64,000 nt of DNA from Acidobacteriaceae bacterium (lineage in GTDB: Bacteria > Acidobacteriota > Terriglobia > Bryobacterales > Bryobacteraceae): contig JAFAYL010000061.1 in NCBI GenBank assembly GCA_019240405.1, positions 1-64,000 of the forward strand. Reading direction: 5' to 3'. The translations under genes were made by a program, and so were the position numbers. Below, piece by piece: positions 1 to 64,000 of the stretch (positions within the stretch are counted from its first letter, which is position 1; each line of letters begins with the position of its first letter). Under the pieces are notes generated by a model. That model did not search any database. It saw only the letters and a program-made list of their open reading frames with translations, and was not told the DNA's origin.

Positions 1-1812
1 GCAATCCGTCGCTTCCGGAAAAGAGCAAAGCACTATTCTCGCCTGGTTCGCCACCCTGATGCCTTCCGAGGGTCCAGCGCTTTGCGCGAGAGAGCCGCGC
101 ACCCACAGCGCGCCCTCGTCCAAATGCGGGAGAAATTCGGAACCGATATCGCCGCTGACTGTGAGATAAATGGCTGCGCAGAGGCTAGCAGCCCCTACGC
201 CGACCGTCAGGAAACGCAAACGAATAGCCAGCCGTAGAGCGCTGCGGTATCGCTCGGTGAGCCAGACCATGATGGGGTTGTGCCATTCGCGGGTGCCCTT
301 CGGGAAGAGAAGGCTGGAGAGCACGGGAGCGACCAGTATGGAAAACAGCAGCGCGCCCAGCAGAGCAAATGCGACGGTCCAAGCCATGGGCTTGAATAGC
401 CGCCCTTCTACGCTCTGCAACGTGAAGATGGGCAGGTAAGCGGTGATGATGATGGCGATGGCGTAAAACACGGGGCGTTGAACCTCGTGCGCGGCGTCGA
501 AAATCTTTTGCTGCACGGTTCTCTCGTCTTGCGCATTACGGCCCAAGTGGCGAACGATATTCTCGATCATCACCACGGCGCCATCGACTACCATGCCGAA
601 ATCAAGCGCGCCGAGCGAGAGCAGGTTGGCTGGAATATTTCTGAGATCAAGGCAAATCGCAGCGAATAGCAAAGAGAAAGGGATGGTAAGAGCGACGATG
701 ATTGCGCCGCGCACGTTGCCGAGAAACAGGAACAGGATGATAACAACTAGAACGATTCCCTCGCCGAGATTGTGCAGAACGGTGTGCGTTGTGAAGTGCA
801 AGAGATCGCTTCGATCGATGAACGGGATGATTTTCACACCCGTCGGCAGAATGTGGTCATTGAGTTCCTGCACTTTCTTATTAATGCCTTCGAGCACCGG
901 TTCGGCATCCTCTCCTTTTTGCAAGAGCGCAATACCCTCGACGACGTCATCGTCGTCGATGATTTTTCCGTCTTCGTGACGAAACGCCCGGCCGTTCTGA
1001 CCCAGCCGAATCTTTGGACCTTGTGCTACGACGGCAATATCCTTTACGCGAATCGGTGTGCCGCTCTTGGTAGTTAAAACCGTGTTTTCGATATCGCGCA
1101 CGTTTCTGACCAAGCCCACTTCGCGAACGTTAATTTGCTGCAAACCGGCTTCGATGAAACTGCCGCCTGCGTCTGCATTGTTGTTTGTTACTTGCTGTTC
1201 TACCTGGCTAATGCTCAGTCCGTAAGCGATCAGTTTTTCCGGATCGATGCGGACCTGGTATTCGCGTGTGGGCCCGCCAAGACTGCTCACGTCGACAACA
1301 CCGGGAACCGACTTCAGGTTCTTCTCAATGACCCAGTCTTCGATCGATTTGAGCTCCATCACGTCATACGCTGGGTTCGTGCTGTGCAGCGTATAGAAAT
1401 ATATCTGGCCGACTGGGCTCCAATCCGTGCCCATCTGTGGAGTCACGCCAACCGGCAGATTTACTTGCGAAAGCCGCTCCAGAACTCGTTCGCGGTTCTC
1501 GAAATTCGTCGTCTCCTCGCCGAAAACCATTTCTACGTATGAGAGTCCGAAAAGCGACCATGAGCGGACATGGACGACTCCCGGAATACCGTTCATCACG
1601 GTTTCGATCGGTATGGTGACTTGTTGCTCAATTTGTTCAGCGGAGATGCCGGGCCACTGAGCAATCACATCCACATAGTTATTCGCCACATCTGGATACG
1701 CTTCGACAGGCAGACGATGAAAAGAGACAACGCCCCAAGCAAACAGCAGCACCGCGGCCGCGAGTACGAGAAAACGATTCTTTAAGGCGAAATCGACGAG
1801 CCTGCGAATCAT
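1..1812 (-). CDS. RND heavy-metal/drug efflux pump, CusA/CzcA family (partial)
   Basis: This is the inner-membrane proton-driven pump of a tripartite efflux system. The ATG at 1810-1812 directly abuts the stop codon of the adaptor gene, and the frame is open for 604 codons to the left edge, so roughly the C-terminal 40% lies outside the window. Visible features are the N-terminal transmembrane helix starting MIRRLVDFALKNRF, the periplasmic segment YPDVANNYVDVIAQWPG, and the TM4 stretch DFGMVVDGAVVMIEN, which carries the acidic proton-relay residues of the CzcA/CusA subgroup. Near the edge is EFLPHLDEGALWVRG, typical of metal-exporting members. Substrate (Cu/Ag against Co/Zn/Cd) cannot be decided because the distinguishing periplasmic methionines fall partly outside the window. 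It is the last visible gene of a three-gene leftward operon. Confidence 0.93.
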   Translation of the reverse strand, partial: MIRRLVDFALKNRFLVLAAAVLLFAWGVVSFHRLPVEAYPDVANNYVDVIAQWPGISAEQIEQQVTIPIETVMNGIPGVVHVRSWSLFGLSYVEMVFGEETTNFENRERVLERLSQVNLPVGVTPQMGTDWSPVGQIYFYTLHSTNPAYDVMELKSIEDWVIEKNLKSVPGVVDVSSLGGPTREYQVRIDPEKLIAYGLSISQVEQQVTNNNADAGGSFIEAGLQQINVREVGLVRNVRDIENTVLTTKSGTPIRVKDIAVVAQGPKIRLGQNGRAFRHEDGKIIDDDDVVEGIALLQKGEDAEPVLEGINKKVQELNDHILPTGVKIIPFIDRSDLLHFTTHTVLHNLGEGIVLVVIILFLFLGNVRGAIIVALTIPFSLLFAAICLDLRNIPANLLSLGALDFGMVVDGAVVMIENIVRHLGRNAQDERTVQQKIFDAAHEVQRPVFYAIAIIITAYLPIFTLQSVEGRLFKPMAWTVAFALLGALLFSILVAPVLSSLLFPKGTREWHNPIMVWLTERYRSALRLAIRLRFLTVGVGAASLCAAIYLTVSGDIGSEFLPHLDEGALWVRGSLAQSAGPSEGIRVANQARIVLCSFPEATDC

Positions 1813-2961
1813 CTACTCACTCACCGTGTGCTGCAGGTCGAGCGCATCGGACACAACTTGTGCCCCGGGTCCGATTCCGCTCGTAATCTCCTGCATATTG
1901 CCCGGAAGCGTGTTTCCACTGACTACCTCGAGGCGCCGGAAGAAGCCGTTTCCCACAGGGGTGTAGACCCATTCGCGATCGTGTAAATGCAGGACTGCCG
2001 AGGCCGGTATGCTGGCATAACGCTCCCGGCGCGGTCCGTGGAATGTCGCGGTAACAAACATCCCAAGACGCAGGACGCCGGGATTTTCCACCTGGAGCCG
2101 AACCTTTGCCGTGCGGATGTTCGGATCGAGAACCGGACCGATATTGTTAATTCGAGCTCTCAGGATTTTATCGGGATAGGCGGTCAGGTGAATTTCTGCA
2201 TATTCCCCAAGCCGCACCTGAGCGAGATCGTTCTCGTATACGTCGCAAATCACCCAAAGGTGGGACATGTCGGAAATAGTGAACGGGTTCGGGGCAGACA
2301 ATGCTTGCACGCCTGCGGCATTTGTAATTTCCTGATCGGTAATGACGCCTGTAACCGGCGCGTAAACGTTGACGATGCCTGTCGGATGATCCAGATCAGA
2401 CCCGAGCAAGCGAAGGTGTTCGGCCGAGGTATCGAGATCGACCTTCGCATTATCTTCGGCATTCTGAGCCGTTTCAAGCGCGCTTTTCGGAATCGCTCCA
2501 TGCTCAAAAAGCAGCTTCGCGCGATCGAGCTGCACCTTGGCTAGCTCTTCGTTAACCACCGCTTTACGGTAATCGGAGAATGCGCCTGCGATATCCGTGC
2601 TGCGAACTTTGAAGAGGAGCTGGCCTTTTTTCACCGCGTCTCCTAACTGAGCGTCGATTTCCACCACGCGCCCCGAAGCCAGCGATATCACGGGCACTTG
2701 CCGCGAAACATCGGGGTTTACGGCGCCGGTTACGTTCAACTCGGGCGAAGCAATATATTCCTGAGCCGTGACGAGGCGGAACTGCTCCGGATGATCGACT
2801 TTGAAGTGGTTGGCATCTACATCCGGCATAACGGTGGAACGGGACGGACCTGTGCTTCGCTCGTTATCCGTTTGCGCCTTGATGCTTTTCTCACATCCGG
2901 TAAGTAACAAGCTCAGACCGAAACAGAGAACTACTTGCACGAAAGCTGACTGATTCTTCAT
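1813..2961 (-). CDS. Efflux periplasmic adaptor (membrane fusion protein), CusB/CzcB type
   Basis: This 382-residue periplasmic adaptor links the RND pump to the outer-membrane channel. The N-terminus has a signal sequence ending in a lipobox (LLLTGC), so it is likely a lipoprotein. A biotinyl-lipoyl-like half motif (ASGRVVEIDAQLGDAVKKGQ, about residues 93-112) is followed by a coiled-coil hairpin (about 120-190), the second lipoyl half (YAPVTGVITD), a beta-barrel and a membrane-proximal domain. It overlaps the upstream channel gene by 4 bases (ATGA) and abuts the pump gene, so the three are translationally coupled. No extra metal-binding domain such as a CusF or YHS domain is visible. Confidence 0.93.
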   Translation of the reverse strand: MKNQSAFVQVVLCFGLSLLLTGCEKSIKAQTDNERSTGPSRSTVMPDVDANHFKVDHPEQFRLVTAQEYIASPELNVTGAVNPDVSRQVPVISLASGRVVEIDAQLGDAVKKGQLLFKVRSTDIAGAFSDYRKAVVNEELAKVQLDRAKLLFEHGAIPKSALETAQNAEDNAKVDLDTSAEHLRLLGSDLDHPTGIVNVYAPVTGVITDQEITNAAGVQALSAPNPFTISDMSHLWVICDVYENDLAQVRLGEYAEIHLTAYPDKILRARINNIGPVLDPNIRTAKVRLQVENPGVLRLGMFVTATFHGPRRERYASIPASAVLHLHDREWVYTPVGNGFFRRLEVVSGNTLPGNMQEITSGIGPGAQVVSDALDLQHTVSE

Positions 2962-4211
2962 TCAAAGACCTCCCGGCCCACCGCCATATTCATTTGCGCG
3001 GCCGCAACCAAATAGGAGCCGACCAAATTGATGTATGCCAATTGCGTATCGCGAAATGCTTTCTCGGCATCCAGATAGTCGAGTAAAGAAGCGCCGCCAT
3101 GCTGATAAGCAAACGCGACCTTATCGCGAACCGCTAGCGAAAGAGATAGATATTTTTCTTTGTAAGGACGCAGTAAATTCAGACCGCTTTGGAGGGTGAC
3201 ATAGGCGGAATCAACATCGTTGAATACTTGTGCTTCTGCGGCATCCCGCAATCGCTCGTTACGCGCGATGTCGATTCGGGTGCGTGCCTTTTCGCCTTGG
3301 TTGCGATCGAAGATCCGGAGCGGGATACTGACGCTCAAACCCATCGTGTTATCGGCGAAGGGATTGGCAATGGAAGCATTGTGTGTGAACCAAAGGCCGA
3401 AGGTGGGATCGGTCGATCCGTTCGCAATGGCAAGTTGATAATTGGTTCTTGCCATGTCGACCGATTGCACGGCCGCTTTGAGGTCCGGCCGAGCCGAGAG
3501 CGCAATCGTTCGGAATTGCTCAAGGGATTTTAGCTCCGGGGAATACTCGAACGGCCCCGCCACATCGAAGCCTTCAATCGGCGTCCGATCGTTCAATAGC
3601 TGGAGAAGCGTGATTTTCGCCGTCCGAACATTCACCAGCGCAGTTTCATAGTCGGATTCGAACTGGACACGTTGCAAAACCAGACGGTCGTAATCGACCT
3701 CGGCTAGATCTCCGGCTCTAAAACGGTCGTGGTTGACCGAAAGCTCGCGGTCCCAGTAGTCGAGATTCTGCTTGGCATTCTGCAGCACTGCTTTCGCTTG
3801 CAGTGCCTGCACAAATGCGTTGCGCAGATTGAAAATGAGGCTCCGCTCCTGATCCGCGTATTGTGAGATTGTGACTTCGGTATTTTCTTGCGCACTTTGA
3901 AGGCGGAGTTCCCGCTTGTGCTGGCGCTCGTGTAGGTAGCTAATGCTGGGTACTTCGAAGACACCGCTGAAAGGCTGCCAGACGCCTTTATTGCGGGATA
4001 TTTGGAATCCATCTCCCGTCAGGCTGAAATCCGGGTTCGGACGCAGATACGCCGTGACCTCCTGGGCCCTCGATTCATCGATGTTGTCGTGAGCCGCTTT
4101 CAAGGTGGGATTCGTAGCTTCGAACTTCGCTTTTAGCTCTTCCCAGGTGAGCGCCTTCTGCGCGAACCCTTGAGCCGCGAGGAACCCCGCGATCATAGCG
4201 GCGCGAGACAA
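2958..4211 (-). CDS. TolC/CusC-family outer-membrane efflux protein
   Basis: This is the outer-membrane channel of the tripartite pump and the first gene of the operon. The preferred start is a TTG at 4209-4211 with AGGAG at 4216-4220; this gives about 417 residues beginning with a signal peptide that ends near GFAQ. A longer frame opens at a TTG at 4241 but has no ribosome binding site. The protein shows the duplicated OEP pattern of long amphipathic helices, with repeats starting near LTWEELKAKFEATNPTL and near SARPDLKAAVQSVDMAR. No N-terminal lipobox is visible, unlike E. coli CusC. About 130 bases separate it from the upstream regulator gene. Confidence 0.9.
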   Translation of the reverse strand: MSRAAMIAGFLAAQGFAQKALTWEELKAKFEATNPTLKAAHDNIDESRAQEVTAYLRPNPDFSLTGDGFQISRNKGVWQPFSGVFEVPSISYLHERQHKRELRLQSAQENTEVTISQYADQERSLIFNLRNAFVQALQAKAVLQNAKQNLDYWDRELSVNHDRFRAGDLAEVDYDRLVLQRVQFESDYETALVNVRTAKITLLQLLNDRTPIEGFDVAGPFEYSPELKSLEQFRTIALSARPDLKAAVQSVDMARTNYQLAIANGSTDPTFGLWFTHNASIANPFADNTMGLSVSIPLRIFDRNQGEKARTRIDIARNERLRDAAEAQVFNDVDSAYVTLQSGLNLLRPYKEKYLSLSLAVRDKVAFAYQHGGASLLDYLDAEKAFRDTQLAYINLVGSYLVAAAQMNMAVGREVFE

Positions 4212-4343
4212 ACGTCTCCTATATCGCGTATTGATCCGCAAGCTTCGACGTTAATGTTTTCTGCGTCGATATGCCAGCTATCTTGTTTCCAAACTCACCG
4301 CCCGTTGGATTAATCCTTCGATTGGCGGCGAGGTAGTGCGTGA

Positions 4344-5249
4344 TTACAGAAGGTCCCGGTAATTCTCTAGCGCGACACGGACTAACTGGCTGCGGGTGCG
4401 CACGCCGGATTTTGCGAACAGATGCTGCAATATGTTCTTTACCGTACTCTCAGAAACATCCATACGCACTGCAATTTCTTTGTTTGACAGCCCTTGCACC
4501 AAAAATCGAAGCACATCCGATTCCCTATCGTTCAGCTGTGCTCGCTGGGGAGACTCGAGATAGTTTGTGCCGTTTCCTGGCTGTGGCTCCGTGATCTCTC
4601 CGATAATGGCGGCCAGTTTGGGCCGCGTGCTGTCTTTATATGTGGAAAACCAGACATCCGCCATAAACGATTCACCATTGTCTCGGTGTCCGCGGCACTG
4701 CATTGAGGTTCGGAATTGAGGTCCTTCTTCTGGGCGCAGGGCGTGATGCAGTTCCGGTAGATAAGCGGCAATCGGATGGCCAATTAAATGTCCGTCGCGA
4801 GGCGCTATCAGGTCAGCCGCCGCGCGATTAGCTAGCTCAATCAATCCGCGATCATTGATGGTGACAATCGCCGCCGGGCTTGTCTCAACCAGAATGCGTA
4901 AGCGCTCTTGAGCTTCCAGGTTCAGTCGTCGATTGTTTACCAGTTCACCAACGAACAACCCACATCCCACGAGCGCCAGCGATACGAAAGCTAAACGAAA
5001 CCAGGCCTCCGAGGGATCAAGTGAGCTAAAGGCTTCGCTGAGCCCCGCGCATAGTGCGGCAAACAACACGATACTCCATCGAGGCAGAAATCCGGCAGTG
5101 AGCATGATGGGAAACAGGTAGAGAAATCCTAAGGACCAATAGGGCTTTGTCAACCAGTCAAACAGTGCGATGCCCAACACAAGTGCGGCGCTGATCGCCA
5201 AGACGGCGAATCGATTTCGCTGTTCCCAGATGTCCTCGAAGTGCCGCAT
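4344..5249 (-). CDS. Membrane-anchored PAS domain LuxR-type transcription factor
   Basis: A 301-residue one-component regulator. Residues 1-110 hold about four hydrophobic segments (a small membrane-sensor region), residues about 120-225 a PAS domain (LRILVETSPAAIVTINDRG), and residues about 240-300 a LuxR/GerE helix-turn-helix (LNDRESDVLRFLVQGLSNKE). A DNA-binding domain tethered to the membrane by its own sensor is unusual, since LuxR-type output domains are mostly soluble. It lies upstream of the efflux operon in the same direction, so control of the pump is plausible but unproven. A GTTTAAAC palindrome sits just upstream of the start codon. Confidence 0.85.
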   Translation of the reverse strand: MRHFEDIWEQRNRFAVLAISAALVLGIALFDWLTKPYWSLGFLYLFPIMLTAGFLPRWSIVLFAALCAGLSEAFSSLDPSEAWFRLAFVSLALVGCGLFVGELVNNRRLNLEAQERLRILVETSPAAIVTINDRGLIELANRAAADLIAPRDGHLIGHPIAAYLPELHHALRPEEGPQFRTSMQCRGHRDNGESFMADVWFSTYKDSTRPKLAAIIGEITEPQPGNGTNYLESPQRAQLNDRESDVLRFLVQGLSNKEIAVRMDVSESTVKNILQHLFAKSGVRTRSQLVRVALENYRDLL

Positions 5250-5429
5250 TCGTTTGTTTAAACGAGCAAATTATCCCATTGCTTACGTGTATCGAGCGCC
5301 AATCAAACGATTGGGCGATCGGCCATTTCCGGATTCTTTTGGTCATTCAAGAGATTAACGGTATTTTCGATTGAGTGTCTTGGGCGGACACCGGAATGCG
5401 CTTACTCTCGCAGTACTTGTATTTTCGCG

Positions 5430-5645
5430 ATGGAGGAAATCTGCCAGGCTCTTGTTATTGCGTTCATGCTAATCGTTCCCGCAATATCAGTAGCCGCCTT
5501 GGTCTGGATGATCTGTGAAAAGGCTTTCTTTAGGCGAAAATCTCGAGCTGGCTCGGGCGCTTTCAACCGCCGCATTGGGCGTAGCAAGCGAGCGGACGAG
5601 CGGGATGCCACAGCAGCCCGGGCCGCGGGTTTACGCATGAACTGA
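5430..5645 (+). CDS. Possible small single-pass membrane protein
   Basis: A 71-codon frame with one strong hydrophobic segment (about residues 6-29), then a basic tail rich in Arg and Lys, giving an N-out/C-in topology by the positive-inside rule. It lies just upstream of the Flp pilin gene in the same direction. No Shine-Dalgarno is seen before the ATG, and the opposite strand is also open here, so it may not be a gene. It is listed because the hydrophobic-plus-basic pattern is not expected by chance. Confidence 0.3.
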   Translation: MEEICQALVIAFMLIVPAISVAALVWMICEKAFFRRKSRAGSGAFNRRIGRSKRADERDATAARAAGLRMN

Positions 5646-5778
5646 GGACATAGCTGCAAGAAGTCCATTTGTCCCTAGCACAAGGCCAGCCGGATTATTC
5701 AGTGGCGTTCTATGCACCTCCTCAACGGCATAAAGAAACGCGTGATTTTGCCGATATATACCTAGGAGTAGCTAGCGA

Positions 5779-5967
5779 ATGGCACATCTGAATTTTTCTG
5801 CATTTTGGCAGGATGACGACGGGCAGGACTTGGTGGAGTATTCGTTGCTGCTGGGCTTTCTGACACTCACGTCCGTCGCCATAATCACCAGTGTTGCCAA
5901 TAACGTACTGACGGTTTGGAACGGCATCATAAACGGTGTCAGCGCCGCTACCCGCGCAATTTCTTAA
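5779..5967 (+). CDS. Flp/Fap-type IVb pilin
   Basis: A 62-residue pilin subunit of the Tad/Flp type. After a short leader it carries the signature DGQDLVEYSLLLGF, with the Glu at position 5 of the mature hydrophobic helix and the adjacent Tyr that define Flp pilins, followed by about 20 more hydrophobic residues. An AGGAG lies about 10 bases upstream of the ATG. No tad secretion or assembly genes are nearby; the only pilus-related gene in the window is a prepilin peptidase about 53 kb away at 58.6-59.4 kb. Assembly genes must therefore be elsewhere if the pilin is used. Confidence 0.85.
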   Translation: MAHLNFSAFWQDDDGQDLVEYSLLLGFLTLTSVAIITSVANNVLTVWNGIINGVSAATRAIS

Positions 5968-6041
5968 CACTCCTGGCAGTCCTGAAACACAGACCCAAGG
6001 GGCCTTTTCGCAGCGCCCTGTCACTGGTACATTGAATTACA

Positions 6042-7697
6042 GTGCTGGTCAATAAGGATCGGACGCCGATGTGCGGCGACTCATCTGAGAATTTGCGCGC
6101 GCGTATTTCGGAGCTGGAAGTCTCGGTGCGCAGCCTGGAAACCAGGCTGGCCGGATATCGACGTGCATTTTTTGAAAATCCTCTGCCGGCAATTCTTTAT
6201 CGGGCCGATTCTCTAGATATTCTCGAAGTGAATGAGAGCGCGCTCGCGCTTTACAGCTACCAGCGTGAGCAGATGTGCGCTCTCAATCTGATTGATCTTT
6301 TTTGGCGGCAAGGTGATGCAGAACGATCCGAATTAGCCGCCGAGCTGCGCCGTCCGATGAACGCCCTTGGCCCGTTCGTGCATCGTGGCTCCCAAAATGA
6401 AGAATTGATCGTCAACCTTGTGACTTTCGCGTTCGATGTCGAGGGAGTGGACGCCCGGATCGCAATGATTCAGGACGAAACAGGTCGCCATACGGCGGAA
6501 GAGGCCTTACGGTCAAGCGAAGAACGATTCCGCGAGCTCTTCGAAAATGCAAACGACGTGATCTTCCTGCACGACTTAAAAGGCAAGATTATAGCGGTGA
6601 ATCGGGCTGCTGAATATCTCACTGGCTATTCGCGAACGGAAGTTCTGGGTCACGACTTTGAAACTCTGGTTGCCGAAGAAGCTCGCTATCGAACCCAGGA
6701 CAGCATACGCGCTCATCTCGGCGGCAGTCCGACACAGAGGTACGAACTGCCGATCTTGTCGAAATATGGGAATCGGCGGTTCCTCGAAGTAAGCACGCGA
6801 ATCATTTACCGTCGCGGTCATCCGTACGCGATTCAGGGAATTGGACGAGATATTACGGAACGAAAGTTAGCGGAGCAGCGGCTTGAGGAATCGTCTCGTG
6901 CGATCCAGCTGAAAAATGAGGAACTCAGCGAGGCTCTTCGCCTGGCGCGCGAAGCCACGCAACTGAAGGAGCAGTTTCTCGCAAATACCTCGCACGAAGT
7001 CCGAACGCCAATGAATGGGATTATGGGGATGGTCGATCTGCTGAGTAAAACAGACCTGAACACTGAGCAGCTCGAGTACTGCGGGGCAATCAGCCAGTGC
7101 GCAAACGATCTGCTGACCATCATCAATGACATTTTGGATTTATCGCAGATCGAAGCCGGGCGGCTCTCCCTCAGCGATGAGGTTGTTGACCTGCATGAGA
7201 GCGTCCGGACCGTGGTGAGATTACTTGGGTTCCGTGCCAGGGCAAAGAATCTCAATTTGAGTTACGGGATCGATCCGCAGGTACCTGCGCGGATTCGAGG
7301 CGACAGGGTACGCATCCGGCAGATTCTGACCAATTTGATTGCAAACGCGATTAAATTTACACCCGAGGGGGGAATACAGGTTCAAATTCAGTCGGTTCCC
7401 GATGGAAGCCGCTGGCGATGTCAAGTGATTGACACCGGAATTGGTGTTGATGAATCCGTGCGCTCGCGTATCTTCGAGGCTTTCTTCCAAGCTGACGGAA
7501 CGAATCGCCGGCGGTTCGGTGGGACCGGACTAGGACTGACAATCTGCAAGCAGTTGGTGGGGATCATGGGAGGTCAGATCGGGATTGACGGCAACCACTC
7601 GGGTCCTGGTTCGACTTTCTGGTTTGAACTCCCGCTTCGCGCCGCTGAACCCGACTCCCTCCTCGCTCACTTCGCAGCTGGCCAGGAGATGGCTTAA
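6042..7697 (+). CDS. Soluble PAS-PAS sensor histidine kinase
   Basis: A cytoplasmic histidine kinase of up to 551 residues with no membrane segment. It has a short N-terminal coiled coil, PAS 1 (about 36-150), PAS 2 (about 155-275, ending in the PAC-like IGRDITERKLAEQ), HisKA with the phospho-acceptor His at about 318 (NTSHEVRTPMNGI), and HATPase_c with the N box (LTNLIANAIKFTP), G1 (DTGIG) and G2 (GGTGLGL). The domain set is complete, so it should autophosphorylate. No receiver domain is attached and no response regulator is adjacent. The start could be the GTG at 6042 or the ATG at 6069. Confidence 0.9.
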   Translation: MLVNKDRTPMCGDSSENLRARISELEVSVRSLETRLAGYRRAFFENPLPAILYRADSLDILEVNESALALYSYQREQMCALNLIDLFWRQGDAERSELAAELRRPMNALGPFVHRGSQNEELIVNLVTFAFDVEGVDARIAMIQDETGRHTAEEALRSSEERFRELFENANDVIFLHDLKGKIIAVNRAAEYLTGYSRTEVLGHDFETLVAEEARYRTQDSIRAHLGGSPTQRYELPILSKYGNRRFLEVSTRIIYRRGHPYAIQGIGRDITERKLAEQRLEESSRAIQLKNEELSEALRLAREATQLKEQFLANTSHEVRTPMNGIMGMVDLLSKTDLNTEQLEYCGAISQCANDLLTIINDILDLSQIEAGRLSLSDEVVDLHESVRTVVRLLGFRARAKNLNLSYGIDPQVPARIRGDRVRIRQILTNLIANAIKFTPEGGIQVQIQSVPDGSRWRCQVIDTGIGVDESVRSRIFEAFFQADGTNRRRFGGTGLGLTICKQLVGIMGGQIGIDGNHSGPGSTFWFELPLRAAEPDSLLAHFAAGQEMA

Positions 7698-7892
7698 TAC
7701 TCGATCTCCGGCCAGTCGGCGGGTCCCAACGCTGGCTTTCTCTTAGTCGTTTTTGATCGCCGGCTAAATCTCGCTCGGCCCGCTGAGTGTTTTTCTCGTG
7801 TACGGCGCAAGAAAAGCTCGCAAAAACAAGCACTCGGATCTCTGAGGGAACTTTTTCTGACTTTGAGGCGTAAAGTGGATGAAGGAGATTTT

Positions 7893-8846
7893 GTGCGACA
7901 CTTCCTTTTCACTTGTGCTTTGCTGATTTCAGCAGCTTTTTCTGCCGGCGCAGCGGTTGATCCCGCCCTGCTGGCGCTTGTCCCCTCTGGGGCGAGGGTG
8001 GTTTCCGGCATTCAGCTCGATCAAGCTCGAAGCTCTGATTTCGGACAATACCTGCTTCGCCGGATTGACGCCGAGGACCAAAGTTTTAGAGAATTTTCTG
8101 ACGAGACCGGTTTTGATCCTCGGCGCGATCTCAATGAGATCGTGTTTGCAAGCACTGGAGGCGCCGATCAAGCTGAGTCGCGTTTCGCCATCGTCGCGCG
8201 GGGCAGTTTCGACCCAGTCCGGATCCGCGCGAAAGCCAAGTCTGCCGGCGCAGTGATTCAACACTATCGAGGAGTCGATTTGATGGAGGATCATGCGGAG
8301 CATGGCGGGACAGCATTCGCATTCCTCGACGGGGGAATCGCCGTAATGGGAGATCCGACAACGTTACGGCAGATCATCGCGAACCGGAACAGCCCAACAA
8401 GTCTCGACCCCACTCTGCAGGACGAAATCCAGCGGGTAAGCGCTGATAACGAAGCTTGGTTCGCAACATCCATGCCAGGCTCATTTCTTGCAAGCCATTT
8501 GGAGCACGAGACAAAGCAGCCAATGCAGCACGCCCAGGCCCTTCAATCGATTTTGATGTCAAGCGGAGGCATTCACTTCGGAGACCTTGTTGCGTTCTCG
8601 TTTGACGCCAAGACGCGATCGCCTCAGGACGCAGTTTCGTTAGCAGACGTTTTCCGGTTTGGCGGCAGCATGATTCAAATGCAGCGCCAGAATGATCCGC
8701 GCGCAGGCATTATCGCGGCTGCAATCGACAAAATGACCATCACGACGAACGGCGCGGAAGTGCACGCGGCGCTGTCATTGACAGAGAAGAATCTGGAAGA
8801 GTTTGTGGGAGTACGAGCAAGAACGGCCGACCAGAGACCTCGTTAA
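7893..8846 (+). CDS. Secreted protein of unknown function
   Basis: Not recognised beyond being an exported protein. The GTG at 7893 is chosen because GAAGGAG lies at 7881-7887 and because it places a clean signal peptide (MRHFLFTCALLISAAFSAGA) at the N-terminus; the frame is open further upstream to a TTG at 7863. The mature part of about 295 residues starts VDPALLALVPSGARVVSG and alternates strands and helices without a familiar catalytic motif. Proteins beginning with 'the value of P at which a variable is computed' style repeats are common in acidobacterial genomes, but no function is claimed. It converges with the DUF4337 gene, overlapping by 4 bases. Confidence 0.8.
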   Translation: MRHFLFTCALLISAAFSAGAAVDPALLALVPSGARVVSGIQLDQARSSDFGQYLLRRIDAEDQSFREFSDETGFDPRRDLNEIVFASTGGADQAESRFAIVARGSFDPVRIRAKAKSAGAVIQHYRGVDLMEDHAEHGGTAFAFLDGGIAVMGDPTTLRQIIANRNSPTSLDPTLQDEIQRVSADNEAWFATSMPGSFLASHLEHETKQPMQHAQALQSILMSSGGIHFGDLVAFSFDAKTRSPQDAVSLADVFRFGGSMIQMQRQNDPRAGIIAAAIDKMTITTNGAEVHAALSLTEKNLEEFVGVRARTADQRPR

Positions 8847-9361
8847 GCCACAAAAGCTGTAGCTGAAATAACGACTCCGATTAGCGCTGCACCCGCGCCG
8901 GCCATAAAGAACAGTTTCTGTTTCATCAAAATAGACAAAGACGATAGCACAATCGCCAACTCGAGAAAGACTTCACCGACGTGAAAGCGTACCGCCTTGT
9001 GAGCGCTCTGGTCACGCTCTCTCTCGAACTCCCGCGCGTGCTCTTCTATATCGGCGCGCTGCTTCGCATATCGCTTCTCGTCCTGAGCGTAGCGGCTGAC
9101 TGATGCCGCGTCACCTTTTAATTGAGTGAACGTATCTTGCGCAACCTGAGCGGAATAGCGCCGAATGTCCTTGGCCTGATAGAACGCCCATTGATCCGAG
9201 GCTTTCTGCTGGTTTAGCAGTTCTTCGGCTTGAAAGTGCTGCCCTAAAACTGAAACTACGGCGAGGAGCGCCGCAATAATTGCCATGCTTCCCGCAACCG
9301 TTTTGTCAAACGGGTCGTGAGCATGGTGTACATGTTCTTCAACTTCCTCGTTGACGGGCAT
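8843..9361 (-). CDS. DUF4337 membrane protein
   Basis: A 172-residue membrane protein matching the DUF4337 pattern: a His/Glu-rich N-terminus (EEHVHHAHDPFDK), one transmembrane helix (AGSMAIIAALLAVVSVLG), a long charged helical middle rich in Lys, Arg, Glu and Tyr (QAKDIRRYSAQVAQ and onward to about residue 125), and two C-terminal transmembrane helices. The family has no assigned function. Its 3' end overlaps the converging secreted-protein gene by 4 bases. Confidence 0.85.
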   Translation of the reverse strand: MPVNEEVEEHVHHAHDPFDKTVAGSMAIIAALLAVVSVLGQHFQAEELLNQQKASDQWAFYQAKDIRRYSAQVAQDTFTQLKGDAASVSRYAQDEKRYAKQRADIEEHAREFERERDQSAHKAVRFHVGEVFLELAIVLSSLSILMKQKLFFMAGAGAALIGVVISATAFVA

Positions 9362-9384
9362 GAGGACAAGCTAGCACGATCTCG

Positions 9385-10521
9385 TCAGAAAACTCCGTTC
9401 TCGGGGACCGATCTCGACATTTTCGAAATCTCGCGCACGAGTCGCCGGTAATTCAGGTGCGCCAGAGTGGTAAACGGGAACCACTCTCCATCGCGCCACG
9501 AAGAAAAATACCAACGGGAAAAGATAGCGAGATCTTCTGTGCGCTTTCGTTTCACGTTTTGGATGCTTAGCGCGCTTTCGAGACGTTCTCGCAGCTCTTG
9601 GTCGAGTGACTTGGTGCGCGGCTCTCCCGGGCGGAAATCGAGCAAAACCGGCTCTTGCCAGTAACCCTGCAACATTGGCCACAACTGGAAGTGCCCGGCT
9701 TGCGCAGCACGCGTGAGCGCAACTCCATTGAATAGGTCGATCTCCGTTATCACTTGGTCGCGCGCTGCAGTTGCAGCCTTCACTTTCTCGATCCGCTTGT
9801 GGATGCCGGCAGCCTGTTCAAATTCCGTCTCATCGCACGCCCGATCGCGCGCGGCACTAAGCACAGCGAGCGTGCTCCTGCCGTTCGTTGATAGAAACTC
9901 GCCCACACGTGCCACTTCGCTTGCGTACTCTTGGGCAGTAACAGCGCACTGGCAAGGGCGCAGACATTGATTCATTTCGCCGTAAATACAGCCGGGATGT
10001 TCAGAATGAGGCGCCAAGCGCTCTGTACATCTCCGGATCTGAAATAGGCCACTCGTTTCCTGCTCGTACAACTGGGCGGCGTCCCGGCTAGGAAACGGAC
10101 CCAAGAACGCACCTGAGTTTTGGGAAACGCGATTGACGACAGCTAACCGCGCAAACGGATCATCACTCGCAAGACCGACGAACCAGGGCATTCGCAAACG
10201 GAGACGCCTAATGTAATCCTCCGCGAAATAGAGACGGGCCAATTCATACAACACCAGAGAGTTTTCGAGTTTCGATCCGGTGGGCCAACAGTCAATGCGC
10301 GCCAGGTTCGCCCGCAGCCGCCCGATGATGGAACCCGATCCGGCGCTAGAGGGAGCAAAAAGCCGCTTCAAACGCCGGGGCAGATTTGCTGAAGACCCCA
10401 GATGCGGATGATTGCCTGCAATCTGTAGCACGTACACGCCCGAAGTGGTAGGTAAAGCCGCAAGGTAATTCTCAAGATTCGCGTCGTGTACATCGAAGCT
10501 GAGAGGGGTCGAGATTTTCAC
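9385..10521 (-). CDS. UvrC-like protein (GIY-YIG, Fe-S and UVR parts only)
   Basis: A 378-residue relative of the N-terminal half of excinuclease UvrC. An N-terminal GIY-YIG-like domain (about 22-105) keeps the GVY at 28-30 and the following Arg pair, but the second motif reads HLG instead of YIG. A cysteine set C-x12-C-x7-C-x3-C (ending CIYGEMNQCLRPC) matches the spacing of the UvrC iron-sulfur ligands. A UVR-like UvrB-binding segment follows (EFEQAAGIHKRIEKV, about 225-245). The RNase H-like endonuclease and the helix-hairpin-helix domains of UvrC are absent, so at most a 3'-type incision like that of Cho is possible. The start is GTG at 10519-10521; a small gene diverges 42 bases away. Confidence 0.8.
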   Translation of the reverse strand: MKISTPLSFDVHDANLENYLAALPTTSGVYVLQIAGNHPHLGSSANLPRRLKRLFAPSSAGSGSIIGRLRANLARIDCWPTGSKLENSLVLYELARLYFAEDYIRRLRLRMPWFVGLASDDPFARLAVVNRVSQNSGAFLGPFPSRDAAQLYEQETSGLFQIRRCTERLAPHSEHPGCIYGEMNQCLRPCQCAVTAQEYASEVARVGEFLSTNGRSTLAVLSAARDRACDETEFEQAAGIHKRIEKVKAATAARDQVITEIDLFNGVALTRAAQAGHFQLWPMLQGYWQEPVLLDFRPGEPRTKSLDQELRERLESALSIQNVKRKRTEDLAIFSRWYFSSWRDGEWFPFTTLAHLNYRRLVREISKMSRSVPENGVF

Positions 10522-10563
10522 TTGACACCCACATTGCTCAGTCTAGAATGGTGGTACTTCGCT

Positions 10564-10722
10564 ATGGCAGGCTGTCAGCATGAGCGAACCGAGTTCCTAT
10601 ATCGGCGCGATGGCGTCGATTATGTCCGATGCCTCGATTGTGGTCAGGTCTTTGAAGCAGAGGATTTAGATACGGTTCCGGTTTACGACGACGACGAAGA
10701 AAAACCGAGAAAGCCGCGGTAA
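10564..10722 (+). CDS. Small zinc-ribbon-like protein
   Basis: A 52-residue protein with the start at ATG 10564, chosen because it removes an upstream extension that overlaps the divergent UvrC-like gene. The pattern C-x-H near the N-terminus and CLDCGQ in the middle would form a four-ligand zinc site; the tail is very acidic and then basic (DDDEEKPRKPR). Function is unknown. It precedes yvcK by 52 bases in the same direction. Confidence 0.6.
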   Translation: MAGCQHERTEFLYRRDGVDYVRCLDCGQVFEAEDLDTVPVYDDDEEKPRKPR

Positions 10723-10774
10723 AACCAAATTGCGGCGAAGGGCCGCCGCCGTGAGATCCTGAAGCGAGCCGGAA

Positions 10775-11875
10775 ATGTCGACTCTGACCCGCGTTTCGCC
10801 CCTCCAGAAGAGCGTATTGAAGGCCCCCTTGCGGATTGTTGCGATTGGGGGCGGCACAGGCCTGTCGACGCTTCTCTCCGGATTGAAGAAGCACGCCCGC
10901 GGCAGCGAAGAAACCCCGGAGCCGGGCCGGCCCGTTTTGGATATTACGGCGGTGGTAACAGTGAGCGATGACGGCGGAAGCTCCGGCCGCCTGCGCCGCG
11001 ATCTGGATATTCCTCCGCCCGGAGATATTCGTAACTGTATGGCCGCGCTTTCCGAGGATGAGCCATTGCTGTGCCAGCTCTTTCAGTACCGGTTTGCCAG
11101 CGGCCGTGGGTTAAAAGGGCACAGTTTTGGCAACCTTTTTCTGGCTGCAATGCACGAAATTACTGGCGATTTCGTGCATGCGGTGAAGCTATCTTCAGAG
11201 ATCCTGGCCATACGCGGACGCATATTTCCGGCAACTTCGGCCAAAGTTACCCTGGAGGCGCTACTAACGAACCGGAGTATCGTTCGCGGCGAAACGAGCA
11301 TCAGCAAGAGCCGGCAGCCCATTGAACTGGTTCGCCTGCGGCCGGAAAATTGCCCTCCTCTGCCCGAAACGCTTGAGGCGATAGGCAAAGCCGATTTGAT
11401 TACGCTTGGGCCTGGCTCGCTGTACACCAGCGTGATTCCGAATGTTTTAGTGGATGGCATCTCCGATGCGATTAGCCGGTCCCCTGCCCTGAAAGTTTAT
11501 TTCGTTAATCTGATGTGGCAACCCGGAGAAACGATCAATTTCTCTGCGTCCCGCCACGTAGAGGCGATACACACGCATGCGCGGCGGCCATTGATCGATT
11601 GTGTGGTTCTGAATACCGCCCCCATTCCGGCGAAGCTGAGACGCAAGTACGCTGCGGCGCACGTTCGACCTGTAGAGAACGATTTTGACAATCTGGAGGG
11701 TTTGGGGTTAAAGGTGGTCACGGCCGAGCTGCTCGAACATGCCAGTACTGCACCACGGAAGGTTCGTCATAATCCGGGGGCCCTTGCCGAGGTGGTAATC
11801 GATCTTGCAAGCCGATCACGAGCGCAGCAGGTTCGACGAGAAGCATTGATGGCGCAGCGCGCAAGAGTTAAATGA
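10775..11875 (+). CDS. yvcK: YvcK/CofD-family protein (gluconeogenesis factor)
   Basis: A 366-residue member of the YvcK family, which binds UDP-sugars and is needed for cell-wall homeostasis and growth on gluconeogenic carbon. The family signature is clear: VAIGGGTGLSTLLSGLK at about 22-38, VTVSDDGGSSGRLR, PPGDIRNCMAAL, GHSFGNLFLAA and ITLGPGSLYTSVIPN. The stop overlaps the start of glmU (ATGA at 11872-11875). This coupling fits, because GlmU makes UDP-GlcNAc, a ligand type of YvcK. Usual neighbours rapZ and whiA are absent here. Confidence 0.92.
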   Translation: MSTLTRVSPLQKSVLKAPLRIVAIGGGTGLSTLLSGLKKHARGSEETPEPGRPVLDITAVVTVSDDGGSSGRLRRDLDIPPPGDIRNCMAALSEDEPLLCQLFQYRFASGRGLKGHSFGNLFLAAMHEITGDFVHAVKLSSEILAIRGRIFPATSAKVTLEALLTNRSIVRGETSISKSRQPIELVRLRPENCPPLPETLEAIGKADLITLGPGSLYTSVIPNVLVDGISDAISRSPALKVYFVNLMWQPGETINFSASRHVEAIHTHARRPLIDCVVLNTAPIPAKLRRKYAAAHVRPVENDFDNLEGLGLKVVTAELLEHASTAPRKVRHNPGALAEVVIDLASRSRAQQVRREALMAQRARVK

Positions 11876-13281
11876 AAGAAAACGTCACGGTCGTGATCCT
11901 GGCCGCTGGGCTTGGAACACGAATGAAATCGAAAAAAGCCAAGGTACTGCACGAAGCCGGTGGCGACACTCTGTTGAACCACATTATCCGGGCCGCACTG
12001 CACGTTGCGGCTCCGGAAAAGATAATCGCGGTGATTGGTTATCAGGCCGAGCAAGTGCGACAGACTGTCAGAGTCCCGGGGATCAGGTTCGCGGAACAAT
12101 CAGAGCGGAAGGGCACCGCGCATGCAGTACTCTGTGCACGTCAAGCGGTTGAATCCGACGGCGGGCAGCTATTGGTCCTGAACGGTGACGGTCCCTTGCT
12201 GCGGCCGGCCACGCTCCAGGCTATCCTTGATTTTCGTTGCGGCGCATCTGCCGGCGGGGCCATCGTCACGACAGAGCTCGCGGATCCGACAGGCTATGGC
12301 CGGGTTGTGCGCGATCGCGATGGCACAGTATCGGCTATCGTCGAGCAGAAGGCTGCTACACCCGAACAACTGAAGATACGCGAAATCAACACCGGGCTCT
12401 ATCGTTTTGACGCAGGGCTCTTCTGGCAATTCATTGGCGAGGTCAAGCCAAACAATCCAGCCGGAGAATATTACCTGACTGACATGGTCGAAATTCTGGC
12501 GACAAATGGACATCCTGTCGCAGCGCTGCTGATCGAAGACGAACGCGAATTACTCGGCATAAATACGCGCATCGAACTAGCTCTTGCCGATAAAATTCTT
12601 CGTACGCGGAAAGCGGAAGAGTTGATGCTGTCCGGGGTGACGATTGAAAATCCTGAAACTGTCACGATTGATGGAGGCGTGGAAATCGGACCGGACTCGT
12701 TGATTGAAGCTAATGTGCAATTGCGAGGGGCCACCCGAATCGGGGCGAATTGCCGGATTGCAACCGGCTGTGTTCTGCGCGATTGCGCAATTGCCGATGG
12801 CGTTACGATACTGCCCTACGTTGTCGCCGAGTCTTCGAGTGTTGAAAAGAAGGCTTCGGTCGGCCCATTTTCACGGCTCAGAATAGGTGTAGAGGCGGGG
12901 GAAAACAGTCATATCGGCAACTTCGTCGAGCTGAAAAAAACGAGGCTGGGTTCTGGTTCGAAAGCAAGTCATCTTGCGTATTTGGGCGATTCAGAAATCG
13001 GGACGAACGTCAACATCGGAGCAGGCACCATCACGTGCAATTACGATGGTCGGCGGAAGCATCAGACTAGGATTGAGGACGGCGTTTTCGTCGGGAGCAA
13101 CTCGACGTTGGTGGCGCCTGTAACACTTTCCGAAGGGGCATTTATTGCAGCAGGGTCTGTGATTACAAATGATGTTGAGCGCGATGCGCTCGCGCTTGGT
13201 CGTGCATTTCAGGTAAACAAACAGGGATGGGCAAAGAAGCGCCGTGAAACACAAAGAGAAGCGGAACCGGTGAAGTCATAG
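11872..13281 (+). CDS. glmU: Bifunctional UDP-GlcNAc pyrophosphorylase / GlcN-1-P acetyltransferase
   Basis: GlmU acetylates glucosamine-1-phosphate and joins it to UTP to give UDP-GlcNAc, the precursor for peptidoglycan and lipid A. The 469 residues match the family length. The uridyltransferase half shows LAAGLGTRMKSKKAKVLH (about 10-27) and the NGDGPLLR metal/UTP site (Gly replaces the more usual Asp at the third position). The C-terminal half is a left-handed beta-helix of hexapeptide repeats with the acetyltransferase signature NIGAGTITCNYDGRRKHQT. The 3' end overlaps convergent truB by 6 bases. Confidence 0.95.
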   Translation: MKENVTVVILAAGLGTRMKSKKAKVLHEAGGDTLLNHIIRAALHVAAPEKIIAVIGYQAEQVRQTVRVPGIRFAEQSERKGTAHAVLCARQAVESDGGQLLVLNGDGPLLRPATLQAILDFRCGASAGGAIVTTELADPTGYGRVVRDRDGTVSAIVEQKAATPEQLKIREINTGLYRFDAGLFWQFIGEVKPNNPAGEYYLTDMVEILATNGHPVAALLIEDERELLGINTRIELALADKILRTRKAEELMLSGVTIENPETVTIDGGVEIGPDSLIEANVQLRGATRIGANCRIATGCVLRDCAIADGVTILPYVVAESSSVEKKASVGPFSRLRIGVEAGENSHIGNFVELKKTRLGSGSKASHLAYLGDSEIGTNVNIGAGTITCNYDGRRKHQTRIEDGVFVGSNSTLVAPVTLSEGAFIAAGSVITNDVERDALALGRAFQVNKQGWAKKRRETQREAEPVKS

Positions 13282-14157
13282 GACCGTAACCGGATGATAC
13301 ACGTTTGGTATTCTTAGCTCGCCTATCGCGATAAGCTCACCTGACTGCGAAAGCGCTTTCACCAGTGAGGCGCCGGGCGGCACGACAAAAGGCGACGTTC
13401 GGAAATCGCGGCCTTGCCGAATTTGAGCTTCGATGGATGAACCGAAGTGCTCTTCGGGAATATGAGACAACAGACGGGCGGCGGGAATAATCGCGTCACA
13501 CAAGCGGCCCGCAGCTGCGATTTCGGTAAACTGCTCGAGCGTTCGGGCTTGCTCAATTGTAAATTCGCCGGACTGTATTCTGCGCAATTTGCTCAGGACG
13601 GCGCCGCACCCTACTTTTTGGCCTAAATCATGAGCTAAAGCACGAACATAGGTGCCAGCAGAGCAACTGACGAGCACCTCGATTCTTGGGAGGGCGAAGC
13701 TCTGAATCTGAAGGCGATATATCTCCACCTCCACCGGTTCGAGCTCCACAGCAACGTGTTTCCGCGCCAATTTGTAGGCAGGCACGCCGCTGATTTTCTT
13801 AGCCGAAACGGGTGGAGGCGTTTGCTGGATGCGGCCACGGAACGCATCGAGCGCTCGTTCGATATGCGGCAGATCACATAGCACAGGGCCGCAGGCTTGG
13901 GTAATGATCCCGTCTAGATCATACGTGTCGGAAACCATCCCTAGCGTGATCTCGGCAACGTACGTTTTCTCGTGATTTCCAAAGTACTGCGCGAGGCGGG
14001 TGGCCGGTCCTGTGAGAAGGGCCAACAGGCCCGTTGCCATTGGATCGAGCGTGCCAAGATGACCGACACGCTTCGTGCTCGCGAGCTTGCGCCAACGATT
14101 CACGACATCATGGCTCGTGCAACCACTGGGTTTATCGATAAGGACGAGACCGTTCAT
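13276..14157 (-). CDS. truB: tRNA pseudouridine(55) synthase TruB
   Basis: TruB converts U55 in the T-loop of most tRNAs to pseudouridine. At 293 residues it has the family length. Motif I (LVLIDKPSGCTSHDVV) and motif II (GHLGTLDPMATGLL, with the catalytic Asp) are intact, and the later CSAGTYVRALAHDLG motif is present. The usual genomic partners (rbfA, infB, rpsO, ribF) are not adjacent. It diverges from the ABC exporter gene over about 59 bases and converges on glmU. Confidence 0.95.
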   Translation of the reverse strand: MNGLVLIDKPSGCTSHDVVNRWRKLASTKRVGHLGTLDPMATGLLALLTGPATRLAQYFGNHEKTYVAEITLGMVSDTYDLDGIITQACGPVLCDLPHIERALDAFRGRIQQTPPPVSAKKISGVPAYKLARKHVAVELEPVEVEIYRLQIQSFALPRIEVLVSCSAGTYVRALAHDLGQKVGCGAVLSKLRRIQSGEFTIEQARTLEQFTEIAAAGRLCDAIIPAARLLSHIPEEHFGSSIEAQIRQGRDFRTSPFVVPPGASLVKALSQSGELIAIGELRIPNVYHPVTVL

Positions 14158-14216
14158 GAATACGTCGGTGAAAGCGGCAAGTAGATGTTACGTTAGTCTT
14201 TTAAAAGAGGCATTAA

Positions 14217-16058
14217 TTGGAAGAAGAAGTACTCGGAAAGGCCTACGATTCGCGCCTAATGAGGCGCATCCTAACTTATCTCAGGCCGTACAAGCTGGTG
14301 GTCGGAGCCTCATTGGTGTTGCTGCTTATCGATTCTCTTCTTCAAATTATCGGACCTCTTCTGACCAAGCTAGCAGTAGACAAATACCTGGTCCCTGCTC
14401 AGCATCCCGTCCACACGGTGCTCGACCGGTGGCTCTCAACAGATGTGTGGACTGGATTATCGCAATTAGCCCTTCTTTACTTGGCGGTCGTCGCGCTCGG
14501 GTTTTTATTTGATTTCGGGCAAACGTATCTCACTCAGTGGACGGGACAGAAAGCGATGTTCGATTTGCGCCGCCAGCTTATGGCACATCTGCAAACGCTT
14601 GATGTGGCTTACTACGATAAGCATCCTGTGGGCCGGCTTGTGACGCGCGTAACGACTGATGTTGACGTACTGAACGATTTATTTGCATCGGGTTTGGTCA
14701 CCATTATCGGCGATCTGCTGATGCTGTCTTTCGTGATTCTCATTATGCTGCGCCTCAGCCCCGGAATGACTGCACTGATGATGGGCGTGATGCCCTTTGT
14801 TGTGTTGACTACCGTGCAGTTCCGCCGCAAAGCCTCCCAGAGTTACCGGCGCATACGGATCGCGATCGCCAAAATCAATGCATATCTGCAGGAGCACATC
14901 GCAGGAATTTCAGTGCTGCAATTATTTAACCGGGAGGAACGCAGCAAGGAAGAATTTTCGACAATCAATCGCGATCACATGCTTGCGTTTAAAGATGCGA
15001 TTACAGCGTATGGATGGTTTTATCCAGTGGTCGAGTTTCTGGGCATGCTGGCTCTGGCGCTGTTGCTCGGTTACGGCGGCTTTCGAATACGCCATGGGGC
15101 GCTCACCCTTGGTGTGTTGGTCGCCTTCTTTCAGTACGGGCTACGATTCTTCCGCCCGATTCAGGATTTGAGCGAAAAATACAACATCTTGCAAGGCGCG
15201 ATGGCGGCCTCGGAGCGAATTTTCAAGCTGCTTGACACGAACCCCCGCATCGTTTCTCCAGAACCGGCGCTGCCGGTTAGCGATGAGCCGCTCGACATCG
15301 AATTTGATCATGTCTGGTTCGCCTACCACGGCGAGGATTGGGTATTGAAAGATGTCACTTTCCGCGTTGAACCCGGCGAGACGATTGCGATTGTCGGCCA
15401 TACGGGGGCCGGAAAAACGACGCTGACGAACCTGCTGCTTCGCTTTTACGATGTGCAGCGCGGCACCGTTCGAGTCGGCGGTGTGGACGTACGGGACCTG
15501 GATCTGTTCGACCTGCGACGAGGGTTTGGCATTGTGCTTCAGGATCCATATCTCTTTACCGGGACGGTCCAAACAAATATCCGGCTTGGCACAAACGGGA
15601 TCACGCACAGTATGGTGCGCCAAGCGGCGGAACAAGTAAATCTGCTGGGGTATATCGAGGAATTGCCGGACAAGTTCGACACGCCAGTTCGAGAGCGGGG
15701 GAATGGATTTTCGACGGGGCAGAAACAGCTCATTAGTTTTGCGCGCGCGCTGGCGCACAATCCGCGCGTGCTGATTTTGGATGAGGCCACTTCAAGCGTC
15801 GATACCGAAACAGAGCTGCGCGTTCGTGAAGCTTTAACTCGGTTGGTTTCCGGCAGAACGTCGCTGATCATCGCGCACCGGCTGTCCACAATCCAGCGCG
15901 CAGATCGAATTATAGTGATGCACAAAGCGCAGCTAAGGGAGATCGGCACTCATCAAGAGCTCCTTGCAAAGCGCGGCATTTATTGGAAACTCTATCAATT
16001 GCAATACAAGGAGCAGGAGATTGAGGCAGGAGAAGAACTTGCTCCTCAACGGGTCTAG
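14217..16058 (+). CDS. ABC exporter, fused permease-ATPase (MsbA/MdlB-like)
   Basis: A 613-residue half transporter: an ABC_membrane domain with six helices (about 25-320) and a nucleotide-binding domain (about 355-590) with Walker A GHTGAGKTT, Q-loop LQDPYLF, signature FSTGQKQLI (the usual LSGGQ reads FSTGQ), Walker B RVLILDEATSSVD and the H-loop AHRLST. It probably acts as a homodimer exporting a lipid or drug; substrate is not predictable. The start is TTG at 14217 with AGAGG at 14206-14210. The 3' end overlaps the DUF3108 gene by 20 bases, suggesting a joint envelope function. Confidence 0.93.
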   Translation: MEEEVLGKAYDSRLMRRILTYLRPYKLVVGASLVLLLIDSLLQIIGPLLTKLAVDKYLVPAQHPVHTVLDRWLSTDVWTGLSQLALLYLAVVALGFLFDFGQTYLTQWTGQKAMFDLRRQLMAHLQTLDVAYYDKHPVGRLVTRVTTDVDVLNDLFASGLVTIIGDLLMLSFVILIMLRLSPGMTALMMGVMPFVVLTTVQFRRKASQSYRRIRIAIAKINAYLQEHIAGISVLQLFNREERSKEEFSTINRDHMLAFKDAITAYGWFYPVVEFLGMLALALLLGYGGFRIRHGALTLGVLVAFFQYGLRFFRPIQDLSEKYNILQGAMAASERIFKLLDTNPRIVSPEPALPVSDEPLDIEFDHVWFAYHGEDWVLKDVTFRVEPGETIAIVGHTGAGKTTLTNLLLRFYDVQRGTVRVGGVDVRDLDLFDLRRGFGIVLQDPYLFTGTVQTNIRLGTNGITHSMVRQAAEQVNLLGYIEELPDKFDTPVRERGNGFSTGQKQLISFARALAHNPRVLILDEATSSVDTETELRVREALTRLVSGRTSLIIAHRLSTIQRADRIIVMHKAQLREIGTHQELLAKRGIYWKLYQLQYKEQEIEAGEELAPQRV

Positions 16059-16836
16059 ATTTTTCACTTTCACGCTCGCGTGGTCGGTCTATCTCGCGGC
16101 TACTCCCGCAGCTTTCCCTCGGCTTTCAGAGATACCGGATGCTGAAGTTCTGAAACCGACCAGTTTTCCATATCCGGAGAAGCTTTCTTATCACGTCGAA
16201 TGGCGGATGGTGACTGCCGGAACTGCCACTGTGGAGTTGCTGCACCCATCGGCTGACGATTGGGATCTGAACCTGAGGCTCGAGAGCGCCGGAATGGTTA
16301 ACCGTTTGTACCGAGTGTTGGACACGTACAAGGTCGCGATTAATGACCGCTTCTGTGCGTCGAGCTCCCTGCTCAATGCCGAGGAAGGCAAGCACCGGCG
16401 CATCACGCGGTTGACCTTTGAGGACGTACGTCACAAGGTGGAGTACGATGAGCGAGACCTGACCAACAAGGCGACGGTCAAGCGAACCCTCGACATTTCG
16501 CCTTGCACGCACGACATTACAGGGGCACTCGTCGCATTGCGCGCGATGAACCTCGAGCCGGGGCGATCTGCTACTCTACCGATCACTGACGGCAAGAAAA
16601 TAGTGAGCGCCAGGATCGAGGCGCAATCGAAAGAGAACGTGACTGTTTCCGGCAAGTCGTACCACACCATCCGTTACGAGGCGTTCTTGTTCGATAACGT
16701 GCTCTACAAACGTAAAGGTCGCATGTTCATTTGGTTGACAGATGATAGTGACCATATACCCGTCCAATTCCGGTTCCAACTTGGCTTTCCCATTGGAACG
16801 ATTTCGCTGGAGCTTGAGAAACAGCAGCGATTGTGA
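16039..16836 (+). CDS. DUF3108 family exported protein
   Basis: An exported protein of 265 residues. The TTG at 16039 is preferred: AGGAG at 16028-16032 gives good spacing and the product then starts with a signal peptide (MLLNGSRFFTFTLAWSVYLA). Although the frame is open from 15964, that would lie inside the ABC gene. The mature part starts FPYPEKLSYHVEWRMVTAGT, the hallmark of DUF3108, predicted to be a beta-rich periplasmic protein. The family has no firm role; the overlap with the ABC exporter suggests envelope transport. Confidence 0.85.
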   Translation: MLLNGSRFFTFTLAWSVYLAATPAAFPRLSEIPDAEVLKPTSFPYPEKLSYHVEWRMVTAGTATVELLHPSADDWDLNLRLESAGMVNRLYRVLDTYKVAINDRFCASSSLLNAEEGKHRRITRLTFEDVRHKVEYDERDLTNKATVKRTLDISPCTHDITGALVALRAMNLEPGRSATLPITDGKKIVSARIEAQSKENVTVSGKSYHTIRYEAFLFDNVLYKRKGRMFIWLTDDSDHIPVQFRFQLGFPIGTISLELEKQQRL

Positions 16837-16867
16837 GTGCGCTTGTGCGCGGTAACTTGCATCGGCA

Positions 16868-18124
16868 ATGCAACGTCCACATAAGAACATGAAGTTTCGC
16901 CTCGGTTTACTGGTACTCGCCGTCGCATTGATGCTGCAGGGACAGGTGCAGATGAACGTGCAGCAATTAGTTGAGTTTTTGCGCTCGGAACTAGCATTGA
17001 AGCAGCAGAGCGATAAACAGATTGCAGCGTACCTGAAGAAAGTTCAGCTTACCGAGAAGCTCACGGACAAAACAATTATTGACTTGGAAGCCCAAGGGGC
17101 AGGGCCGCGAACCGTAGAGGCGCTTCAGGAGCTCCGGGATCGCACGTCGAGCCTAAAGCCGCCAACACAGGATGCGACCTACTCGCCCGCGACAACGCCC
17201 GATACGACCGCACCGGGGCAAGGCAGCGTGGTGCTTCGGCCAAAGGTAACGATTCCGCCGCCGGATTCTGTCCGTCAGCAACAGATTCTCGGCGAGATTA
17301 AGCAGTACGCGATGACTTACACGGAAAATCTGCCTAACTTTATGTGTTTGCAGGTTACGCGGCGTTTTGTCGATTTTAATCAGAGTGATCATTTCCGGAT
17401 TACTGACACCGTTAACGCGCAGCTCAGGTACGGCGACGGGAAAGAAGACTACAAGGTAATTTCGGTCAACAACCGGACTGTGGACCTAAAAATGGAGCAG
17501 CTTGGTGGAGCTGTATCAGTTGGCGAATTTGGAAGCCTCATGAAAGGCATCTTTGACTCAAAGAGTGAGGCGGAATTCGGCTGGGATCACTGGGCCACAC
17601 TGCGCGGCAAGCGCATGGCAGTTTTCAACTATTTCATCGACAGCGGCCATTCTAGCTATTCCATTGATTACAACCGCGAGCAGCGGATTATTACGGCCTA
17701 CAAAGGGTTGGTCTATGCGGACGAATACACCGGCGCGATTTCCCGTATCACGTTTGTCGCTGTGGACATACCGAAAAGCTTTCCCGTAAATGAAGCGAGC
17801 GAGATTCTCGACTACGATGATATCGATATCAGTGGACAAAAATACGTTTGCCCGTTAAAGGCGGATTTGCGAATGAGAGCCGGTCGAGAGAAGACCAAGA
17901 ACGAGATCGAATTCCGGCTGTATCGTAAATTCGGTACCGAAAGCAACATCGTTTACGGCGCCGAAGCACCTGCTCCCTTGTCGGATATTCAAACACAGGA
18001 ACAGCCTGCGAACGCTGCGCCGGGAACACCGGCATCGAAATCTGCTGCGCCCGCGCAATCTAAGTCGACGTCGACATCCGACCCTTGGAGATTACCCACG
18101 CCTCCTCCGCCGCCTCCGCAATAG
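16868..18124 (+). CDS. Exported protein of unknown function with proline-rich tail
   Basis: A 418-residue protein with an N-terminal signal segment (KFRLGLLVLAVALMLQGQV), a helical region to about residue 90, a Pro/Thr-rich linker (about 95-130), a beta-rich domain (about 135-365) and a low-complexity C-terminus ending in PTPPPPPPQ. The middle domain contains NLPNFMCLQVTRRF, a pattern I associate with secreted proteins of Acidobacteriota, but no function is known. It follows the DUF3108 gene by 31 bases. The last 65 bases overlap the convergent glycosyltransferase-like gene in antisense. Confidence 0.8.
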   Translation: MQRPHKNMKFRLGLLVLAVALMLQGQVQMNVQQLVEFLRSELALKQQSDKQIAAYLKKVQLTEKLTDKTIIDLEAQGAGPRTVEALQELRDRTSSLKPPTQDATYSPATTPDTTAPGQGSVVLRPKVTIPPPDSVRQQQILGEIKQYAMTYTENLPNFMCLQVTRRFVDFNQSDHFRITDTVNAQLRYGDGKEDYKVISVNNRTVDLKMEQLGGAVSVGEFGSLMKGIFDSKSEAEFGWDHWATLRGKRMAVFNYFIDSGHSSYSIDYNREQRIITAYKGLVYADEYTGAISRITFVAVDIPKSFPVNEASEILDYDDIDISGQKYVCPLKADLRMRAGREKTKNEIEFRLYRKFGTESNIVYGAEAPAPLSDIQTQEQPANAAPGTPASKSAAPAQSKSTSTSDPWRLPTPPPPPPQ

Positions 18125-19337
18125 CGCCCAGAGTCTGATCAAGCACCGTAGAATCGGTGCGATCGCTGACGGCAATTACATGCGAGGTACTTCCGGACGG
18201 TCGCCATCGAGAAAGCATTCGTTCGCAAGCGTAGCCTGCAAACACAGAAACTAACGGGAGGTGACAAGCCGCAGCCACATGCTGGCCGGCTGAATCATAA
18301 CCAACATAGAGCCTGCTTTGCAGAATGTGACTCGCGAACGAAGCATAGCTGCCATCGTGAAGATTGAGCAGTGGAGGAGCTCGCAAGCGATCCACCAAAC
18401 GATCGACTCGCGCAGTCTCCTCGCCTCCGGGGCCGCGATCCAGGAGAATGGGGCGCGCGAATTGAAGCAAAGCTGAGACAACGACCTGCTCAAAGTGATC
18501 ACCCACAAGCTTGTCGGGGTTCTCACCGACGCCAAGACTAACTGTTATTTCGGCAAAGCTTTTCTGCTTTGGAGGCGCAACGTAGGGCTCCACTGATTCA
18601 ATATTGAATACCTCGCGCAGCCATTCGGACGTTAAAGTAGAAAGACTTGCGTTCAATTCCCCGCCGAACCCTCGGCTTTCAAAAAAGAAATATCGTGAGT
18701 CATCGCAAATCGGAATTAGTCCGAGCTGCGTAAGGCGGGAATCGGGATCAATTACAATCGCGCCTTGTTCGTCAACCGCGACTTGCAGCTCGGCGGCTGC
18801 GGCGAGCCGCTCACGAAGCAAGCTGGATCGGCCGTACATGACCGCGATGGGCGTAATACGCGGGTCATCGGCAAACATTTCCGCATTCTTTTCCGGGCCA
18901 ACAAGAAGAATTTCCGCTTCCGGAAAACGTTGCTTTGCGGCAGCAAGAGCCATGCTGGTCACTGCGACGTCAGCGCCTAGCGTCACTCGCGAAAGCACGA
19001 AGACGCGACGCACGTCGCCGCCCGGAAAGCGCCGAAGCTGGCGGACTCTTCCATATCGAAGTAGAAGTTCTTTAGCATCGTAATCGCGAAGCGCCCGCGA
19101 GATCACATGTGAAAAAAGCCTCGCGTATACATCACAGAGCGATGGCTCAAACAGGTCGGCCAAACGCTCGACAACAATGCCGAAAAGGGCTCGCGTTGCC
19201 GCTCTCGCCCGAAATTCATCTTCATCGTCGAGCGCGCGTTCAATCAGCGCGTCCAGCGGTCGCGCCGGCCATGTGCCATACCTCAAACAGGCGTCGAGGA
19301 TCTCCTGCGCAAGTTCATTCGCCGGTATACTTGCCAA
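18060..19337 (-). CDS. Glycosyltransferase family 9-like protein
   Basis: A 425-residue protein. Its middle and C-terminal parts resemble ADP-heptose:LPS heptosyltransferases: VRRVFVLSRVTLGADVAVTS in place of the usual N-terminal Rossmann start, and near the C-terminus ASHILQSRLYVGYDSAGQHV, like the GT9 motif for the nucleotide-sugar site, followed by PLVSVFAGY. The first 110 residues are an extra helical domain. A sugar-transfer role in the envelope is likely, acceptor unknown. Its start overlaps mtnP by 23 bases; its end overlaps the convergent secreted-protein gene by 65 bases. Confidence 0.75.
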   Translation of the reverse strand: MASIPANELAQEILDACLRYGTWPARPLDALIERALDDEDEFRARAATRALFGIVVERLADLFEPSLCDVYARLFSHVISRALRDYDAKELLLRYGRVRQLRRFPGGDVRRVFVLSRVTLGADVAVTSMALAAAKQRFPEAEILLVGPEKNAEMFADDPRITPIAVMYGRSSLLRERLAAAAELQVAVDEQGAIVIDPDSRLTQLGLIPICDDSRYFFFESRGFGGELNASLSTLTSEWLREVFNIESVEPYVAPPKQKSFAEITVSLGVGENPDKLVGDHFEQVVVSALLQFARPILLDRGPGGEETARVDRLVDRLRAPPLLNLHDGSYASFASHILQSRLYVGYDSAGQHVAAACHLPLVSVFAGYACERMLSRWRPSGSTSHVIAVSDRTDSTVLDQTLGAIAEAAEEAWVISKGRMSTST

Positions 19338-20181
19338 TCAATAGACCTAGTCTTTCCTTTGCATCCTGTGGAATCGCCTTGCGGTCGGTAATGATCGCAT
19401 GCTTCAGCGCCGAACCACATCCGCATGTTCTCGATTGAGGCATTTTCTTCATAGCGCGGCGCACAACCGTGCAGGCATTCTCTGCATTTTTCGTTAGATT
19501 AGCGATGATCTCATCGACTGACACTGCATCGTGCTGGTCGTGCCAGCAATCATAATCCGTGACCATCGCGATGGTAACGTAACAGATCTCAGCTTCACGC
19601 GCCAGCTTCGCCTCCTGCAGGTTGGTCATGCCGATTACGTCCATGCCCCAAGTGCGATAGAGATTGGATTCTGCGCGTGTCGAAAACGCCGGACCCTCCA
19701 TGCAGAGGTACGTTCCACCTAGCTTGCTGTTGATTCCGGATCCTCTAGCAGACTCGTGAACGATGGACGCGAGCTCCGGGCAAATCGGATCGGCAAAGCT
19801 GATATGAGCAACTACGCCTTGGCCGAAGAACGTCGAGATGCGCCCACGTGTTCGATCAAAGAACTGATCGGGAATTACGAAATCGAGCGGCGCGTGCTCT
19901 TCTTTCAGCGATCCAACCGCACTCAGAGAGACAATCCGCTCGACGCCCAACATTTTCATTCCAAAAATGTTGGCGCGGAAATTCAGCTCGGAAGGCGACA
20001 GCCGATGACCCAGGCCGTGGCGCGATAGGAATGCTACATGTTGGCCCTCAAGTGTGCCGACAACATACACGTCAGAAGGCTCGCCGAAGGGTGTCTTCAG
20101 CCGAACTTGTTCCTCGGCCTCAAAGCCGCGCATCGCGTACAAGCCGCTACCCCCAATGATGCCGATGCTTGCTCTATTCAT
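19315..20181 (-). CDS. mtnP: S-methyl-5'-thioadenosine phosphorylase
   Basis: MtnP splits methylthioadenosine by phosphorolysis into adenine and methylthioribose-1-phosphate, the first step of methionine salvage. At 288 residues it matches the family. Visible motifs are IGIIGGSGLYAM at the N-terminus, FLSRHGLGHRLSPSELNFRAN (phosphate and substrate site), LSAVGSLKEE, and the TRAESNLYRTWGMDVIGMTN region with the substrate Met. No other methionine-salvage gene is adjacent; it lies within the acyl-CoA dehydrogenase/meaB operon, 9 bases after the epimerase gene. Confidence 0.93.
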   Translation of the reverse strand: MNRASIGIIGGSGLYAMRGFEAEEQVRLKTPFGEPSDVYVVGTLEGQHVAFLSRHGLGHRLSPSELNFRANIFGMKMLGVERIVSLSAVGSLKEEHAPLDFVIPDQFFDRTRGRISTFFGQGVVAHISFADPICPELASIVHESARGSGINSKLGGTYLCMEGPAFSTRAESNLYRTWGMDVIGMTNLQEAKLAREAEICYVTIAMVTDYDCWHDQHDAVSVDEIIANLTKNAENACTVVRRAMKKMPQSRTCGCGSALKHAIITDRKAIPQDAKERLGLLIGKYTGE

Positions 20182-20190
20182 TAACCGGAC

Positions 20191-20598
20191 CTACTTCTGA
20201 ATAAGCTCCAACAGAACGCCACCCGTGGAGGCGGGGTGCACGAAGACGTAAACGTGACCGCCTGCTCCTGAACTAGGCTGGTTCAGTAGGCGCGCGCCTC
20301 GGGAGCGAAGACGCTCGGCTGCACCCTGGAGATCGTCCACCCGTAGAGCGATGTGGTGCAACCCAGGCCCATGTTTCTCGATGAATTTAGCAATAACGGA
20401 TTCGGGACCAGTAGCCTCGAGCAGCTCGATTCGGGGGGAATCGGGTTGCGTTCCTGCAGGTAACATCACGACGTTTACGCGCTCTGATTCAATGGTTTCC
20501 CTTTGGCCAAGGGTCATCCCGAGCAAATCTCCGTAAAACTGTAACGCTTCGCCTAAGGTGCGAACTGCTATTCCCAGATGATCGATTTCGATGCTCAT
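20191..20598 (-). CDS. mce: Methylmalonyl-CoA epimerase
   Basis: A 135-residue vicinal-oxygen-chelate protein that interconverts (R)- and (S)-methylmalonyl-CoA during propionyl-CoA breakdown. The pattern fits the family: IDHLGIAVRTLGEALQFYGD at the start, a central GPGLHHIALRVDD with metal-ligand His, and a final GGVLLELIQ with the Glu ligand. It overlaps meaB by 4 bases, the classic arrangement with the mutase chaperone. The mutase itself is not in the window. Confidence 0.92.
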   Translation of the reverse strand: MSIEIDHLGIAVRTLGEALQFYGDLLGMTLGQRETIESERVNVVMLPAGTQPDSPRIELLEATGPESVIAKFIEKHGPGLHHIALRVDDLQGAAERLRSRGARLLNQPSSGAGGHVYVFVHPASTGGVLLELIQK

Positions 20599-21533
20599 GT
20601 TGCCAGTAGCTGATCACGCAATTCCTCGACGGCAGTGTAAGGATCTTTTACTTTTGCGGCGACAAGATCTGCATGACGCTGAATATCATCTTCCGAGATC
20701 GAGGCCAAGAGGCTCTCCCGAAGCAATTCGCGCAACCTGAACGCCCACCTCTCGAGGCGCGCGCTCTGGTTCCCACGTTTCTCGAAGACAGAGCGAATCA
20801 CGGTAAGCAGTTCATCGATTCCCTTGCCATCTGTTGCAATCACGCGGCGAACGGGAGCGGCTTCTTTCCGTTCCACTGCGTCCGCAAAGCTCTGCACAGC
20901 ACGAATCTCCTGCTCCAGGCGATCGGCTCCGGGAAGGTCAGCCTTATTGATAGTAAACACGTCTGCAATTTCCATGATTCCGGCCTTGATCGCCTGCACA
21001 TCGTCGCCCATTCCGGGTACGAGAACCAGCACGGTGACATCACCAAGCCGCGCGATATCGACTTCATCTTGTCCGACACCGACGGTTTCAATCATGACGA
21101 CGTCACGGCCGGCTGCGTCGAGCAGCAGAGCCAGATCGAGCGTACTCCATGCAACGCCACCAAGATGCCCTCTACTCGCCATCGATCGAATAAACACACC
21201 TGGGTCGGAGTGATGATCCTGCATGCGAATGCGATCCCCCAGAATTGCGCCACGAGAATACGGACTGCTTGGATCGACTGCGATGATGCCGACGCTCTTC
21301 CCTTCTCGGCGCAGCGTCTTTGCCAGTTGATCGACCAGCGTGCTCTTCCCGGCGCCAGGAGGACCGGTGATGCCCATAATCATTGCGCGTCCTGTTTGAG
21401 GGAATAGCGCGGCGATAAGGTCTCTCCCGGCGACGGTTTGATTTTCAACCAATGTCGCAGCTTGGGCAAGCGCGCGCAAATCGCCGTCCAGAATGCGCCG
21501 TTGCAAGTCAGCCGTTCCCGATTCAAGTGCCAA
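20595..21533 (-). CDS. meaB: Methylmalonyl-CoA mutase-associated GTPase MeaB
   Basis: A 312-residue G3E-type GTPase that loads and protects the adenosylcobalamin cofactor of methylmalonyl-CoA mutase. Walker A reads GPPGAGKSTLVDQL (about 56-69); the family-specific DPSSPYSRGAILGDR, IETVGVGQDEVDIA and FTINKADLPGA (NKxD) motifs follow. It is placed between an acyl-CoA dehydrogenase (1 base upstream) and the epimerase (overlap). This supports a propionate/branched-chain degradation operon dependent on B12. Confidence 0.95.
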   Translation of the reverse strand: MALESGTADLQRRILDGDLRALAQAATLVENQTVAGRDLIAALFPQTGRAMIMGITGPPGAGKSTLVDQLAKTLRREGKSVGIIAVDPSSPYSRGAILGDRIRMQDHHSDPGVFIRSMASRGHLGGVAWSTLDLALLLDAAGRDVVMIETVGVGQDEVDIARLGDVTVLVLVPGMGDDVQAIKAGIMEIADVFTINKADLPGADRLEQEIRAVQSFADAVERKEAAPVRRVIATDGKGIDELLTVIRSVFEKRGNQSARLERWAFRLRELLRESLLASISEDDIQRHADLVAAKVKDPYTAVEELRDQLLAT

Positions 21534-21534
21534 C

Positions 21535-22677
21535 TTATTCTTTTAGCAATTGGCGTGCGATGACGAGGCGTTGAATCTCGCTCGTGCCTTCGCCGATGGT
21601 GCAGAGCTTCACATCCCGATAGAATTTTTCGACCGGATAGTCTTTGATGAAGCCGTATCCTCCATGAATTTGGACTGCATCATCAGCGACCCTTACAGCC
21701 ATTTCGGAGGCGAACAGCTTTGCCATTGCCGATTCTCTAGTGACACGTTTACCGGCGTCTTTCCGGACGCCTGCCTGATAGGTGAGCAATCTCGCTGCTT
21801 CAATCGAAGTCGCCATATCGGTCAGCTTGTGTTGAATACTTTGAAATTCGGAAATGAAACGGCCGAATTGCTTTCTCTGCTTCGAGTACTTGAGCGCCGC
21901 TTCAAACGCACCCTGCGCAATTCCGACTGAAAGAGCGGCTATGGATATCCGGCCGCCATCGAGTGTGCGCAAGCTATCAACGAACCCCTCACCCGGCTTT
22001 CCTAAAAGCTGGCATTGAGGCAAGTGGCAATTAGTAAACAGCACTTCTCCCGTGGCACTCGCTCGCATGCCAAGCTTGTTTTCTTTTTTTCCGACTGAGA
22101 ATCCAGGCATCCCTTTTTCGAGAATGAACGCCGAGATGCCATGATGCGACGCCGAGCGATCGGTAACTGCCATGGCGACGCAAACGTTGGCGTACTGCGC
22201 ATTTGTGGTGAACGTTTTTCCGCCATTCAGAATCCAGTGGCCATCCTGTAGCACGGCAGAGGACCGGGTTCCCGCCGCATCCGATCCTGCTTCAGGCTCC
22301 GTCAGCGACCAGCAGCCGATCCACTCGCCGGTGGCTAACTTGGGAATGTACTTCGCGCGCTGTTCATCATTTCCCGCAAGAAAAATGTGATTCGTACAAA
22401 GTGAATTGTGGGCTGCAACGATCAACGCCACACTTGGATCGACGCGGGCAAGCTCCTCGATGATAATCGAGTATTCGATATACCCAAGGCCTGCACCGCC
22501 TAATTCTTCGGGGAATATTGCGCCCATCAGGCCGAGCTGGCCCGCCTTGTTGATCACATCTAGTGGAAACGTCTGGTTCTCATCCCATTCGAGAACATGG
22601 GGCGCGATCTCTGCCTCGGCAAAATCGCGGATCGACATCCGCAATTGAATTTGCTCAGGCGTATATTCAAACTCCAT
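21535..22677 (-). CDS. Acyl-CoA dehydrogenase
   Basis: A 380-residue FAD enzyme that oxidises an acyl-CoA to the enoyl-CoA. All three domains are complete: helical N-terminus ([18 protein letters not shown]), beta middle domain ([17 protein letters not shown], the FAD signature) and helical C-terminus with [19 protein letters not shown] and the catalytic Glu in [10 protein letters not shown]. Length and motifs are those of short-chain or branched-chain dehydrogenases. As first gene of the operon with meaB and mce it probably feeds propionyl- or methylmalonyl-CoA metabolism. It is divergent from glcE across 127 bases. Confidence 0.93.
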
Positions 22678-22804
22678 GTCTCAAACCAACTCGCCAGCGA
22701 AATGTTTTTTGCGGATTCATCAAATTCTGTCGCGATCTTACCATCCAAGGACTCCGAAACAGGGGCGTGCCGAGGCCGAGAATTCATGTCCACAATAGGA
22801 ATGC

Positions 22805-23965
22805 ATGATCGAAATCGCGCCTTCAACGGCGCAAGATCTATCACAAGTGCTTCATCAGGCGGCGTCTCACTCACAAAGGATGAGAGTCATTGGACACGAC
22901 AGTAAGCGCATGATGAGTGGCCCAGTTGCACCGGCTGATATCGCACTTTCGACCGCGAAACTTACTCGTATTCTTCAATATGAACCGAATGATCTAACAA
23001 TCAGCGTGGAGGCCGGCATGCCGCTTGCACAAGTCCAAGCATTGCTTGCGAATCATAATCAGATGATCGCGTTAGATCCGCCCTTTCTTTCGCAAGCTAC
23101 TGTGGGGGGAGTAATAGCTTCGAATTCGAGCGGCCCCATGCGGCGCGGCTTCGGAACGGCCCGCGATCTGGTCATAGGAATGACTTTCGCCACGCTCGAT
23201 GGCAAGCTGATTAGCACAGGCGGCATGGTGGTGAAAAACGTTGCCGGGCTCGATATCGGGAAACTCATGATCGGTAGTTTCGGGACCCTCGGAGTGATAA
23301 CGAGTGTAAATTTTCGTCTGCACGCGCGGCCTCCGGAGACGCGAACCTTTTTGTTTTCGCTGCCGGATCTGCAAACCGCGATCAAGAAGCGCGATTCGAT
23401 CCTTGCCAGTGTGCTTCAGCCATTTGCAATTGATCTGATCTCGCCTGCCGCGGCGATTCGGCTAGGGTTTCGCGACTTCCTTTTGGCGGTACGGGCCAGC
23501 GGCAGTTCAGCCGTATTGCAACGATATTCACGCGATCTAAGTGGAAGCGCGGAGCTGACCGAAGGTCAAGACGCTGACTTCTGGGGACAAGTTCGCGAGT
23601 TCGCTCCGGAGTTTCTCGCACGCCAGCCGGAAGGTGTCGTTCTTCGTGTTTCAACCACACTGGCCGATATTCCTGCGCTCTTACGGCTTATTTCCGGGCC
23701 CGCCATTTCCCGTGCTGGGTCTGGGATTACGTATGTCTATTTAAGTTCCTGGCGAAGTGTTCCGCCCCTCTGGACAGCCGCCGTCCAGGGAGGATGGATT
23801 ATTGCGGTTGAGTTTTCACCCGATGACGGCCGCAATGCAAATGAGCTGTTGCTCCTGCCCTCCATGGGAGGCACTACGAATTGCTTTGCCATGATGAAAA
23901 AAGTAAAGCAGATGTTTGATCCTCAAAGTCTCTTAAATCGCGGGCGTCTTTATGGCCGCATCTAG
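22805..23965 (+). CDS. glcE: Glycolate oxidase FAD-binding subunit
   Basis: A 386-residue FAD_binding_4 protein corresponding to GlcE of glycolate dehydrogenase. The PP-loop region reads RVIGHDSKRMMSG; the FAD site is GVIASNSSGPMRRGFGTARD, followed by MVVKNVAGLDIGKLMIGSFGTLG, which is characteristic of GlcE. Its last 14 bases overlap glcF. The catalytic FAD subunit GlcD, usually directly upstream, is not present in the window. Confidence 0.9.
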   Translation: MIEIAPSTAQDLSQVLHQAASHSQRMRVIGHDSKRMMSGPVAPADIALSTAKLTRILQYEPNDLTISVEAGMPLAQVQALLANHNQMIALDPPFLSQATVGGVIASNSSGPMRRGFGTARDLVIGMTFATLDGKLISTGGMVVKNVAGLDIGKLMIGSFGTLGVITSVNFRLHARPPETRTFLFSLPDLQTAIKKRDSILASVLQPFAIDLISPAAAIRLGFRDFLLAVRASGSSAVLQRYSRDLSGSAELTEGQDADFWGQVREFAPEFLARQPEGVVLRVSTTLADIPALLRLISGPAISRAGSGITYVYLSSWRSVPPLWTAAVQGGWIIAVEFSPDDGRNANELLLLPSMGGTTNCFAMMKKVKQMFDPQSLLNRGRLYGRI

Positions 23966-25298
23966 CGTTCTGCCAATCTTTTCAGATGATGAAGACGGGC
24001 CTGCGCAATCCGACCTCGATAAATGTGTGCATTGCGGCCTCTGCCTGAACGCTTGCCCAACCTATCGTGAGCTGGGCGTAGAGATGGACTCGCCTCGCGG
24101 CCGCATTTATCAGATGAACGAGATTGCAAATGGCGAGCCAATAACGCCGTCCCGAATACTGCATCTCGATTTGTGTCTGGCCTGCCGCGGATGTGAAACG
24201 GCATGTCCCTCTGGCGTGCCTTATGGCCGGATGATCGAAGCCGCGCGAGCACAAATTGAAAGTCGCCGCAAGCGAGGATTTTGGGGCCGCTTTGCGCGCA
24301 ACGTGGTTCTCGAGCGCTTACTTCCATCGCGAACTGCTCTCGAGATTGCGGGAACGGCGTTATATCTCTATCAGGTGTCCGGCTTCCAGCGTCTGGGACG
24401 CCTCACAGGATTATTCCATTTGTTCCGAAATTTTCAGAATCTCGAAGCGCTCTCGCCAAATGCCGAAATACCGTTTTTCTACTCGAAACTCGGCAAAACG
24501 TTTCCAGCTATCGGCAAACGAAGATATCGCGTTGCGTTTATGTCTGGTTGCATCGCGAATGTTGCATTCGCGCGGCTGAACGAAGCCACAGTACGCGTAC
24601 TTCAAAGAAACGGATGCGAAGTTGTAATTCCTGCCGGTCAGAACTGTTGCGGCGCACTTCACGTTCATTCAGGACTTAAGCGCCAAGCGCGCACTCTAGC
24701 GCGGAAGAACATCGATTCAGTACTCACTGAGAATCTTGACGCAGTTATTACGAACGCGGCTGGCTGCGGCTCGACTTTGAAGGAATACGACGAGCTATTA
24801 GACCACGATATGGCTTACCGTGACAAGGCGATTCAATTCAAAACGCTGATGAAAGATGTAACCGAGTTCTTGGCGTCAATTGGCCTCAACACGGAAATGG
24901 GCACACTGGACGTGGTTGCTACATACCAGGATTCGTGCCATTTAGCCCACGGCCAAAGAATTAAGGCTGCTCCGAGACAACTGCTGCGCGCAATTCCGGG
25001 ATTGACTTACCGTGAGATGCCGATGGCGGATCTTTGCTGCGGAAGCGCTGGCATATACAACGTGGTTCACAGCGACCTCGCATTGCAAATTCTGCGACAC
25101 AAAATAGAGAATGTTGCCTCCACAGGCGCTGCACTGATTGTCACTGCAAATCCCGGTTGCATGCTGCAGCTTTCCGCGGGGATGAGGCTGTATGGGAATG
25201 GACAGCGTGTTGCACATGTCGTGGAGGTGTTGGATGAAGCTTATCGAAAACTAGAACGTAACCAGACCTCAACGCACGCCGGGTTGTGCGCGACCTGA
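23952..25298 (+). CDS. glcF: Glycolate oxidase iron-sulfur subunit
   Basis: A 448-residue electron-transfer subunit. Two ferredoxin-type motifs (CVHCGLCLNACP and CLACRGCETACP) bind two 4Fe-4S clusters. Two CCG domains follow (NCCGALHVHSG and LCCGSAGIYNV), as in GlcF and heterodisulfide reductase subunits. It probably passes electrons from GlcDE to the membrane quinone. Translation is coupled to glcE by the overlap. The stop lies 9 bases from the convergent permease gene. Confidence 0.93.
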   Translation: MAASSVLPIFSDDEDGPAQSDLDKCVHCGLCLNACPTYRELGVEMDSPRGRIYQMNEIANGEPITPSRILHLDLCLACRGCETACPSGVPYGRMIEAARAQIESRRKRGFWGRFARNVVLERLLPSRTALEIAGTALYLYQVSGFQRLGRLTGLFHLFRNFQNLEALSPNAEIPFFYSKLGKTFPAIGKRRYRVAFMSGCIANVAFARLNEATVRVLQRNGCEVVIPAGQNCCGALHVHSGLKRQARTLARKNIDSVLTENLDAVITNAAGCGSTLKEYDELLDHDMAYRDKAIQFKTLMKDVTEFLASIGLNTEMGTLDVVATYQDSCHLAHGQRIKAAPRQLLRAIPGLTYREMPMADLCCGSAGIYNVVHSDLALQILRHKIENVASTGAALIVTANPGCMLQLSAGMRLYGNGQRVAHVVEVLDEAYRKLERNQTSTHAGLCAT

Positions 25299-25307
25299 TA
25301 ACGCAGC

Positions 25308-26546
25308 TTACTCGTACCGCAGCGCTTCCACAGGATCGAGCCTCGCCGCCTTGCTCGCCGGCCAAATTCCAAAAAACAGACCAGTGCCCGCCGAAACCAG
25401 AATTCCAAGCAAAGCCGCCCATAACGGGACCTTAGTTTGCAGACTGGTGAAGATGAGGCGCGTAAGCAGTGAAATCACCCAACCGAAAAGAATTCCCGCG
25501 AGGCCACCTAACCCCGTAAGCACGACTGCCTCAAGCAGGAATTGCAATACGATATCCGATCTGCGCGCTCCAATGGCCTTGCGGACCCCGATCTCTTTGG
25601 TTCGCTCCGTGACCGAAACGAGCATGATGTTCATCACGCCGATCCCACCAACCAGCAAACCGACCGAGCTGAGGACTACCATCACGAGCGCCGTCACCGA
25701 TGTGATTTGCCGGAAATCACTCACCATTTGGTCGGCCGTAGACATCGCGAAATTATCCGGCTTATCGTAGGGAACGCGCCTATCATTGCGCAAAATTACA
25801 CGGATCTCATCGAGAGCTTGCGGTACTTCGCCGTTCTTCGCCGTCACTACGATCGCAAGCTCTCTATCGTTTGGATACAGCTTATGAAGAGTGTAGAACG
25901 GCAGAAGCACACGGGTGTCCTGGTCGCCAAAAAAGGATGCTGCGGGGCGAATCATCGTACCGATCACTTGAACCTCGTGTCCATCGACAGTGACGAATTT
26001 TCCGACCGGATCCACGTTCGCAAAAAGGCCCTTCTCTAGGTCAGCGCCAAGCACTGCCACAGGCGCACGCTGACGGTTCTCTTCAACTGTGAAGAAACGC
26101 CCCTGGTGTAGATCAACTTGTCCACCCTTGGCATAGGCCTCTTCGACTCCGATCAGGTTCACGCCATACATGTCATTTCCGGCGTATTTTACGCGGATGA
26201 AATCGTTATCTACGAAGAGCATTGGGGAAACATCTTCACATGACCGGCAGCGCTCATTGATATCGAGCGCATTTTCATATGTAAGATCCTTGCGCGTCCG
26301 CTCTTCGGCTGTAGGCGCAGACGTCCGAAAGCCCGCAGGAAATTTGAAGATGATGATCGAATTTGGACCGAAACTCTGCAGTATCGACGTTATCGAGGAA
26401 TCGAGCCCTGTGAGAATTGCCCCAACTCCAATGATGGTGCCAGTTCCCATGACAACACCCAGAACCGTCAGGAATGCACGCAGCTTGTGGGCGCGAATTG
26501 TTTGGAGTGCGAGCGTTGTGGCATTCAGGAACGCTAGCCAGTTCAC
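25308..26546 (-). CDS. ABC transporter permease, MacB/FtsX type
   Basis: A 412-residue permease: one N-terminal transmembrane helix (RAFLTVLGVVMGTGTIIGVG), a large periplasmic MacB-PCD-like domain (about 45-285), and three C-terminal helices of the FtsX domain (about 290-405) ending LDPVEALRYE, a typical end of this family. It lacks a nucleotide-binding domain. Together with its paralogue upstream (3 bases away) it may form a heterodimeric efflux or lipoprotein-release complex; the ATPase and adaptor are not adjacent. Confidence 0.88.
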   Translation of the reverse strand: MNWLAFLNATTLALQTIRAHKLRAFLTVLGVVMGTGTIIGVGAILTGLDSSITSILQSFGPNSIIIFKFPAGFRTSAPTAEERTRKDLTYENALDINERCRSCEDVSPMLFVDNDFIRVKYAGNDMYGVNLIGVEEAYAKGGQVDLHQGRFFTVEENRQRAPVAVLGADLEKGLFANVDPVGKFVTVDGHEVQVIGTMIRPAASFFGDQDTRVLLPFYTLHKLYPNDRELAIVVTAKNGEVPQALDEIRVILRNDRRVPYDKPDNFAMSTADQMVSDFRQITSVTALVMVVLSSVGLLVGGIGVMNIMLVSVTERTKEIGVRKAIGARRSDIVLQFLLEAVVLTGLGGLAGILFGWVISLLTRLIFTSLQTKVPLWAALLGILVSAGTGLFFGIWPASKAARLDPVEALRYE

Positions 26547-26549
26547 TGG

Positions 26550-27809
26550 TTACCGTTCCTCTCTTAGCGCTTCTATGGGATCCAATTTCGATGCCTGCCG
26601 TGCGGGATAGATTCCAAAGAACAGGCCAACAATTGCAGAAAGCCCGACGCCGATCACGATAGATGTAATTGGAAGAGCCATAGGCACTGAGGTGGCACTT
26701 CGGACAATAGCGGCGAGAAACCACGCGATCAGGACGCCAATCAGACCGCCGGTTGCGGCAAGCGTCGCGGATTCGACCAAAAATTGCCGCAAAATGTCTG
26801 CCCTCCTTGCTCCTAATGACTTGCGTATTCCAATCTCGTGTGTACGCTCGGTTACCGCCGCCAACATGATGTTCATGATGACGATTCCGCCGACGATCAT
26901 GAACACGGACACAATGCCCACCGCTGTAGCGGCAATTGCGGCGGTCAAACGTTCCCACAAGCTCACGAAAGAATCGGACGAAATAATTGAGAATGTGTCG
27001 TCCTGATTCGGGCGAAGATGGCGGAAAGCTCGCAACAGCATACGAACCTCATCCTCCGCTTCGTTTAGGTGCTGTTGGTCGAGTGCTTTGGCAATTAGCC
27101 GAATGCCTTGCCGTGACCCGAACATCTTGAAGTAACTCTCAATCGGAATCATTACGAAGTTATCTTGCGACTGTCCAAAAACGCTGCCGAGCTCCTTGGC
27201 TACACCTACGACTTCAAAAGGAACGCCATTTACCTGAATCATTTTCCCAATCGGATCTCGATCCAAGAAATAACGGCTACGAATATCATTCCCGATAAAC
27301 GCGACGTTCGCATGCCGTTGCACTTCACTTTCGGAAATAGTTCTTCCGATGGCCTCCTGAACATTGTTTATCGCCGGAATATTCGCGGTAATGCCCTGGA
27401 TGCTCACGCCTTCCATGGAATCGCCATGGAAGGACACGCGCGCCCGTTGCGAGGCCATCATTCCGAGACCGCGCAGCAGAGTGGTGTTGTCCCGGATGAA
27501 GTCGTATTCTTCCCGCTTGATTTCGGGGTTGCGCTTCGACATTTCCAGGAATTTCTTCGGGTCCCACGGACCGAACCAAGCCATGCGAACGATTCGGAAC
27601 CCATCCGCACCCATATTCGACACTTTGTCAGCAATATAGAGATTCATCCCGTGAATGAGAGCCGTCACAGCAATCAGGGTTGTGGTTGCAAGAATAATGC
27701 CTAGCAATGTCAAAAAGCTGCGAAGTTTGCTTTTGCGTAACGAATCAAGGGCAATACGCGCGGCTTCCCAAAACGACGCACTGGGGCGGAGTTTCCTAGC
27801 GCTGGGCAT
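26550..27809 (-). CDS. ABC transporter permease, MacB/FtsX type (paralogue)
   Basis: A 419-residue permease with the same plan as its downstream neighbour: helix near residues 25-50 (KLRSFLTLLGIILATTTLIA), periplasmic domain, three FtsX helices and the end LDPIEALREE. The start ATG 27807-27809 is chosen because it follows GGTAG and lies just past the stop of the upstream gene; the frame is open 32 codons further but would overlap that gene. The two permeases are diverged in sequence, suggesting a heterodimer. Confidence 0.87.
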   Translation of the reverse strand: MPSARKLRPSASFWEAARIALDSLRKSKLRSFLTLLGIILATTTLIAVTALIHGMNLYIADKVSNMGADGFRIVRMAWFGPWDPKKFLEMSKRNPEIKREEYDFIRDNTTLLRGLGMMASQRARVSFHGDSMEGVSIQGITANIPAINNVQEAIGRTISESEVQRHANVAFIGNDIRSRYFLDRDPIGKMIQVNGVPFEVVGVAKELGSVFGQSQDNFVMIPIESYFKMFGSRQGIRLIAKALDQQHLNEAEDEVRMLLRAFRHLRPNQDDTFSIISSDSFVSLWERLTAAIAATAVGIVSVFMIVGGIVIMNIMLAAVTERTHEIGIRKSLGARRADILRQFLVESATLAATGGLIGVLIAWFLAAIVRSATSVPMALPITSIVIGVGLSAIVGLFFGIYPARQASKLDPIEALREER

Positions 27810-27811
27810 TT

Positions 27812-28837
27812 CTACCTGCCAGACGTAAGATTGACCGTCATTGTTCCGGCTCCCGAGAGCGACTCCAGTTGATGGAGCCAATTGAGTACCAAACCGTCTG
27901 TCCAAAACCGTGGTTTGCTCCGCGATAAGAAGCCGAGATGGCCGCCATGCTCAGGGGCTACCAAGGTTAGGAATGGGTTCGAGCGAAATGCTGGATGATT
28001 GTATATCTCAAACGGAACCATAGGATCGTTTCTTGCAGTAATCACTAACGCCGGAATTCGGATTGCATCTAAGTACCGCGAGGCCGATTGTGTCGCGTAA
28101 TAATTGGCAGCAGTTCCGAACCCAAATAGCGGAGCCGTGATCCGATCGTCAAACTCCCATATTGTCTTTACGTCATCCAATCCAGCGGTCGAATAAAGAT
28201 GTGGGGTTAAAACACTCTTGCGCTGAACGCGTTTCTTCAAGCGGTCGAGAAATCGCCGGCGGTAGAGAAAATTTGCTGGCTTATCGATGCATTCGACGCA
28301 GGCCGCGAGATCGATTGGAGTGGAAATAGCGCAAACTGCGGAAACCAAATCAGTTTCTCCCAATTCTCCCGCAAGCTTCAAAGCGACGTTGCCGCCCAAA
28401 GAGAAACCCACCAGCACGATTGGTCCGAGTTGACGATTCGCGATCTTGTGCAACATCGTGCGAGTGTCGGTCGTGAGACCAGAATGGTAAGAGGTTTCGC
28501 AGAGCCCTTCCGTACCTCCACAGGTTCGGGAATTCACGCGATGGACGCCAAAGCCATGAATCAGTGCCTCTTGCGCGAGACTCTGAATGTAACCGGCATC
28601 CGCCGACCCTTCCAAGCCATGTAGCAGGACGATTTGTCCACGAGAAGTTGCCTCGGGCTGGTGTTCAATCACCAGGATGGTAGTCGTAGAGTCAATTTGA
28701 TAGTGCTCGCGGACGGGCGGGAAACGCCGTTGATCTATTTTTCTTGGCCAAAAGTTTGCCGCAATCGTAAGCAGGTGAGGGTTCCGCAGCAGCGGCTCAA
28801 ATTCGTGAAGCAAGATTGATTCTAGCGGGGCAGACAT
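27812..28837 (-). CDS. YheT-like alpha/beta hydrolase
   Basis: A 341-residue serine hydrolase of the YheT/ABHD1-3 group. The oxyanion region reads VLLHGLEGSADAGYIQ, the nucleophile elbow LVGFSLGGNVALK, the acid is likely in ITARNDPMVP, and the catalytic His in PEHGGHLGFL. Members act on esters of lipids or medium-chain acids, substrate unknown. It shares its first base with the stop of the M24 peptidase gene (28837), so the two are coupled. Confidence 0.88.
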   Translation of the reverse strand: MSAPLESILLHEFEPLLRNPHLLTIAANFWPRKIDQRRFPPVREHYQIDSTTTILVIEHQPEATSRGQIVLLHGLEGSADAGYIQSLAQEALIHGFGVHRVNSRTCGGTEGLCETSYHSGLTTDTRTMLHKIANRQLGPIVLVGFSLGGNVALKLAGELGETDLVSAVCAISTPIDLAACVECIDKPANFLYRRRFLDRLKKRVQRKSVLTPHLYSTAGLDDVKTIWEFDDRITAPLFGFGTAANYYATQSASRYLDAIRIPALVITARNDPMVPFEIYNHPAFRSNPFLTLVAPEHGGHLGFLSRSKPRFWTDGLVLNWLHQLESLSGAGTMTVNLTSGR

Positions 28838-30006
28838 CAGATCCGGACAAGTTGCTCCTGTTCTTCTCCTGTAACCCGCGCAAATTCTCTATCGACATAC
28901 ATGTTCACCTCGGAACGAATACCAAACTCGGGAAGATAAATACCGGGTTCTATCGAAAAGCACGTGCGTGGTATGACCCGGCGGTCGTCGTGAGACTCGA
29001 GATTGTCCATATTTGCACCGTTCCCGTGCACGTCAGTTCCAATGCTGTGACCCGTTCGATGGAAGAAGAATGCGCCGAAACCTTGTGCCTCAATACAATT
29101 GCGAGCGGCGTCGTCTACCTCATAACCGGTGAAAGGCACCCCGCCCGATACTTTGTCGATAACGTAGGAGCAAGCCCGTTTTCTCGCAGTTTTAACAATT
29201 TCAAAAATATTTTGGATTTTGTCGGGCACCGTCTCGCCGCAGTATCCAGTCCATGTAACGTCGTAATAGACGGCGTTCGGTTCAGCTAGCTTTGCCCATA
29301 AGTCGATGAGTACTAGATCACGGGGGCGAATCTGTGCTGTTTTATCTCGATTCGGTTCATAGTGGGGATCCGATGCGTTAGCGTTGGCCGCCACAATCGG
29401 TCCATGCGTGGTCATTAAGGTTGAACGCGAAAAGCCGTCGACAATAAACTGCTGAACATCGAATTCAGTCACCGGCTGCATCGATTTCAGGCGGGCTCCT
29501 ATGAACTCGAAGGCCTCTCGTCTTATCCGGTCGACGATTCTTCCCGCTTCGAGATGCATCCGCAACTGTTCCTCGTTCCAGCGAGCTTCGAATCGTTGAA
29601 TAAGATCGGCTGCGCTAACTATCTCAACGCCAAAACCCCGGACCAGTTCCACTGTGCCGGCGTCTACTAGGGACACGTATGGGATTGCACATTTGGGTGA
29701 ATACTGCATCGCAATACGCGAGCATCCTCTCAGAAGCGCGTGCAATTTTTCCTGTTGATCACTCCAGCTTGAGTATGCCTGTTTCTGCCCGGGCACGCTG
29801 TTCAGGGCGCTGCTTTCAATGCGGTGCACGAGCTTTCGAGGTTCACCCTGGGCGGGGACGAGATAGTACCATCTGCGCGTCGCTTCCACATCGTTGGGAA
29901 TCCCTAATATTCGATACGCAAGTGGATCGCGGCGATGATGATCAAAAAACAGCCACGCATCGAGCGTTGCTTCACGCAAAGCTTCTTGAATCTCTTCAAT
30001 GACCAT
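28837..30006 (-). CDS. M24 family metallopeptidase (Xaa-Pro aminopeptidase-like)
   Basis: A 389-residue protein with a creatinase-type N-terminal domain (1-150) and a pita-bread catalytic domain (about 155-389). All five metal ligands appear: Asp in DLWAK, Asp in YYDVTWTGY, His in HRTGHSIGTDVHG, Glu in CFSIEPGIY and Glu in RSEVNMYV. It likely releases N-terminal residues preceding proline. It is the second gene after the symporter, so a peptide or amino-acid recycling unit is possible. Confidence 0.9.
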   Translation of the reverse strand: MVIEEIQEALREATLDAWLFFDHHRRDPLAYRILGIPNDVEATRRWYYLVPAQGEPRKLVHRIESSALNSVPGQKQAYSSWSDQQEKLHALLRGCSRIAMQYSPKCAIPYVSLVDAGTVELVRGFGVEIVSAADLIQRFEARWNEEQLRMHLEAGRIVDRIRREAFEFIGARLKSMQPVTEFDVQQFIVDGFSRSTLMTTHGPIVAANANASDPHYEPNRDKTAQIRPRDLVLIDLWAKLAEPNAVYYDVTWTGYCGETVPDKIQNIFEIVKTARKRACSYVIDKVSGGVPFTGYEVDDAARNCIEAQGFGAFFFHRTGHSIGTDVHGNGANMDNLESHDDRRVIPRTCFSIEPGIYLPEFGIRSEVNMYVDREFARVTGEEQEQLVRI

Positions 30007-30025
30007 TACTGAAATTTTACTTGCT

Positions 30026-31438
30026 TTATATAGACTTCAGCTTATTTATCGGCGGAGGTTCGGTTAGAAGGCTTACGATGATCAGGCTGAGAACTGACGT
30101 TACTAATGCTGGATATACAGCCGGAATCGGTGCGATCTGCCGTTGAATCGATACGGGGCCTTTTTCTTGTGTCAACTCCCACGCGATTGTAACTACAGTA
30201 CCGAGCACGATGGACGTAATGGCGGCGGGTGTCGTCGTGCGTCGCCAAAAGAACACTGCCATTACAGCGGGCGTTACTGCTGCGCCATAAACTGTATAAG
30301 CGTACAAGGCAGCTCTCAAGATCGACTCGAATTGAGTGGCCTGGAGAACGGCAAAAATCCCAAGCAACACGACAACCATACGCGATACGAGCAGTATTCG
30401 CCTCTGAGTTGCCGCTCCGTTGATAAACCGCTCGTAGACATCGTGGATCAGGTTTGTTGCTGGAGAGAAAAGATAATTGTTGGCCGTCGAAATGACCTTT
30501 GCGAAAACTCCACCGAGCAAGATAGCCCCCAACAGTGAAGGCAACGCGGTCTTCGCGGTTAGCGGAATAATCTCGCGTGGTTTATCTGTGTGCAATTTTG
30601 CGCTTGCGATCACAGCCATTGCGACGAGCAGCGTCTCTAGCAATATTGTTCCTACGATCCACCCGATCACGGACTTTCTCGCATCGCTTTCGGATTTAGC
30701 AGAAAAAAACTTCTGGTACATACCTTGATTTCCGATTAAGAGCAACATTGTAGGCAAGGCCAACCCGATCGCGCCGCTTAGGGTATAATTCCCCAACACC
30801 TGGAAGTGAGTTGCTGGCAAAGAATTGCGAACTGCTGTCCATCCACCAACTCGCACCAACAAAATGGGGACGGCGACCATCGCTGTTACCGTAACCAGCG
30901 ATCCAATCACTAAATCCAGATAAGCAATTGAAGCCATCCCTGCAGCAGCAGTAAACAAGACGACAAAAACCGCCACAATGTACATCCCTATTGTGCGGTC
31001 AATTTGAGGAAAAATGATGTGGAGCATGTCGCCGCCGCCAATAAATTGATAACTAGCGATAATTGTGTAGGAGATGACGATCGCAATGGTCGCGAGGACT
31101 CGCGCGCCGGAATTGTATCTTCCCTCAAGAAGATCGGGAACAGTAAATTGGGCAAAATGCCTCGCTCGGCCGGCGATTAAGCCTATAACTAAAAGTCCTG
31201 CCCACCCGCCCAGCGGCTGCCAAAGCGCTACAAATCCATTTCGATAAGCGTTTTCCGCCCCGGCAAACAAACTCCCCGCGCCGATCCACGATGACAGTAA
31301 GGTAAAGACCAGGACTGGCCAACTGAGAGTTCTGCCTGCAACAAGAAAATCGGTCTTATTCTTAACCTGAGTGGTTTTGTAAGCCGTAATGCTGCAAAGC
31401 AACAGGACAACGAGTGAGACTGTGACCGCGTAGATCAA
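30026..31438 (-). CDS. Sodium:solute symporter (SSS) family transporter
   Basis: A 470-residue membrane protein with about 13 hydrophobic segments. SSS features include TDFLVAGRTLSWPVLVFTLL, the sodium-site helix SSWIGAGSLFAGAENAYRNG, and LLGGVFAKVISTANNYLFSPATNL. Substrate (sugar, proline, pantothenate or organic acid) is not clear. The start is TTG at 31436-31438. Only 55 bases separate it from the phage-derived cassette in the same direction, with no terminator visible, so it could receive read-through transcription. Confidence 0.9.
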   Translation of the reverse strand: MIYAVTVSLVVLLLCSITAYKTTQVKNKTDFLVAGRTLSWPVLVFTLLSSWIGAGSLFAGAENAYRNGFVALWQPLGGWAGLLVIGLIAGRARHFAQFTVPDLLEGRYNSGARVLATIAIVISYTIIASYQFIGGGDMLHIIFPQIDRTIGMYIVAVFVVLFTAAAGMASIAYLDLVIGSLVTVTAMVAVPILLVRVGGWTAVRNSLPATHFQVLGNYTLSGAIGLALPTMLLLIGNQGMYQKFFSAKSESDARKSVIGWIVGTILLETLLVAMAVIASAKLHTDKPREIIPLTAKTALPSLLGAILLGGVFAKVISTANNYLFSPATNLIHDVYERFINGAATQRRILLVSRMVVVLLGIFAVLQATQFESILRAALYAYTVYGAAVTPAVMAVFFWRRTTTPAAITSIVLGTVVTIAWELTQEKGPVSIQRQIAPIPAVYPALVTSVLSLIIVSLLTEPPPINKLKSI

Positions 31439-31493
31439 CCGACCATCTTACTCGTACGAGAGAGGGCAACCGTAAGGGCGATCCGGCCAAACC

Positions 31494-34400
31494 TTAGAAT
31501 CGGATCGTCACACTCAAATCCCGGCCCGGGCTAACGGTCGAAGGCGTCCCGGAGCTTGGATCTACATCCAAAGCAATATTCACGGTCAGTGCGGCGTTTT
31601 CCTCAAGCGGTGGGAGAGTGACGCCGTCCACAATATTGGACGTCAGTTCACCAGGTGCGATCGATAGAACCGCTGAATCGCCTCCGTAGGGAGTCCCGTT
31701 CTGTAGAACCGTTACTGTGGTCGTATAGCCCTGTGCTGGCTGACTCAGCGTCGCTCTCAAATCTCGCACGGCGTGGTTCGCCTCAACTAGTAGAGGCGGA
31801 GCGGCATTCTGCTCAGTCGCGAGATAGCCACTTACTTGGATTGAAAATTGCCCACCTGATAAGGTTCGCAGTCCGTTGTCTGGATAAGCTGTGTAACTTT
31901 GACTTGACGCCTGGCTATCACCAAACGAATTTGTCACATAGAGCTGTGCCCCAGCTATCCTGATGTCCGGTAGAGTAACTGTGTGCACGTAATTGTTCGA
32001 TGCTCTATCTTCAAAGAAACCACGCGCGAATGGCAGTACCACTACTAAGCGCTGCAGGTGAAATACCGGCTCGCCAGCCGCGTCTGCAAGAGCTTCGGAA
32101 TTTAGCGCTGACCGCGTCACTTCATAGCTGTTATTTGACGGATCGACGGATATGATTGACATCAACTCACTCCCGACTTGGACAATATCTCCAGGCTCAG
32201 GTTGCGGGTTCGGTATTCCATTCAGGGTGATTATTGTTGAGGTTGCATCTATAGGGGCGGTTAGACTGTAACTGGTAGGCGTATAGAGCTCGTTCCAGGA
32301 GAATAATTGCAAAGTTCCCGTGGAAATTGACGACGTGTTCGTCAGATCGTTAAAGCCGATCCCGAAGATTGTCACGTTACCGCCGCCGGGTACAGCCACG
32401 GAAAAATTTGGAGCACCAGCAACGCCGGTATCTGACTCTCCTGCTCCTAGTGCCCATCGTGTTAGAGGACATAGATCAGGTGTACCTTCTTGGTTAAGAA
32501 CGTTAGCACCGCGCCCTGAGACGTGAATGACCGTCCCGGCCCGGTAAGTGATCTCAAACTGGGCGATGCTTGTCATTGATACAGCGCCGAATTTCCAAGA
32601 ACCTTCCGCCACCACAAACGTACTGCTCAAATCGGGATTTATCGACCAAGCCTGGGTCACAGTGAGCGTTGTCTGATCATTCGCTGCGATCACGCGCTCC
32701 TGTCCACGCCCGGTCCCTTCGATGATGCGGACGACCATTCCGGAATACGCCAAGTTTGTCGCTCCCATATCAGCAGAGCCAATTGAAGTGGCGGAAAAAA
32801 CGGTCGCTGTGAAAGGCCCTGCATATTCGAAACGGTAGTAGAAGTTTGCATGATCGAAGTTGACGTCGGGCGGCCCTGCAGGCTGGGGAGGCAGGCCCGC
32901 ATCACTGAAACCGCTACTCAGTGGAACCTGTGCCGCAATCCGGTATAACATCTGGGGCGTAGTGCCACGATAGATGTTAAACGAAGCCGCCGGCCGTGGA
33001 AAACTCAGTCCGGTTAACGAAACAACATTGTTATTCGATCCGGCCGGTATCATGGCAGGGACAGTGAAGGAGAGAGCACCTTCATTCCCCGCCTCATCAA
33101 CAGCAGTAACCGCATAATACAAATTATTCCCGCCCGCAAGAGAGCCCCCGGTCGTGCTGTATTGGGGGGAAAGGCTGACCAATGGAAGATTCGACCAGTT
33201 GAGACTCGGCTTAGTGGGCTGGGTGAAACTCACGGTTAGAATGTCAGTGGCCGCTCCGTCACTCTCAGTTTGAACTGCGTCCGTAATATTGAAATTAAAG
33301 TACTCAAATTCGCCATTTGCATCCAGATGAGGGGTCACCCCAATTAACGGCCGCGGCATCTGGTTTTCGCTGCCTGTTTGTCTACCTGCTCCGCCTAACA
33401 CCGTGGGATTATCGCTGTACCAATCATCATCGTGAATCTGCGCCAATACCGTGACGAGTTGATAATTCATTGACGGGGAAAGTTTCACAACGCGCAAAGG
33501 TACGCGTGAAAATCCTTCCTTTAAATAAGTAAGCGCTATGATATCGCCAGGCCGGACCTTGAGCGCGCGAAAACTGGTTTGGAACTGGACAAAGAGATTG
33601 CCCTTAGTCGATTTATCTAACTGCCGAAGCAGAACTCGATTTGCCTGGCTAAAATTTGCGACCCCCAAAGCCGTGGATTGGCTGCTGATCTCATATCCGA
33701 TCAGTCCGGCATCATCCGCGTCGACGACCGTTAGACTATCCTGCTGGTACTCGTTCGATTCGTCTTGAAATTCTACGCTTAACCGATTTGATGTTTCCGC
33801 GATACTTCGGGAGCTCAGTCTAACCGTCGAGCCCCCGTTTGCGTTTCGAACGATGCCCGAAAATGGTCCCGCAGCATCGCTGAATTCGTAGGCTGGCCAA
33901 CCTCCGTTTAACGGTTCAGTACTGTTTCCGCCATCCGGCAAAGTGGGCTGTTGCGCGGCGATCGTCGTCTCGGGCAGCAATTGTAACAGGCCTGTCGGTC
34001 CATATCGCAGCATCAGACTCGAGGCGACTCGGATGCCTCGCACTATCGTTGCCGCGCTTTGCCGCTTCGTCAGAATCAGATTGCATTCGAATCTGGGTAC
34101 TTGAATATCGTTGCCATTTAGATCGGTTGTGTTGATTAGAGTACTGCAGAACTCGGCAGCTGAGCTGAACGATTGGAGGTCTAAATCCGAAAGTGACCAG
34201 CCGCACCTTCTAAGAAGATCGAGAATTACCCATGCGGGATTATTCGTAAACGAAGTGGATTGAAACACACCGTCTGGAGTGTACGAATCAATTTGCATTC
34301 CTTGTAGAAGTACTTCCACGGTTGGAAGACTTCGTCCGCTGCTGATGCGGTTGGGAACAACAATTGAAGCTGCAGAGATGCTTCCGTACGGATCGCCCAA

Positions 34401-35459
34401 AGGCTGTCCATTGGAATCCGTGAAGTCCAGATTGAAGCTCCCTGCACGGCTGCCATTCGTGAAGACGTTGTACCAACCAGTGGTGGTCATGTTCTGAGCC
34501 TGAACCGCTTGAGGAATTTCTACGTCATTGACAACTACTTTCAAAACGTTCTGGATTGTTCCCATACCCAGAAGAACTTCCATGTGCGTGAGATTACCGT
34601 CGTTTCGCGCAAATATGACGGGCGCTTTCAACCATCCAGTCCCATAAACGATCGGAACCGGGTCGTTGTATTTTGCTGAGTTGTCCAGAAGCGGCGAAAC
34701 GTGGGACGTCTTATCCCCTGAAGTCCGCACCATAATCGCCGAGGGAACAAATTCGAATCCGCCAAACCGCCTGGTAACCCTGCCGGATTGATCAATATCG
34801 AACATTCCTCGCTGCTGGCACTGCGTTCGCGAAAGATCACAAGAAGTAAATGGCTGCCCAGCATTTAGGTTCCCCACGCCCCCTGGGATATCCGCAGAAT
34901 ATCCACAGCGATAGAACCGCGAATATCTACCACTGGTTCCCCCGTCTTTAGCTTCTGACCTTTGCTCCTGGTTGACGGGAAAGTTCCAGGCACACGAGCG
35001 TTGGACTCGAACTTCGGGTAAAGGTATTCGCTGTAGACTCAGCTTATTAGTAAAGCTCAGTGTCAGTGCATCTTCAGTGATTTCGTCGGGATCACCCGCG
35101 ATTCCTCGAAATAGAACCGTGCTCTCAGTAGTAATTGTTTGATTCTGCAGGTCAGCAAACGCAAAATAGACAGTAAGTTGAGATCCCTTGAAGCCCATGC
35201 CGGCATTGAGTTCCGAAAGAGCCGAATCCGCATTCGCTAATGTAAGCGAAAGCTGGGATAGGCCATCCATTGCATCATCTGCGGATAACTGAAGATCAAA
35301 TAAATTGTGCTTGAGAATCCTTGCGGAATACGGTTGTCCATTAAATACGAGGGAGTGCGTACTCCAGTTTTCGATATCGCCAGACGGCAAAATGCACTGG
35401 AAAAATAAAAGGGGCGTATCGCTTTCGGCAAGTTGTTTTATGTCGTTGATCGTCCCCAT
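31494..35459 (-). CDS. Phage tail hub / host-specificity protein with Fe-S type Cys motif
   Basis: A 1321-residue baseplate hub and fibre protein. Residues about 1-150 resemble the DUF2163-type tail hub. Cysteines 156, 185, 207 and 214 (FYRCGY; CDLSRTQC) followed by RRFGGFEF match the pattern of the iron-sulfur site in lambda gpL-like tail tip proteins, with a longer insertion between the first two. A long central hub region follows. A fibronectin-III-like domain (about 780-890) contains NIYRGTTPQMLYR. Beta-rich modules to the C-terminus probably form receptor-binding parts. The start has AGGAAC 5 bases upstream. It closes the structural operon. Confidence 0.85.
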   Translation of the reverse strand: MGTINDIKQLAESDTPLLFFQCILPSGDIENWSTHSLVFNGQPYSARILKHNLFDLQLSADDAMDGLSQLSLTLANADSALSELNAGMGFKGSQLTVYFAFADLQNQTITTESTVLFRGIAGDPDEITEDALTLSFTNKLSLQRIPLPEVRVQRSCAWNFPVNQEQRSEAKDGGTSGRYSRFYRCGYSADIPGGVGNLNAGQPFTSCDLSRTQCQQRGMFDIDQSGRVTRRFGGFEFVPSAIMVRTSGDKTSHVSPLLDNSAKYNDPVPIVYGTGWLKAPVIFARNDGNLTHMEVLLGMGTIQNVLKVVVNDVEIPQAVQAQNMTTTGWYNVFTNGSRAGSFNLDFTDSNGQPLGDPYGSISAASIVVPNRISSGRSLPTVEVLLQGMQIDSYTPDGVFQSTSFTNNPAWVILDLLRRCGWSLSDLDLQSFSSAAEFCSTLINTTDLNGNDIQVPRFECNLILTKRQSAATIVRGIRVASSLMLRYGPTGLLQLLPETTIAAQQPTLPDGGNSTEPLNGGWPAYEFSDAAGPFSGIVRNANGGSTVRLSSRSIAETSNRLSVEFQDESNEYQQDSLTVVDADDAGLIGYEISSQSTALGVANFSQANRVLLRQLDKSTKGNLFVQFQTSFRALKVRPGDIIALTYLKEGFSRVPLRVVKLSPSMNYQLVTVLAQIHDDDWYSDNPTVLGGAGRQTGSENQMPRPLIGVTPHLDANGEFEYFNFNITDAVQTESDGAATDILTVSFTQPTKPSLNWSNLPLVSLSPQYSTTGGSLAGGNNLYYAVTAVDEAGNEGALSFTVPAMIPAGSNNNVVSLTGLSFPRPAASFNIYRGTTPQMLYRIAAQVPLSSGFSDAGLPPQPAGPPDVNFDHANFYYRFEYAGPFTATVFSATSIGSADMGATNLAYSGMVVRIIEGTGRGQERVIAANDQTTLTVTQAWSINPDLSSTFVVAEGSWKFGAVSMTSIAQFEITYRAGTVIHVSGRGANVLNQEGTPDLCPLTRWALGAGESDTGVAGAPNFSVAVPGGGNVTIFGIGFNDLTNTSSISTGTLQLFSWNELYTPTSYSLTAPIDATSTIITLNGIPNPQPEPGDIVQVGSELMSIISVDPSNNSYEVTRSALNSEALADAAGEPVFHLQRLVVVLPFARGFFEDRASNNYVHTVTLPDIRIAGAQLYVTNSFGDSQASSQSYTAYPDNGLRTLSGGQFSIQVSGYLATEQNAAPPLLVEANHAVRDLRATLSQPAQGYTTTVTVLQNGTPYGGDSAVLSIAPGELTSNIVDGVTLPPLEENAALTVNIALDVDPSSGTPSTVSPGRDLSVTIRF

Positions 35460-35468
35460 TTATTGTTC

Positions 35469-36263
35469 CTAAATTGCCGTTTCGATGCTGAACGAAGTGG
35501 AAAAGAGATTCGGACGTTGTGCGACTACAGTGAGTTCGTTTACTCCCCAATGCGCGTTCGCATAGATGCCACCTACTTGCGCCGTTGGTCGATAACGGGA
35601 CGGTGCTATCTGCGGTTCTAGCTGTAATCCATAAAGATTCGCGCGCTGGCCTGCAGGCAGGCTTACAGCGATCGTGAAATTCGAGTCAGTGTCACTCAAC
35701 TGACCACTTGAAATTACGCGATTCCAGCTGGGACCTATAGCAACACTCGTGCTTTGAATCGAAGTGGCTCGCCGGATCAATGTGATGTTGGTCGGCTCGG
35801 CGCTGCTCGCATAAAGCGAAAAGCAGTACATGTAGCTTGCGGGCACAATCATCGTCTGGCTAATCTCTTGATCAGCTTGCCCGGCGTTCGTGACCGCGAA
35901 AGCTGACGAGCCTCCTTGAGGATCGGCGACACCAGAGGTCAGTTCCATTGTGCTCACTCTCTGCCAAACCGATGCTGTCAAATCAGAGCTGGAGACTAAC
36001 ATGTTGTCCGTTGGATCGATAAACGTAAAAGCGTGGAAAGGGCCAATACAAGCTTCGAAATGTTCCTGAATCGCCTGTAGTTCGACGGCAGACAAATCAG
36101 AGTAAGTCAACTCCCAAATTAAACGCCCCCCATATGGATCGGAATATAAGACCATACTGCCGTCTGGGAGCACATTCCTGACCGTCCGGGCTAATCTTAT
36201 TTTTCTAATCGGGTATTGCGCAACAGCCCGCTGGGCGAGTTGTGGAAAAAATAAGTTAGCCAT
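35469..36263 (-). CDS. Distal tail protein (DUF2460-like) with carbohydrate-binding-like module
   Basis: A 264-residue tail protein. Residues 1-95 parallel the neighbouring 119-residue protein (GGRLIWELTYSDLSAVELQ, then FHAFTFIDP), the DUF2460 style of GTA and siphovirus distal tail proteins. Residues about 100-210 look like a jelly-roll carbohydrate-binding insertion (ending NLYGLQLEPQIAPSRY), often found on phage tails for attachment to surface sugars. The C-terminus returns to the tail domain. It overlaps the upstream gene by 8 bases. Confidence 0.75.
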   Translation of the reverse strand: MANLFFPQLAQRAVAQYPIRKIRLARTVRNVLPDGSMVLYSDPYGGRLIWELTYSDLSAVELQAIQEHFEACIGPFHAFTFIDPTDNMLVSSSDLTASVWQRVSTMELTSGVADPQGGSSAFAVTNAGQADQEISQTMIVPASYMYCFSLYASSAEPTNITLIRRATSIQSTSVAIGPSWNRVISSGQLSDTDSNFTIAVSLPAGQRANLYGLQLEPQIAPSRYRPTAQVGGIYANAHWGVNELTVVAQRPNLFSTSFSIETAI

Positions 36264-36615
36264 TAGCTTCTATTACCCATAATGAAGTCGAGTTGACATC
36301 CTCACCTACGTATTCGGTGACTAGTCCTGGCGCGCCGATTCGGCAATTCGGAACATCATTGCCGGTAAATGGGTCCGGAAAGACAAAGGATGAATAGTCT
36401 CCCTGCTCGGACACAAAGAACGCCTCTAGTTGCTGAATCTCCTGATTATTCAAGAGATCCAGCCGGATTTCCCACGAGCGAAAAACTCTACCCTGCACAA
36501 GGAACCGCTGATCCGATCCATCAAGGAATCGAATCACTTGCGTAGCTTGGCCGCTGGTAAGCGGAGCTGGGTATTGGGTGATCGCTCCAGAGCTAAGAAA
36601 GGGAAAGTCGGCCAT
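36256..36615 (-). CDS. Short distal tail protein (DUF2460-like)
   Basis: A 119-residue protein directly after the tape measure gene. VFRSWEIRLDLLNNQEIQQL followed by DYSSFVFPDPF is the compact DUF2460-type core seen also at the start of the next gene. It is probably the ring that ends the tail tube or joins it to the hub. Having two such genes in tandem suggests duplication followed by gain of a carbohydrate-binding module in the second copy. It starts 2 bases after the tape measure stop. Confidence 0.7.
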   Translation of the reverse strand: MADFPFLSSGAITQYPAPLTSGQATQVIRFLDGSDQRFLVQGRVFRSWEIRLDLLNNQEIQQLEAFFVSEQGDYSSFVFPDPFTGNDVPNCRIGAPGLVTEYVGEDVNSTSLWVIEANG

Positions 36616-36617
36616 AA

Positions 36618-37268
36618 CTAAAGTTCCGCAATAACGTCGTTAAGTGAACTGGAATTCAAAATCGCCGTTTTTACCGACTGGGCAATTTGGGCGCTCTGCG
36701 CCTGTATCCAATAGGTATCTGGTCCAGATCCGCTATTTTGGCTTCCTCCAGCCGATCCGCCGATGCCACTCGACTGGACCGCATTTCCCTGGTACACGCT
36801 ATTGCCTGTTGCGCTGACATAAACCGTCTGTTGCTCCGAGGCTGGTAGTTGAAACTCGACTAGCGGAGGGAGCGTACTCTTGGCTCCCCCTCCGAATAGG
36901 CCTACAATGCCGGAAATCAGTGACCCCAGCCCGCCAATTCCTCCGAAACTTCCAGTAAATGCGCTCGCGATTCCGCCCGATGCCGTCTGCTTCAGTAAAT
37001 TGGTCCATTCGCTACCGGAACTCGAGGCTTTTTGGCTCGAAGAGGAGGGTCTGCCGAACTTAATACCTTCCGGCGTAACCTTCCCGCCCATTGAAGCTCG
37101 ACGCGTATCTCCTAAGCGTGGAAGAGTCGGGTTTTTTTCGGTATCTGACGCGCTAGCCTGCCCAACCAGGTTGGTGGGCGAAAACAATAAACCGCTCTTT
37201 AGTCCTCCACTTTTTGTTCGCGACAATTCGCTCAAGATACCTGATAAGTTATTTTTCGACTTCCCCAC
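36618..37268 (-). CDS. Very short tail tape measure protein (putative)
   Basis: Position between assembly chaperone and distal tail genes, a hydrophobic glycine-rich segment (about residues 85-125, GGIASAFTGSFGGIGGLGSL) and helical ends suggest the tape measure. The GTG at 37266-37268 is chosen since GGAG lies 7 bases upstream; it overlaps the chaperone extension by 20 bases. At 216 residues it is far shorter than in most siphoviruses (600-2000) and near the 219 residues of the R. capsulatus GTA. By the usual ratio of about 0.15 nm per residue the tail would be only 30-40 nm. The assignment rests on position more than sequence. Confidence 0.6.
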   Translation of the reverse strand: MGKSKNNLSGILSELSRTKSGGLKSGLLFSPTNLVGQASASDTEKNPTLPRLGDTRRASMGGKVTPEGIKFGRPSSSSQKASSSGSEWTNLLKQTASGGIASAFTGSFGGIGGLGSLISGIVGLFGGGAKSTLPPLVEFQLPASEQQTVYVSATGNSVYQGNAVQSSGIGGSAGGSQNSGSGPDTYWIQAQSAQIAQSVKTAILNSSSLNDVIAEL

Positions 37269-37979
37269 GCTGCTTCTCCACTTGAACGGCCTCGTCAAGA
37301 ACCATGAGCGCCTCGGCCGCCTTAGCATTCATGGACAAAACGTCTGTTCCTCCGAACTGCTTCCACACCTTGAACTGCTCGATAAAATACAAGCTCTGTG
37401 CCGTAATCACTGATTTGGGGCACTCTGACGAAATCACTCCCCCTCGAGCCCAAACTGCTCTCGCGCATTCAGGTTCTTTGTTCTTCACCCAAGCGCAGTT
37501 TCTAATTCGGACCAGGCCGCCCGATCGGCATGTGTCGCAATTCCACGCGGCCGGCGAGGAAAACTGGAAATGGAACGCGACTAATAGTTTTTTCGTTCGT
37601 CTTCAGACAGCCCAAGCTCGCTACGGATGTCCGCAATAATCTCGTCGCTGAGTGTTTCCGGACCTTTCTCTATGAGCAATTCCACATTCGCCGACTGTGA
37701 ATCAATTGTTAGTCCTGTAAGCTCGGCGAGACCCCACTCCAAATAGAGTCGTCTGACCAGTAAGTCAACAAGCGTTCCCTCGAGCTGCTCTGGCGTCTCG
37801 CCCGCTTGGAGGAATTCTTGTTTCAAAGAGAGCGCGCGGGCTCTTTTCGTCAATTCGATTCGCTGCTCTAGCGAAATACGCCTGGTTGCATATTTCACCC
37901 CTGGAAGCGCTTTACTCTCATGCCAAGTCACGCTTGTGTAACAACAGCTTTTATGCAAACGCGATGGAAATTTCATCAT
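37249..37979 (-). CDS. Tail assembly chaperone, -1 frameshift product (GT-like)
   Basis: Ribosomes slipping back one base at A AAA AAC (37593-37587) would read on from 37587 in the -1 frame to the stop at 37249-37251. The fusion has 131 residues from the first frame plus 112 from the second (243 in all). The second frame has no usable start before a GTG at 37488, yet is open with no stop from the slip site, and the upstream part encodes conserved-looking residues (WNCDTCRSGG). Cysteines CDTC, then NC, EC and EC could bind zinc. Lambda gpGT is the precedent; the extension recruits tail tube subunits to the tape measure. Confidence 0.75.
37534..37593 (-). promoter_or_regulatory. Programmed -1 ribosomal frameshift signal
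   Basis: On the minus strand, the heptamer A AAA AAC occupies 37593-37587 in exactly the zero-frame register required for tandem slippage. Five bases later starts a stem: GTCGC (37581-37577) pairs with GCGAC (37538-37534), and TTCCA (37575-37571) pairs with TGGAA (37545-37541), separated by a small 1x2 internal loop and closing a 25-base GC-rich loop. Spacing of 5 bases between heptamer and stem is optimal for stimulation. Confidence 0.75.
37581..37979 (-). CDS. Tail assembly chaperone (G-like, unshifted product)
   Basis: A 132-residue helical protein between the tail tube and tape measure genes, the standard place of lambda gpG-type chaperones. The ATG at 37977-37979 is preferred (AAGGA seven bases upstream); it overlaps the tail tube gene by 29 bases. 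The body (ISLEQRIELTKRARALSLKQ, then GTLVDLLVRRLYLEWGL) is charged and helical. The last codons, CGA AAA AAC TAT TAG, contain the slippery heptamer three codons before the stop. Confidence 0.75.
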   Translation of the reverse strand: MMKFPSRLHKSCCYTSVTWHESKALPGVKYATRRISLEQRIELTKRARALSLKQEFLQAGETPEQLEGTLVDLLVRRLYLEWGLAELTGLTIDSQSANVELLIEKGPETLSDEIIADIRSELGLSEDERKNY

Positions 37980-39120
37980 CCGAAGTTCCTTGCGCCCGAT
38001 TGTTCTTGAACTCCCAAAGTAGTCTCGTCTCCGAGTCGTTATAATTCGGGATCTCCGGCACAACATTGGGAAGGAAGATACCCATTAATTGACCCTGCTG
38101 TTGGCCAAGCTGCAGCAATGCTGAAATACTGTTACGCAACTTCGCCGCCGCGTACAGGGCGGAGGTTTGAGCATCACTTTGCGCTAACAGCGTGAAATCG
38201 CAGTTCACAATACGCGCTCCTGGTGCAAGTGCTCGTGGATACGAGGTGCCGAATTCCTTATTCCGAACTTCGATTTGGTTGTTTACTCCAATTGTTGCGC
38301 TCGTTAGTGTGAAAACCTGGTTCACCGGACTCCCCAGCCATACCTCACCTAAGTGCCCTGGAACGATTGAATAGTCGAATGTGGACAAGGCCGGTTCTTC
38401 TGGAAAGCTACTTAGGCCTCCCATCCCAGGGTTGAAACTGCTCGAGTCAATAAGATCGGCCGCTGGGCCGTCAAACATGAACTGGTGATAATCGCCATTG
38501 ACCGCAATGTCGAGGCTATTGGCTGCCGCTCCCGTGACGATGCGGCTCACGGCACTTAACGGATCCCAGTAATCATAGAGAGTCACACTTGGTAAGGCAG
38601 TGGACAAACCATATGTAATCGCTGGAGCCAGCATCGCATTTTGATTCGGCGTAGACGAAAATGGCGCAGTAACGGTAATCGTTACTGGATCTGAAACGCT
38701 TGTCACAAATCGAATTTCGTTGCTAAAGGAAACGGCCTCCCCAAACGCGAGCCCGTGTGGTGTGGCGGTTTTCAATTGCGTGGCAGTTTCCATCGACGCT
38801 ACCAGCAGACCACTGTTCATCTGAGGCGAGGCGCCAAGTGCTGAATGAAACAGAGGTCCGTAAGAAGGCTGCCCTGCTCCGGTCCATGAAGTCAGGTAAG
38901 TCCGAACTTGGAATGCAGTATCGCGGCGGGCATTTCTTGACGTACCGAGAAACGTCCGTGTGCCGGTCTTATCAAGTCGTTTGCCAGGCTGCATTAGCTG
39001 TTGAGCTTGAAGCCGCGCCGCCGGAAACCTATTCGTCGCATCGATAGTAGCCGCTTGACCATAGGCTGTTTCCTCGGCGACATAAAACCGATTCGCATTC
39101 GATGAGATGTAAGTTGCCAT
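37951..39120 (-). CDS. Major tail tube protein
   Basis: A 389-residue protein that would polymerise into the tail tube. The start FYVAEETAYGQAATIDA is common at the N-terminus of siphovirus tail tube proteins, and the rest is beta-rich. Residues about 120-165 (TVTAPFSSTPNQNAML) may form an Ig-like insertion. Position after the tail terminator and before the assembly chaperone supports the call. AGGAC precedes the ATG. The 3' end overlaps the chaperone start by 29 bases. Confidence 0.75.
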   Translation of the reverse strand: MATYISSNANRFYVAEETAYGQAATIDATNRFPAARLQAQQLMQPGKRLDKTGTRTFLGTSRNARRDTAFQVRTYLTSWTGAGQPSYGPLFHSALGASPQMNSGLLVASMETATQLKTATPHGLAFGEAVSFSNEIRFVTSVSDPVTITVTAPFSSTPNQNAMLAPAITYGLSTALPSVTLYDYWDPLSAVSRIVTGAAANSLDIAVNGDYHQFMFDGPAADLIDSSSFNPGMGGLSSFPEEPALSTFDYSIVPGHLGEVWLGSPVNQVFTLTSATIGVNNQIEVRNKEFGTSYPRALAPGARIVNCDFTLLAQSDAQTSALYAAAKLRNSISALLQLGQQQGQLMGIFLPNVVPEIPNYNDSETRLLWEFKNNRAQGTSDDEISIAFA

Positions 39121-39130
39121 GATCGTTGTC

Positions 39131-39628
39131 CTAGTTACGGCTCACATTCAGGTTGCAGGTTACTTTTGCTGATCCAGAATAGCCGAGCCCCCCGACTCTA
39201 GGCGCTTGGAAGCTGACATCATAGACACCCGAAAAGAAAATACCGTCACCCCAGTCGCCGATATTTTGGCGCAGAATATCGGTCATCGCTTCCACATAGA
39301 AGTGAATCCACTGATCCGTTTCCTGAAGAAGATTCGAACTTGCCCAGAGTTCAACGGTTACAGAAATCGTTCCCGATAAAGACCGGAATTTTTCAATTTG
39401 GGTATTCTTTAGGCCAGCGCAGTAGATGGAGATCCGTGGGTAAGTAAACTGAAGATCTTTATCGGCCATGTCAGCGCTTGCCGAGCTGAGCACGATTTGA
39501 TCTGGACTTATAACCGGCAGCGTCACGTTTGATGACGTTGCGATTGCATTAATCTGCTGAGACAGTGCATTCGCGTTGGTCAATAAGTCCGAGACCTTCT
39601 GAGCAGCTAGGAGTGTTAAGGGCGGCAT
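39131..39628 (-). CDS. Tail terminator / minor tail protein (putative)
   Basis: A 165-residue protein located between connector and tail tube. The pattern of an N-terminal helix (LLAAQKVSDLLTNANALSQ), central beta strands (RISIYCAGLKNTQIEKF) and WIHFYVEAMTDILRQN resembles tail-terminator proteins that cap the tube beneath the head. No strong sequence signature was recognised, so the call depends mainly on position. GAGGAT precedes the ATG; it starts 3 bases after the connector stop. Confidence 0.55.
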   Translation of the reverse strand: MPPLTLLAAQKVSDLLTNANALSQQINAIATSSNVTLPVISPDQIVLSSASADMADKDLQFTYPRISIYCAGLKNTQIEKFRSLSGTISVTVELWASSNLLQETDQWIHFYVEAMTDILRQNIGDWGDGIFFSGVYDVSFQAPRVGGLGYSGSAKVTCNLNVSRN

Positions 39629-39631
39629 TTT

Positions 39632-40411
39632 TTATCCTCGTTGACTCAGTCTTGGAAGCACGATGTAATAATTTGGCTGTTGACCGCCCGAAGCTTCCGG
39701 CCCATCCACTAGGCCGGTTCCGGGAAGCTGCCACGTTGAACCAATCTGAAGTGGGGCTGTGTTTTGGCGGGTCAACTGGTCTTCGGTCGTCCCGGCGTAC
39801 ACGTTCCAACCCACTGCAGCACTTGGCGCATTAAGAGCGCCTTCCGCCATGGCCACAGCTATGGTGCTTGCCCCGTTGAGGATCAGCCCGTTCACGGGAC
39901 TCACCGCGCTTTCAGTTCCACGGCTGTCAACCCAAGTAGTTTCGATAAACATCGCAAATGCTGGCGAGGTCCCATTTTGTATCGAAACTAAAGGCATGGC
40001 AGGCCTAGGTAGCGGGTTGTACACGATTCCCAGGCCCGACATGAATACCAAATCGGACGCCTCAGCAGCCTCGTTCTGATACTCCGTCCACTTGCCTTGA
40101 AACCGTGTGTTCAATTGAACGTTATATGCCTCAGCAAAAAATCGAGAGAGCGACTCGAAGCACACCCAACGTTGCAGCACGGGCGTCACGACGACCGTCG
40201 ACAGCCCAAGAAGACGGCGCTTCAGATACTGAGGATCCGAGGCGCCCGCTCTAAGTAGCCAAAGCAATAATTTGTCGCTGACTGCATCGGTAGCTAACTT
40301 AATCTTGGTGTCTACGTTGATCCCGTGCGAAGAAGCGACCTGCACTAGGGACGTTTCAAACTGCAGAAGATCGTCTAAAGTTACGATTTCGGCATCAGTG
40401 AACAGAGCCAT
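39632..40411 (-). CDS. Head-tail connector with C-terminal Ig/FN3-like domain
   Basis: A 259-residue protein. The helical N-terminal half (about 1-115, DAVSDKLLLWLLRAGASDP and FAEAYNVQLNTRFQGKWTEY) looks like a head-tail adaptor of the gp6/gp15 kind. The C-terminal half (about 135-245) is an FN3/Ig-like domain containing NVYAGTTEDQLTRQ, very similar to NIYRGTTPQMLYR in the hub protein. This would place a surface-exposed module at the neck of the particle. GGAG lies upstream of the ATG. Confidence 0.6.
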   Translation of the reverse strand: MALFTDAEIVTLDDLLQFETSLVQVASSHGINVDTKIKLATDAVSDKLLLWLLRAGASDPQYLKRRLLGLSTVVVTPVLQRWVCFESLSRFFAEAYNVQLNTRFQGKWTEYQNEAAEASDLVFMSGLGIVYNPLPRPAMPLVSIQNGTSPAFAMFIETTWVDSRGTESAVSPVNGLILNGASTIAVAMAEGALNAPSAAVGWNVYAGTTEDQLTRQNTAPLQIGSTWQLPGTGLVDGPEASGGQQPNYYIVLPRLSQRG

Positions 40412-40417
40412 GACACG

Positions 40418-40756
40418 CTACTCTCCAGTTGTGCATGGATCTTCAAGCTGAGCTGCAATATGATGCTTTATCTCGCTATCGTTGATAATTGCGACTTGCA
40501 CTCGTCTCGCTAACTCAGCCTTCTCGGCAGCCTGCCTGGCGTTCGCTTGTTTCGAGCGATAGAGTTCCTTCTCTTCTTCACTGGCCAGCACCGCTCGCCC
40601 TTCGACGATCATTTTGGCTGCCATTTCCCTAGAAACCTCTGAGATTAGTCCCTGCTTGCCACCGTCTGGTGTCTCAAGGCTTACGACAACTGGAAATCTC
40701 TCGGGTAAGCTGGCTTCAACTTGTCTCAATTTTCGAAAGTACTGTTTCAAATCCAT
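40418..40756 (-). CDS. Small structural-cassette protein of unknown function
   Basis: A 112-residue protein between coat and connector. The ATG at 40754-40756 is preferred because AGGAG lies 6 bases upstream; a longer frame opens 14 codons earlier. The N-terminal half is mixed alpha/beta (RFPVVVSLETPDGGKQGLIS); the C-terminal half is a charged helix rich in Ala, Glu and Lys (YRSKQANARQAAEKAELARR). It might be a head completion or decoration factor, but no family was recognised. Confidence 0.5.
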   Translation of the reverse strand: MDLKQYFRKLRQVEASLPERFPVVVSLETPDGGKQGLISEVSREMAAKMIVEGRAVLASEEEKELYRSKQANARQAAEKAELARRVQVAIINDSEIKHHIAAQLEDPCTTGE

Positions 40757-40822
40757 GGGATCTCCTAAAATTAAGGGAGCCAGAAATGGCTCCCACAAGC
40801 TCGAGAGAGTGAATGCTGCCGG

Positions 40823-41734
40823 TTAGCTGTTAACCTGAACGGCGAAGTTGTTGCGCAACACCCCGGTCCCGTAGAGCACGTCGACTGTGAACTGTTGAGA
40901 AAGGGTGTTCGGCTGATAGCTCATAACCACTCGAAGTCCAAAGTTGCCCATTTCCGCATGTTCAGCGATTGCGCCAGTCCCAGGAAGAGGTTGCGGTAGT
41001 CTCCGGATTACCAGTCCAATCGCGTCGCGTGTGAACGCGAGGTTGTGCGTGTTCGGATTTGCCGTGCCGGTCGTTGGCACGTATTGAGATCGGAAAATAA
41101 AGAAGTCTTTGATCTTGCCTACGTTGCCTTCCACCAAAGCACGTAATCCCGCCTCTCCAGCTGAATAGTATTCACTGAAGCGTGGAATCTGGCGAATTTG
41201 TGAATACGTACTCGAATCCACAACCAAATACTTCGGAGCGCTGGGCGGCACCTTTGCAGCAAATAGTGCAGTTTCCGCGGCGTCAATGATTGCTTCCGTC
41301 ACTGGCGTTCCCGCCGACCCGACTGGCGTATTCGCCGTGAACTGCCCGTAGAGGTTCAGCAAGTCGCTCTCGACCCGCTCAGCGATCGCAACCACAGCCG
41401 GCTGCATATACGCCTTCAGCAACTCAGGAAAGGCCAGCGCTTTTGTGACATCGGGAATCTGAAACGTCGCTTCAGCGTGCGTGTTCAGAACGATTTGCGC
41501 ATTTCCTAAATTGGGGTTCTGCGGTGTTACTGTGCCACCTTCAGCAATGTTATTAGCGACCAGCGCCGGAGGAATAGGGATATTAACCGTATCTCCGGCA
41601 TGAGCCAGAACCGGCTCGTAGTCACGGTTCACTAGGTTGCCCATAACGAGATTTCCCATTAGGGCCGGCAATGCATCGGCAGCAACAAGCTTTACGATCG
41701 CATTTGCCAAATTGGCAGACGTAATTATTGACAT
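40823..41734 (-). CDS. Major capsid protein, P22-coat-like
   Basis: A 303-residue shell protein. LVNRDYEPVLAHAGDTVNIP (about 34-53) followed by strand-rich repeats and the C-terminal FGLRVVMSYQPNTLSQQF agrees with coat proteins of the P22 gp5-like group of the HK97 fold. No N-terminal delta domain or protease site is evident, in line with a separate scaffold gene and no protease gene. AGGAG lies 6 bases upstream of the ATG. The 116-base gap to the scaffold gene holds no other frame. Confidence 0.8.
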   Translation of the reverse strand: MSIITSANLANAIVKLVAADALPALMGNLVMGNLVNRDYEPVLAHAGDTVNIPIPPALVANNIAEGGTVTPQNPNLGNAQIVLNTHAEATFQIPDVTKALAFPELLKAYMQPAVVAIAERVESDLLNLYGQFTANTPVGSAGTPVTEAIIDAAETALFAAKVPPSAPKYLVVDSSTYSQIRQIPRFSEYYSAGEAGLRALVEGNVGKIKDFFIFRSQYVPTTGTANPNTHNLAFTRDAIGLVIRRLPQPLPGTGAIAEHAEMGNFGLRVVMSYQPNTLSQQFTVDVLYGTGVLRNNFAVQVNS

Positions 41735-41850
41735 AAATCTCCTAAATTAAAATCAGATTTGTTCTACGTTTGAGTCACTTACACGCGCAAAGCCTCCGCT
41801 ACGTGCTCAACAGCACCCATCAAAGTCGCTGCGCAATCTCGATTATTTTG

Positions 41851-42435
41851 CTAGGCGCCTCGCAATGCCTGTGAGGCCAGCCGCGCAATTTCCTGGCGTA
41901 CGCGATCAAGATCGTCTGGGTTCATTCCAGGCTTGATCTTGTCAATCTCGATACCAGGTGATCCGCCTTGCCCACCCTTTCGCGGAATCGGCTGCACACC
42001 GCTCCCGCCGGCAATTCTTGCCGGAAGGAGCTCTGGGTTCTCCTGCACGAAGCTTGTTAAGTACTCATGCAGTGACTTCCCCTCCGAACCGCGCGCCTGT
42101 AAGCGGCCATCCTCGGCGCGTATAATGTCGTCCCTAATCGCGCGAAATGCCAGATCCACTTTCGCGACTCCAAGCCGCTGTAATTCATTACGGATTTGCG
42201 AGCTTCGATCGGCTTCTTCCGCCGCTGCCCTAGCGCTTCGATTTTCCTCTATTAGCTGGTTTAATCTGGCTTCCAGGCTTTCCCGCCGCTTCCGCTCATC
42301 TTGTAATTCGGCCTTGTAAGCCGGTTCAGCCTTCTGCTGCTCAGCGTGAACGAATTCTTCGATTGCCTGCCGGACAACGTCGCGGACCTCAAGCCCACTT
42401 ACTACCTGGTCACTGATAGGCTTTTCCTCAGACAT
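41851..42435 (-). CDS. Capsid scaffolding protein
   Basis: A 194-residue, highly charged helical protein directly before the coat gene. Residues about 20-85 form a coiled coil (AYKAELQDERKRRESLEARL), followed by a conserved-looking helical block (LAFRAIRDDIIRAEDGRL and EYLTSFVQENPELL) and a flexible Gly/Pro-rich part with a basic-helical C-terminus (DLDRVRQEIARLASQAL), which could bind coat subunits. This layout is typical of scaffold proteins. AGAGGAGAAG precedes the ATG. Confidence 0.75.
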   Translation of the reverse strand: MSEEKPISDQVVSGLEVRDVVRQAIEEFVHAEQQKAEPAYKAELQDERKRRESLEARLNQLIEENRSARAAAEEADRSSQIRNELQRLGVAKVDLAFRAIRDDIIRAEDGRLQARGSEGKSLHEYLTSFVQENPELLPARIAGGSGVQPIPRKGGQGGSPGIEIDKIKPGMNPDDLDRVRQEIARLASQALRGA

Positions 42436-42456
42436 AACTTCTCCTCTGCATCTAAT

Positions 42457-43878
42457 TCACGTTTGCGTGTTGATTTCTTCTGCAATCTGATCCTTCGTTT
42501 CTTGGCGAAGATCACTTAGAAACTTGAACGCAAGTCTCTGAAAGATTTGTCGCTTTAAAGTTGGCGACTTAATACCGAGCTGAAGTAGATTTGTCGCCTC
42601 TTGTAACTCGGTTCCAAAGTCTCCAATGTCCAGCTCGTCTAACCCCGAGACTGACACCACCAATCCATCCTCCCGGGCATCGCTCACCGCTGTTATCACC
42701 TTTTTGATTGTGTCTTTAACCATGTCTCCATAGCCGCGCAACACCTCTTTGGTAATCGTGAAGTCAAGCTGTTTGCTTGCGGCGGATTGGGCATGGCCAC
42801 CCACCATCTCGCCTGAGGCCTGCGCCAAGTAGCAAACCCGGTACATCTCTTCTTTGAGAGTCTCGAGATTTTGCGCGGCTATCTGGTACACCTTGCCCTC
42901 GGGTTCCGTCCACCCAAAGCGATCCTGGGGCCCAAGTTGGATGTAGTAACTTTCACCCACGATTTGATTCCATTCGCGGTCTGAATAAATAACGGGCATT
43001 GCGAATAAGCCCATTCCGATCGCCCATCCAAGCGCGTTCGATTTATTGAAATGTTCCAGTTGAAGTTGAGCAGCCTTGTTCATCAGCCACAAACCATCGC
43101 TCACCTGCATAGTCAGCAAGGGCACCCGTCTTTGCCGCGCCAGCCCGTGAGAGCCATGAGCGATCAAATCGATCTTTGCGGGCTTGCTCGTCCCTATTCC
43201 TTCGAGCAAAGGAAACGTCGAGCCGGGATTCGCTTGTTCAATGTTTTTATAAGTCCGATATTCTGTTTTGTCGAAGTAGTACCAATACGTCTCTTGAACA
43301 AGCTCCGGCGACTCAGGACTAAGCTGCCGCTCAATTGTCTGCTTCAGCACTATCCACTCAAATTCGCCGCGCCCGTCTAAGCTCCAGTTGATGAGATCCT
43401 CGGCCGAATAACGAACGAGATATGCCCGCGACAAACCACCCGCATCCTCTTCGGCGCGATTCGCCGGAGGACGCGCGGCGCGCGGGAAGTCAATCAGAAT
43501 ATGGCTGCGGCCGGCGATCAGCGTATCTGTGAAAGTTCGCTTGAAAAACTCAGTTAGGCTTGTCCCTCTTAGATCACAATCGTCCGCCAAGGTAGCCAAA
43601 AAACTCTGGCCTGCTTCGTTCCCGCCATAGAACTGCAAACTTGGCGCCCGGCGGAACAATGTCGCCGAATACCAATCAACAATTGAACCGATATAGTTTT
43701 CATAAAAGACCCTCTGCAGACGCTCACTGTAGACATCGAGTGGCTCCTTCTGGCGCCGAAGCAAGTATTCCGCCGCCCTATATTTGAATTGCTGTCCACC
43801 TGCGTAAAGGTCGCGATATGAGCGCCACATCAACTTGTGCCGCTTGTAATCCGGATGCTCCCGGTCGATATCAGTCAT
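42457..43878 (-). CDS. Phage portal protein (DUF4055-like)
   Basis: A 473-residue protein expected to form the 12-fold ring through which DNA enters the head. YSERLQRVFYENYIGSIVDW, then DLRGTSLTEFFKRTFTDTLI and RSHILIDFPR are features of the DUF4055 portal group; the helical C-terminal part (after about 330) would form the stem and crown. It lies between terminase and scaffold, the standard position, and starts 41 bases after the terminase stop. Confidence 0.8.
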   Translation of the reverse strand: MTDIDREHPDYKRHKLMWRSYRDLYAGGQQFKYRAAEYLLRRQKEPLDVYSERLQRVFYENYIGSIVDWYSATLFRRAPSLQFYGGNEAGQSFLATLADDCDLRGTSLTEFFKRTFTDTLIAGRSHILIDFPRAARPPANRAEEDAGGLSRAYLVRYSAEDLINWSLDGRGEFEWIVLKQTIERQLSPESPELVQETYWYYFDKTEYRTYKNIEQANPGSTFPLLEGIGTSKPAKIDLIAHGSHGLARQRRVPLLTMQVSDGLWLMNKAAQLQLEHFNKSNALGWAIGMGLFAMPVIYSDREWNQIVGESYYIQLGPQDRFGWTEPEGKVYQIAAQNLETLKEEMYRVCYLAQASGEMVGGHAQSAASKQLDFTITKEVLRGYGDMVKDTIKKVITAVSDAREDGLVVSVSGLDELDIGDFGTELQEATNLLQLGIKSPTLKRQIFQRLAFKFLSDLRQETKDQIAEEINTQT

Positions 43879-43919
43879 GTCTTTCCTTTGCTTCTTTGCG
43901 TCCTTTTACTCGCTGGTAA

Positions 43920-45245
43920 CTAAAACAAGGGCCGGTTCATCTCGCCTGTTGTTAGCTTTTCACCAAACAGCGCCCAAACCAGATATCCGAGCGCGTCGGA
44001 GGCATGAGTACGCCGCAGATCGCGCACTTTATCAATCACGCCCGAATCCGGTTTAAAAATCACTTCTTCGAAGTCTTTAATCAATTCTTTGCACCGCGCA
44101 TCCACTTCCAAGCGCACTTCGCCTACGGCGTTTGTCAATAACCCGTTCACCTTTTGGACCCTGCTCAGAACCGGCGGATTCTTCTGTGGCACGCGCAGCC
44201 GAACGCTTCGGAATCCCGCGCGATAGAGCGCACCCTGCAGCATCGTGTAGTCCGATGTCCCAGTCGTATGCATACTTCTCCCGCTCGCATCACCAAAAAT
44301 CTCTAAACCCACCGGATGATTCCTGTATCGGTTCTCGAATTCGAGACCGGCTTCCTCGGTCGTTGCTCGGTCCAGGACGATCTCATCAATGGCCACGAGC
44401 CGTCCATGATGTTCCTGAGCCAGCACGGAACTCATAGGCGCCACGTTGAAATCAAGCGCCCACAACAGCGGCTTGGCAGGGTCATAGGCCTGCTGAACTA
44501 CATGCACTGCTGCATTAAAGCAGTGATAAACGCGATCAGCCCGGCGGTTCAGATACTCGCCCAACACTTCCTGTTGGTAAAATTTCGGATCGTAACTGGT
44601 TTCCAGCCTCTCGTAATAATCCGGCGTTCTCTCCAGCAGAAAGCGATTTTCAAACGGCCGTGCGCGGACACATTCGTAACCCAAAACCGGTTTATCGATA
44701 AACCGCTTATATATCCAGTCGCGTCCCTGAGGAGTCCACACCCCAAAGCCGCACAACTTCTCCGCTTTCGGGTCCCGCAAACGAGCCTCTAGCCGAAGCC
44801 ACGCCTCCTCTCGCGTATAGGAGAGTTCGTCAATTCCGAACCATGCGAGGTTCGTTCCTCGCAACCGTTCTGGCTCGTCTAGAGAACGCAGCAGAATCAT
44901 TGTCTCGGGACCTTTGATCGTCAGCTCACCATCGGCTTTGCGGTGCTCATATTCAATCTCTTGCTCCTCCATCACCCCGAAGAGGCCGGCTAACGTGGCG
45001 TCTCGCAGCATCGCGAATGTAGGAGCCGCCAACAATCCCTGTCTACCCCGGTTTACGAACGAAAGGCGCACGGCTTCCGAACACAGCGCCGCACTTTTTC
45101 CAGATCCTACAGGCCCGGAGAATCCTTTCAGCCTCGCCTTGAGCCCTTCAAATACGCTCTGCGAAGGCAGGGGCATCCGTGGCCAACAAAGTTCTTCACT
45201 TGGCAGCTCGCTCAAATCCGCTTCGCTGCTCAATTCCATCCGCAC
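43920..45245 (-). CDS. Terminase large subunit
   Basis: A 441-residue packaging motor. The ATPase part has Walker A GPVGSGKS (44-51), Walker B LAWFGIDEL and coupling region further on. The C-terminal RNase H-like nuclease shows the first Asp in LLWALDFNVAP, the second in IFGDASGRSMH and the third in THASDALGYLVW, so all catalytic acids are present. An intact motor is significant, as dead prophages often lose it. No recognisable small subunit precedes it; the divergent 88-residue HTH protein could fill that role. The start is uncertain between GTG 45245 and ATG 45239; no clear ribosome site is seen. Confidence 0.85.
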   Translation of the reverse strand: MRMELSSEADLSELPSEELCWPRMPLPSQSVFEGLKARLKGFSGPVGSGKSAALCSEAVRLSFVNRGRQGLLAAPTFAMLRDATLAGLFGVMEEQEIEYEHRKADGELTIKGPETMILLRSLDEPERLRGTNLAWFGIDELSYTREEAWLRLEARLRDPKAEKLCGFGVWTPQGRDWIYKRFIDKPVLGYECVRARPFENRFLLERTPDYYERLETSYDPKFYQQEVLGEYLNRRADRVYHCFNAAVHVVQQAYDPAKPLLWALDFNVAPMSSVLAQEHHGRLVAIDEIVLDRATTEEAGLEFENRYRNHPVGLEIFGDASGRSMHTTGTSDYTMLQGALYRAGFRSVRLRVPQKNPPVLSRVQKVNGLLTNAVGEVRLEVDARCKELIKDFEEVIFKPDSGVIDKVRDLRRTHASDALGYLVWALFGEKLTTGEMNRPLF

Positions 45246-45282
45246 ACGACGGTAAACAACGGGGTTTCACGCCAACCCGAAA

Positions 45283-45328
45283 TTTTTATTTAAGAAGCTG
45301 ATAACAGGACAGATAGTTTTTATTTGAG
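45283..45328. repeat. Direct repeat TTTTTATTTRAG in cassette control region
   Basis: TTTTTATTTAAG at 45283-45294 recurs as TTTTTATTTGAG at 45317-45328, 34 bases apart on the same strand, upstream of the terminase gene. The 34-base period is close to three helical turns, as expected for paired activator or repressor sites. On the minus strand these A-rich blocks are also plausible promoter parts. Confidence 0.4.
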
Positions 45329-45395
45329 TTTCGTGATCCCCGTCTGAGACACTTGAGCGGATTCTTCGACTGTTGACGTAAAGGAGACTCCACGG

Positions 45396-45420
45396 CCCGT
45401 TTTTCGTAGTACGATACGGG
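45396..45420. promoter_or_regulatory. Inverted repeat upstream of divergent HTH gene
   Basis: CCCGT (45396-45400) pairs with ACGGG (45416-45420), and inside it CGTA (45405-45408) pairs with TACG (45410-45413). The site ends 15 bases before the ATG of the small HTH protein and lies between it and the terminase gene. It could be an operator for autoregulation, or a hairpin in the 5' leader. Confidence 0.4.
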
Positions 45421-45435
45421 TTTACAGGTTCACCG

Positions 45436-45702
45436 ATGATCGGTCCTGACGATTTCGATCCTCTCGCCCCCCAGCGCGAAGCGGCCGTGTTTTACGGTCT
45501 CTTCCTGCGCGGCCATTCGGCGGACGATCTTCGTCGCGATATCGATGTACCCCGGCCGGTGTTGGACAAATGGCTCCATCCTCGACGCTATGAGACTAGC
45601 TTCAGGAATTCATTGCGAAACATGTACACCTATCGCAAGCGAGTGTTGGCTATTTTCGATGAACTGGTCTTGAAAGAAAAACATCGCGTGCGCATCCATT
45701 AG
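45436..45702 (+). CDS. Small HTH protein divergent from terminase
   Basis: An 88-residue protein. GHSADDLRRDIDVPRPVLDKW (about residues 30-50) reads as a helix-turn-helix, followed by a basic helical tail (FRNSLRNMYTYRKRVLAIF). It is transcribed away from the packaging cassette and into the phzF-like gene (24 bases apart). It could regulate the cassette through the repeats in the shared upstream region, or act as a small terminase subunit, many of which are short proteins with an N-terminal HTH. Neither role is shown by the sequence. Confidence 0.6.
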   Translation: MIGPDDFDPLAPQREAAVFYGLFLRGHSADDLRRDIDVPRPVLDKWLHPRRYETSFRNSLRNMYTYRKRVLAIFDELVLKEKHRVRIH

Positions 45703-45726
45703 TATCCCTGCTGCATCCAACACCGG

Positions 45727-46506
45727 ATGCATCTTCCCATCTATCAGGTAGACGCCTTCACTGGCGGCGTATTCGGAGGGAATCCAGCCGCCATTTGCCC
45801 CCTTGACCGGTGGCTCCCCGATGGTACGCTCCAGGCAATCGCTGCCGAAAACAATCTTTCGCAAACCGCCTTTTACGTTCGCGAGGACGGACATTTTCAT
45901 CTACGATGGTTCACTCCAGCTTGTGAAGTAGATCTCTGCGGCCACGCCACTCTGGCATCGGCCTACGTCTTGTTTCGGGAGTTGAACGAGCCGGGCGATG
46001 TTCTGCGCTTCAAAACCCGATCGGGAGAGTTGGCAGTTAAACGTGACGGGGAGCGACTATTAATGAATTTTCCTGCCCGACCGGCTACCAAAGTCGACGT
46101 ACATCCCGGATTGATCACCAGCCTCGGGGAAACTCCAACCGAGATTCTCGGCGCCCGCGATTATCTGGTGCGCTACGATTCGCCAGATCAAGTCCGTTCG
46201 CTGAAGCCGAATATGGACGGACTTCGGAATTTGGATCGTTTTGCCGTGATCGCCACTGCCGTCGGCTCCGACTGCGATTTCGTCTCCCGGTTTTTCGCGC
46301 CTTCTCAAGGCGTCCCGGAGGATCCAGTCACAGGTTCGTCTCACTGTACATTGACACCCTACTGGGCCGAGCAGCTAAACAAAACCACGCTCCATGCGCG
46401 CCAGATTTCCGCCCGCGGCGGCGAACTGTTCTGCAAGCTCCAGGGAGATCGAGTTGAGATCGGAGGGTACGCTGCACTCTATTTGAAAGGGCACATCCGT
46501 TTTTGA
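45727..46506 (+). CDS. PhzF-family isomerase-like protein
   Basis: A 259-residue protein with the duplicated diaminopimelate-epimerase fold of PhzF. Motifs include YQVDAFTGGVFGGNPAAICP, CGHATLASAY and the C-terminal QGVPEDPVTGSSHCTL. At the position of the catalytic Glu of PhzF (the usual NLSETAF), it reads NNLSQTAF with Gln46. Family members are otherwise proton-shuttling isomerases of mostly unknown substrate. It follows the HTH gene in the same direction. Confidence 0.88.
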   Translation: MHLPIYQVDAFTGGVFGGNPAAICPLDRWLPDGTLQAIAAENNLSQTAFYVREDGHFHLRWFTPACEVDLCGHATLASAYVLFRELNEPGDVLRFKTRSGELAVKRDGERLLMNFPARPATKVDVHPGLITSLGETPTEILGARDYLVRYDSPDQVRSLKPNMDGLRNLDRFAVIATAVGSDCDFVSRFFAPSQGVPEDPVTGSSHCTLTPYWAEQLNKTTLHARQISARGGELFCKLQGDRVEIGGYAALYLKGHIRF

Positions 46507-46532
46507 ATTCCGTTTACGCAAGCTCCGGCGCC

Positions 46533-46552
46533 GAACATCGTGCGCGATGTTC
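46533..46552. other. Perfect hairpin downstream of phzF-like gene
   Basis: GAACATCG (46533-46540), loop TGCG and CGATGTTC (46545-46552) form an 8-base-pair perfect stem (9 with the flanking C-G) 26 bases after the stop codon. No T-run follows, so it is not a standard intrinsic terminator; it may protect the 3' end of the message. Confidence 0.4.
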
Positions 46553-46918
46553 GCTGTCGAAGCGAATGCTAAAGCTACCGGGGGATATTACCAGTTACTT
46601 TCTTTCACACCGCCTGAGAGAATCTGCCCGCTTGATCTACGTTAAGTCATCAAGAGCATCTGAATGCTGAATATGAACGCTTTCTCATGAACCGGGAAAA
46701 CTTACAGCCGCTCGACACCGAGCCTTGGGGCTTCCAAGCAGAGACCCGATCGTCCTCCGGCGAGAAGAATATCTCGGGACGCGAATCTCATTGCAGTGTA
46801 AGGTTTTCCATATTTCGCCGATACGGTATGAAACGCCAACGACCAGCTATCCGTGGTCGCGATATTCTCCGGACCGGCTGCGGTGCTTCTCTGGGTGTTC
46901 GAGGCCTGAAATTGGTAT

Positions 46919-46946
46919 TTGAATTGCTTGACGGCTGTGGTATGAT
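46919..46946 (+). promoter_or_regulatory. Candidate sigma-70 promoter for DksA-like gene
   Basis: TTGAAT (46919-46924) and TATGAT (46941-46946) are separated by 16 bases. A transcript from here would start near 46953 and have a leader of about 260 bases before the DksA-like start codon. The match is fair, not perfect, and no second line of evidence exists. Confidence 0.4.
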
Positions 46947-47215
46947 TCATAGATCCGAAAAGCGCCTGCTTATCGGACGAGCAGTGCGGAGTCTCTGGAA
47001 CGGTGCAATGTGCGCGCCAGGGCCGCACGCCCGCGCGAAGGCTACCTACGAGATACAGTTTTGTAGCAGGGCCGGGTTTCCGGTGTCTTGCCAAGCGCGG
47101 GTAGTAGTTTTAACGGGGTGAACCTTTTGGGAATCTCCCTACGTCTAAACGAAAGACTTGGCTACCTGAATCTGTTTTTGTATGGGTATGCCTGTGGTTG
47201 AAAAGGAGAAATGAA

Positions 47216-47599
47216 ATGACGAAGACCGAACTAAATAAATTTAAGAAGATCCTGGAAAACAAGCAGGACGAGTTAGAGCAGATCGTCCGCAAGCGCGACG
47301 CGATCACCATCGAGAAAAGCGCAGATGCTCTCGATGAGGTACAGCACGCCGCTGAACGTGAGCTAGCTATCCGGAATTTGGACCGCGAATCACATCTGCT
47401 GCGAAATGTCCGGTCGGCTCTTCGCCGCCTTGAAGAAGGCACCTTCGGAATCTGTGTCCATTGCGAGGAAGAGATCAGCCCAAAACGACTCGCTGCGGTA
47501 CCTTGGGCAGCATTCTGCATCCAGTGCCAGGAGCAAGCTGACCGCAATCACGAGGAAGGCAACGACATGCTCGAAGACATGCTCGTCAACGCGGCTTAA
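47216..47599 (+). CDS. DksA/TraR-family C4 zinc-finger protein
   Basis: A 127-residue protein: N-terminal coiled coil (about 1-75, ELNKFKKILENKQDELEQIV) and a C-terminal C4 zinc finger (FGICVHCEEEISPKRL then AAFCIQCQ). DksA-type proteins enter the RNA polymerase secondary channel and modulate transcription with ppGpp. The tip acidic residues typical of E. coli DksA are not obvious, so it may be a TraR/YocK-like relative. The ATG at 47216 follows AAGGAG at 47203-47208 by 7 bases. Confidence 0.88.
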   Translation: MTKTELNKFKKILENKQDELEQIVRKRDAITIEKSADALDEVQHAAERELAIRNLDRESHLLRNVRSALRRLEEGTFGICVHCEEEISPKRLAAVPWAAFCIQCQEQADRNHEEGNDMLEDMLVNAA

Positions 47600-47734
47600 G
47601 GCTGACTCCGCGATCCCTTCTAAGTTGCGTTCTAGAGCCAATATAAGGCTCATTCGGACTCTTCAGCAGTGGGTCTGTCGATCCCGGTGGCGTTTGACAC
47701 AGCCAGCCGGGTAACCTGGGGACACGCGCTGTCG

Positions 47735-47752
47735 CCTTCCTAATTCGGAAGG
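47735..47752. other. Hairpin in the leader of the DUF5666-like gene
   Basis: CCTTCC (47735-47740) and GGAAGG (47747-47752) enclose the loop TAATTC, 28 bases before the start codon at 47780. A second weaker stem GAGCC/GGCTC lies at about 47634-47650. No known riboswitch consensus was recognised. Confidence 0.3.
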
Positions 47753-47779
47753 AAACTCAGCGTAAAACTCTGGGTCTCA

Positions 47780-49018
47780 GTGTTGTCTCCCGTGTCTTCG
47801 ATCGCAGTCTTATTGTTTGCACACTTGGTGGCCAGTGGTCAGAACGCCACTTCCGCCCCGACGAAGCCCACTGAGCATGTTCTAGGGACTATTACAGCAG
47901 CCGATCCTGGGTCGCGTACCGTCACTGTTAAAGAAGATAAAACCGACACACAGTACGCAATTTCCCTCGAAAACACCAGAACGCTTCTTAGAGTCGAGCC
48001 GGGTGCCAAAGATCTAAAGAGTGCAACGCGGATCACGGTTGGGGACCTGGCTGTTGGTGATCGGGTCGACGTCCGCGGCTTTAAGCTGGAAACCAGCCCA
48101 AATTCGCTCTCCGCAGCCAGCGTGATCCTCATGTCTGGCCGTGACATTCAGCAGGCCCGTCAAGCTGAAATGGCTGATTGGCGGCGGCGCGGCCTAGCGG
48201 GTGTGGCGGTTTCTGTAGATAGCACAAACCACGATATGAAGATCAGAACTCGCACTCTTGAAGGACCTCAGATCGTTACAGTAAATGTTCCCGATGAAGC
48301 GAAACTTAGCCGCTATTCTCCCGAAACGCCGAATGCTCCACTGCCCTCGCGGCTAGAGGCTATCCAAACTGGTGACGAAGTTCGAGTGTTAGGGAAAAAA
48401 ACTCAGGATGGTGCTGCCATAACGGCTGAAAAGATCTATTCGGGTTCCTTCCGCACGGTCGCTGGAACCGTCACCGCAGTTTCTCCGCAGGGTAACCAGA
48501 TCATCGTAACCGATCTGCAAACGAAACAACCAGTCCAGGTGGACCTCACGCCTGACTCTGCCGTTCGAAGACTGCCGCCAGAAATGGCTGCGATGCTCGC
48601 AAGGCGACTGAACCCAAATGCCCGTCCTGATCAGCGAAGTCCGGCTCGGCCTGACAGGCCCGGGACAGCCAAATCAGGCCCGCCGTCCCTCGGGGCTAAA
48701 GCGGGCGAGCAGGGTGGGAGTGACATCGGCCGGCCACCAAACTGGACCCCATCAGGTGCTCGGCCAGCGGATGCCTCCGCTGGTTCTGGCGCAGGTGACA
48801 TATCGCAATGGATCGAACGGCTGCCCAAAATCAGCGTCTCTGAGTTGAAATCCGGCGATGCCGTCGTTGTCTCGGGAGCGGCATCCAATGACAAATCTAA
48901 GCTAATCGCCACCAACATAATTGCCGGCGTTGAACCCATCTTTCAATCTGCTCCGCCGCGTCAAGGAAGGTCTCTCGCCGAGGATTGGAACTTAGACATT
49001 TCAGTCCCTAACCAATAA
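47780..49018 (+). CDS. Exported DUF5666-like repeat protein
   Basis: A 412-residue exported protein with an N-terminal signal segment (IAVLLFAHLVASGQN). It contains at least two OB-like repeats of the DUF5666 style: VLGTITAADPGSRTVTVKED with LAVGDRVDVRG, and VAGTVTAVSPQGNQIIVTD. A Pro/Arg/Gly-rich linker lies at about 270-335, and a final GDAVVVSGAASND element follows. Function is unknown. It precedes the TonB receptor by 41 bases, suggesting co-transcription. The start is a GTG without a strong ribosome site and may be slightly off. Confidence 0.75.
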   Translation: MLSPVSSIAVLLFAHLVASGQNATSAPTKPTEHVLGTITAADPGSRTVTVKEDKTDTQYAISLENTRTLLRVEPGAKDLKSATRITVGDLAVGDRVDVRGFKLETSPNSLSAASVILMSGRDIQQARQAEMADWRRRGLAGVAVSVDSTNHDMKIRTRTLEGPQIVTVNVPDEAKLSRYSPETPNAPLPSRLEAIQTGDEVRVLGKKTQDGAAITAEKIYSGSFRTVAGTVTAVSPQGNQIIVTDLQTKQPVQVDLTPDSAVRRLPPEMAAMLARRLNPNARPDQRSPARPDRPGTAKSGPPSLGAKAGEQGGSDIGRPPNWTPSGARPADASAGSGAGDISQWIERLPKISVSELKSGDAVVVSGAASNDKSKLIATNIIAGVEPIFQSAPPRQGRSLAEDWNLDISVPNQ

Positions 49019-49059
49019 GCGAATCGTGCCCCATCGCTGACTGCTTGCTTAGAGAATCA

Positions 49060-52000
49060 ATGAAAACAAATATCATCCGTGTGCTGCTCGGCGCCGCGTC
49101 TGTTGCGGCGATCGTCGCGCAAACCGCCAACCAGGCTCCACCTCCTTCTGCGCAACGCAGCGTTTCGTCCCAAACCGGCCAATCTCCTCCGGGCTCGCGT
49201 GCCGCGGTCACTGTCCGCGGCACCGTCAAAGATGATACGGGCGGGGTCATTCCCGGAGCTGTCGTCACCTTAACCGACTCCGCCGGTAATGCTAAAACCA
49301 CAACGACTGGAGCAGATGGAACTTACGCTTTCCGCGGAGTCACACCGGGCTCATACACCGTTTCAGCCACCTATTCAGGCCTGCAACAAACCGGTCCTGT
49401 GGCCGTCAATCCCGCTCCTGGGCAACCCGCGGTCGGCAATGTTGTGATGACGGTGCGGACTCAACGCCAAGAGGTCACCGTAACCGATACGACTACAAAC
49501 CAGGTCAGCACAGATCCAGCAAACAACGCCTCTGCTTTAGTTCTTCGGAAGGAAGATCTCGACGCCTTGCCCGACGATCCGGATGACCTGGAGGCCGATC
49601 TGCAAGCGCTAGCTGGCCCTTCAGCCGGACCAGGCGGAAACCAAATTTTCATCGATGGGTTCACCGGTGGAAGGCTTCCTCCTAAGCAATCAATTCGCGA
49701 AATTCGAATTAACTCCAACCCGTTCTCTGCCGAGTACGACAAGCTCGGCTACGGCCGCATCCAGATCTTCACAAAGCCAGGCACCGATAAGTTTCACGGT
49801 CAGGGATATTACGATATCAGCGACGCTATCTGGAATTCGCGCAATCCCTTTCTGAGCGTCAGCCCGCCTTTCAGAACCCAGCAATTTGGCGGCAACATTA
49901 GCGGCCCCCTGGGCCAGCGTGCGAGCTTCTTTATTGATGCTGAGCGCCGCAATATCGACGACAACGGGATTATTAACGCCCAAATCCCCGCAGCCGATTT
50001 CGTCACTTCCGTGAGAGATCAAACCTTCTATCCGACCCCACAGCGGCGTACCACGGTGAGTCCCCGCGTCGATTACCAGTTCAATGCAAATAACACCCTG
50101 AGCCTGCGTTACACCTATCTCGATAACAACCGTCTTCTAACCGGTGTTGGCAGCTTCAATCTTCCTGGAAACGGCTACTCGCTATTGAATACAGAACAGA
50201 CCGCCCAGATCGTCGAGACTTCAGTCCTAAGTCCCCATGCCGTTAACGAAACCCACTTCCAATATGCTCGCGAAGATCAGTTCGAAAAAAGCCAGCTAAC
50301 CACACCCCAGCTCAACGTAGCCAACTCATTCGTATCGGGAGGCTCTGGATATAGCTCGCCCCAATACGGCTCTACTTACGACATTCAAAACCAATACGAG
50401 CTTCAAAATTACACAACTCTAACCTACGGAGCTCATAACATAAAGACCGGCATCCGAATCCGGAGCACCACAATTGATGATTACTCGCCGAAGAATTTCA
50501 ATGGCGTTTACACCTTTCTGGGTAATTCTCAGCGCACATCGATCGAGCAATACCTCATGGCCGAAGAACTGCTTCACGCTGGATTTAGTAGTCAGACGGT
50601 GAGCAATCTAGACGACGGCCCTTCGATATTCACTCTCAGCGCTCCCGGGCCGTCAGGCAGCCCGTTCGTCGGTTTTTATCAGCTCGACTTCGGTCCGTTT
50701 ATCCAAGATGACTGGCGTGTGAAACCCAACCTGACTTTGAGTCTCGGAATGCGCTGGGAAGCGCAAACGAATATATCCGACAAGAATGATTGGGCACCTA
50801 GATTCGCCTTCGCGTGGTCGCCCGGCGCAAAAGGAATTAATAGCCGCCCCAAAACTGTGATCCGCGGCGGATGGGGCATTTTCTACGACCGTTTCCAAGC
50901 TACCAATATTCTCGCCGCCTATCGCTACAACGGAGTAAACGAGATCAATTACGTCGTAGATAAGCCTACTCTATTCGACGCTTCCTTCGATACCATTCCC
51001 ACGAGCGAACTCACCATTTCAAACAGTCAGCAGCGTTATCAGATAGATAGCCATCTTCATGCACCCTATCTCATGCAAACCGTCATTGGCGTCGAACGTC
51101 AACTGCTGTCGCATACCACTTTAACCGTCAATTTCATGAACTCTCGCGGCCTTCACGAGCTCAGGACTGTTGACATCAATGCTCCAATACCAACGACATC
51201 GAATCCTCTACCCGGCGCGCCAGTTTCAGTCGCGGGCAGTTCCGCAGTAAATGCCAACAGCATCGGCATCCGTCCGTACGGCGATGTGGGTGACATCTAC
51301 AATTATGAATCGACCGGGATCTTCAAGCAAACTCAGTTGATCGCCATGCTGAACAGCTCGATCGGACGCTGGTTTACTCTGTTCGCCCGGTATATCTACG
51401 GCGAAGCTCATAGCGATACCGATGGTCTAGGGACGCTTCCTTCCAATCAGTACGACTTCGCGGAAGATTACGGGCGATCTCAGCTCGATATTCGAAATCA
51501 GTTTTTTGCCGGGGGCTCCATCGCTGGTCCTTGGGGCTTACGATTCTCTCCTTTTGTTGTCGCTCATAGTGGCACGCCGTTCAATGTCACAACTGGAACT
51601 GATCTTTTCCTAACAGGCCAGCCGCAGCCCACGGCGCGGCCGAGCATTGCCGGAGGGCCGGGTTCAAACACCATCGACACTCCTTACGGCTTTCTCGACA
51701 CTCTCCCTTTGCCGGGGCAACCGCTCGTCGAGCGCAATATCGGCGAAGGCCCCGGATTTCTCGGCATCAACCTGCGGGTGAGTAAGACGTGGGGCTTCGG
51801 AACAACTAAATTTTCAGGACCATCGGGCGGCGCGACATCCCGGAGCGGCTACGGCGGTGGCGGACCTTTCCGCGGCGGTTTCGATACGCTTACCGAACAC
51901 CGATACAACCTGACACTCTCGGTGGGCGCGCGCAACATTCTAAACCACGCCAACCTCAATACTCCAAACGGGGCGCTCACATCGCCCTACCGATTCGAAT

Positions 52001-52086
52001 CGACTAACATCACCGGTGGCTATGCTGCCGAAGCAACGGCCAGCGATCAGCGGCGCCTTGACTTACAACTACGATTTGCCTTCTAA
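49060..52086 (+). CDS. TonB-dependent receptor with carboxypeptidase-regulatory domain (Oar-like)
   Basis: A 1008-residue outer-membrane receptor. The ATG at 49060 gives a signal peptide (IIRVLLGAASVAAIVAQ). Residues about 45-130 form a carboxypeptidase-regulatory-like domain (TVRGTVKDDTGGVIPGAVVT; AYTFRG-like repeats), followed by a plug (about 140-240) and a large beta-barrel ending in LDLQLRFAF with the terminal Phe needed for barrel assembly. Such Oar-like receptors are expanded in Acidobacteriota. The substrate is unknown; possible ligands are oligosaccharides or proteins. A GR/G-rich loop (about 910-930) is unusual but not disruptive. Confidence 0.9.
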   Translation: MKTNIIRVLLGAASVAAIVAQTANQAPPPSAQRSVSSQTGQSPPGSRAAVTVRGTVKDDTGGVIPGAVVTLTDSAGNAKTTTTGADGTYAFRGVTPGSYTVSATYSGLQQTGPVAVNPAPGQPAVGNVVMTVRTQRQEVTVTDTTTNQVSTDPANNASALVLRKEDLDALPDDPDDLEADLQALAGPSAGPGGNQIFIDGFTGGRLPPKQSIREIRINSNPFSAEYDKLGYGRIQIFTKPGTDKFHGQGYYDISDAIWNSRNPFLSVSPPFRTQQFGGNISGPLGQRASFFIDAERRNIDDNGIINAQIPAADFVTSVRDQTFYPTPQRRTTVSPRVDYQFNANNTLSLRYTYLDNNRLLTGVGSFNLPGNGYSLLNTEQTAQIVETSVLSPHAVNETHFQYAREDQFEKSQLTTPQLNVANSFVSGGSGYSSPQYGSTYDIQNQYELQNYTTLTYGAHNIKTGIRIRSTTIDDYSPKNFNGVYTFLGNSQRTSIEQYLMAEELLHAGFSSQTVSNLDDGPSIFTLSAPGPSGSPFVGFYQLDFGPFIQDDWRVKPNLTLSLGMRWEAQTNISDKNDWAPRFAFAWSPGAKGINSRPKTVIRGGWGIFYDRFQATNILAAYRYNGVNEINYVVDKPTLFDASFDTIPTSELTISNSQQRYQIDSHLHAPYLMQTVIGVERQLLSHTTLTVNFMNSRGLHELRTVDINAPIPTTSNPLPGAPVSVAGSSAVNANSIGIRPYGDVGDIYNYESTGIFKQTQLIAMLNSSIGRWFTLFARYIYGEAHSDTDGLGTLPSNQYDFAEDYGRSQLDIRNQFFAGGSIAGPWGLRFSPFVVAHSGTPFNVTTGTDLFLTGQPQPTARPSIAGGPGSNTIDTPYGFLDTLPLPGQPLVERNIGEGPGFLGINLRVSKTWGFGTTKFSGPSGGATSRSGYGGGGPFRGGFDTLTEHRYNLTLSVGARNILNHANLNTPNGALTSPYRFESTNITGGYAAEATASDQRRLDLQLRFAF

Positions 52087-52107
52087 GCCAGCGGAACTGA
52101 AAGGGCC

Positions 52108-53112
52108 TTACTGCGGATTGCCCGGATTACCCGCTGACTGCTGCTGTTGCTTGAAGGCGTCCAGGCTACCCTTTTGCAGCATTGACGTTCCTGTATCGAT
52201 GAAGGTCGGGATCGGCGAGTAGGAGTTTGCTCTCCAGTCACCCGATAAAGGATTTGGCTTGTGGTGGTGCAAGTCATCCAGCACCTTGCAGCCGTAATAT
52301 CCCATCGTATAAGGTTTTTGAGCAATGGTCGCGGAGATCACGCCCTTCTGAATCCAATCTAAAGTCCGCTGATCTGTATCCATGGCCACGATCGTGATCT
52401 TGCCTGTTAAATTCTCCCGATTCACCACCTCACCCACCTCCGGGCAGGCAATTGCCTCGAGGCAAACAATTGCATCCACTCTGTTCTTACTCTCGATAAT
52501 CGTTCTCGCGTTATCGAAAGCGACGGGAGCATCACCCTTCATATCGATTGTTTGTGCAACTTTGATGCCCGGGTGAGCTTGGAACGCGCTTTGATAGCCT
52601 TCCAATCGCTCGTTCAAATTGGCTTGAGCCGGAATCGTAAAGATCGCAACCGAACCTTTCCCGTTGAGCAGTTTCGCCACCAGCTCGCCGCCGAGTTTTC
52701 CCGCGTTGAAGTTGTCGGTGCCAATGAACAGCAGTCTCTTGCTGTCTGGAGCATCCGAATCCACCGTAATCACCGGAATACCTTGCCCCAATGCCGAATC
52801 GATGTCGGGCGCGAGCACCTTGGCATCCGCCGCTGAAACCATAATTCCGCTCGGTTTCAGCGCCACTGCTCTCTGAAATTCTTTCTCCTCGCCCTGAGGA
52901 TCATAGGTGTCTGGTCCTGCAATATCCGACTTGACCTTCATCTCGGAGGCGGCATGATTCAGCCCGGCCAGAACGGTCTGCCAGTACGCCAACTTGATAT
53001 TCGCCGCAACGAGAAAATACTTTTCCGTCGGCTCGTGCGCTGGAGCTCCACAGCCGCTCAAAAAAACCAACGTGACGGTACCCGCAACCGCAACCCAAAT
53101 GTTTTTCATCAT
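52108..53112 (-). CDS. Ribose-type sugar-binding lipoprotein
   Basis: A 334-residue periplasmic binding protein of the RbsB/Peripla_BP_4 group. The signal peptide ends in a lipobox (FLSGCGAP), so it is a lipoprotein. The body shows YFLVAANIKLAYWQTVLAGL, GIPVITVDSDAPDSKRLLFIGTDN (truncated here to its hallmark) and IVAMDTDQRTLDWIQKGVI. No permease or ATPase gene of an ABC importer is adjacent, so partners must be elsewhere or it serves as a sensor. It is convergent with the TonB receptor gene. Confidence 0.88.
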   Translation of the reverse strand: MMKNIWVAVAGTVTLVFLSGCGAPAHEPTEKYFLVAANIKLAYWQTVLAGLNHAASEMKVKSDIAGPDTYDPQGEEKEFQRAVALKPSGIMVSAADAKVLAPDIDSALGQGIPVITVDSDAPDSKRLLFIGTDNFNAGKLGGELVAKLLNGKGSVAIFTIPAQANLNERLEGYQSAFQAHPGIKVAQTIDMKGDAPVAFDNARTIIESKNRVDAIVCLEAIACPEVGEVVNRENLTGKITIVAMDTDQRTLDWIQKGVISATIAQKPYTMGYYGCKVLDDLHHHKPNPLSGDWRANSYSPIPTFIDTGTSMLQKGSLDAFKQQQQSAGNPGNPQ

Positions 53113-53154
53113 TCCGTAATACCTGCGCGGGAGTATATCATGCCTTGTCTTCAG

Positions 53155-54069
53155 TCATTCGTTGTTCCGGCATGCGCGCTCGTACACGAGGCGGGCCGAT
53201 GCTAGATCTTCAACGGCAATACCAAGCGACTTGAAAATTGTCGTTCGCCCCGCCTCCGGATTAGATATCTTGCCAGCGAGCAGTTCACCGATCTCTGCAT
53301 AAATGCTCGCTCTGGAATGCAAAATCTCGCCGGATTCCTGCAACGCAGCTTCGCGCGAGTCAACTACGACGGTCGCCTCTCTCATGGCCTGAGCATCAAT
53401 TTCGCGCTTCCCCAGCCCCACTGCACCCACTGCATTCACGTGTGCGCCCTCCTTCAACCAAGTTCCGTACAAAACCGGCTCCGAGGCGTTCGTAACTGTG
53501 ACTACCACGTCTGCGCCCCGAACGGCTTCTTCCGCCGTCATGTTCTTCGCACCGATTTCAGCAGCAAATTTTGCCGCGTGCTCAGCATTACGGCTCCATA
53601 CACGCACGTCTACAAATCTGCGCACGCGCTTCAGTGCTTCAAAATGCGTCCTTGCCTGAACACCGCTTCCCAATATCGCCAGAACCGAAGCATTTTCGGA
53701 AGCGAGCAGTTCAGTGGCAATCGCCGACACCACTGCTGTTCTCCACGCAGTGATAACACGGCCATCCATCAGCGCGAGAAGTTCCCCCGTATCTGTCCTG
53801 AAGAGGAGCATGGTCGCCAAATGAGTGTGCAGCCCGCGATTCGCATTCTCCGGGTAAACACTCACAAACTTCGCGCCCATTACGTCGCCGTAAACGGCCG
53901 GCATAATCCCAAAGAAGGCTGCATGTTCAGGAAGCGGCACTATGGTGCGCACCGGCTGCATCACACGTCCGGCAGAAAAGTCGATGAGCGCTTCCTTCAA
54001 TATTGGGAACAATTCTTCCAAGCAAAGAAGCGCTTGAACTCGCTCCTCAGGTATAAAAATAATTTCCAT
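53155..54069 (-). CDS. Ornithine cyclodeaminase / mu-crystallin family protein
   Basis: A 304-residue NAD(P)-dependent enzyme of the OCD/mu-crystallin family, which includes ornithine cyclodeaminase, alanine dehydrogenase and pyrroline-2-carboxylate reductase. The N-terminal substrate domain has AKFVSVYPENANRGLHTH and LLALMDGRVITAWRTAVVSA; the Rossmann domain has VLAILGSGVQARTHFEAL and GADVVVTVTNASEPV. The start ATG at 54067-54069 fits family N-termini. Its exact substrate cannot be told from sequence. It is divergent from the AAA+ gene over about 70 bases. Confidence 0.88.
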   Translation of the reverse strand: MEIIFIPEERVQALLCLEELFPILKEALIDFSAGRVMQPVRTIVPLPEHAAFFGIMPAVYGDVMGAKFVSVYPENANRGLHTHLATMLLFRTDTGELLALMDGRVITAWRTAVVSAIATELLASENASVLAILGSGVQARTHFEALKRVRRFVDVRVWSRNAEHAAKFAAEIGAKNMTAEEAVRGADVVVTVTNASEPVLYGTWLKEGAHVNAVGAVGLGKREIDAQAMREATVVVDSREAALQESGEILHSRASIYAEIGELLAGKISNPEAGRTTIFKSLGIAVEDLASARLVYERACRNNE

Positions 54070-54138
54070 GCTCTGCTTGCCGCTCCTCGACGCTAACACT
54101 GCTAGACTTGTGTGTGAAAATATCCCGAGTTTTTAATA

Positions 54139-55677
54139 ATGCATCACCCCGATTTGCTAGGGACGCTTGGCGCGCTCCGCTCTAGCCGTTTTCTCGATCA
54201 GCTACAGCCGGAGCGAACGCTTAAAGAAGAGCTTCGCTCGAATCTCATCTGCAAATTAAACCGCACCGAGACTCTCTTTCCGGGAGTTATGGGATTCGAA
54301 GACACTGTTCTCCCGCAAATCGTGAATGCCATCTTATCGCGTCACAACTTCATTCTTTTGGGCTTGCGCGGGCAGGCCAAAACGCGCCTCGCGCGATTAC
54401 TTACGAATTTTCTGGACCCGCAAATGGCCTATATTGCGGGATGCGAGATTCGGGACCATCCGCTACGCCCAATCTGCAAACAATGCCGCGAGAAACTTGC
54501 CACGTTGGGCGACGATACCCCAATCGCCTGGATCTCTGCCCAGGAGCGTTATATCGAAAAATTAGCCACTCCCGACGTGACTATCGCCGACATGATTGGC
54601 GATATCGATCCAATCAAAGCTGCTCGCTCCGGACAAGATATTTCAAGTGAGCTGACCATCCATTACGGACTTCTCCCGCGCGCTAACCGGAGCCTCTTCG
54701 TCATCAACGAGCTTCCCGATCTGGCCGGCAAAGTTCAAGTCGGTCTCTTCAACATCATGCAAGAGGGCGACGTTCAGATCAAAGGCTATCCCGTCCGTCT
54801 TCCGCTCGATGTTCTATTGGTGTTCACGGCAAATCCGGAGGATTACACGGCGCGCGGAAAAATTATCACGCCCTTAAAGGACCGTATCGGAAGCGAAATC
54901 CGCACGCATTATCCCTTGACCATCGCGCACGGCATCGCTATCACCAAGCAAGAGGCCTGGACGCGCCGCCGCTCGCCGGTTCAAATGGAAGTACCCCCGT
55001 ACCTTCACGAAGTCATCGAGCAAGTCGCATTCCTGGCGCGCGAGGACAAGCGTGTAGACAAGAGATCAGGAGTTTCGCAGCGTTTGCCCATCAGCGTTCT
55101 CGAAAATGTGATCTCTAACGCCGAGCGGCGTGCTCTTAAAACGAAAGAAACCGAGGCCGTCCCGCGAATTCTCGATCTCTATGCAGCCCTACCTTCCATT
55201 ACTGGAAAGCTCGAGCTGGAATACGAAGGTGAGCTGAAAGGCGGAGATGCCATTGGCCGCGATCTCATCCGCAATGCAGTGGCAAAAGTTTATACCTCGT
55301 ACTTCGATGGCGTGAATCTGCGCCATCTCATTCAATGGTTCGAGCTGGGTGGCTCGATTCGTGTCGATGAGACAATGCCTGTTACCCAAATGCTCGAGCA
55401 GCTCGACCGCGTTCCGGATCTGTTCTCATTTACCCGCAAGCTAGGTGTCGATACAGATGAAAGCGACGCCATGCGAGCCTCGGCCGCCGAATTTATCCTC
55501 GAAGGCCTGTATGCTCACAAGCGCATCAGCCGCAACGAAGAACTTGAGTTCGTGGCTGGCGAGCGCCTGGTCCGTGAAGAACGTGTTCACGAGCGCGAAG
55601 ACACGCAACGGCGCGGCTTCGACCCTCGACGGGGCGGGAATGGACCTGGTGGAGGCGGCCGCCGGAACCTCAATTAA
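54139..55677 (+). CDS. MoxR/Mg-chelatase-type AAA+ ATPase
   Basis: A 512-residue AAA+ protein. Walker A reads GLRGQAKT (75-82), the GxxGxAKT form of the MoxR/chelatase-I clade; Walker B reads LFVINELPDL with Asn in place of the first Asp, and sensor 1 is LLVFTANPEDY. A small insertion with Cys102, Cys113 and Cys116 (CEIRDHPLRPICKQC) could bind zinc. The C-terminal 100 residues are charged with a Gly-rich tail. It is followed 21 bases later by a VWA protein, the standard MoxR-VWA pairing in which the ATPase remodels a target presented by the VWA partner. Confidence 0.88.
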   Translation: MHHPDLLGTLGALRSSRFLDQLQPERTLKEELRSNLICKLNRTETLFPGVMGFEDTVLPQIVNAILSRHNFILLGLRGQAKTRLARLLTNFLDPQMAYIAGCEIRDHPLRPICKQCREKLATLGDDTPIAWISAQERYIEKLATPDVTIADMIGDIDPIKAARSGQDISSELTIHYGLLPRANRSLFVINELPDLAGKVQVGLFNIMQEGDVQIKGYPVRLPLDVLLVFTANPEDYTARGKIITPLKDRIGSEIRTHYPLTIAHGIAITKQEAWTRRRSPVQMEVPPYLHEVIEQVAFLAREDKRVDKRSGVSQRLPISVLENVISNAERRALKTKETEAVPRILDLYAALPSITGKLELEYEGELKGGDAIGRDLIRNAVAKVYTSYFDGVNLRHLIQWFELGGSIRVDETMPVTQMLEQLDRVPDLFSFTRKLGVDTDESDAMRASAAEFILEGLYAHKRISRNEELEFVAGERLVREERVHEREDTQRRGFDPRRGGNGPGGGGRRNLN

Positions 55678-55698
55678 CTTGCACAGCAAAGCAGCCGC

Positions 55699-56937
55699 AT
55701 GAGACGGATCTCTTACTCACGCTTCAATGAAGAAGATTTAGGGATCGACGTCGACGATCTCGTTCGAGCGCTCGCCGACTACTTCCTCCAGAGCGGCTAT
55801 AGTGATCCGTATCTCCGCTTCTCGGAGATGAACCAACACACGCTCGAAGATCTCAAACGAGCGATTGAGCGCGCGCTTGAAAGCGGCGATCTCTTCGATT
55901 CCGAGCGCGCCCAACAGATACTCGAGCGGCTTCAACAGATGTCGGCCCAGCAACGCGATCAATTAATCGAGCGCCTCGTCAATAGGCTCGAACAGGCCGG
56001 ATATGTCGACGTAGAGGGTCCACCTCCGGAATCAGCTACTGCTCCCGGGTCGCAGGATGGCCCGGAGACCCGCTCGCACTTCGAAGTCACCGACAAGGCC
56101 ATCGACTTCCTCGGATTCAAGACCCTGAAAGATCTTCTTGGCTCGCTCGGTAAGTCGAGTTTCGGCGCGCATGATACCCGCGACCTCTCGACCGGCATCG
56201 ATTCGAGTGGCGCCCCGAAATGTTACGAATTCGGCGACACGCTCAATCTTGACGTGCCAACCACGTTATTTTCCGCACTGCAACGAGAGGGCCTGCGCCT
56301 TCCCTTGAAGCTGGAGTATTCGGATCTTCATGTACACCAATCCGAATATCAAAGCTCATGCGCTACGGTCCTAATGCTCGATTGCAGCCACAGCATGATC
56401 CTATATGGCGAAGATCGATTTACGCCCGCAAAAAAGGTCGCGCTCGCGCTCGCGCACTTGATCCGCACGCAATATCCCGGCGACTCGCTGCGATGTGTCC
56501 TTTTTCACGATTCGGCCGAAGAGCTGCGCATCTCCGAGCTGGCGCGCGTGCAAGTTGGTCCATACTACACGAATACTCGCGATGGCCTCATCCTTGCCCA
56601 AAGACTTCTGTCTCAAGAAAAGAAGGATATGAAGCAAATCGTCATGATCACTGACGGAAAGCCGTCCGCCCTTACACTTGAGGACGGTCGCATTTATAAG
56701 AACGCTTTTGGCCTCGACCCGCTCGTAATTAGTCAAACCTTGGAAGAAGTAGCTCGATGCAAAAAACAAGGCATTTTGATCAACACTTTCATGCTTGCCA
56801 GCGACTACGGTCTGGTGCAGTTCATTCAGAAAGTAACCCAGATGTGCCGCGGGAAAGCTTACTTTACCACGCCTTACACACTCGGCAATTACTTACTGAT
56901 GGACTACATGAACCGCAAAACAAGAACCATACACTAA
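55699..56937 (+). CDS. VWA-domain partner of AAA+ ATPase
   Basis: A 412-residue protein. The N-terminal part (1-120) is helical and charged ([20 protein letters not shown]); residues about 215-400 form a von Willebrand A domain with the MIDAS signature DCSHSM (DxSxS), a downstream TxD equivalent (ITDGKPS) and a C-terminal Rossmann-like end. VWA proteins of this class recruit or sense the substrate of a MoxR ATPase. The 3' end overlaps cdsA by 4 bases on the opposite strand. Confidence 0.88.
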
Positions 56938-57719
56938 CGAAGTAAGTACCCGCTTATAACTGAGAGCACATAGACCACAGGTAAACTAAAGAGACTGCTA
57001 TCAACCCGGTCTAACATTCCTCCATGGCCCGGTAATATTGCGCCGCTGTCCTTGATTCCTGCACCGCGCTTGACCGCAGATTCTGCCAGATCACCACATT
57101 GCCCGGCAATGTTTCCAGCAAGCGCGATACCGCCGACATGCCAGAACGGAATCTGCGGCATGAAATAGCCCATGTAAATAAGCCCGAACGCAACTGAACC
57201 AAATACAGAAGCTACGGCTCCCTCCCAGCTTTTGTTAGGACTTATCGTGGCCGCCAACCGGTGTTTTCCCAATCGCCGTCCAGTGTAGTACGCCAGAGTA
57301 TCACCAGCCCAATTTAAAGCCAGACCAAAAAATAGCCAGTGGACGCTCTCACTGCGCAGGAGCACTGCAAAGCGCCACGGCGCAAACGTGTAGAGCGCAC
57401 CAAAAAACGCTGCAGACACCGCTGGGAGTACGTTCCTCAGATCTCGATCCCGCAGTGCATTTGTCAAAGCTGCAGCGCTGAGAATCGTTAACCCGATCAC
57501 GGCTTCTTCGGGCCATAGCAAGATCAGAATACCCGCCGCGATTCCGAATAACCCAGGCCGCGGAATGTTGTGAGCGCCTACAAGTCCCGCGTACTCCCAG
57601 AAGCAAAGCAGACTCATGCAAACAGCAGCCACTAGGAACAGCCACTGAGGCGCAAAGAAAACCAGATATGTCGCGACTGCGATTAACCCCACCGCAGTTA
57701 GGGGGCGCTTCATGACCAA
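56934..57719 (-). CDS. cdsA: Phosphatidate cytidylyltransferase
   Basis: CdsA makes CDP-diacylglycerol from phosphatidate and CTP, the branch point of phospholipid synthesis. The 261 residues contain about 8 hydrophobic segments, and the signature near the C-terminus reads KDSGAILPGHGGMLDRVDS. It follows uppS at 24 bases, the usual order in bacteria, and ends the long leftward operon. Confidence 0.95.
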   Translation of the reverse strand: MVMKRPLTAVGLIAVATYLVFFAPQWLFLVAAVCMSLLCFWEYAGLVGAHNIPRPGLFGIAAGILILLWPEEAVIGLTILSAAALTNALRDRDLRNVLPAVSAAFFGALYTFAPWRFAVLLRSESVHWLFFGLALNWAGDTLAYYTGRRLGKHRLAATISPNKSWEGAVASVFGSVAFGLIYMGYFMPQIPFWHVGGIALAGNIAGQCGDLAESAVKRGAGIKDSGAILPGHGGMLDRVDSSLFSLPVVYVLSVISGYLLR

Positions 57720-57743
57720 AGGAGGGCAGGAAGGAGAATTCGG

Positions 57744-58589
57744 TTACGCGAGAGGCATTTCCACTTCCTCTTCTTCCATAAGAAGGGAAGATGCATCCAC
57801 TACCGGTGCCGCGCTACGTTCCACTCCCCCAAAACGACGCTCCCGGTTTTGATATTCGAGGATCGCTTCGAGAAGATCTGCGCGCGTAAAATCGGGCCAG
57901 AGCGTTTCTGTGATGTAAAGTTCCGCGTATGCGATCTGCCACAGCAGAAAATTGCTGATCCGCATTTCGCCCGAGGTCCGAATCAGTAAATCGGGGTCTC
58001 TGATCCCCGCCGTGTAAACGTGTTCTGAAATCGCGTCCTCGGTAATTTCAAGCGAATCCAACTTCCCTTCAAGCCTCGCGTTGTTAAGGATCGAGTTCAC
58101 CGCGTCCACTAACTCAGTGCGGCCACCATAATTGATCGCAAGATTCAAGCGCATCCCGCGATTCTGCGACGTTTTGCCTATTGCACGGCGCAGCTCGTCT
58201 TGAACTACACTCGGTAACGACTCCAAACGCCCAATAACCGCCAATTGAATGCCGTTCCGGATTAGATTCGGCAGTTCTCGGCACAGGTAGAATAGCAACA
58301 GACGCCACAACCCCTCCACCTCCTGACGAGGTCGCTTCCAGTTCTCAACCGAAAACGCATAGAGAGTTAACGTCTCCACTCCCAGTTGCGCGCACGTTTC
58401 CACCACCGTTCGTACTGGATCTACGCCCGCCTTGTGTCCCGCGAGCCGCGGAAAATTTCGCCTTCTCGCCCAGCGGCCGTTCCCGTCCATTATGATCGCT
58501 ATATGGCCAGGCAAACGGTTGGCCTCGAGTTGCATCGCAATTCCCCAATCGCGATCCCCGGGAGAGAGGGCGTCAAGCAGCTGCTTCAT
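57744..58589 (-). CDS. uppS: Isoprenyl transferase / undecaprenyl diphosphate synthase
   Basis: UppS extends farnesyl diphosphate with cis-isoprene units to C55, the lipid carrier of peptidoglycan and O-antigen. IAIIMDGNGRWARRR (catalytic Asp at about 36), LTLYAFSVENWKRP and RTSGEMRISNFLLWQIAY with ELYITETLWPDF are the family motifs. The 281 residues include a longer acidic C-terminal tail (SLLMEEEEVEMPLA) than usual. It begins 46 bases after the prepilin peptidase stop. Confidence 0.95.
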   Translation of the reverse strand: MKQLLDALSPGDRDWGIAMQLEANRLPGHIAIIMDGNGRWARRRNFPRLAGHKAGVDPVRTVVETCAQLGVETLTLYAFSVENWKRPRQEVEGLWRLLLFYLCRELPNLIRNGIQLAVIGRLESLPSVVQDELRRAIGKTSQNRGMRLNLAINYGGRTELVDAVNSILNNARLEGKLDSLEITEDAISEHVYTAGIRDPDLLIRTSGEMRISNFLLWQIAYAELYITETLWPDFTRADLLEAILEYQNRERRFGGVERSAAPVVDASSLLMEEEEVEMPLA

Positions 58590-58635
58590 AGTGTAAAGCT
58601 CTATAATACATCAAGGGAGCCGTTGAACCCGCCAA

Positions 58636-59439
58636 CTACAGCCTCTTGATCAAAGGCACGAGTGCCGCTCCTACGCAAAGAAAGCTTCCGAACGGCAGCT
58701 CGTAAGTCGACGCGTTTTTTCGCGCGAGCCAGATGTAAGCCAGCCCGACCACGGAACCGCTTAGCGTCCCAATCAACAGCGCCAATAATCCGTTTTCCGG
58801 TCCGAGAAACACTCCTATAAGAGCTAGCAATTTCACGTCTCCCAGTCCCAGCCCTTCGCGTTTGCGCACGCGAGCGTATATGGCGCCAAGCAGCCAGATC
58901 GGTCCAGCTAGCACGATCGCCCCCAAACCAGCATTGAACAGCGATTGCCAAAGCATTCTCGACCCGGGCAAGACAATTTCGTTAAGTTGTCCCGGTGTTC
59001 GAATGAATACAGCAAAAACCAATCCAGCTAAGAGGCCGCCCAGCGTCAATTCATCCGGCAGAATGCGGTCCTCTAGGTCTGTCCAAAGCAACGCGACAAC
59101 CAAACCCTCGAAAAACGCCCATTTCAACGCCCGCGCATCCCAACGATATTCAAGAGCGATCAACCCGAACATGATCGCCATCGTCAATTCAACAATGGGA
59201 TACCGAAGCGCGATGCGCTCGCCGCAATATCTGCAACGCCCTTTAAGAAACGCATAACTTAGCAGCGGCACGTTATCAAACCACCGAATACTCGCCGCGC
59301 ATCCAGGGCAAAAAGACCGAGGCGCCACTACCGACAAATCGCGGGGAACCCGGTAAATGCACACATTCAAGAAGCTGCCGAACAGCACGCCAAGAATGAC
59401 TGCCGCTGAAATGTACAGCGCCTCCAAGTCAGGCAGCAA
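58636..59439 (-). CDS. Prepilin peptidase / N-methyltransferase (PilD-type)
   Basis: An A24 aspartic protease that trims and methylates type IV pilin-like precursors. The N-terminal domain has the paired cysteines (CPGC and CRYC) for zinc and the methyltransferase part; the catalytic Asp residues are in TDLEDRILPDELTLGG and GLGLGDVKLLAL. TTG at 59437-59439 is preferred since GAGGG lies just upstream and the longer open frame would lie wholly in the upstream glycosyltransferase gene; TTG at 59427 is an alternative. It overlaps the end of that gene. It could process the Flp pilin at 5.8 kb or other pseudopilins. Confidence 0.85.
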   Translation of the reverse strand: MLPDLEALYISAAVILGVLFGSFLNVCIYRVPRDLSVVAPRSFCPGCAASIRWFDNVPLLSYAFLKGRCRYCGERIALRYPIVELTMAIMFGLIALEYRWDARALKWAFFEGLVVALLWTDLEDRILPDELTLGGLLAGLVFAVFIRTPGQLNEIVLPGSRMLWQSLFNAGLGAIVLAGPIWLLGAIYARVRKREGLGLGDVKLLALIGVFLGPENGLLALLIGTLSGSVVGLAYIWLARKNASTYELPFGSFLCVGAALVPLIKRL

Positions 59440-60334
59440 GCGCCCTCTCGTAAGACAGCAGTGTTCGCGCGACGAGATGATCCTGTGTGAAGCGTTCCCG
59501 AACGCGGTTTCTGCCTCCCACAATCAATTTGTGTGCCAGCCCTGGTTGCTCCACTACTCTCCTCATGGCGCCCGCAATCTCATGCGGATCGTTCGTCACA
59601 AATGTTCCCGAGACTCCATCCTCGAACACTTCGTTGAGACCCTCAATGCGGCTTGCGATCACCGGAACGCCTACGTTCATCGCAATCAACGCCGCCGATC
59701 CCAATCCTTCCGATCGCGTGATGTAAATAAACATTGATGCTTGCCGGAGATCACCCGACAGATTATCCGAAAAGACAACTCTCAGCCCAGCTAGACGCGC
59801 TGCCTCTTCGATCAAGTCGCGGCCCTTCTGCGGATCGTACGATGCTATTGCCACAGCCGGATGCTCCGAGTTCCACGCTGCGACATCTTCTATAACTTCT
59901 ACTCCGTCGTACACGACGTCGATCTTTGCCTCGCTCACACCCACAGTTCGCAACTGCATCGCTACGAAATTCGAGACAGCCAGAAATCTCGCCGCGCGCT
60001 CATATTTCCAAGTGGAGACCAGGGACCGCCCGACCGGGAACGCCACTCTGCGCGAAACAACAAATCTGCCGCGCGAAGCTATCGCCGCAATCGCATGCGC
60101 TCTTGCGTCGTGTGCATGAACTATATCCGCTTCAACGCTCCTCTGCCAGAGCTCAGATGGCCCAGCGGTGCGCACCGTGAAGCCTGCATTAGTGGCGGCG
60201 ATCGATAATGGCCCCTTCTTCCGGGCCAGCAGAATTGACTCATGCCCCCGCTCTCGCAAGCCCTTCAGCAACAGAAGCACCTGATACTGCCCGCCGCGCA
60301 TCTCCCTTCCAGTGTCAACGTGCAAAATGCGCAA
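59429..60334 (-). CDS. Glycosyltransferase family 4
   Basis: A 301-residue GT-B transferase. The acceptor domain starts MRILHVDTGREMRGGQYQVL; the nucleotide-sugar domain contains SMFIYITRSEGLGSAALIAM (the E-x7-E motif reads EGLGSAALIAMN here) and VPVIASRIEGLNEVFEDG. Probably adds a sugar to LPS or another envelope glycan, in the same operon as a GT2 and UppS. It follows the GT2 gene by 2 bases. Confidence 0.88.
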   Translation of the reverse strand: MRILHVDTGREMRGGQYQVLLLLKGLRERGHESILLARKKGPLSIAATNAGFTVRTAGPSELWQRSVEADIVHAHDARAHAIAAIASRGRFVVSRRVAFPVGRSLVSTWKYERAARFLAVSNFVAMQLRTVGVSEAKIDVVYDGVEVIEDVAAWNSEHPAVAIASYDPQKGRDLIEEAARLAGLRVVFSDNLSGDLRQASMFIYITRSEGLGSAALIAMNVGVPVIASRIEGLNEVFEDGVSGTFVTNDPHEIAGAMRRVVEQPGLAHKLIVGGRNRVRERFTQDHLVARTLLSYERALAA

Positions 60335-60336
60335 GC

Positions 60337-61095
60337 TTATGATTTTCGGCCGGGGCTCATCAGCCGAGCTTTTGAATATTTCACGAAATTATAGAATGCA
60401 CCCATGTAAGCAATCGTTAGCCCTTCAGCGCCGTCCAAAAAGCCAAGCTTTAAGAAGTAAGTCTTCAGAAACGTCCAAGGCGGATCAACAAGCAATCTGC
60501 CTAAGCTCACCGCCTCGCCCCGGGAGACCATCTCTTGTGCGCCGAGCGTGGTGTACCGATCCATGGTCCGCACGTGCTCGGATAATGAGTTGCACGTAAA
60601 GTGAAGGAGATTCGATTTCAAATGTCCTATCGGCCCCTCTACCTTTACCGACTCATGTACAAATTCACCCACCCACTTCGCTTTTCGCCGGTCAAATAAC
60701 CTGACCTTTCGATCGGGATACCAACCACTGTGCAAAATCCAGCGCCCGAGATATTGAGCCAATCGCGGCATAGTATAGCCATCAAACTTTGGGCCGCTCT
60801 TTTTGATTTGCCAGATTTCCGCTTCCAGAGCCTCACTTAGGCTCTCGTCGGCATCCAGCGACAACACCCAATCGTGAGTCGCCAATTGCGCTGCAATGTT
60901 TTTCTGAGCGGCAAATCCATGCCACGAAGCTTCCTCCACGCGCGCTCCGAGTTTTGCCGCGACCTCGACGGTCCGATCGTTAGAACCGCTGTCTAGTACC
61001 AGAATCTCATCGCAGCAGCGCAAGCTCTCTATTACCCGGGCGATATTCCGCTCTTCATTGAACGTGATGATGGCCGCAGAAATTTTTATCTGCAT
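60337..61095 (-). CDS. Glycosyltransferase family 2 (WaaE/KdtX-like)
   Basis: A 252-residue GT-A transferase like those adding glucose to the LPS inner core. ISAAIITFNEERNIARVIES, then ILVLDSGSNDRT and the metal-binding DxD in VLSLDADESLS are intact, with a late RLFDRRKAKWVGEFVHES. It is one of two glycosyltransferases in the operon and starts 6 bases after the M50 protease stop. Confidence 0.9.
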   Translation of the reverse strand: MQIKISAAIITFNEERNIARVIESLRCCDEILVLDSGSNDRTVEVAAKLGARVEEASWHGFAAQKNIAAQLATHDWVLSLDADESLSEALEAEIWQIKKSGPKFDGYTMPRLAQYLGRWILHSGWYPDRKVRLFDRRKAKWVGEFVHESVKVEGPIGHLKSNLLHFTCNSLSEHVRTMDRYTTLGAQEMVSRGEAVSLGRLLVDPPWTFLKTYFLKLGFLDGAEGLTIAYMGAFYNFVKYSKARLMSPGRKS

Positions 61096-61101
61096 GCCGT
61101 C

Positions 61102-62097
61102 CTATTTGGTGTACACCGGCACAATGCATATCGAAAACAGAAATAACAGCAGAGCCACTACGCTGACGGCCGCGCGATAGCCGTCCAACCGTGTTTCGTC
61201 ATAGACCAGTGGATGTCGCCTGCCAAAAAGAAAAATCACTGCGGCTAAAACATACCACGGCCAGTACCAATACCCCAACGCCACCAAGACCACCGGCAAT
61301 GCGGTTGACACGCGCCGGTGAGCCTTCGCCCCAAACACTGCGTACAAGATGTGGCCGCCATCCAATTGACCTATCGGCAAGAGGTTTATCGCCGTTGCGA
61401 GCAACCCCGCCCATGCCGCGAGCGCGACGGGGTGAAGCAGAATATTGGCATGTGAGACGCCCGGAAATCGCTCTGCCTCGAGAGCCTGTAAAAGTAACGG
61501 CGCCTCAAATACAAACGGACCGTGCGCCCCTGCCCCGGGTGTTACCCGCGAGAGCCGAACGCCAATGAACAAAAACGGCAACAACATGACGAATCCGGCA
61601 AGCGGCCCCGATACGCCGATATCGAACAAGCTTCGCCGCTTGCAAATCGGCGATTGAATCCTGATAAATGCGCCGAGCGTCCCAAAGAGCGTCGGTGAGG
61701 GCATGAAGTAAGGCAAACTCGCTCTCACCCGCCAGCGCTGGCAAGCGAAGTAATGTCCAAACTCATGCGCCAGCAGTATTAACAATAAAGGCAGCGAGAA
61801 GTTCAATCCGCTGAGCACGCTTAAGTCGCCGTGCGCGAGCCGTGCGTATCCATTGACCAGCAATTCCACATCGAGCGGGCGATTTTCCCGGAAACTCTCT
61901 ACTTCTGCAAACCCAAACACCGTGGTCGTCATTCCGGTCAGGACAAAAAGCAACACATGAACCCACGTTTTCCGAGGCAGTCCGACCCGCCGCACGCTCC
62001 GCTCAAGCTTGTCGAGCGTCAGAGGTGGTAATGGCGTGCTTTCGTGAGATTCTGACGATTCGTTGGCGATTCGCCCCGTTAAGCCCGGATCAGACAC
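61102..62097 (-). CDS. Site-2 protease family (M50) membrane protease
   Basis: A 331-residue zinc membrane protease. The HExxH motif is LLAHEFGHYFACQR and the distal metal Asp is in LLPIGQLDGGHILY, with about 7 hydrophobic segments. No PDZ or CBS domain is present. Members cut transmembrane regulators or act in sporulation-like signalling; the substrate is unknown. It lies directly after HU and before two glycosyltransferases. Confidence 0.9.
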   Translation of the reverse strand: MSDPGLTGRIANESSESHESTPLPPLTLDKLERSVRRVGLPRKTWVHVLLFVLTGMTTTVFGFAEVESFRENRPLDVELLVNGYARLAHGDLSVLSGLNFSLPLLLILLAHEFGHYFACQRWRVRASLPYFMPSPTLFGTLGAFIRIQSPICKRRSLFDIGVSGPLAGFVMLLPFLFIGVRLSRVTPGAGAHGPFVFEAPLLLQALEAERFPGVSHANILLHPVALAAWAGLLATAINLLPIGQLDGGHILYAVFGAKAHRRVSTALPVVLVALGYWYWPWYVLAAVIFLFGRRHPLVYDETRLDGYRAAVSVVALLLFLFSICIVPVYTK

Positions 62098-62102
62098 TTC
62101 GC

Positions 62103-62372
62103 CTATTGCAGCGTCTGCAGTTCCTTCCCGGGTTTAAATCGAACCGCCTTACCGGGCGGGATTGCTACCTCGGCTCCAGTTCTCGGATTTCTTCCGATCC
62201 CAGTCTTGCGAGGCCGAACGTTAAAAATTCCAAAACCACGCAGTTCAATCCGGTCTCCCTCACTCAACGCCTTTTTCATCGTTTCAAAAACCGTTTCGAC
62301 AGCCATCTCGGCCTTCGTCTTGGTTATCCCTGTTCGGTTAACGACCTCATTGATGATATCCAGCTTGATCAA
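62103..62372 (-). CDS. HU/IHF-family DNA-binding protein
   Basis: An 89-residue nucleoid protein. KLDIINEVVNRTGITKTKAE starts the helical dimerisation body and GIGRNPRTGAEVAIP contains the arm proline that intercalates in bent DNA. It may be HU or an IHF subunit; length and sequence do not separate the two. It is the first gene of the long leftward operon to cdsA, with a good promoter upstream. Confidence 0.93.
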   Translation of the reverse strand: MIKLDIINEVVNRTGITKTKAEMAVETVFETMKKALSEGDRIELRGFGIFNVRPRKTGIGRNPRTGAEVAIPPGKAVRFKPGKELQTLQ

Positions 62373-62446
62373 GGAACCTCCGGAACTATCCTCTCGCGCT
62401 AACTACATAAACATTATGCCGCCTCGTCCACAGCATTGCTGCAAGC

Positions 62447-62476
62447 ATAATAAAAATCAGCTTACAGTGCTGTCAA
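62447..62476 (-). promoter_or_regulatory. Sigma-70-type promoter for the HU operon
   Basis: On the minus strand, TTGACA (62476-62471) and TATTAT (62452-62447) are separated by 18 bases. This is the best consensus promoter seen in the window. Transcription would begin near 62440, giving a leader of about 68 bases before the HU start codon. Strong expression of a nucleoid protein fits. Confidence 0.65.
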
Positions 62477-62520
62477 CCGACTCGCGATGTGCAGGCGGGC
62501 GTACGCATTTTTTTCAGGAT

Positions 62521-62565
62521 GGGGTAAGCCCCTCGTTAATTCTTACCTGAGTAAGGGTATACCCT
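62521..62565. promoter_or_regulatory. Cluster of palindromes before the response regulator gene
   Basis: Three short symmetric elements lie in tandem: GGGG-TAAG-CCCC (62521-62532), CTTAC-CTGA-GTAAG (62542-62555) and the perfect 12-base palindrome AGGGTATACCCT (62554-62565). They end about 80 bases before the ATG at 62646. They could be regulator sites or form RNA structure in the leader. Confidence 0.4.
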
Positions 62566-62645
62566 AAGATTCAACTCTCTCCTGCAACAAGTACTTATAG
62601 TTTGGCCGTCAAGTTGCAACCTCTTTCCTTAGAGAGCAGTCGCCG

Positions 62646-63083
62646 ATGGATTCATTACGAATTCTCTTGGTCGAGGACAGTCCTAGTGACGTCCGCCTGA
62701 TTCGAGAAGCGATGAAAAAAACTCCGATCCCGCTGGAGATCCGCGTCGCTCGCGACGGCGTTGAAGCGATGGACTATCTTCACCAAGCCCAGGCGGGCCT
62801 CGTCCACTGCCCGGACATCATCCTGCTCGACCTCAATCTTCCCAAGAAGAACGGGCGTGAAGTACTAGCTGAAGTCAAAGCCGAACCCAAGCTGAAGCAA
62901 ATTCCCGTTCTCGTGATGACCAGCTCAAAAGCCGATGAGGATGTTCTTGCGGCATACAGCTTGAATGCGAACTGTTATATCGCCAAGCCGGGTGATCTCC
63001 AGGAATACGAGAATGTAGTGCGCGCCATCGAAGACTTCTGGTTCATGACCGCCACGCTTCCGCATCAATTCGCCGCGGCTTAA
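62646..63083 (+). CDS. Rcp1-like single-domain response regulator
   Basis: A 145-residue CheY-like receiver of the Rcp1 subgroup that pairs with phytochrome-type kinases. The acidic pair Glu10-Asp11, the phospho-acceptor Asp62 (ILLDLNLPKKNG), the Thr/Ser in VLVMTSSKADED and the Lys in CYIAKPGDLQEY are all in place. There is no output domain, and no kinase gene adjacent. It is monocistronic and convergent with tpx. Confidence 0.93.
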   Translation: MDSLRILLVEDSPSDVRLIREAMKKTPIPLEIRVARDGVEAMDYLHQAQAGLVHCPDIILLDLNLPKKNGREVLAEVKAEPKLKQIPVLVMTSSKADEDVLAAYSLNANCYIAKPGDLQEYENVVRAIEDFWFMTATLPHQFAAA

Positions 63084-63095
63084 AATGCAACAATT

Positions 63096-63644
63096 CTAGC
63101 GAGCGGCTGAGTTTGCGTTCTGCTCTACCGCAGTTCTTGCCGCTGTCAATGCCGCCTCATAATTCGGGTGATCACCCACTTCCTTAACGTACTCGACATG
63201 GCGAAGCCGGTTCTCGCCATCCAAAACAAAGATCGCCCTGCTTTCGATGCGCAGATCGGGGATGAGCGTCCCATAATGTTCCCCGAAGGATCCGCTTCTA
63301 TGGTCAGAAAGCATTCCCACCCGGCTTATTCCAAAATTTCCACACCAGCGTTTTTGGGCGAAGGGAAGATCCATGCTGACCGTGTAAATCTGCACGTCTT
63401 TCAGCTTCGCCGCCTCGTCTTCAAAACGCTTCGTCTGAGCGTCACATACCGGCGTATCGAGGGAAGGAACTACGCTGAATATGCGAACACTATTACCCGT
63501 TTTCGCCAGGTCGACTTTCTGCAGCGAATCATCCACGACTTCAAAATCGGGCGCCGGGTCCCCAACGTGCAATTCAGGACCTGCTAGTGCAAGGGGGTTG
63601 CCTCTCAACGTTGTTTCGCGAACTGCTTCATTCGTTTCTGCCAT
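63096..63644 (-). CDS. tpx: Thiol peroxidase (atypical 2-Cys peroxiredoxin)
   Basis: Tpx reduces peroxides using thioredoxin. The ATG at 63642-63644 matches family length (182 residues) and leaves out an upstream extension. Motifs: RGNPLALAGPELHVGDPAPD, the peroxidatic Cys in VPSLDTPVCDAQTKRFEDEA, the resolving Cys in RWCGNFGI and the active-site Arg region. Cytoplasmic or periplasmic location is unclear, but no signal peptide is seen. Confidence 0.92.
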   Translation of the reverse strand: MAETNEAVRETTLRGNPLALAGPELHVGDPAPDFEVVDDSLQKVDLAKTGNSVRIFSVVPSLDTPVCDAQTKRFEDEAAKLKDVQIYTVSMDLPFAQKRWCGNFGISRVGMLSDHRSGSFGEHYGTLIPDLRIESRAIFVLDGENRLRHVEYVKEVGDHPNYEAALTAARTAVEQNANSAAR

Positions 63645-63694
63645 CGGCCACAGTGTATCAGCAGCACCCCCGCCCGTGTACATAAGCCGAATGG

Positions 63695-64000
63695 CTAGTT
63701 TTCCGGGGTTGTTTTCGTCTTATCTTTAAACGCCAGGCGGTAAGCGCGGCGTTCAGCCGCTTGATCAAATCGGCGCTTCTCTTCGTCTGTTTCGGGCACA
63801 ATTTGCGGTAACACTATCCGGTTTCCCGCTGGATCCAAAGCCACAAACGTCAAGTATGCGGAAGATGTGTGTCGGATATCGCCTCCCTGCAGGTTCTCTA
63901 CCCAAACTTTCACTCCCACTTCCATCGAGGTCCGGAACACACGGTTCACCTGTGATCTTAATCTCACGAGTTCTCCCAACCGAACCGGATGTAAGAACGT
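63695..64000 (-). CDS. Acyl-CoA thioesterase (hotdog fold), partial
   Basis: The C-terminal 101 codons of a YciA/BFIT-like acyl-CoA thioesterase; the N-terminus is cut off by the right edge. FLHPVRLGELVRLRSQV and RTSMEVGVKVWVE are the conserved second half of the hotdog domain, followed by a charged Lys/Arg-rich tail. The active-site Asn/Asp half is outside the window. Confidence 0.85.
   Translation of the reverse strand, partial: TFLHPVRLGELVRLRSQVNRVFRTSMEVGVKVWVENLQGGDIRHTSSAYLTFVALDPAGNRIVLPQIVPETDEEKRRFDQAAERRAYRLAFKDKTKTTPEN

Follow-up and report, generated by a model that had tools for sequence, protein, structure and literature searches.

The locus analysed here raises the question of whether a predicted -1 ribosomal frameshift signal in a head-tail gene cassette is a working element and what its preservation tells about the cassette. 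Such a locus would otherwise be filed as a prophage or a remnant, and it belongs to a phylum, the Acidobacteria, for which neither gene transfer agents (GTAs) nor domesticated prophages were found in the part of the open-access literature that was covered. The frameshift is of a textbook kind, yet it serves as a conservation test of function, and the element carrying it is what lifts the case above routine. The coordinates of all features in the window, i.e., the whole stretch of 64,000 nt that was analysed, are given in Table 1.

Re-reading of the sequence confirmed the heptamer, its register, the spacing of five bases, the stem, and the 112-codon extension down to 37249, all of which an earlier note on this DNA had described. 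Around the site, the minus strand reads GAC GAA CGA AAA AAC TAT TAG, the zero-frame stop lying one codon past the heptamer. As the -1 frame is closed upstream of the heptamer by a TGA codon (37605-37603), a -1 shift must fall between this TGA and the TAG. Re-read from 37587 onwards, the -1 frame revealed 112 sense codons followed by TAA (37251-37249), with 117 codons in the whole open frame. Alignment with relatives points to GTG 37898 as the most likely start of the zero-frame gene; the mechanically determined ORF start (38066) falls within the upstream gene. Based on this arrangement and on the comparison of related loci, we favour the reading that a probable tail assembly chaperone gene contains a functional -1 programmed ribosomal frameshift of the type known from lambda G/GT (probability of about 0.93). 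The frameshift is well supported by comparison, ordinary in kind, and exceptionally well conserved, thus a known kind of signal in a new lineage.

Table 1. Positions of the frameshift signal, its coding segments, and the surrounding cassette in the window.
Feature	Position	Strand	Basis
Slippery heptamer A_AAA_AAC, zero-frame register	37587..37593	-	window sequence; A_AAA_AAY in 123/124 genome loci and 94/94 further loci with extension
Zero-frame stop TAG	37581..37583	-	window sequence and locus comparison
Spacer of 5 nt (TATTA)	37582..37586	-	5' arm tested at fixed offset in 124 loci
5' arm of likely stimulatory stem, extension codons Val-Ala-Phe-His	37571..37581	-	folding and covariation
3' arm of stem with one-base bulge, extension codons Trp-x-Cys-Asp	37534..37545	-	folding and covariation
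Zero-frame G-like part, likely tail assembly chaperone, 105 aa, likely start GTG 37898	37581..37898	-	alignment of 106 sequences including the window; between tail protein and tape measure
-1 frame T-like extension, 112 aa after the slip	37249..37587	-	alignment of 121 sequences including the window; dN/dS 0.18 beyond the stem
Tail protein	37951..39120	-	PHROG 290 'minor tail protein' (1.1e-8); in 123/124 loci
Short tape measure protein, 216 aa, likely GTG start overlapping the extension end	36618..37268	-	profile of 93 short ORFs
Whole head-tail cassette, about 13.8 kb	31494..45245	-	family matches and gene order

Comparison within the host family revealed the extension in 124 of 150 genomes, with one match each and a second, weak match in genome G100. 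At these 124 loci, the heptamer was A_AAA_AAC in 119 cases and A_AAA_AAT in four, always at the same place and in the same register, while one locus (L067) had neither. The zero-frame stop followed the heptamer directly in 105 loci, one codon later in 17, and after 33 and 45 codons in one locus each. Another 120 loci were examined (116 from IMG/VR and four genome stretches), of which 94 had the extension (93 from IMG/VR and L432); all of these displayed AAAAAAC at the same register, with 89 distinct signals. Since the extension of one of them, L394, is identical to that of the window, these further loci are not fully independent of the genome set. In the same clusters, AAA accounts for about 25% of Lys codons and CGA/AGA for about 16% of Arg codons, and A_AAA_AAY was encountered elsewhere in frame only nine times in 424,546 codon positions, so that its presence in 123 of 124 loci exceeds chance. 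Homologues without the heptamer, with the heptamer in another register, or with an interrupted second frame, which the earlier note had named as the pattern speaking against its prediction, hardly occur. In L067, GAGAAAC stands in place of the heptamer (L067:8023-8121), with the second frame open and most stem letters intact, due to either an error or a real loss. L131 (6507-6605) possesses the heptamer, but its extension stops after 60 codons and the similarity goes on in another frame, which may be a sequencing error or a real break. Apart from L131 and from L137, which is cut by a contig end, the extension comprised at least 100 codons (122/124). With the signal retained by nearly all relatives, it looks real, and the cassette looks like a maintained part of these bacteria.

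These counts also bear on the possibility that the cassette is a decaying prophage remnant in which the heptamer occurs by chance. In its favour, the 13 named genes between 31494 and 45245 include none recognised as an integrase, lysis or replication gene, although four of them, among these the tape measure, could not be assigned to a family of known function. However, besides the retained heptamer, median dN/dS values were 0.085-0.198 in 10 cluster segments, and stops within the best aligned stretch were seen in at most two hits for any of 11 genes (breaks that split a hit would be missed), which leaves the remnant reading a practically negligible chance. The dN/dS values are also in line with the argument of the earlier note that such a control feature would be lost quickly if the genes were dead.

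Both coding segments of the two-frame gene are under purifying selection, with a median dN/dS of 0.12 for the zero-frame part (57 pairs) and of 0.18 for the extension beyond the stem (27 non-independent pairs). For all dN/dS values, the most closely related pairs of each gene were used, up to a maximum of 60, with protein identities of 68-97% and dS of 0.1-2; these pairs are not independent. In 121 aligned extensions (L067, L131, and L137 were left out), A4, W15, C17, C20, R21, R29, C31, W46, C56, and P57 were invariant, and the four Cys residues (C17, C20, C31, and C56) likely form a metal-binding site. The alignment of the zero-frame part comprised 106 of the 124 loci; most of the 18 others had no start codon near the expected place, and L052 (run of N), L067 (heptamer lacking), and, by choice, L075 and L137 were also left out. 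Instead of forming a fusion, the extension could be a separate gene translated from its own start by re-initiation after the zero-frame stop, and indeed a GTG (37488) lies within the extension frame of the window. Yet in 23 of 124 loci the initial 45 codons of the extension contain no ATG, GTG or TTG, and in 106 such a codon is missing upstream of the invariant Trp. The conserved residues start right after the slip, though the stem constrains them there too, and a separate gene would leave the heptamer without a reason to be kept; we therefore regard re-initiation as extremely unlikely and retain the frameshift.

The predicted stem of 11 bp opens 5 nt past the heptamer. Folding of the window RNA resulted in a minimum free energy (MFE) of -16.5 kcal/mol (z -1.04), and 26 of 200 shuffled sequences folded at least as well, so that the window sequence alone gives no excess over chance, while the comparison of loci does. 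The pair between the third base of the Ala codon and its opposite base (A3-K3) was canonical in 96 of 124 loci, compared to 65.6±3.9 after shuffling, and the pair between the first base of Val and the third base of Asp (V1-D3) in 104, compared to 75.6±3.3 (G-C 79, C-G 13, A-T 5, G-T 7). For the second bases of Val and Asp (V2-D2) and for F1-K2, 120 (114.0±0.9 shuffled) and 122 (116.9±1.1 shuffled) loci were canonical, respectively. These shuffles ignore the relatedness of the 124 loci, and invariant pairs are uninformative. The variable pairs thus covary over the loci, as a stem kept among homologues should. We also considered a longer stem, but the next three pairs were canonical in 60, 50, and 28 loci, compared to 54.9, 53.0, and 28.3 after shuffling; the conserved stem therefore seems to end after 11 pairs. 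Joint parsimony on the tree of the 124 loci revealed 12 double compensatory changes among 142 stem events (two for F1-K2, one for A3-K3, four for V2-D2, and five for V1-D3), with V1-D3 broken on 14 branches and A3-K3 showing 11 breaks versus 21 restorations; the outside pairs revealed seven such changes among 204 events, with 34, 29, and 5 breaks.

Since both arms of the stem are coding, base pairing couples amino-acid choices: across one pair of stem codons, we found Val-Asp in 79 loci, Leu-Glu in 13, Ala-Gly in six, Ile-Asp in four, and other combinations in 22, including Val-Glu in nine and Leu-Gly in four (n = 124). At the level of folding, the median z of the 124 loci was -1.07 (Wilcoxon p of about 1e-18, the sequences being related) and the mean MFE was -20.4, compared to -18.4 in neighbouring control windows (sd 5.4). 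The lowest-energy folds contained at least eight of the 11 stem pairs in 83 loci and none in 18. Stimulatory RNA structures typically begin 5-8 nt downstream of the heptamer (PMC4066793), and the stem of the window falls inside this spacing. Overall, the covariation makes a stimulatory stem at 5 nt likely, with modest thermodynamic support. A Shine-Dalgarno-like stimulator upstream of the heptamer was rejected, as such motifs were present in 60 of 124 loci and thus rarer than predicted by synonymous codon use (200 resamplings, mean 80, minimum 68).

The site consists of consecutive A residues, six in most loci and more in L077, and polymerase slippage on A runs is known in bacteria, so that mixed mRNAs could arise and the frame could be changed by transcription and not by the ribosome. 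A covarying stem at 5 nt and an exact X_XXY_YYZ register in 123 of 124 loci are, however, expected of ribosomes rather than of a polymerase, and the A run ends in C or T and is seldom longer; we thus consider polymerase slippage very unlikely and ribosomal frameshifting the better explanation.

Given the observed conservation of heptamer and register, the covarying stem, and the selection on both coding segments, the slippage itself, its rate, and the chaperone role, all of which are inferred, may be pictured as follows. Most ribosomes would stop at the TAG and release a G-like chaperone of 105 aa. A minority, with AAA and AAC of the heptamer in the ribosome, would be delayed by the stem 5 nt downstream and slip back by one base, the two tRNAs re-pairing with AAA and AAA, and translation would then continue for 112 codons, giving a fusion of the G-T type. 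If the proteins act as in lambda, the tape measure would be coated by the G part and tail-tube subunits would be recruited by the Cys-rich T-like part.

Frameshifts of the dnaX type use A_AAA_AAG with a Shine-Dalgarno-like stimulator and a stem. The site of the window shares with them an A-rich heptamer followed by a hairpin, but it carries AAC instead of AAG, and upstream Shine-Dalgarno-like motifs are not enriched. Lambda G/GT, which uses G_GGA_AAG, and its counterparts in other tailed phages resemble the two-frame gene in their location between the tail tube gene and the tape measure gene, in a short zero-frame product and a longer -1 fusion, and in a slip near the zero-frame stop. Differences are the heptamer A_AAA_AAC, the covarying 11-bp stem, the Cys-rich extension, the lack of a described family, and the very short tape measure of the window. 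The roles of lambda G and GT have been described (PMC5009743). A_AAA_AAC is also the g-t frameshift site of the haloarchaeal virus HCTV-2 (PMC5009743), i.e., the same heptamer in the same kind of gene, but in an archaeal virus, the comparison covering heptamer and gene type. The insertion-sequence cluster A_AAA_AAC_1 is a proven case with no established stimulator (PMC4066793); there the same heptamer is used by bacterial ribosomes, but in an insertion-sequence gene.

The choice of heptamer raises a question of its own, as the lineage uses A_AAA_AAC and never A_AAA_AAG, the second codon being AAG or AAA in none of the 124 loci. In E. coli, A_AAA_AAG slips best and A_AAA_AAC much less (PMC5009743), and the shift from AAC to AAA is less readily tolerated by bacterial ribosomes (PMC4066793). 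ARAGORN detected one tRNA-Lys(UUU), one tRNA-Lys(CUU), and one tRNA-Asn(GUU) in the host genome, where RF00005 matched at 47 places. After a slip, a CUU tRNA that had read AAG would pair badly with AAA and might thereby make slippage at AAG less efficient; an Asn-tRNA on AAA would be mismatched too. As a side observation, a selenocysteine tRNA was predicted in the host genome (L313; G000:C57:53828-53919).

With respect to the gene product, no described chaperone family matches by sequence, so that its assignment as a likely tail assembly chaperone was made from the position of the gene, its two frames, and a distantly related prophage. Tail chaperone genes commonly, though not always, contain frameshifts (PMC8601537, phage RcZahn). 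Neither half of the window's gene matched Pfam, PHROGs or NCBIfam, and the relatives resulted in scattered single-member matches with E values no better than 0.0065, both alignments being compared with PHROGs and that of the extension also with Pfam. In phage records, the extension had a single match (E 0.3) and the zero-frame part had none. Structure models were good (pLDDT of 91 for the extension and 86 for the zero-frame part), though Foldseek found no match at E <= 0.001 in the PDB for either half or in BFVD for the extension. A haloarchaeal 'tail assembly chaperone' (R4TML7) at rank 19 of the BFVD search with the extension (E 6.6) counts as no evidence. Best Z values from VIA-align were 4.9 for the zero-frame part and 2.8 for the extension, which is in the range of common arrangements.

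The two-frame gene sits between the tail protein gene, whose product we regard, from its position, as the tail tube (major tail) protein, and the tape measure gene, with order and spacing conserved. Behind the extension, 93 of 120 loci with a gene at this place passed a length and position filter; their open frames have a median of 226 codons (range 180-269), and their profile recognises the protein of the window with an E value of 1.4e-32, though the latter has no PHROG or Pfam match of its own. The same profile matched residues 991-1124 of a 1145-aa ORF in L431, the second locus of G100 (E 3.8e-11). The homology of the short tape measure to the C-terminal part of one of about 1145 aa suggests tail shortening; with about 220 aa, a tape measure would be expected to set a tail length of roughly 30-40 nm. 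Gene order, two-frame layout, and tape measure homology thus support the term tail assembly chaperone gene used in the earlier note, with no family match by sequence; its comparison to long-tailed phages holds for -1 slippage at the same place of the operon, while the label may not fit given the unusually short tape measure of 216 aa. As judged by eye, the window's tape measure lacks the VQAMDSRSFLDHS-like motif of most relatives.

Locus L431 (L431:2515-18590), a related prophage, is a second, longer-tailed relative of the cassette. Its coat protein is 67% identical to that of the window, and the genes for connector, tail, distal tail, and a J-like protein could be recognised and follow one another as in the window; portal and terminase were unmatched within the sequence stretch examined. 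Its extension-like match reached E 1.1e-5, and the junction next to the tape measure of about 1145 aa reads CTA AAA AAC, so that A_AAA_AAC stands at the same chaperone junction, followed by a possible 8-bp stem (by eye). L431 is possibly close to the ancestral phage type.

The cassette encodes the large terminase subunit (TerL), a portal, a scaffolding protein, a P22-type coat, three proteins without a family of known function, which by position may be connector or tail-completion proteins, the tail protein, the chaperone, the tape measure, two DUF2460-like proteins, and a J-like protein. No protease, small terminase or lysis gene was recognised in the cluster. Matches found per loci reaching far enough (reach being estimated from the layout of the window, hence ratios over 1) were 96/93 for TerL, 106/103 for the portal, 109/105 for the scaffolding protein, 109/107 for the coat, 104/109, 113/110, and 113/112 for the genes encoding 126, 259, and 165 aa, respectively, 123/116 for the tail protein, 120/118 and 119/118 for the DUF2460-like genes, and 116/116 for the J-like gene. 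The tape measure, which is too variable for one query, resulted in 57/121. All genes lie on the same strand in a fixed order, with median distances within about 100 bases of those in the window.

Flanking genes in the window are of chromosomal type (SSF symporter, M24 peptidase, and a PhzF-like gene). An additional gene of unassigned function, represented by L045_D0, is located about 10 nt behind the J-like gene in 65 of 105 loci (that of L045_D0 and 64 others), and all its ORFs except one share the strand of the cassette. The window has no L045_D0-like gene and carries the symporter gene there instead, on the downstream side of 31494. Other downstream neighbours of the 105 loci were an ABC-type ATPase (22, by eye) and the M24 peptidase of the window (12; 17 of 103 by direct search). 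An 88-aa ORF divergent from TerL (45436-45702), which looks helix-turn-helix-like by eye, was examined as a candidate regulator. It was dropped, since it had no good family match and, of the other 123 loci, L095 alone contained a relative at E < 1e-3. The relative in L095 is 59% identical and lies at the other end of the cassette.

To place the cassette relative to its hosts, we compared the tree of five concatenated cassette proteins with that of a single host gene, rpoB. From 86 loci with full clusters, five genomes without an rpoB match and eight with partial ones were left out, resulting in 73 genomes (for G083, which has two rpoB-like matches, the copy on contig C56 was used). Distances were correlated (Mantel r 0.68, at most 0.175 in 999 permutations), and 30 of 70 splits were common to both trees, compared to at most two in 100 label shuffles. 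Among well-supported splits, 20 of 29 in the rpoB tree recurred in the cassette tree and eight conflicted with it, while 12 of 41 cassette splits conflicted with the rpoB tree. Inheritance thus appears mostly vertical, the trees being broadly, though not fully, congruent.

The conflicting splits would also suit an ordinary temperate phage that repeatedly infects the host family, with the frameshift as a normal phage signal, as would the longer-tailed related locus in G100 and the listing of clusters as viral by IMG/VR. Against this stand the single copy in 124 of 150 genomes, the splits held in common with rpoB, the fixed gene spacing, the recurrent chromosomal neighbours, and the finding that no IMG/VR locus lay on a contig of more than 22.6 kb (among the best 80 of 596 loci matching the coat and 38 loci matching the extension). 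We therefore regard repeated infection by a phage as unlikely, though by no means far-fetched. The switch should matter only if tails are assembled, and it is kept in almost every genome of this large soil family that has the gene, which makes the cassette a strong candidate for a maintained particle, possibly a GTA. As judged from genomic data, it is probably a domesticated, GTA-like element rather than a free phage, and the signal would be kept because the host lineage still makes short-tailed particles. Chances seem about even for the more specific reading that it represents an unrecognised GTA (viriform) lineage of the acidobacterial host family, derived from a siphophage by reduction of the tape measure from some 1145 to some 220 residues while the A_AAA_AAC frameshift with its amino-acid-coupling stem was kept.

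The GTA RcGTA has a tape measure of about 220 aa and includes a protease, a small terminase, and a lysis gene. Like RcGTA and other GTAs, the cassette is a compact chromosomal head-tail cluster with host-congruent trees and a short tape measure; it differs in its P22-type coat and scaffolding gene, in belonging to another phylum, and in having no recognised protease, small terminase or lysis gene. With regard to the definition of GTAs (PMC9662315), caudoviricete-derived particle proteins are represented, as far as genes tell, by portal, TerL, P22-type coat, J-like, and scaffolding proteins; mostly vertical inheritance or co-diversification was seen in 73 genomes with one host gene (rpoB). Endogenization may be reflected in the chromosomal-type flanks of the window and in the recurrent neighbours. 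The string 'acidobacteri' is absent from the accessible text of PMC9662315 and PMC11841831. Acidobacterial prophages have been described, including decayed ones for Solibacter, with no such element named in the relevant parts of that report (PMC5900883). In peat-soil viromes, 94 contigs match known GTA types and some viruses were linked to Candidatus Solibacter, the sections concerned proposing no acidobacterial GTA (PMC6172770).

Within the order of the host, the extension was detected in 35 of 41 genomes of the host family, in both genomes of family f88, and in one of 18 of family f89. Across 396 genomes of the phylum, the matches listed included two weak ones outside the host family (at most 11 candidates scored per genome, with limited sensitivity). 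L170/L430 (G292) harbours a two-frame gene with A_AAA_AAC before a tape-measure-like gene (by eye), with no similarity to other cassette genes, while L171 (G256) looks like a chance match and was rejected. In another family of the order (G550), L432:4790-8312 displayed extra ORFs between the genes for the tape measure and the distal tail, including an ORF of 601 aa that looks beta-helix-like by eye.
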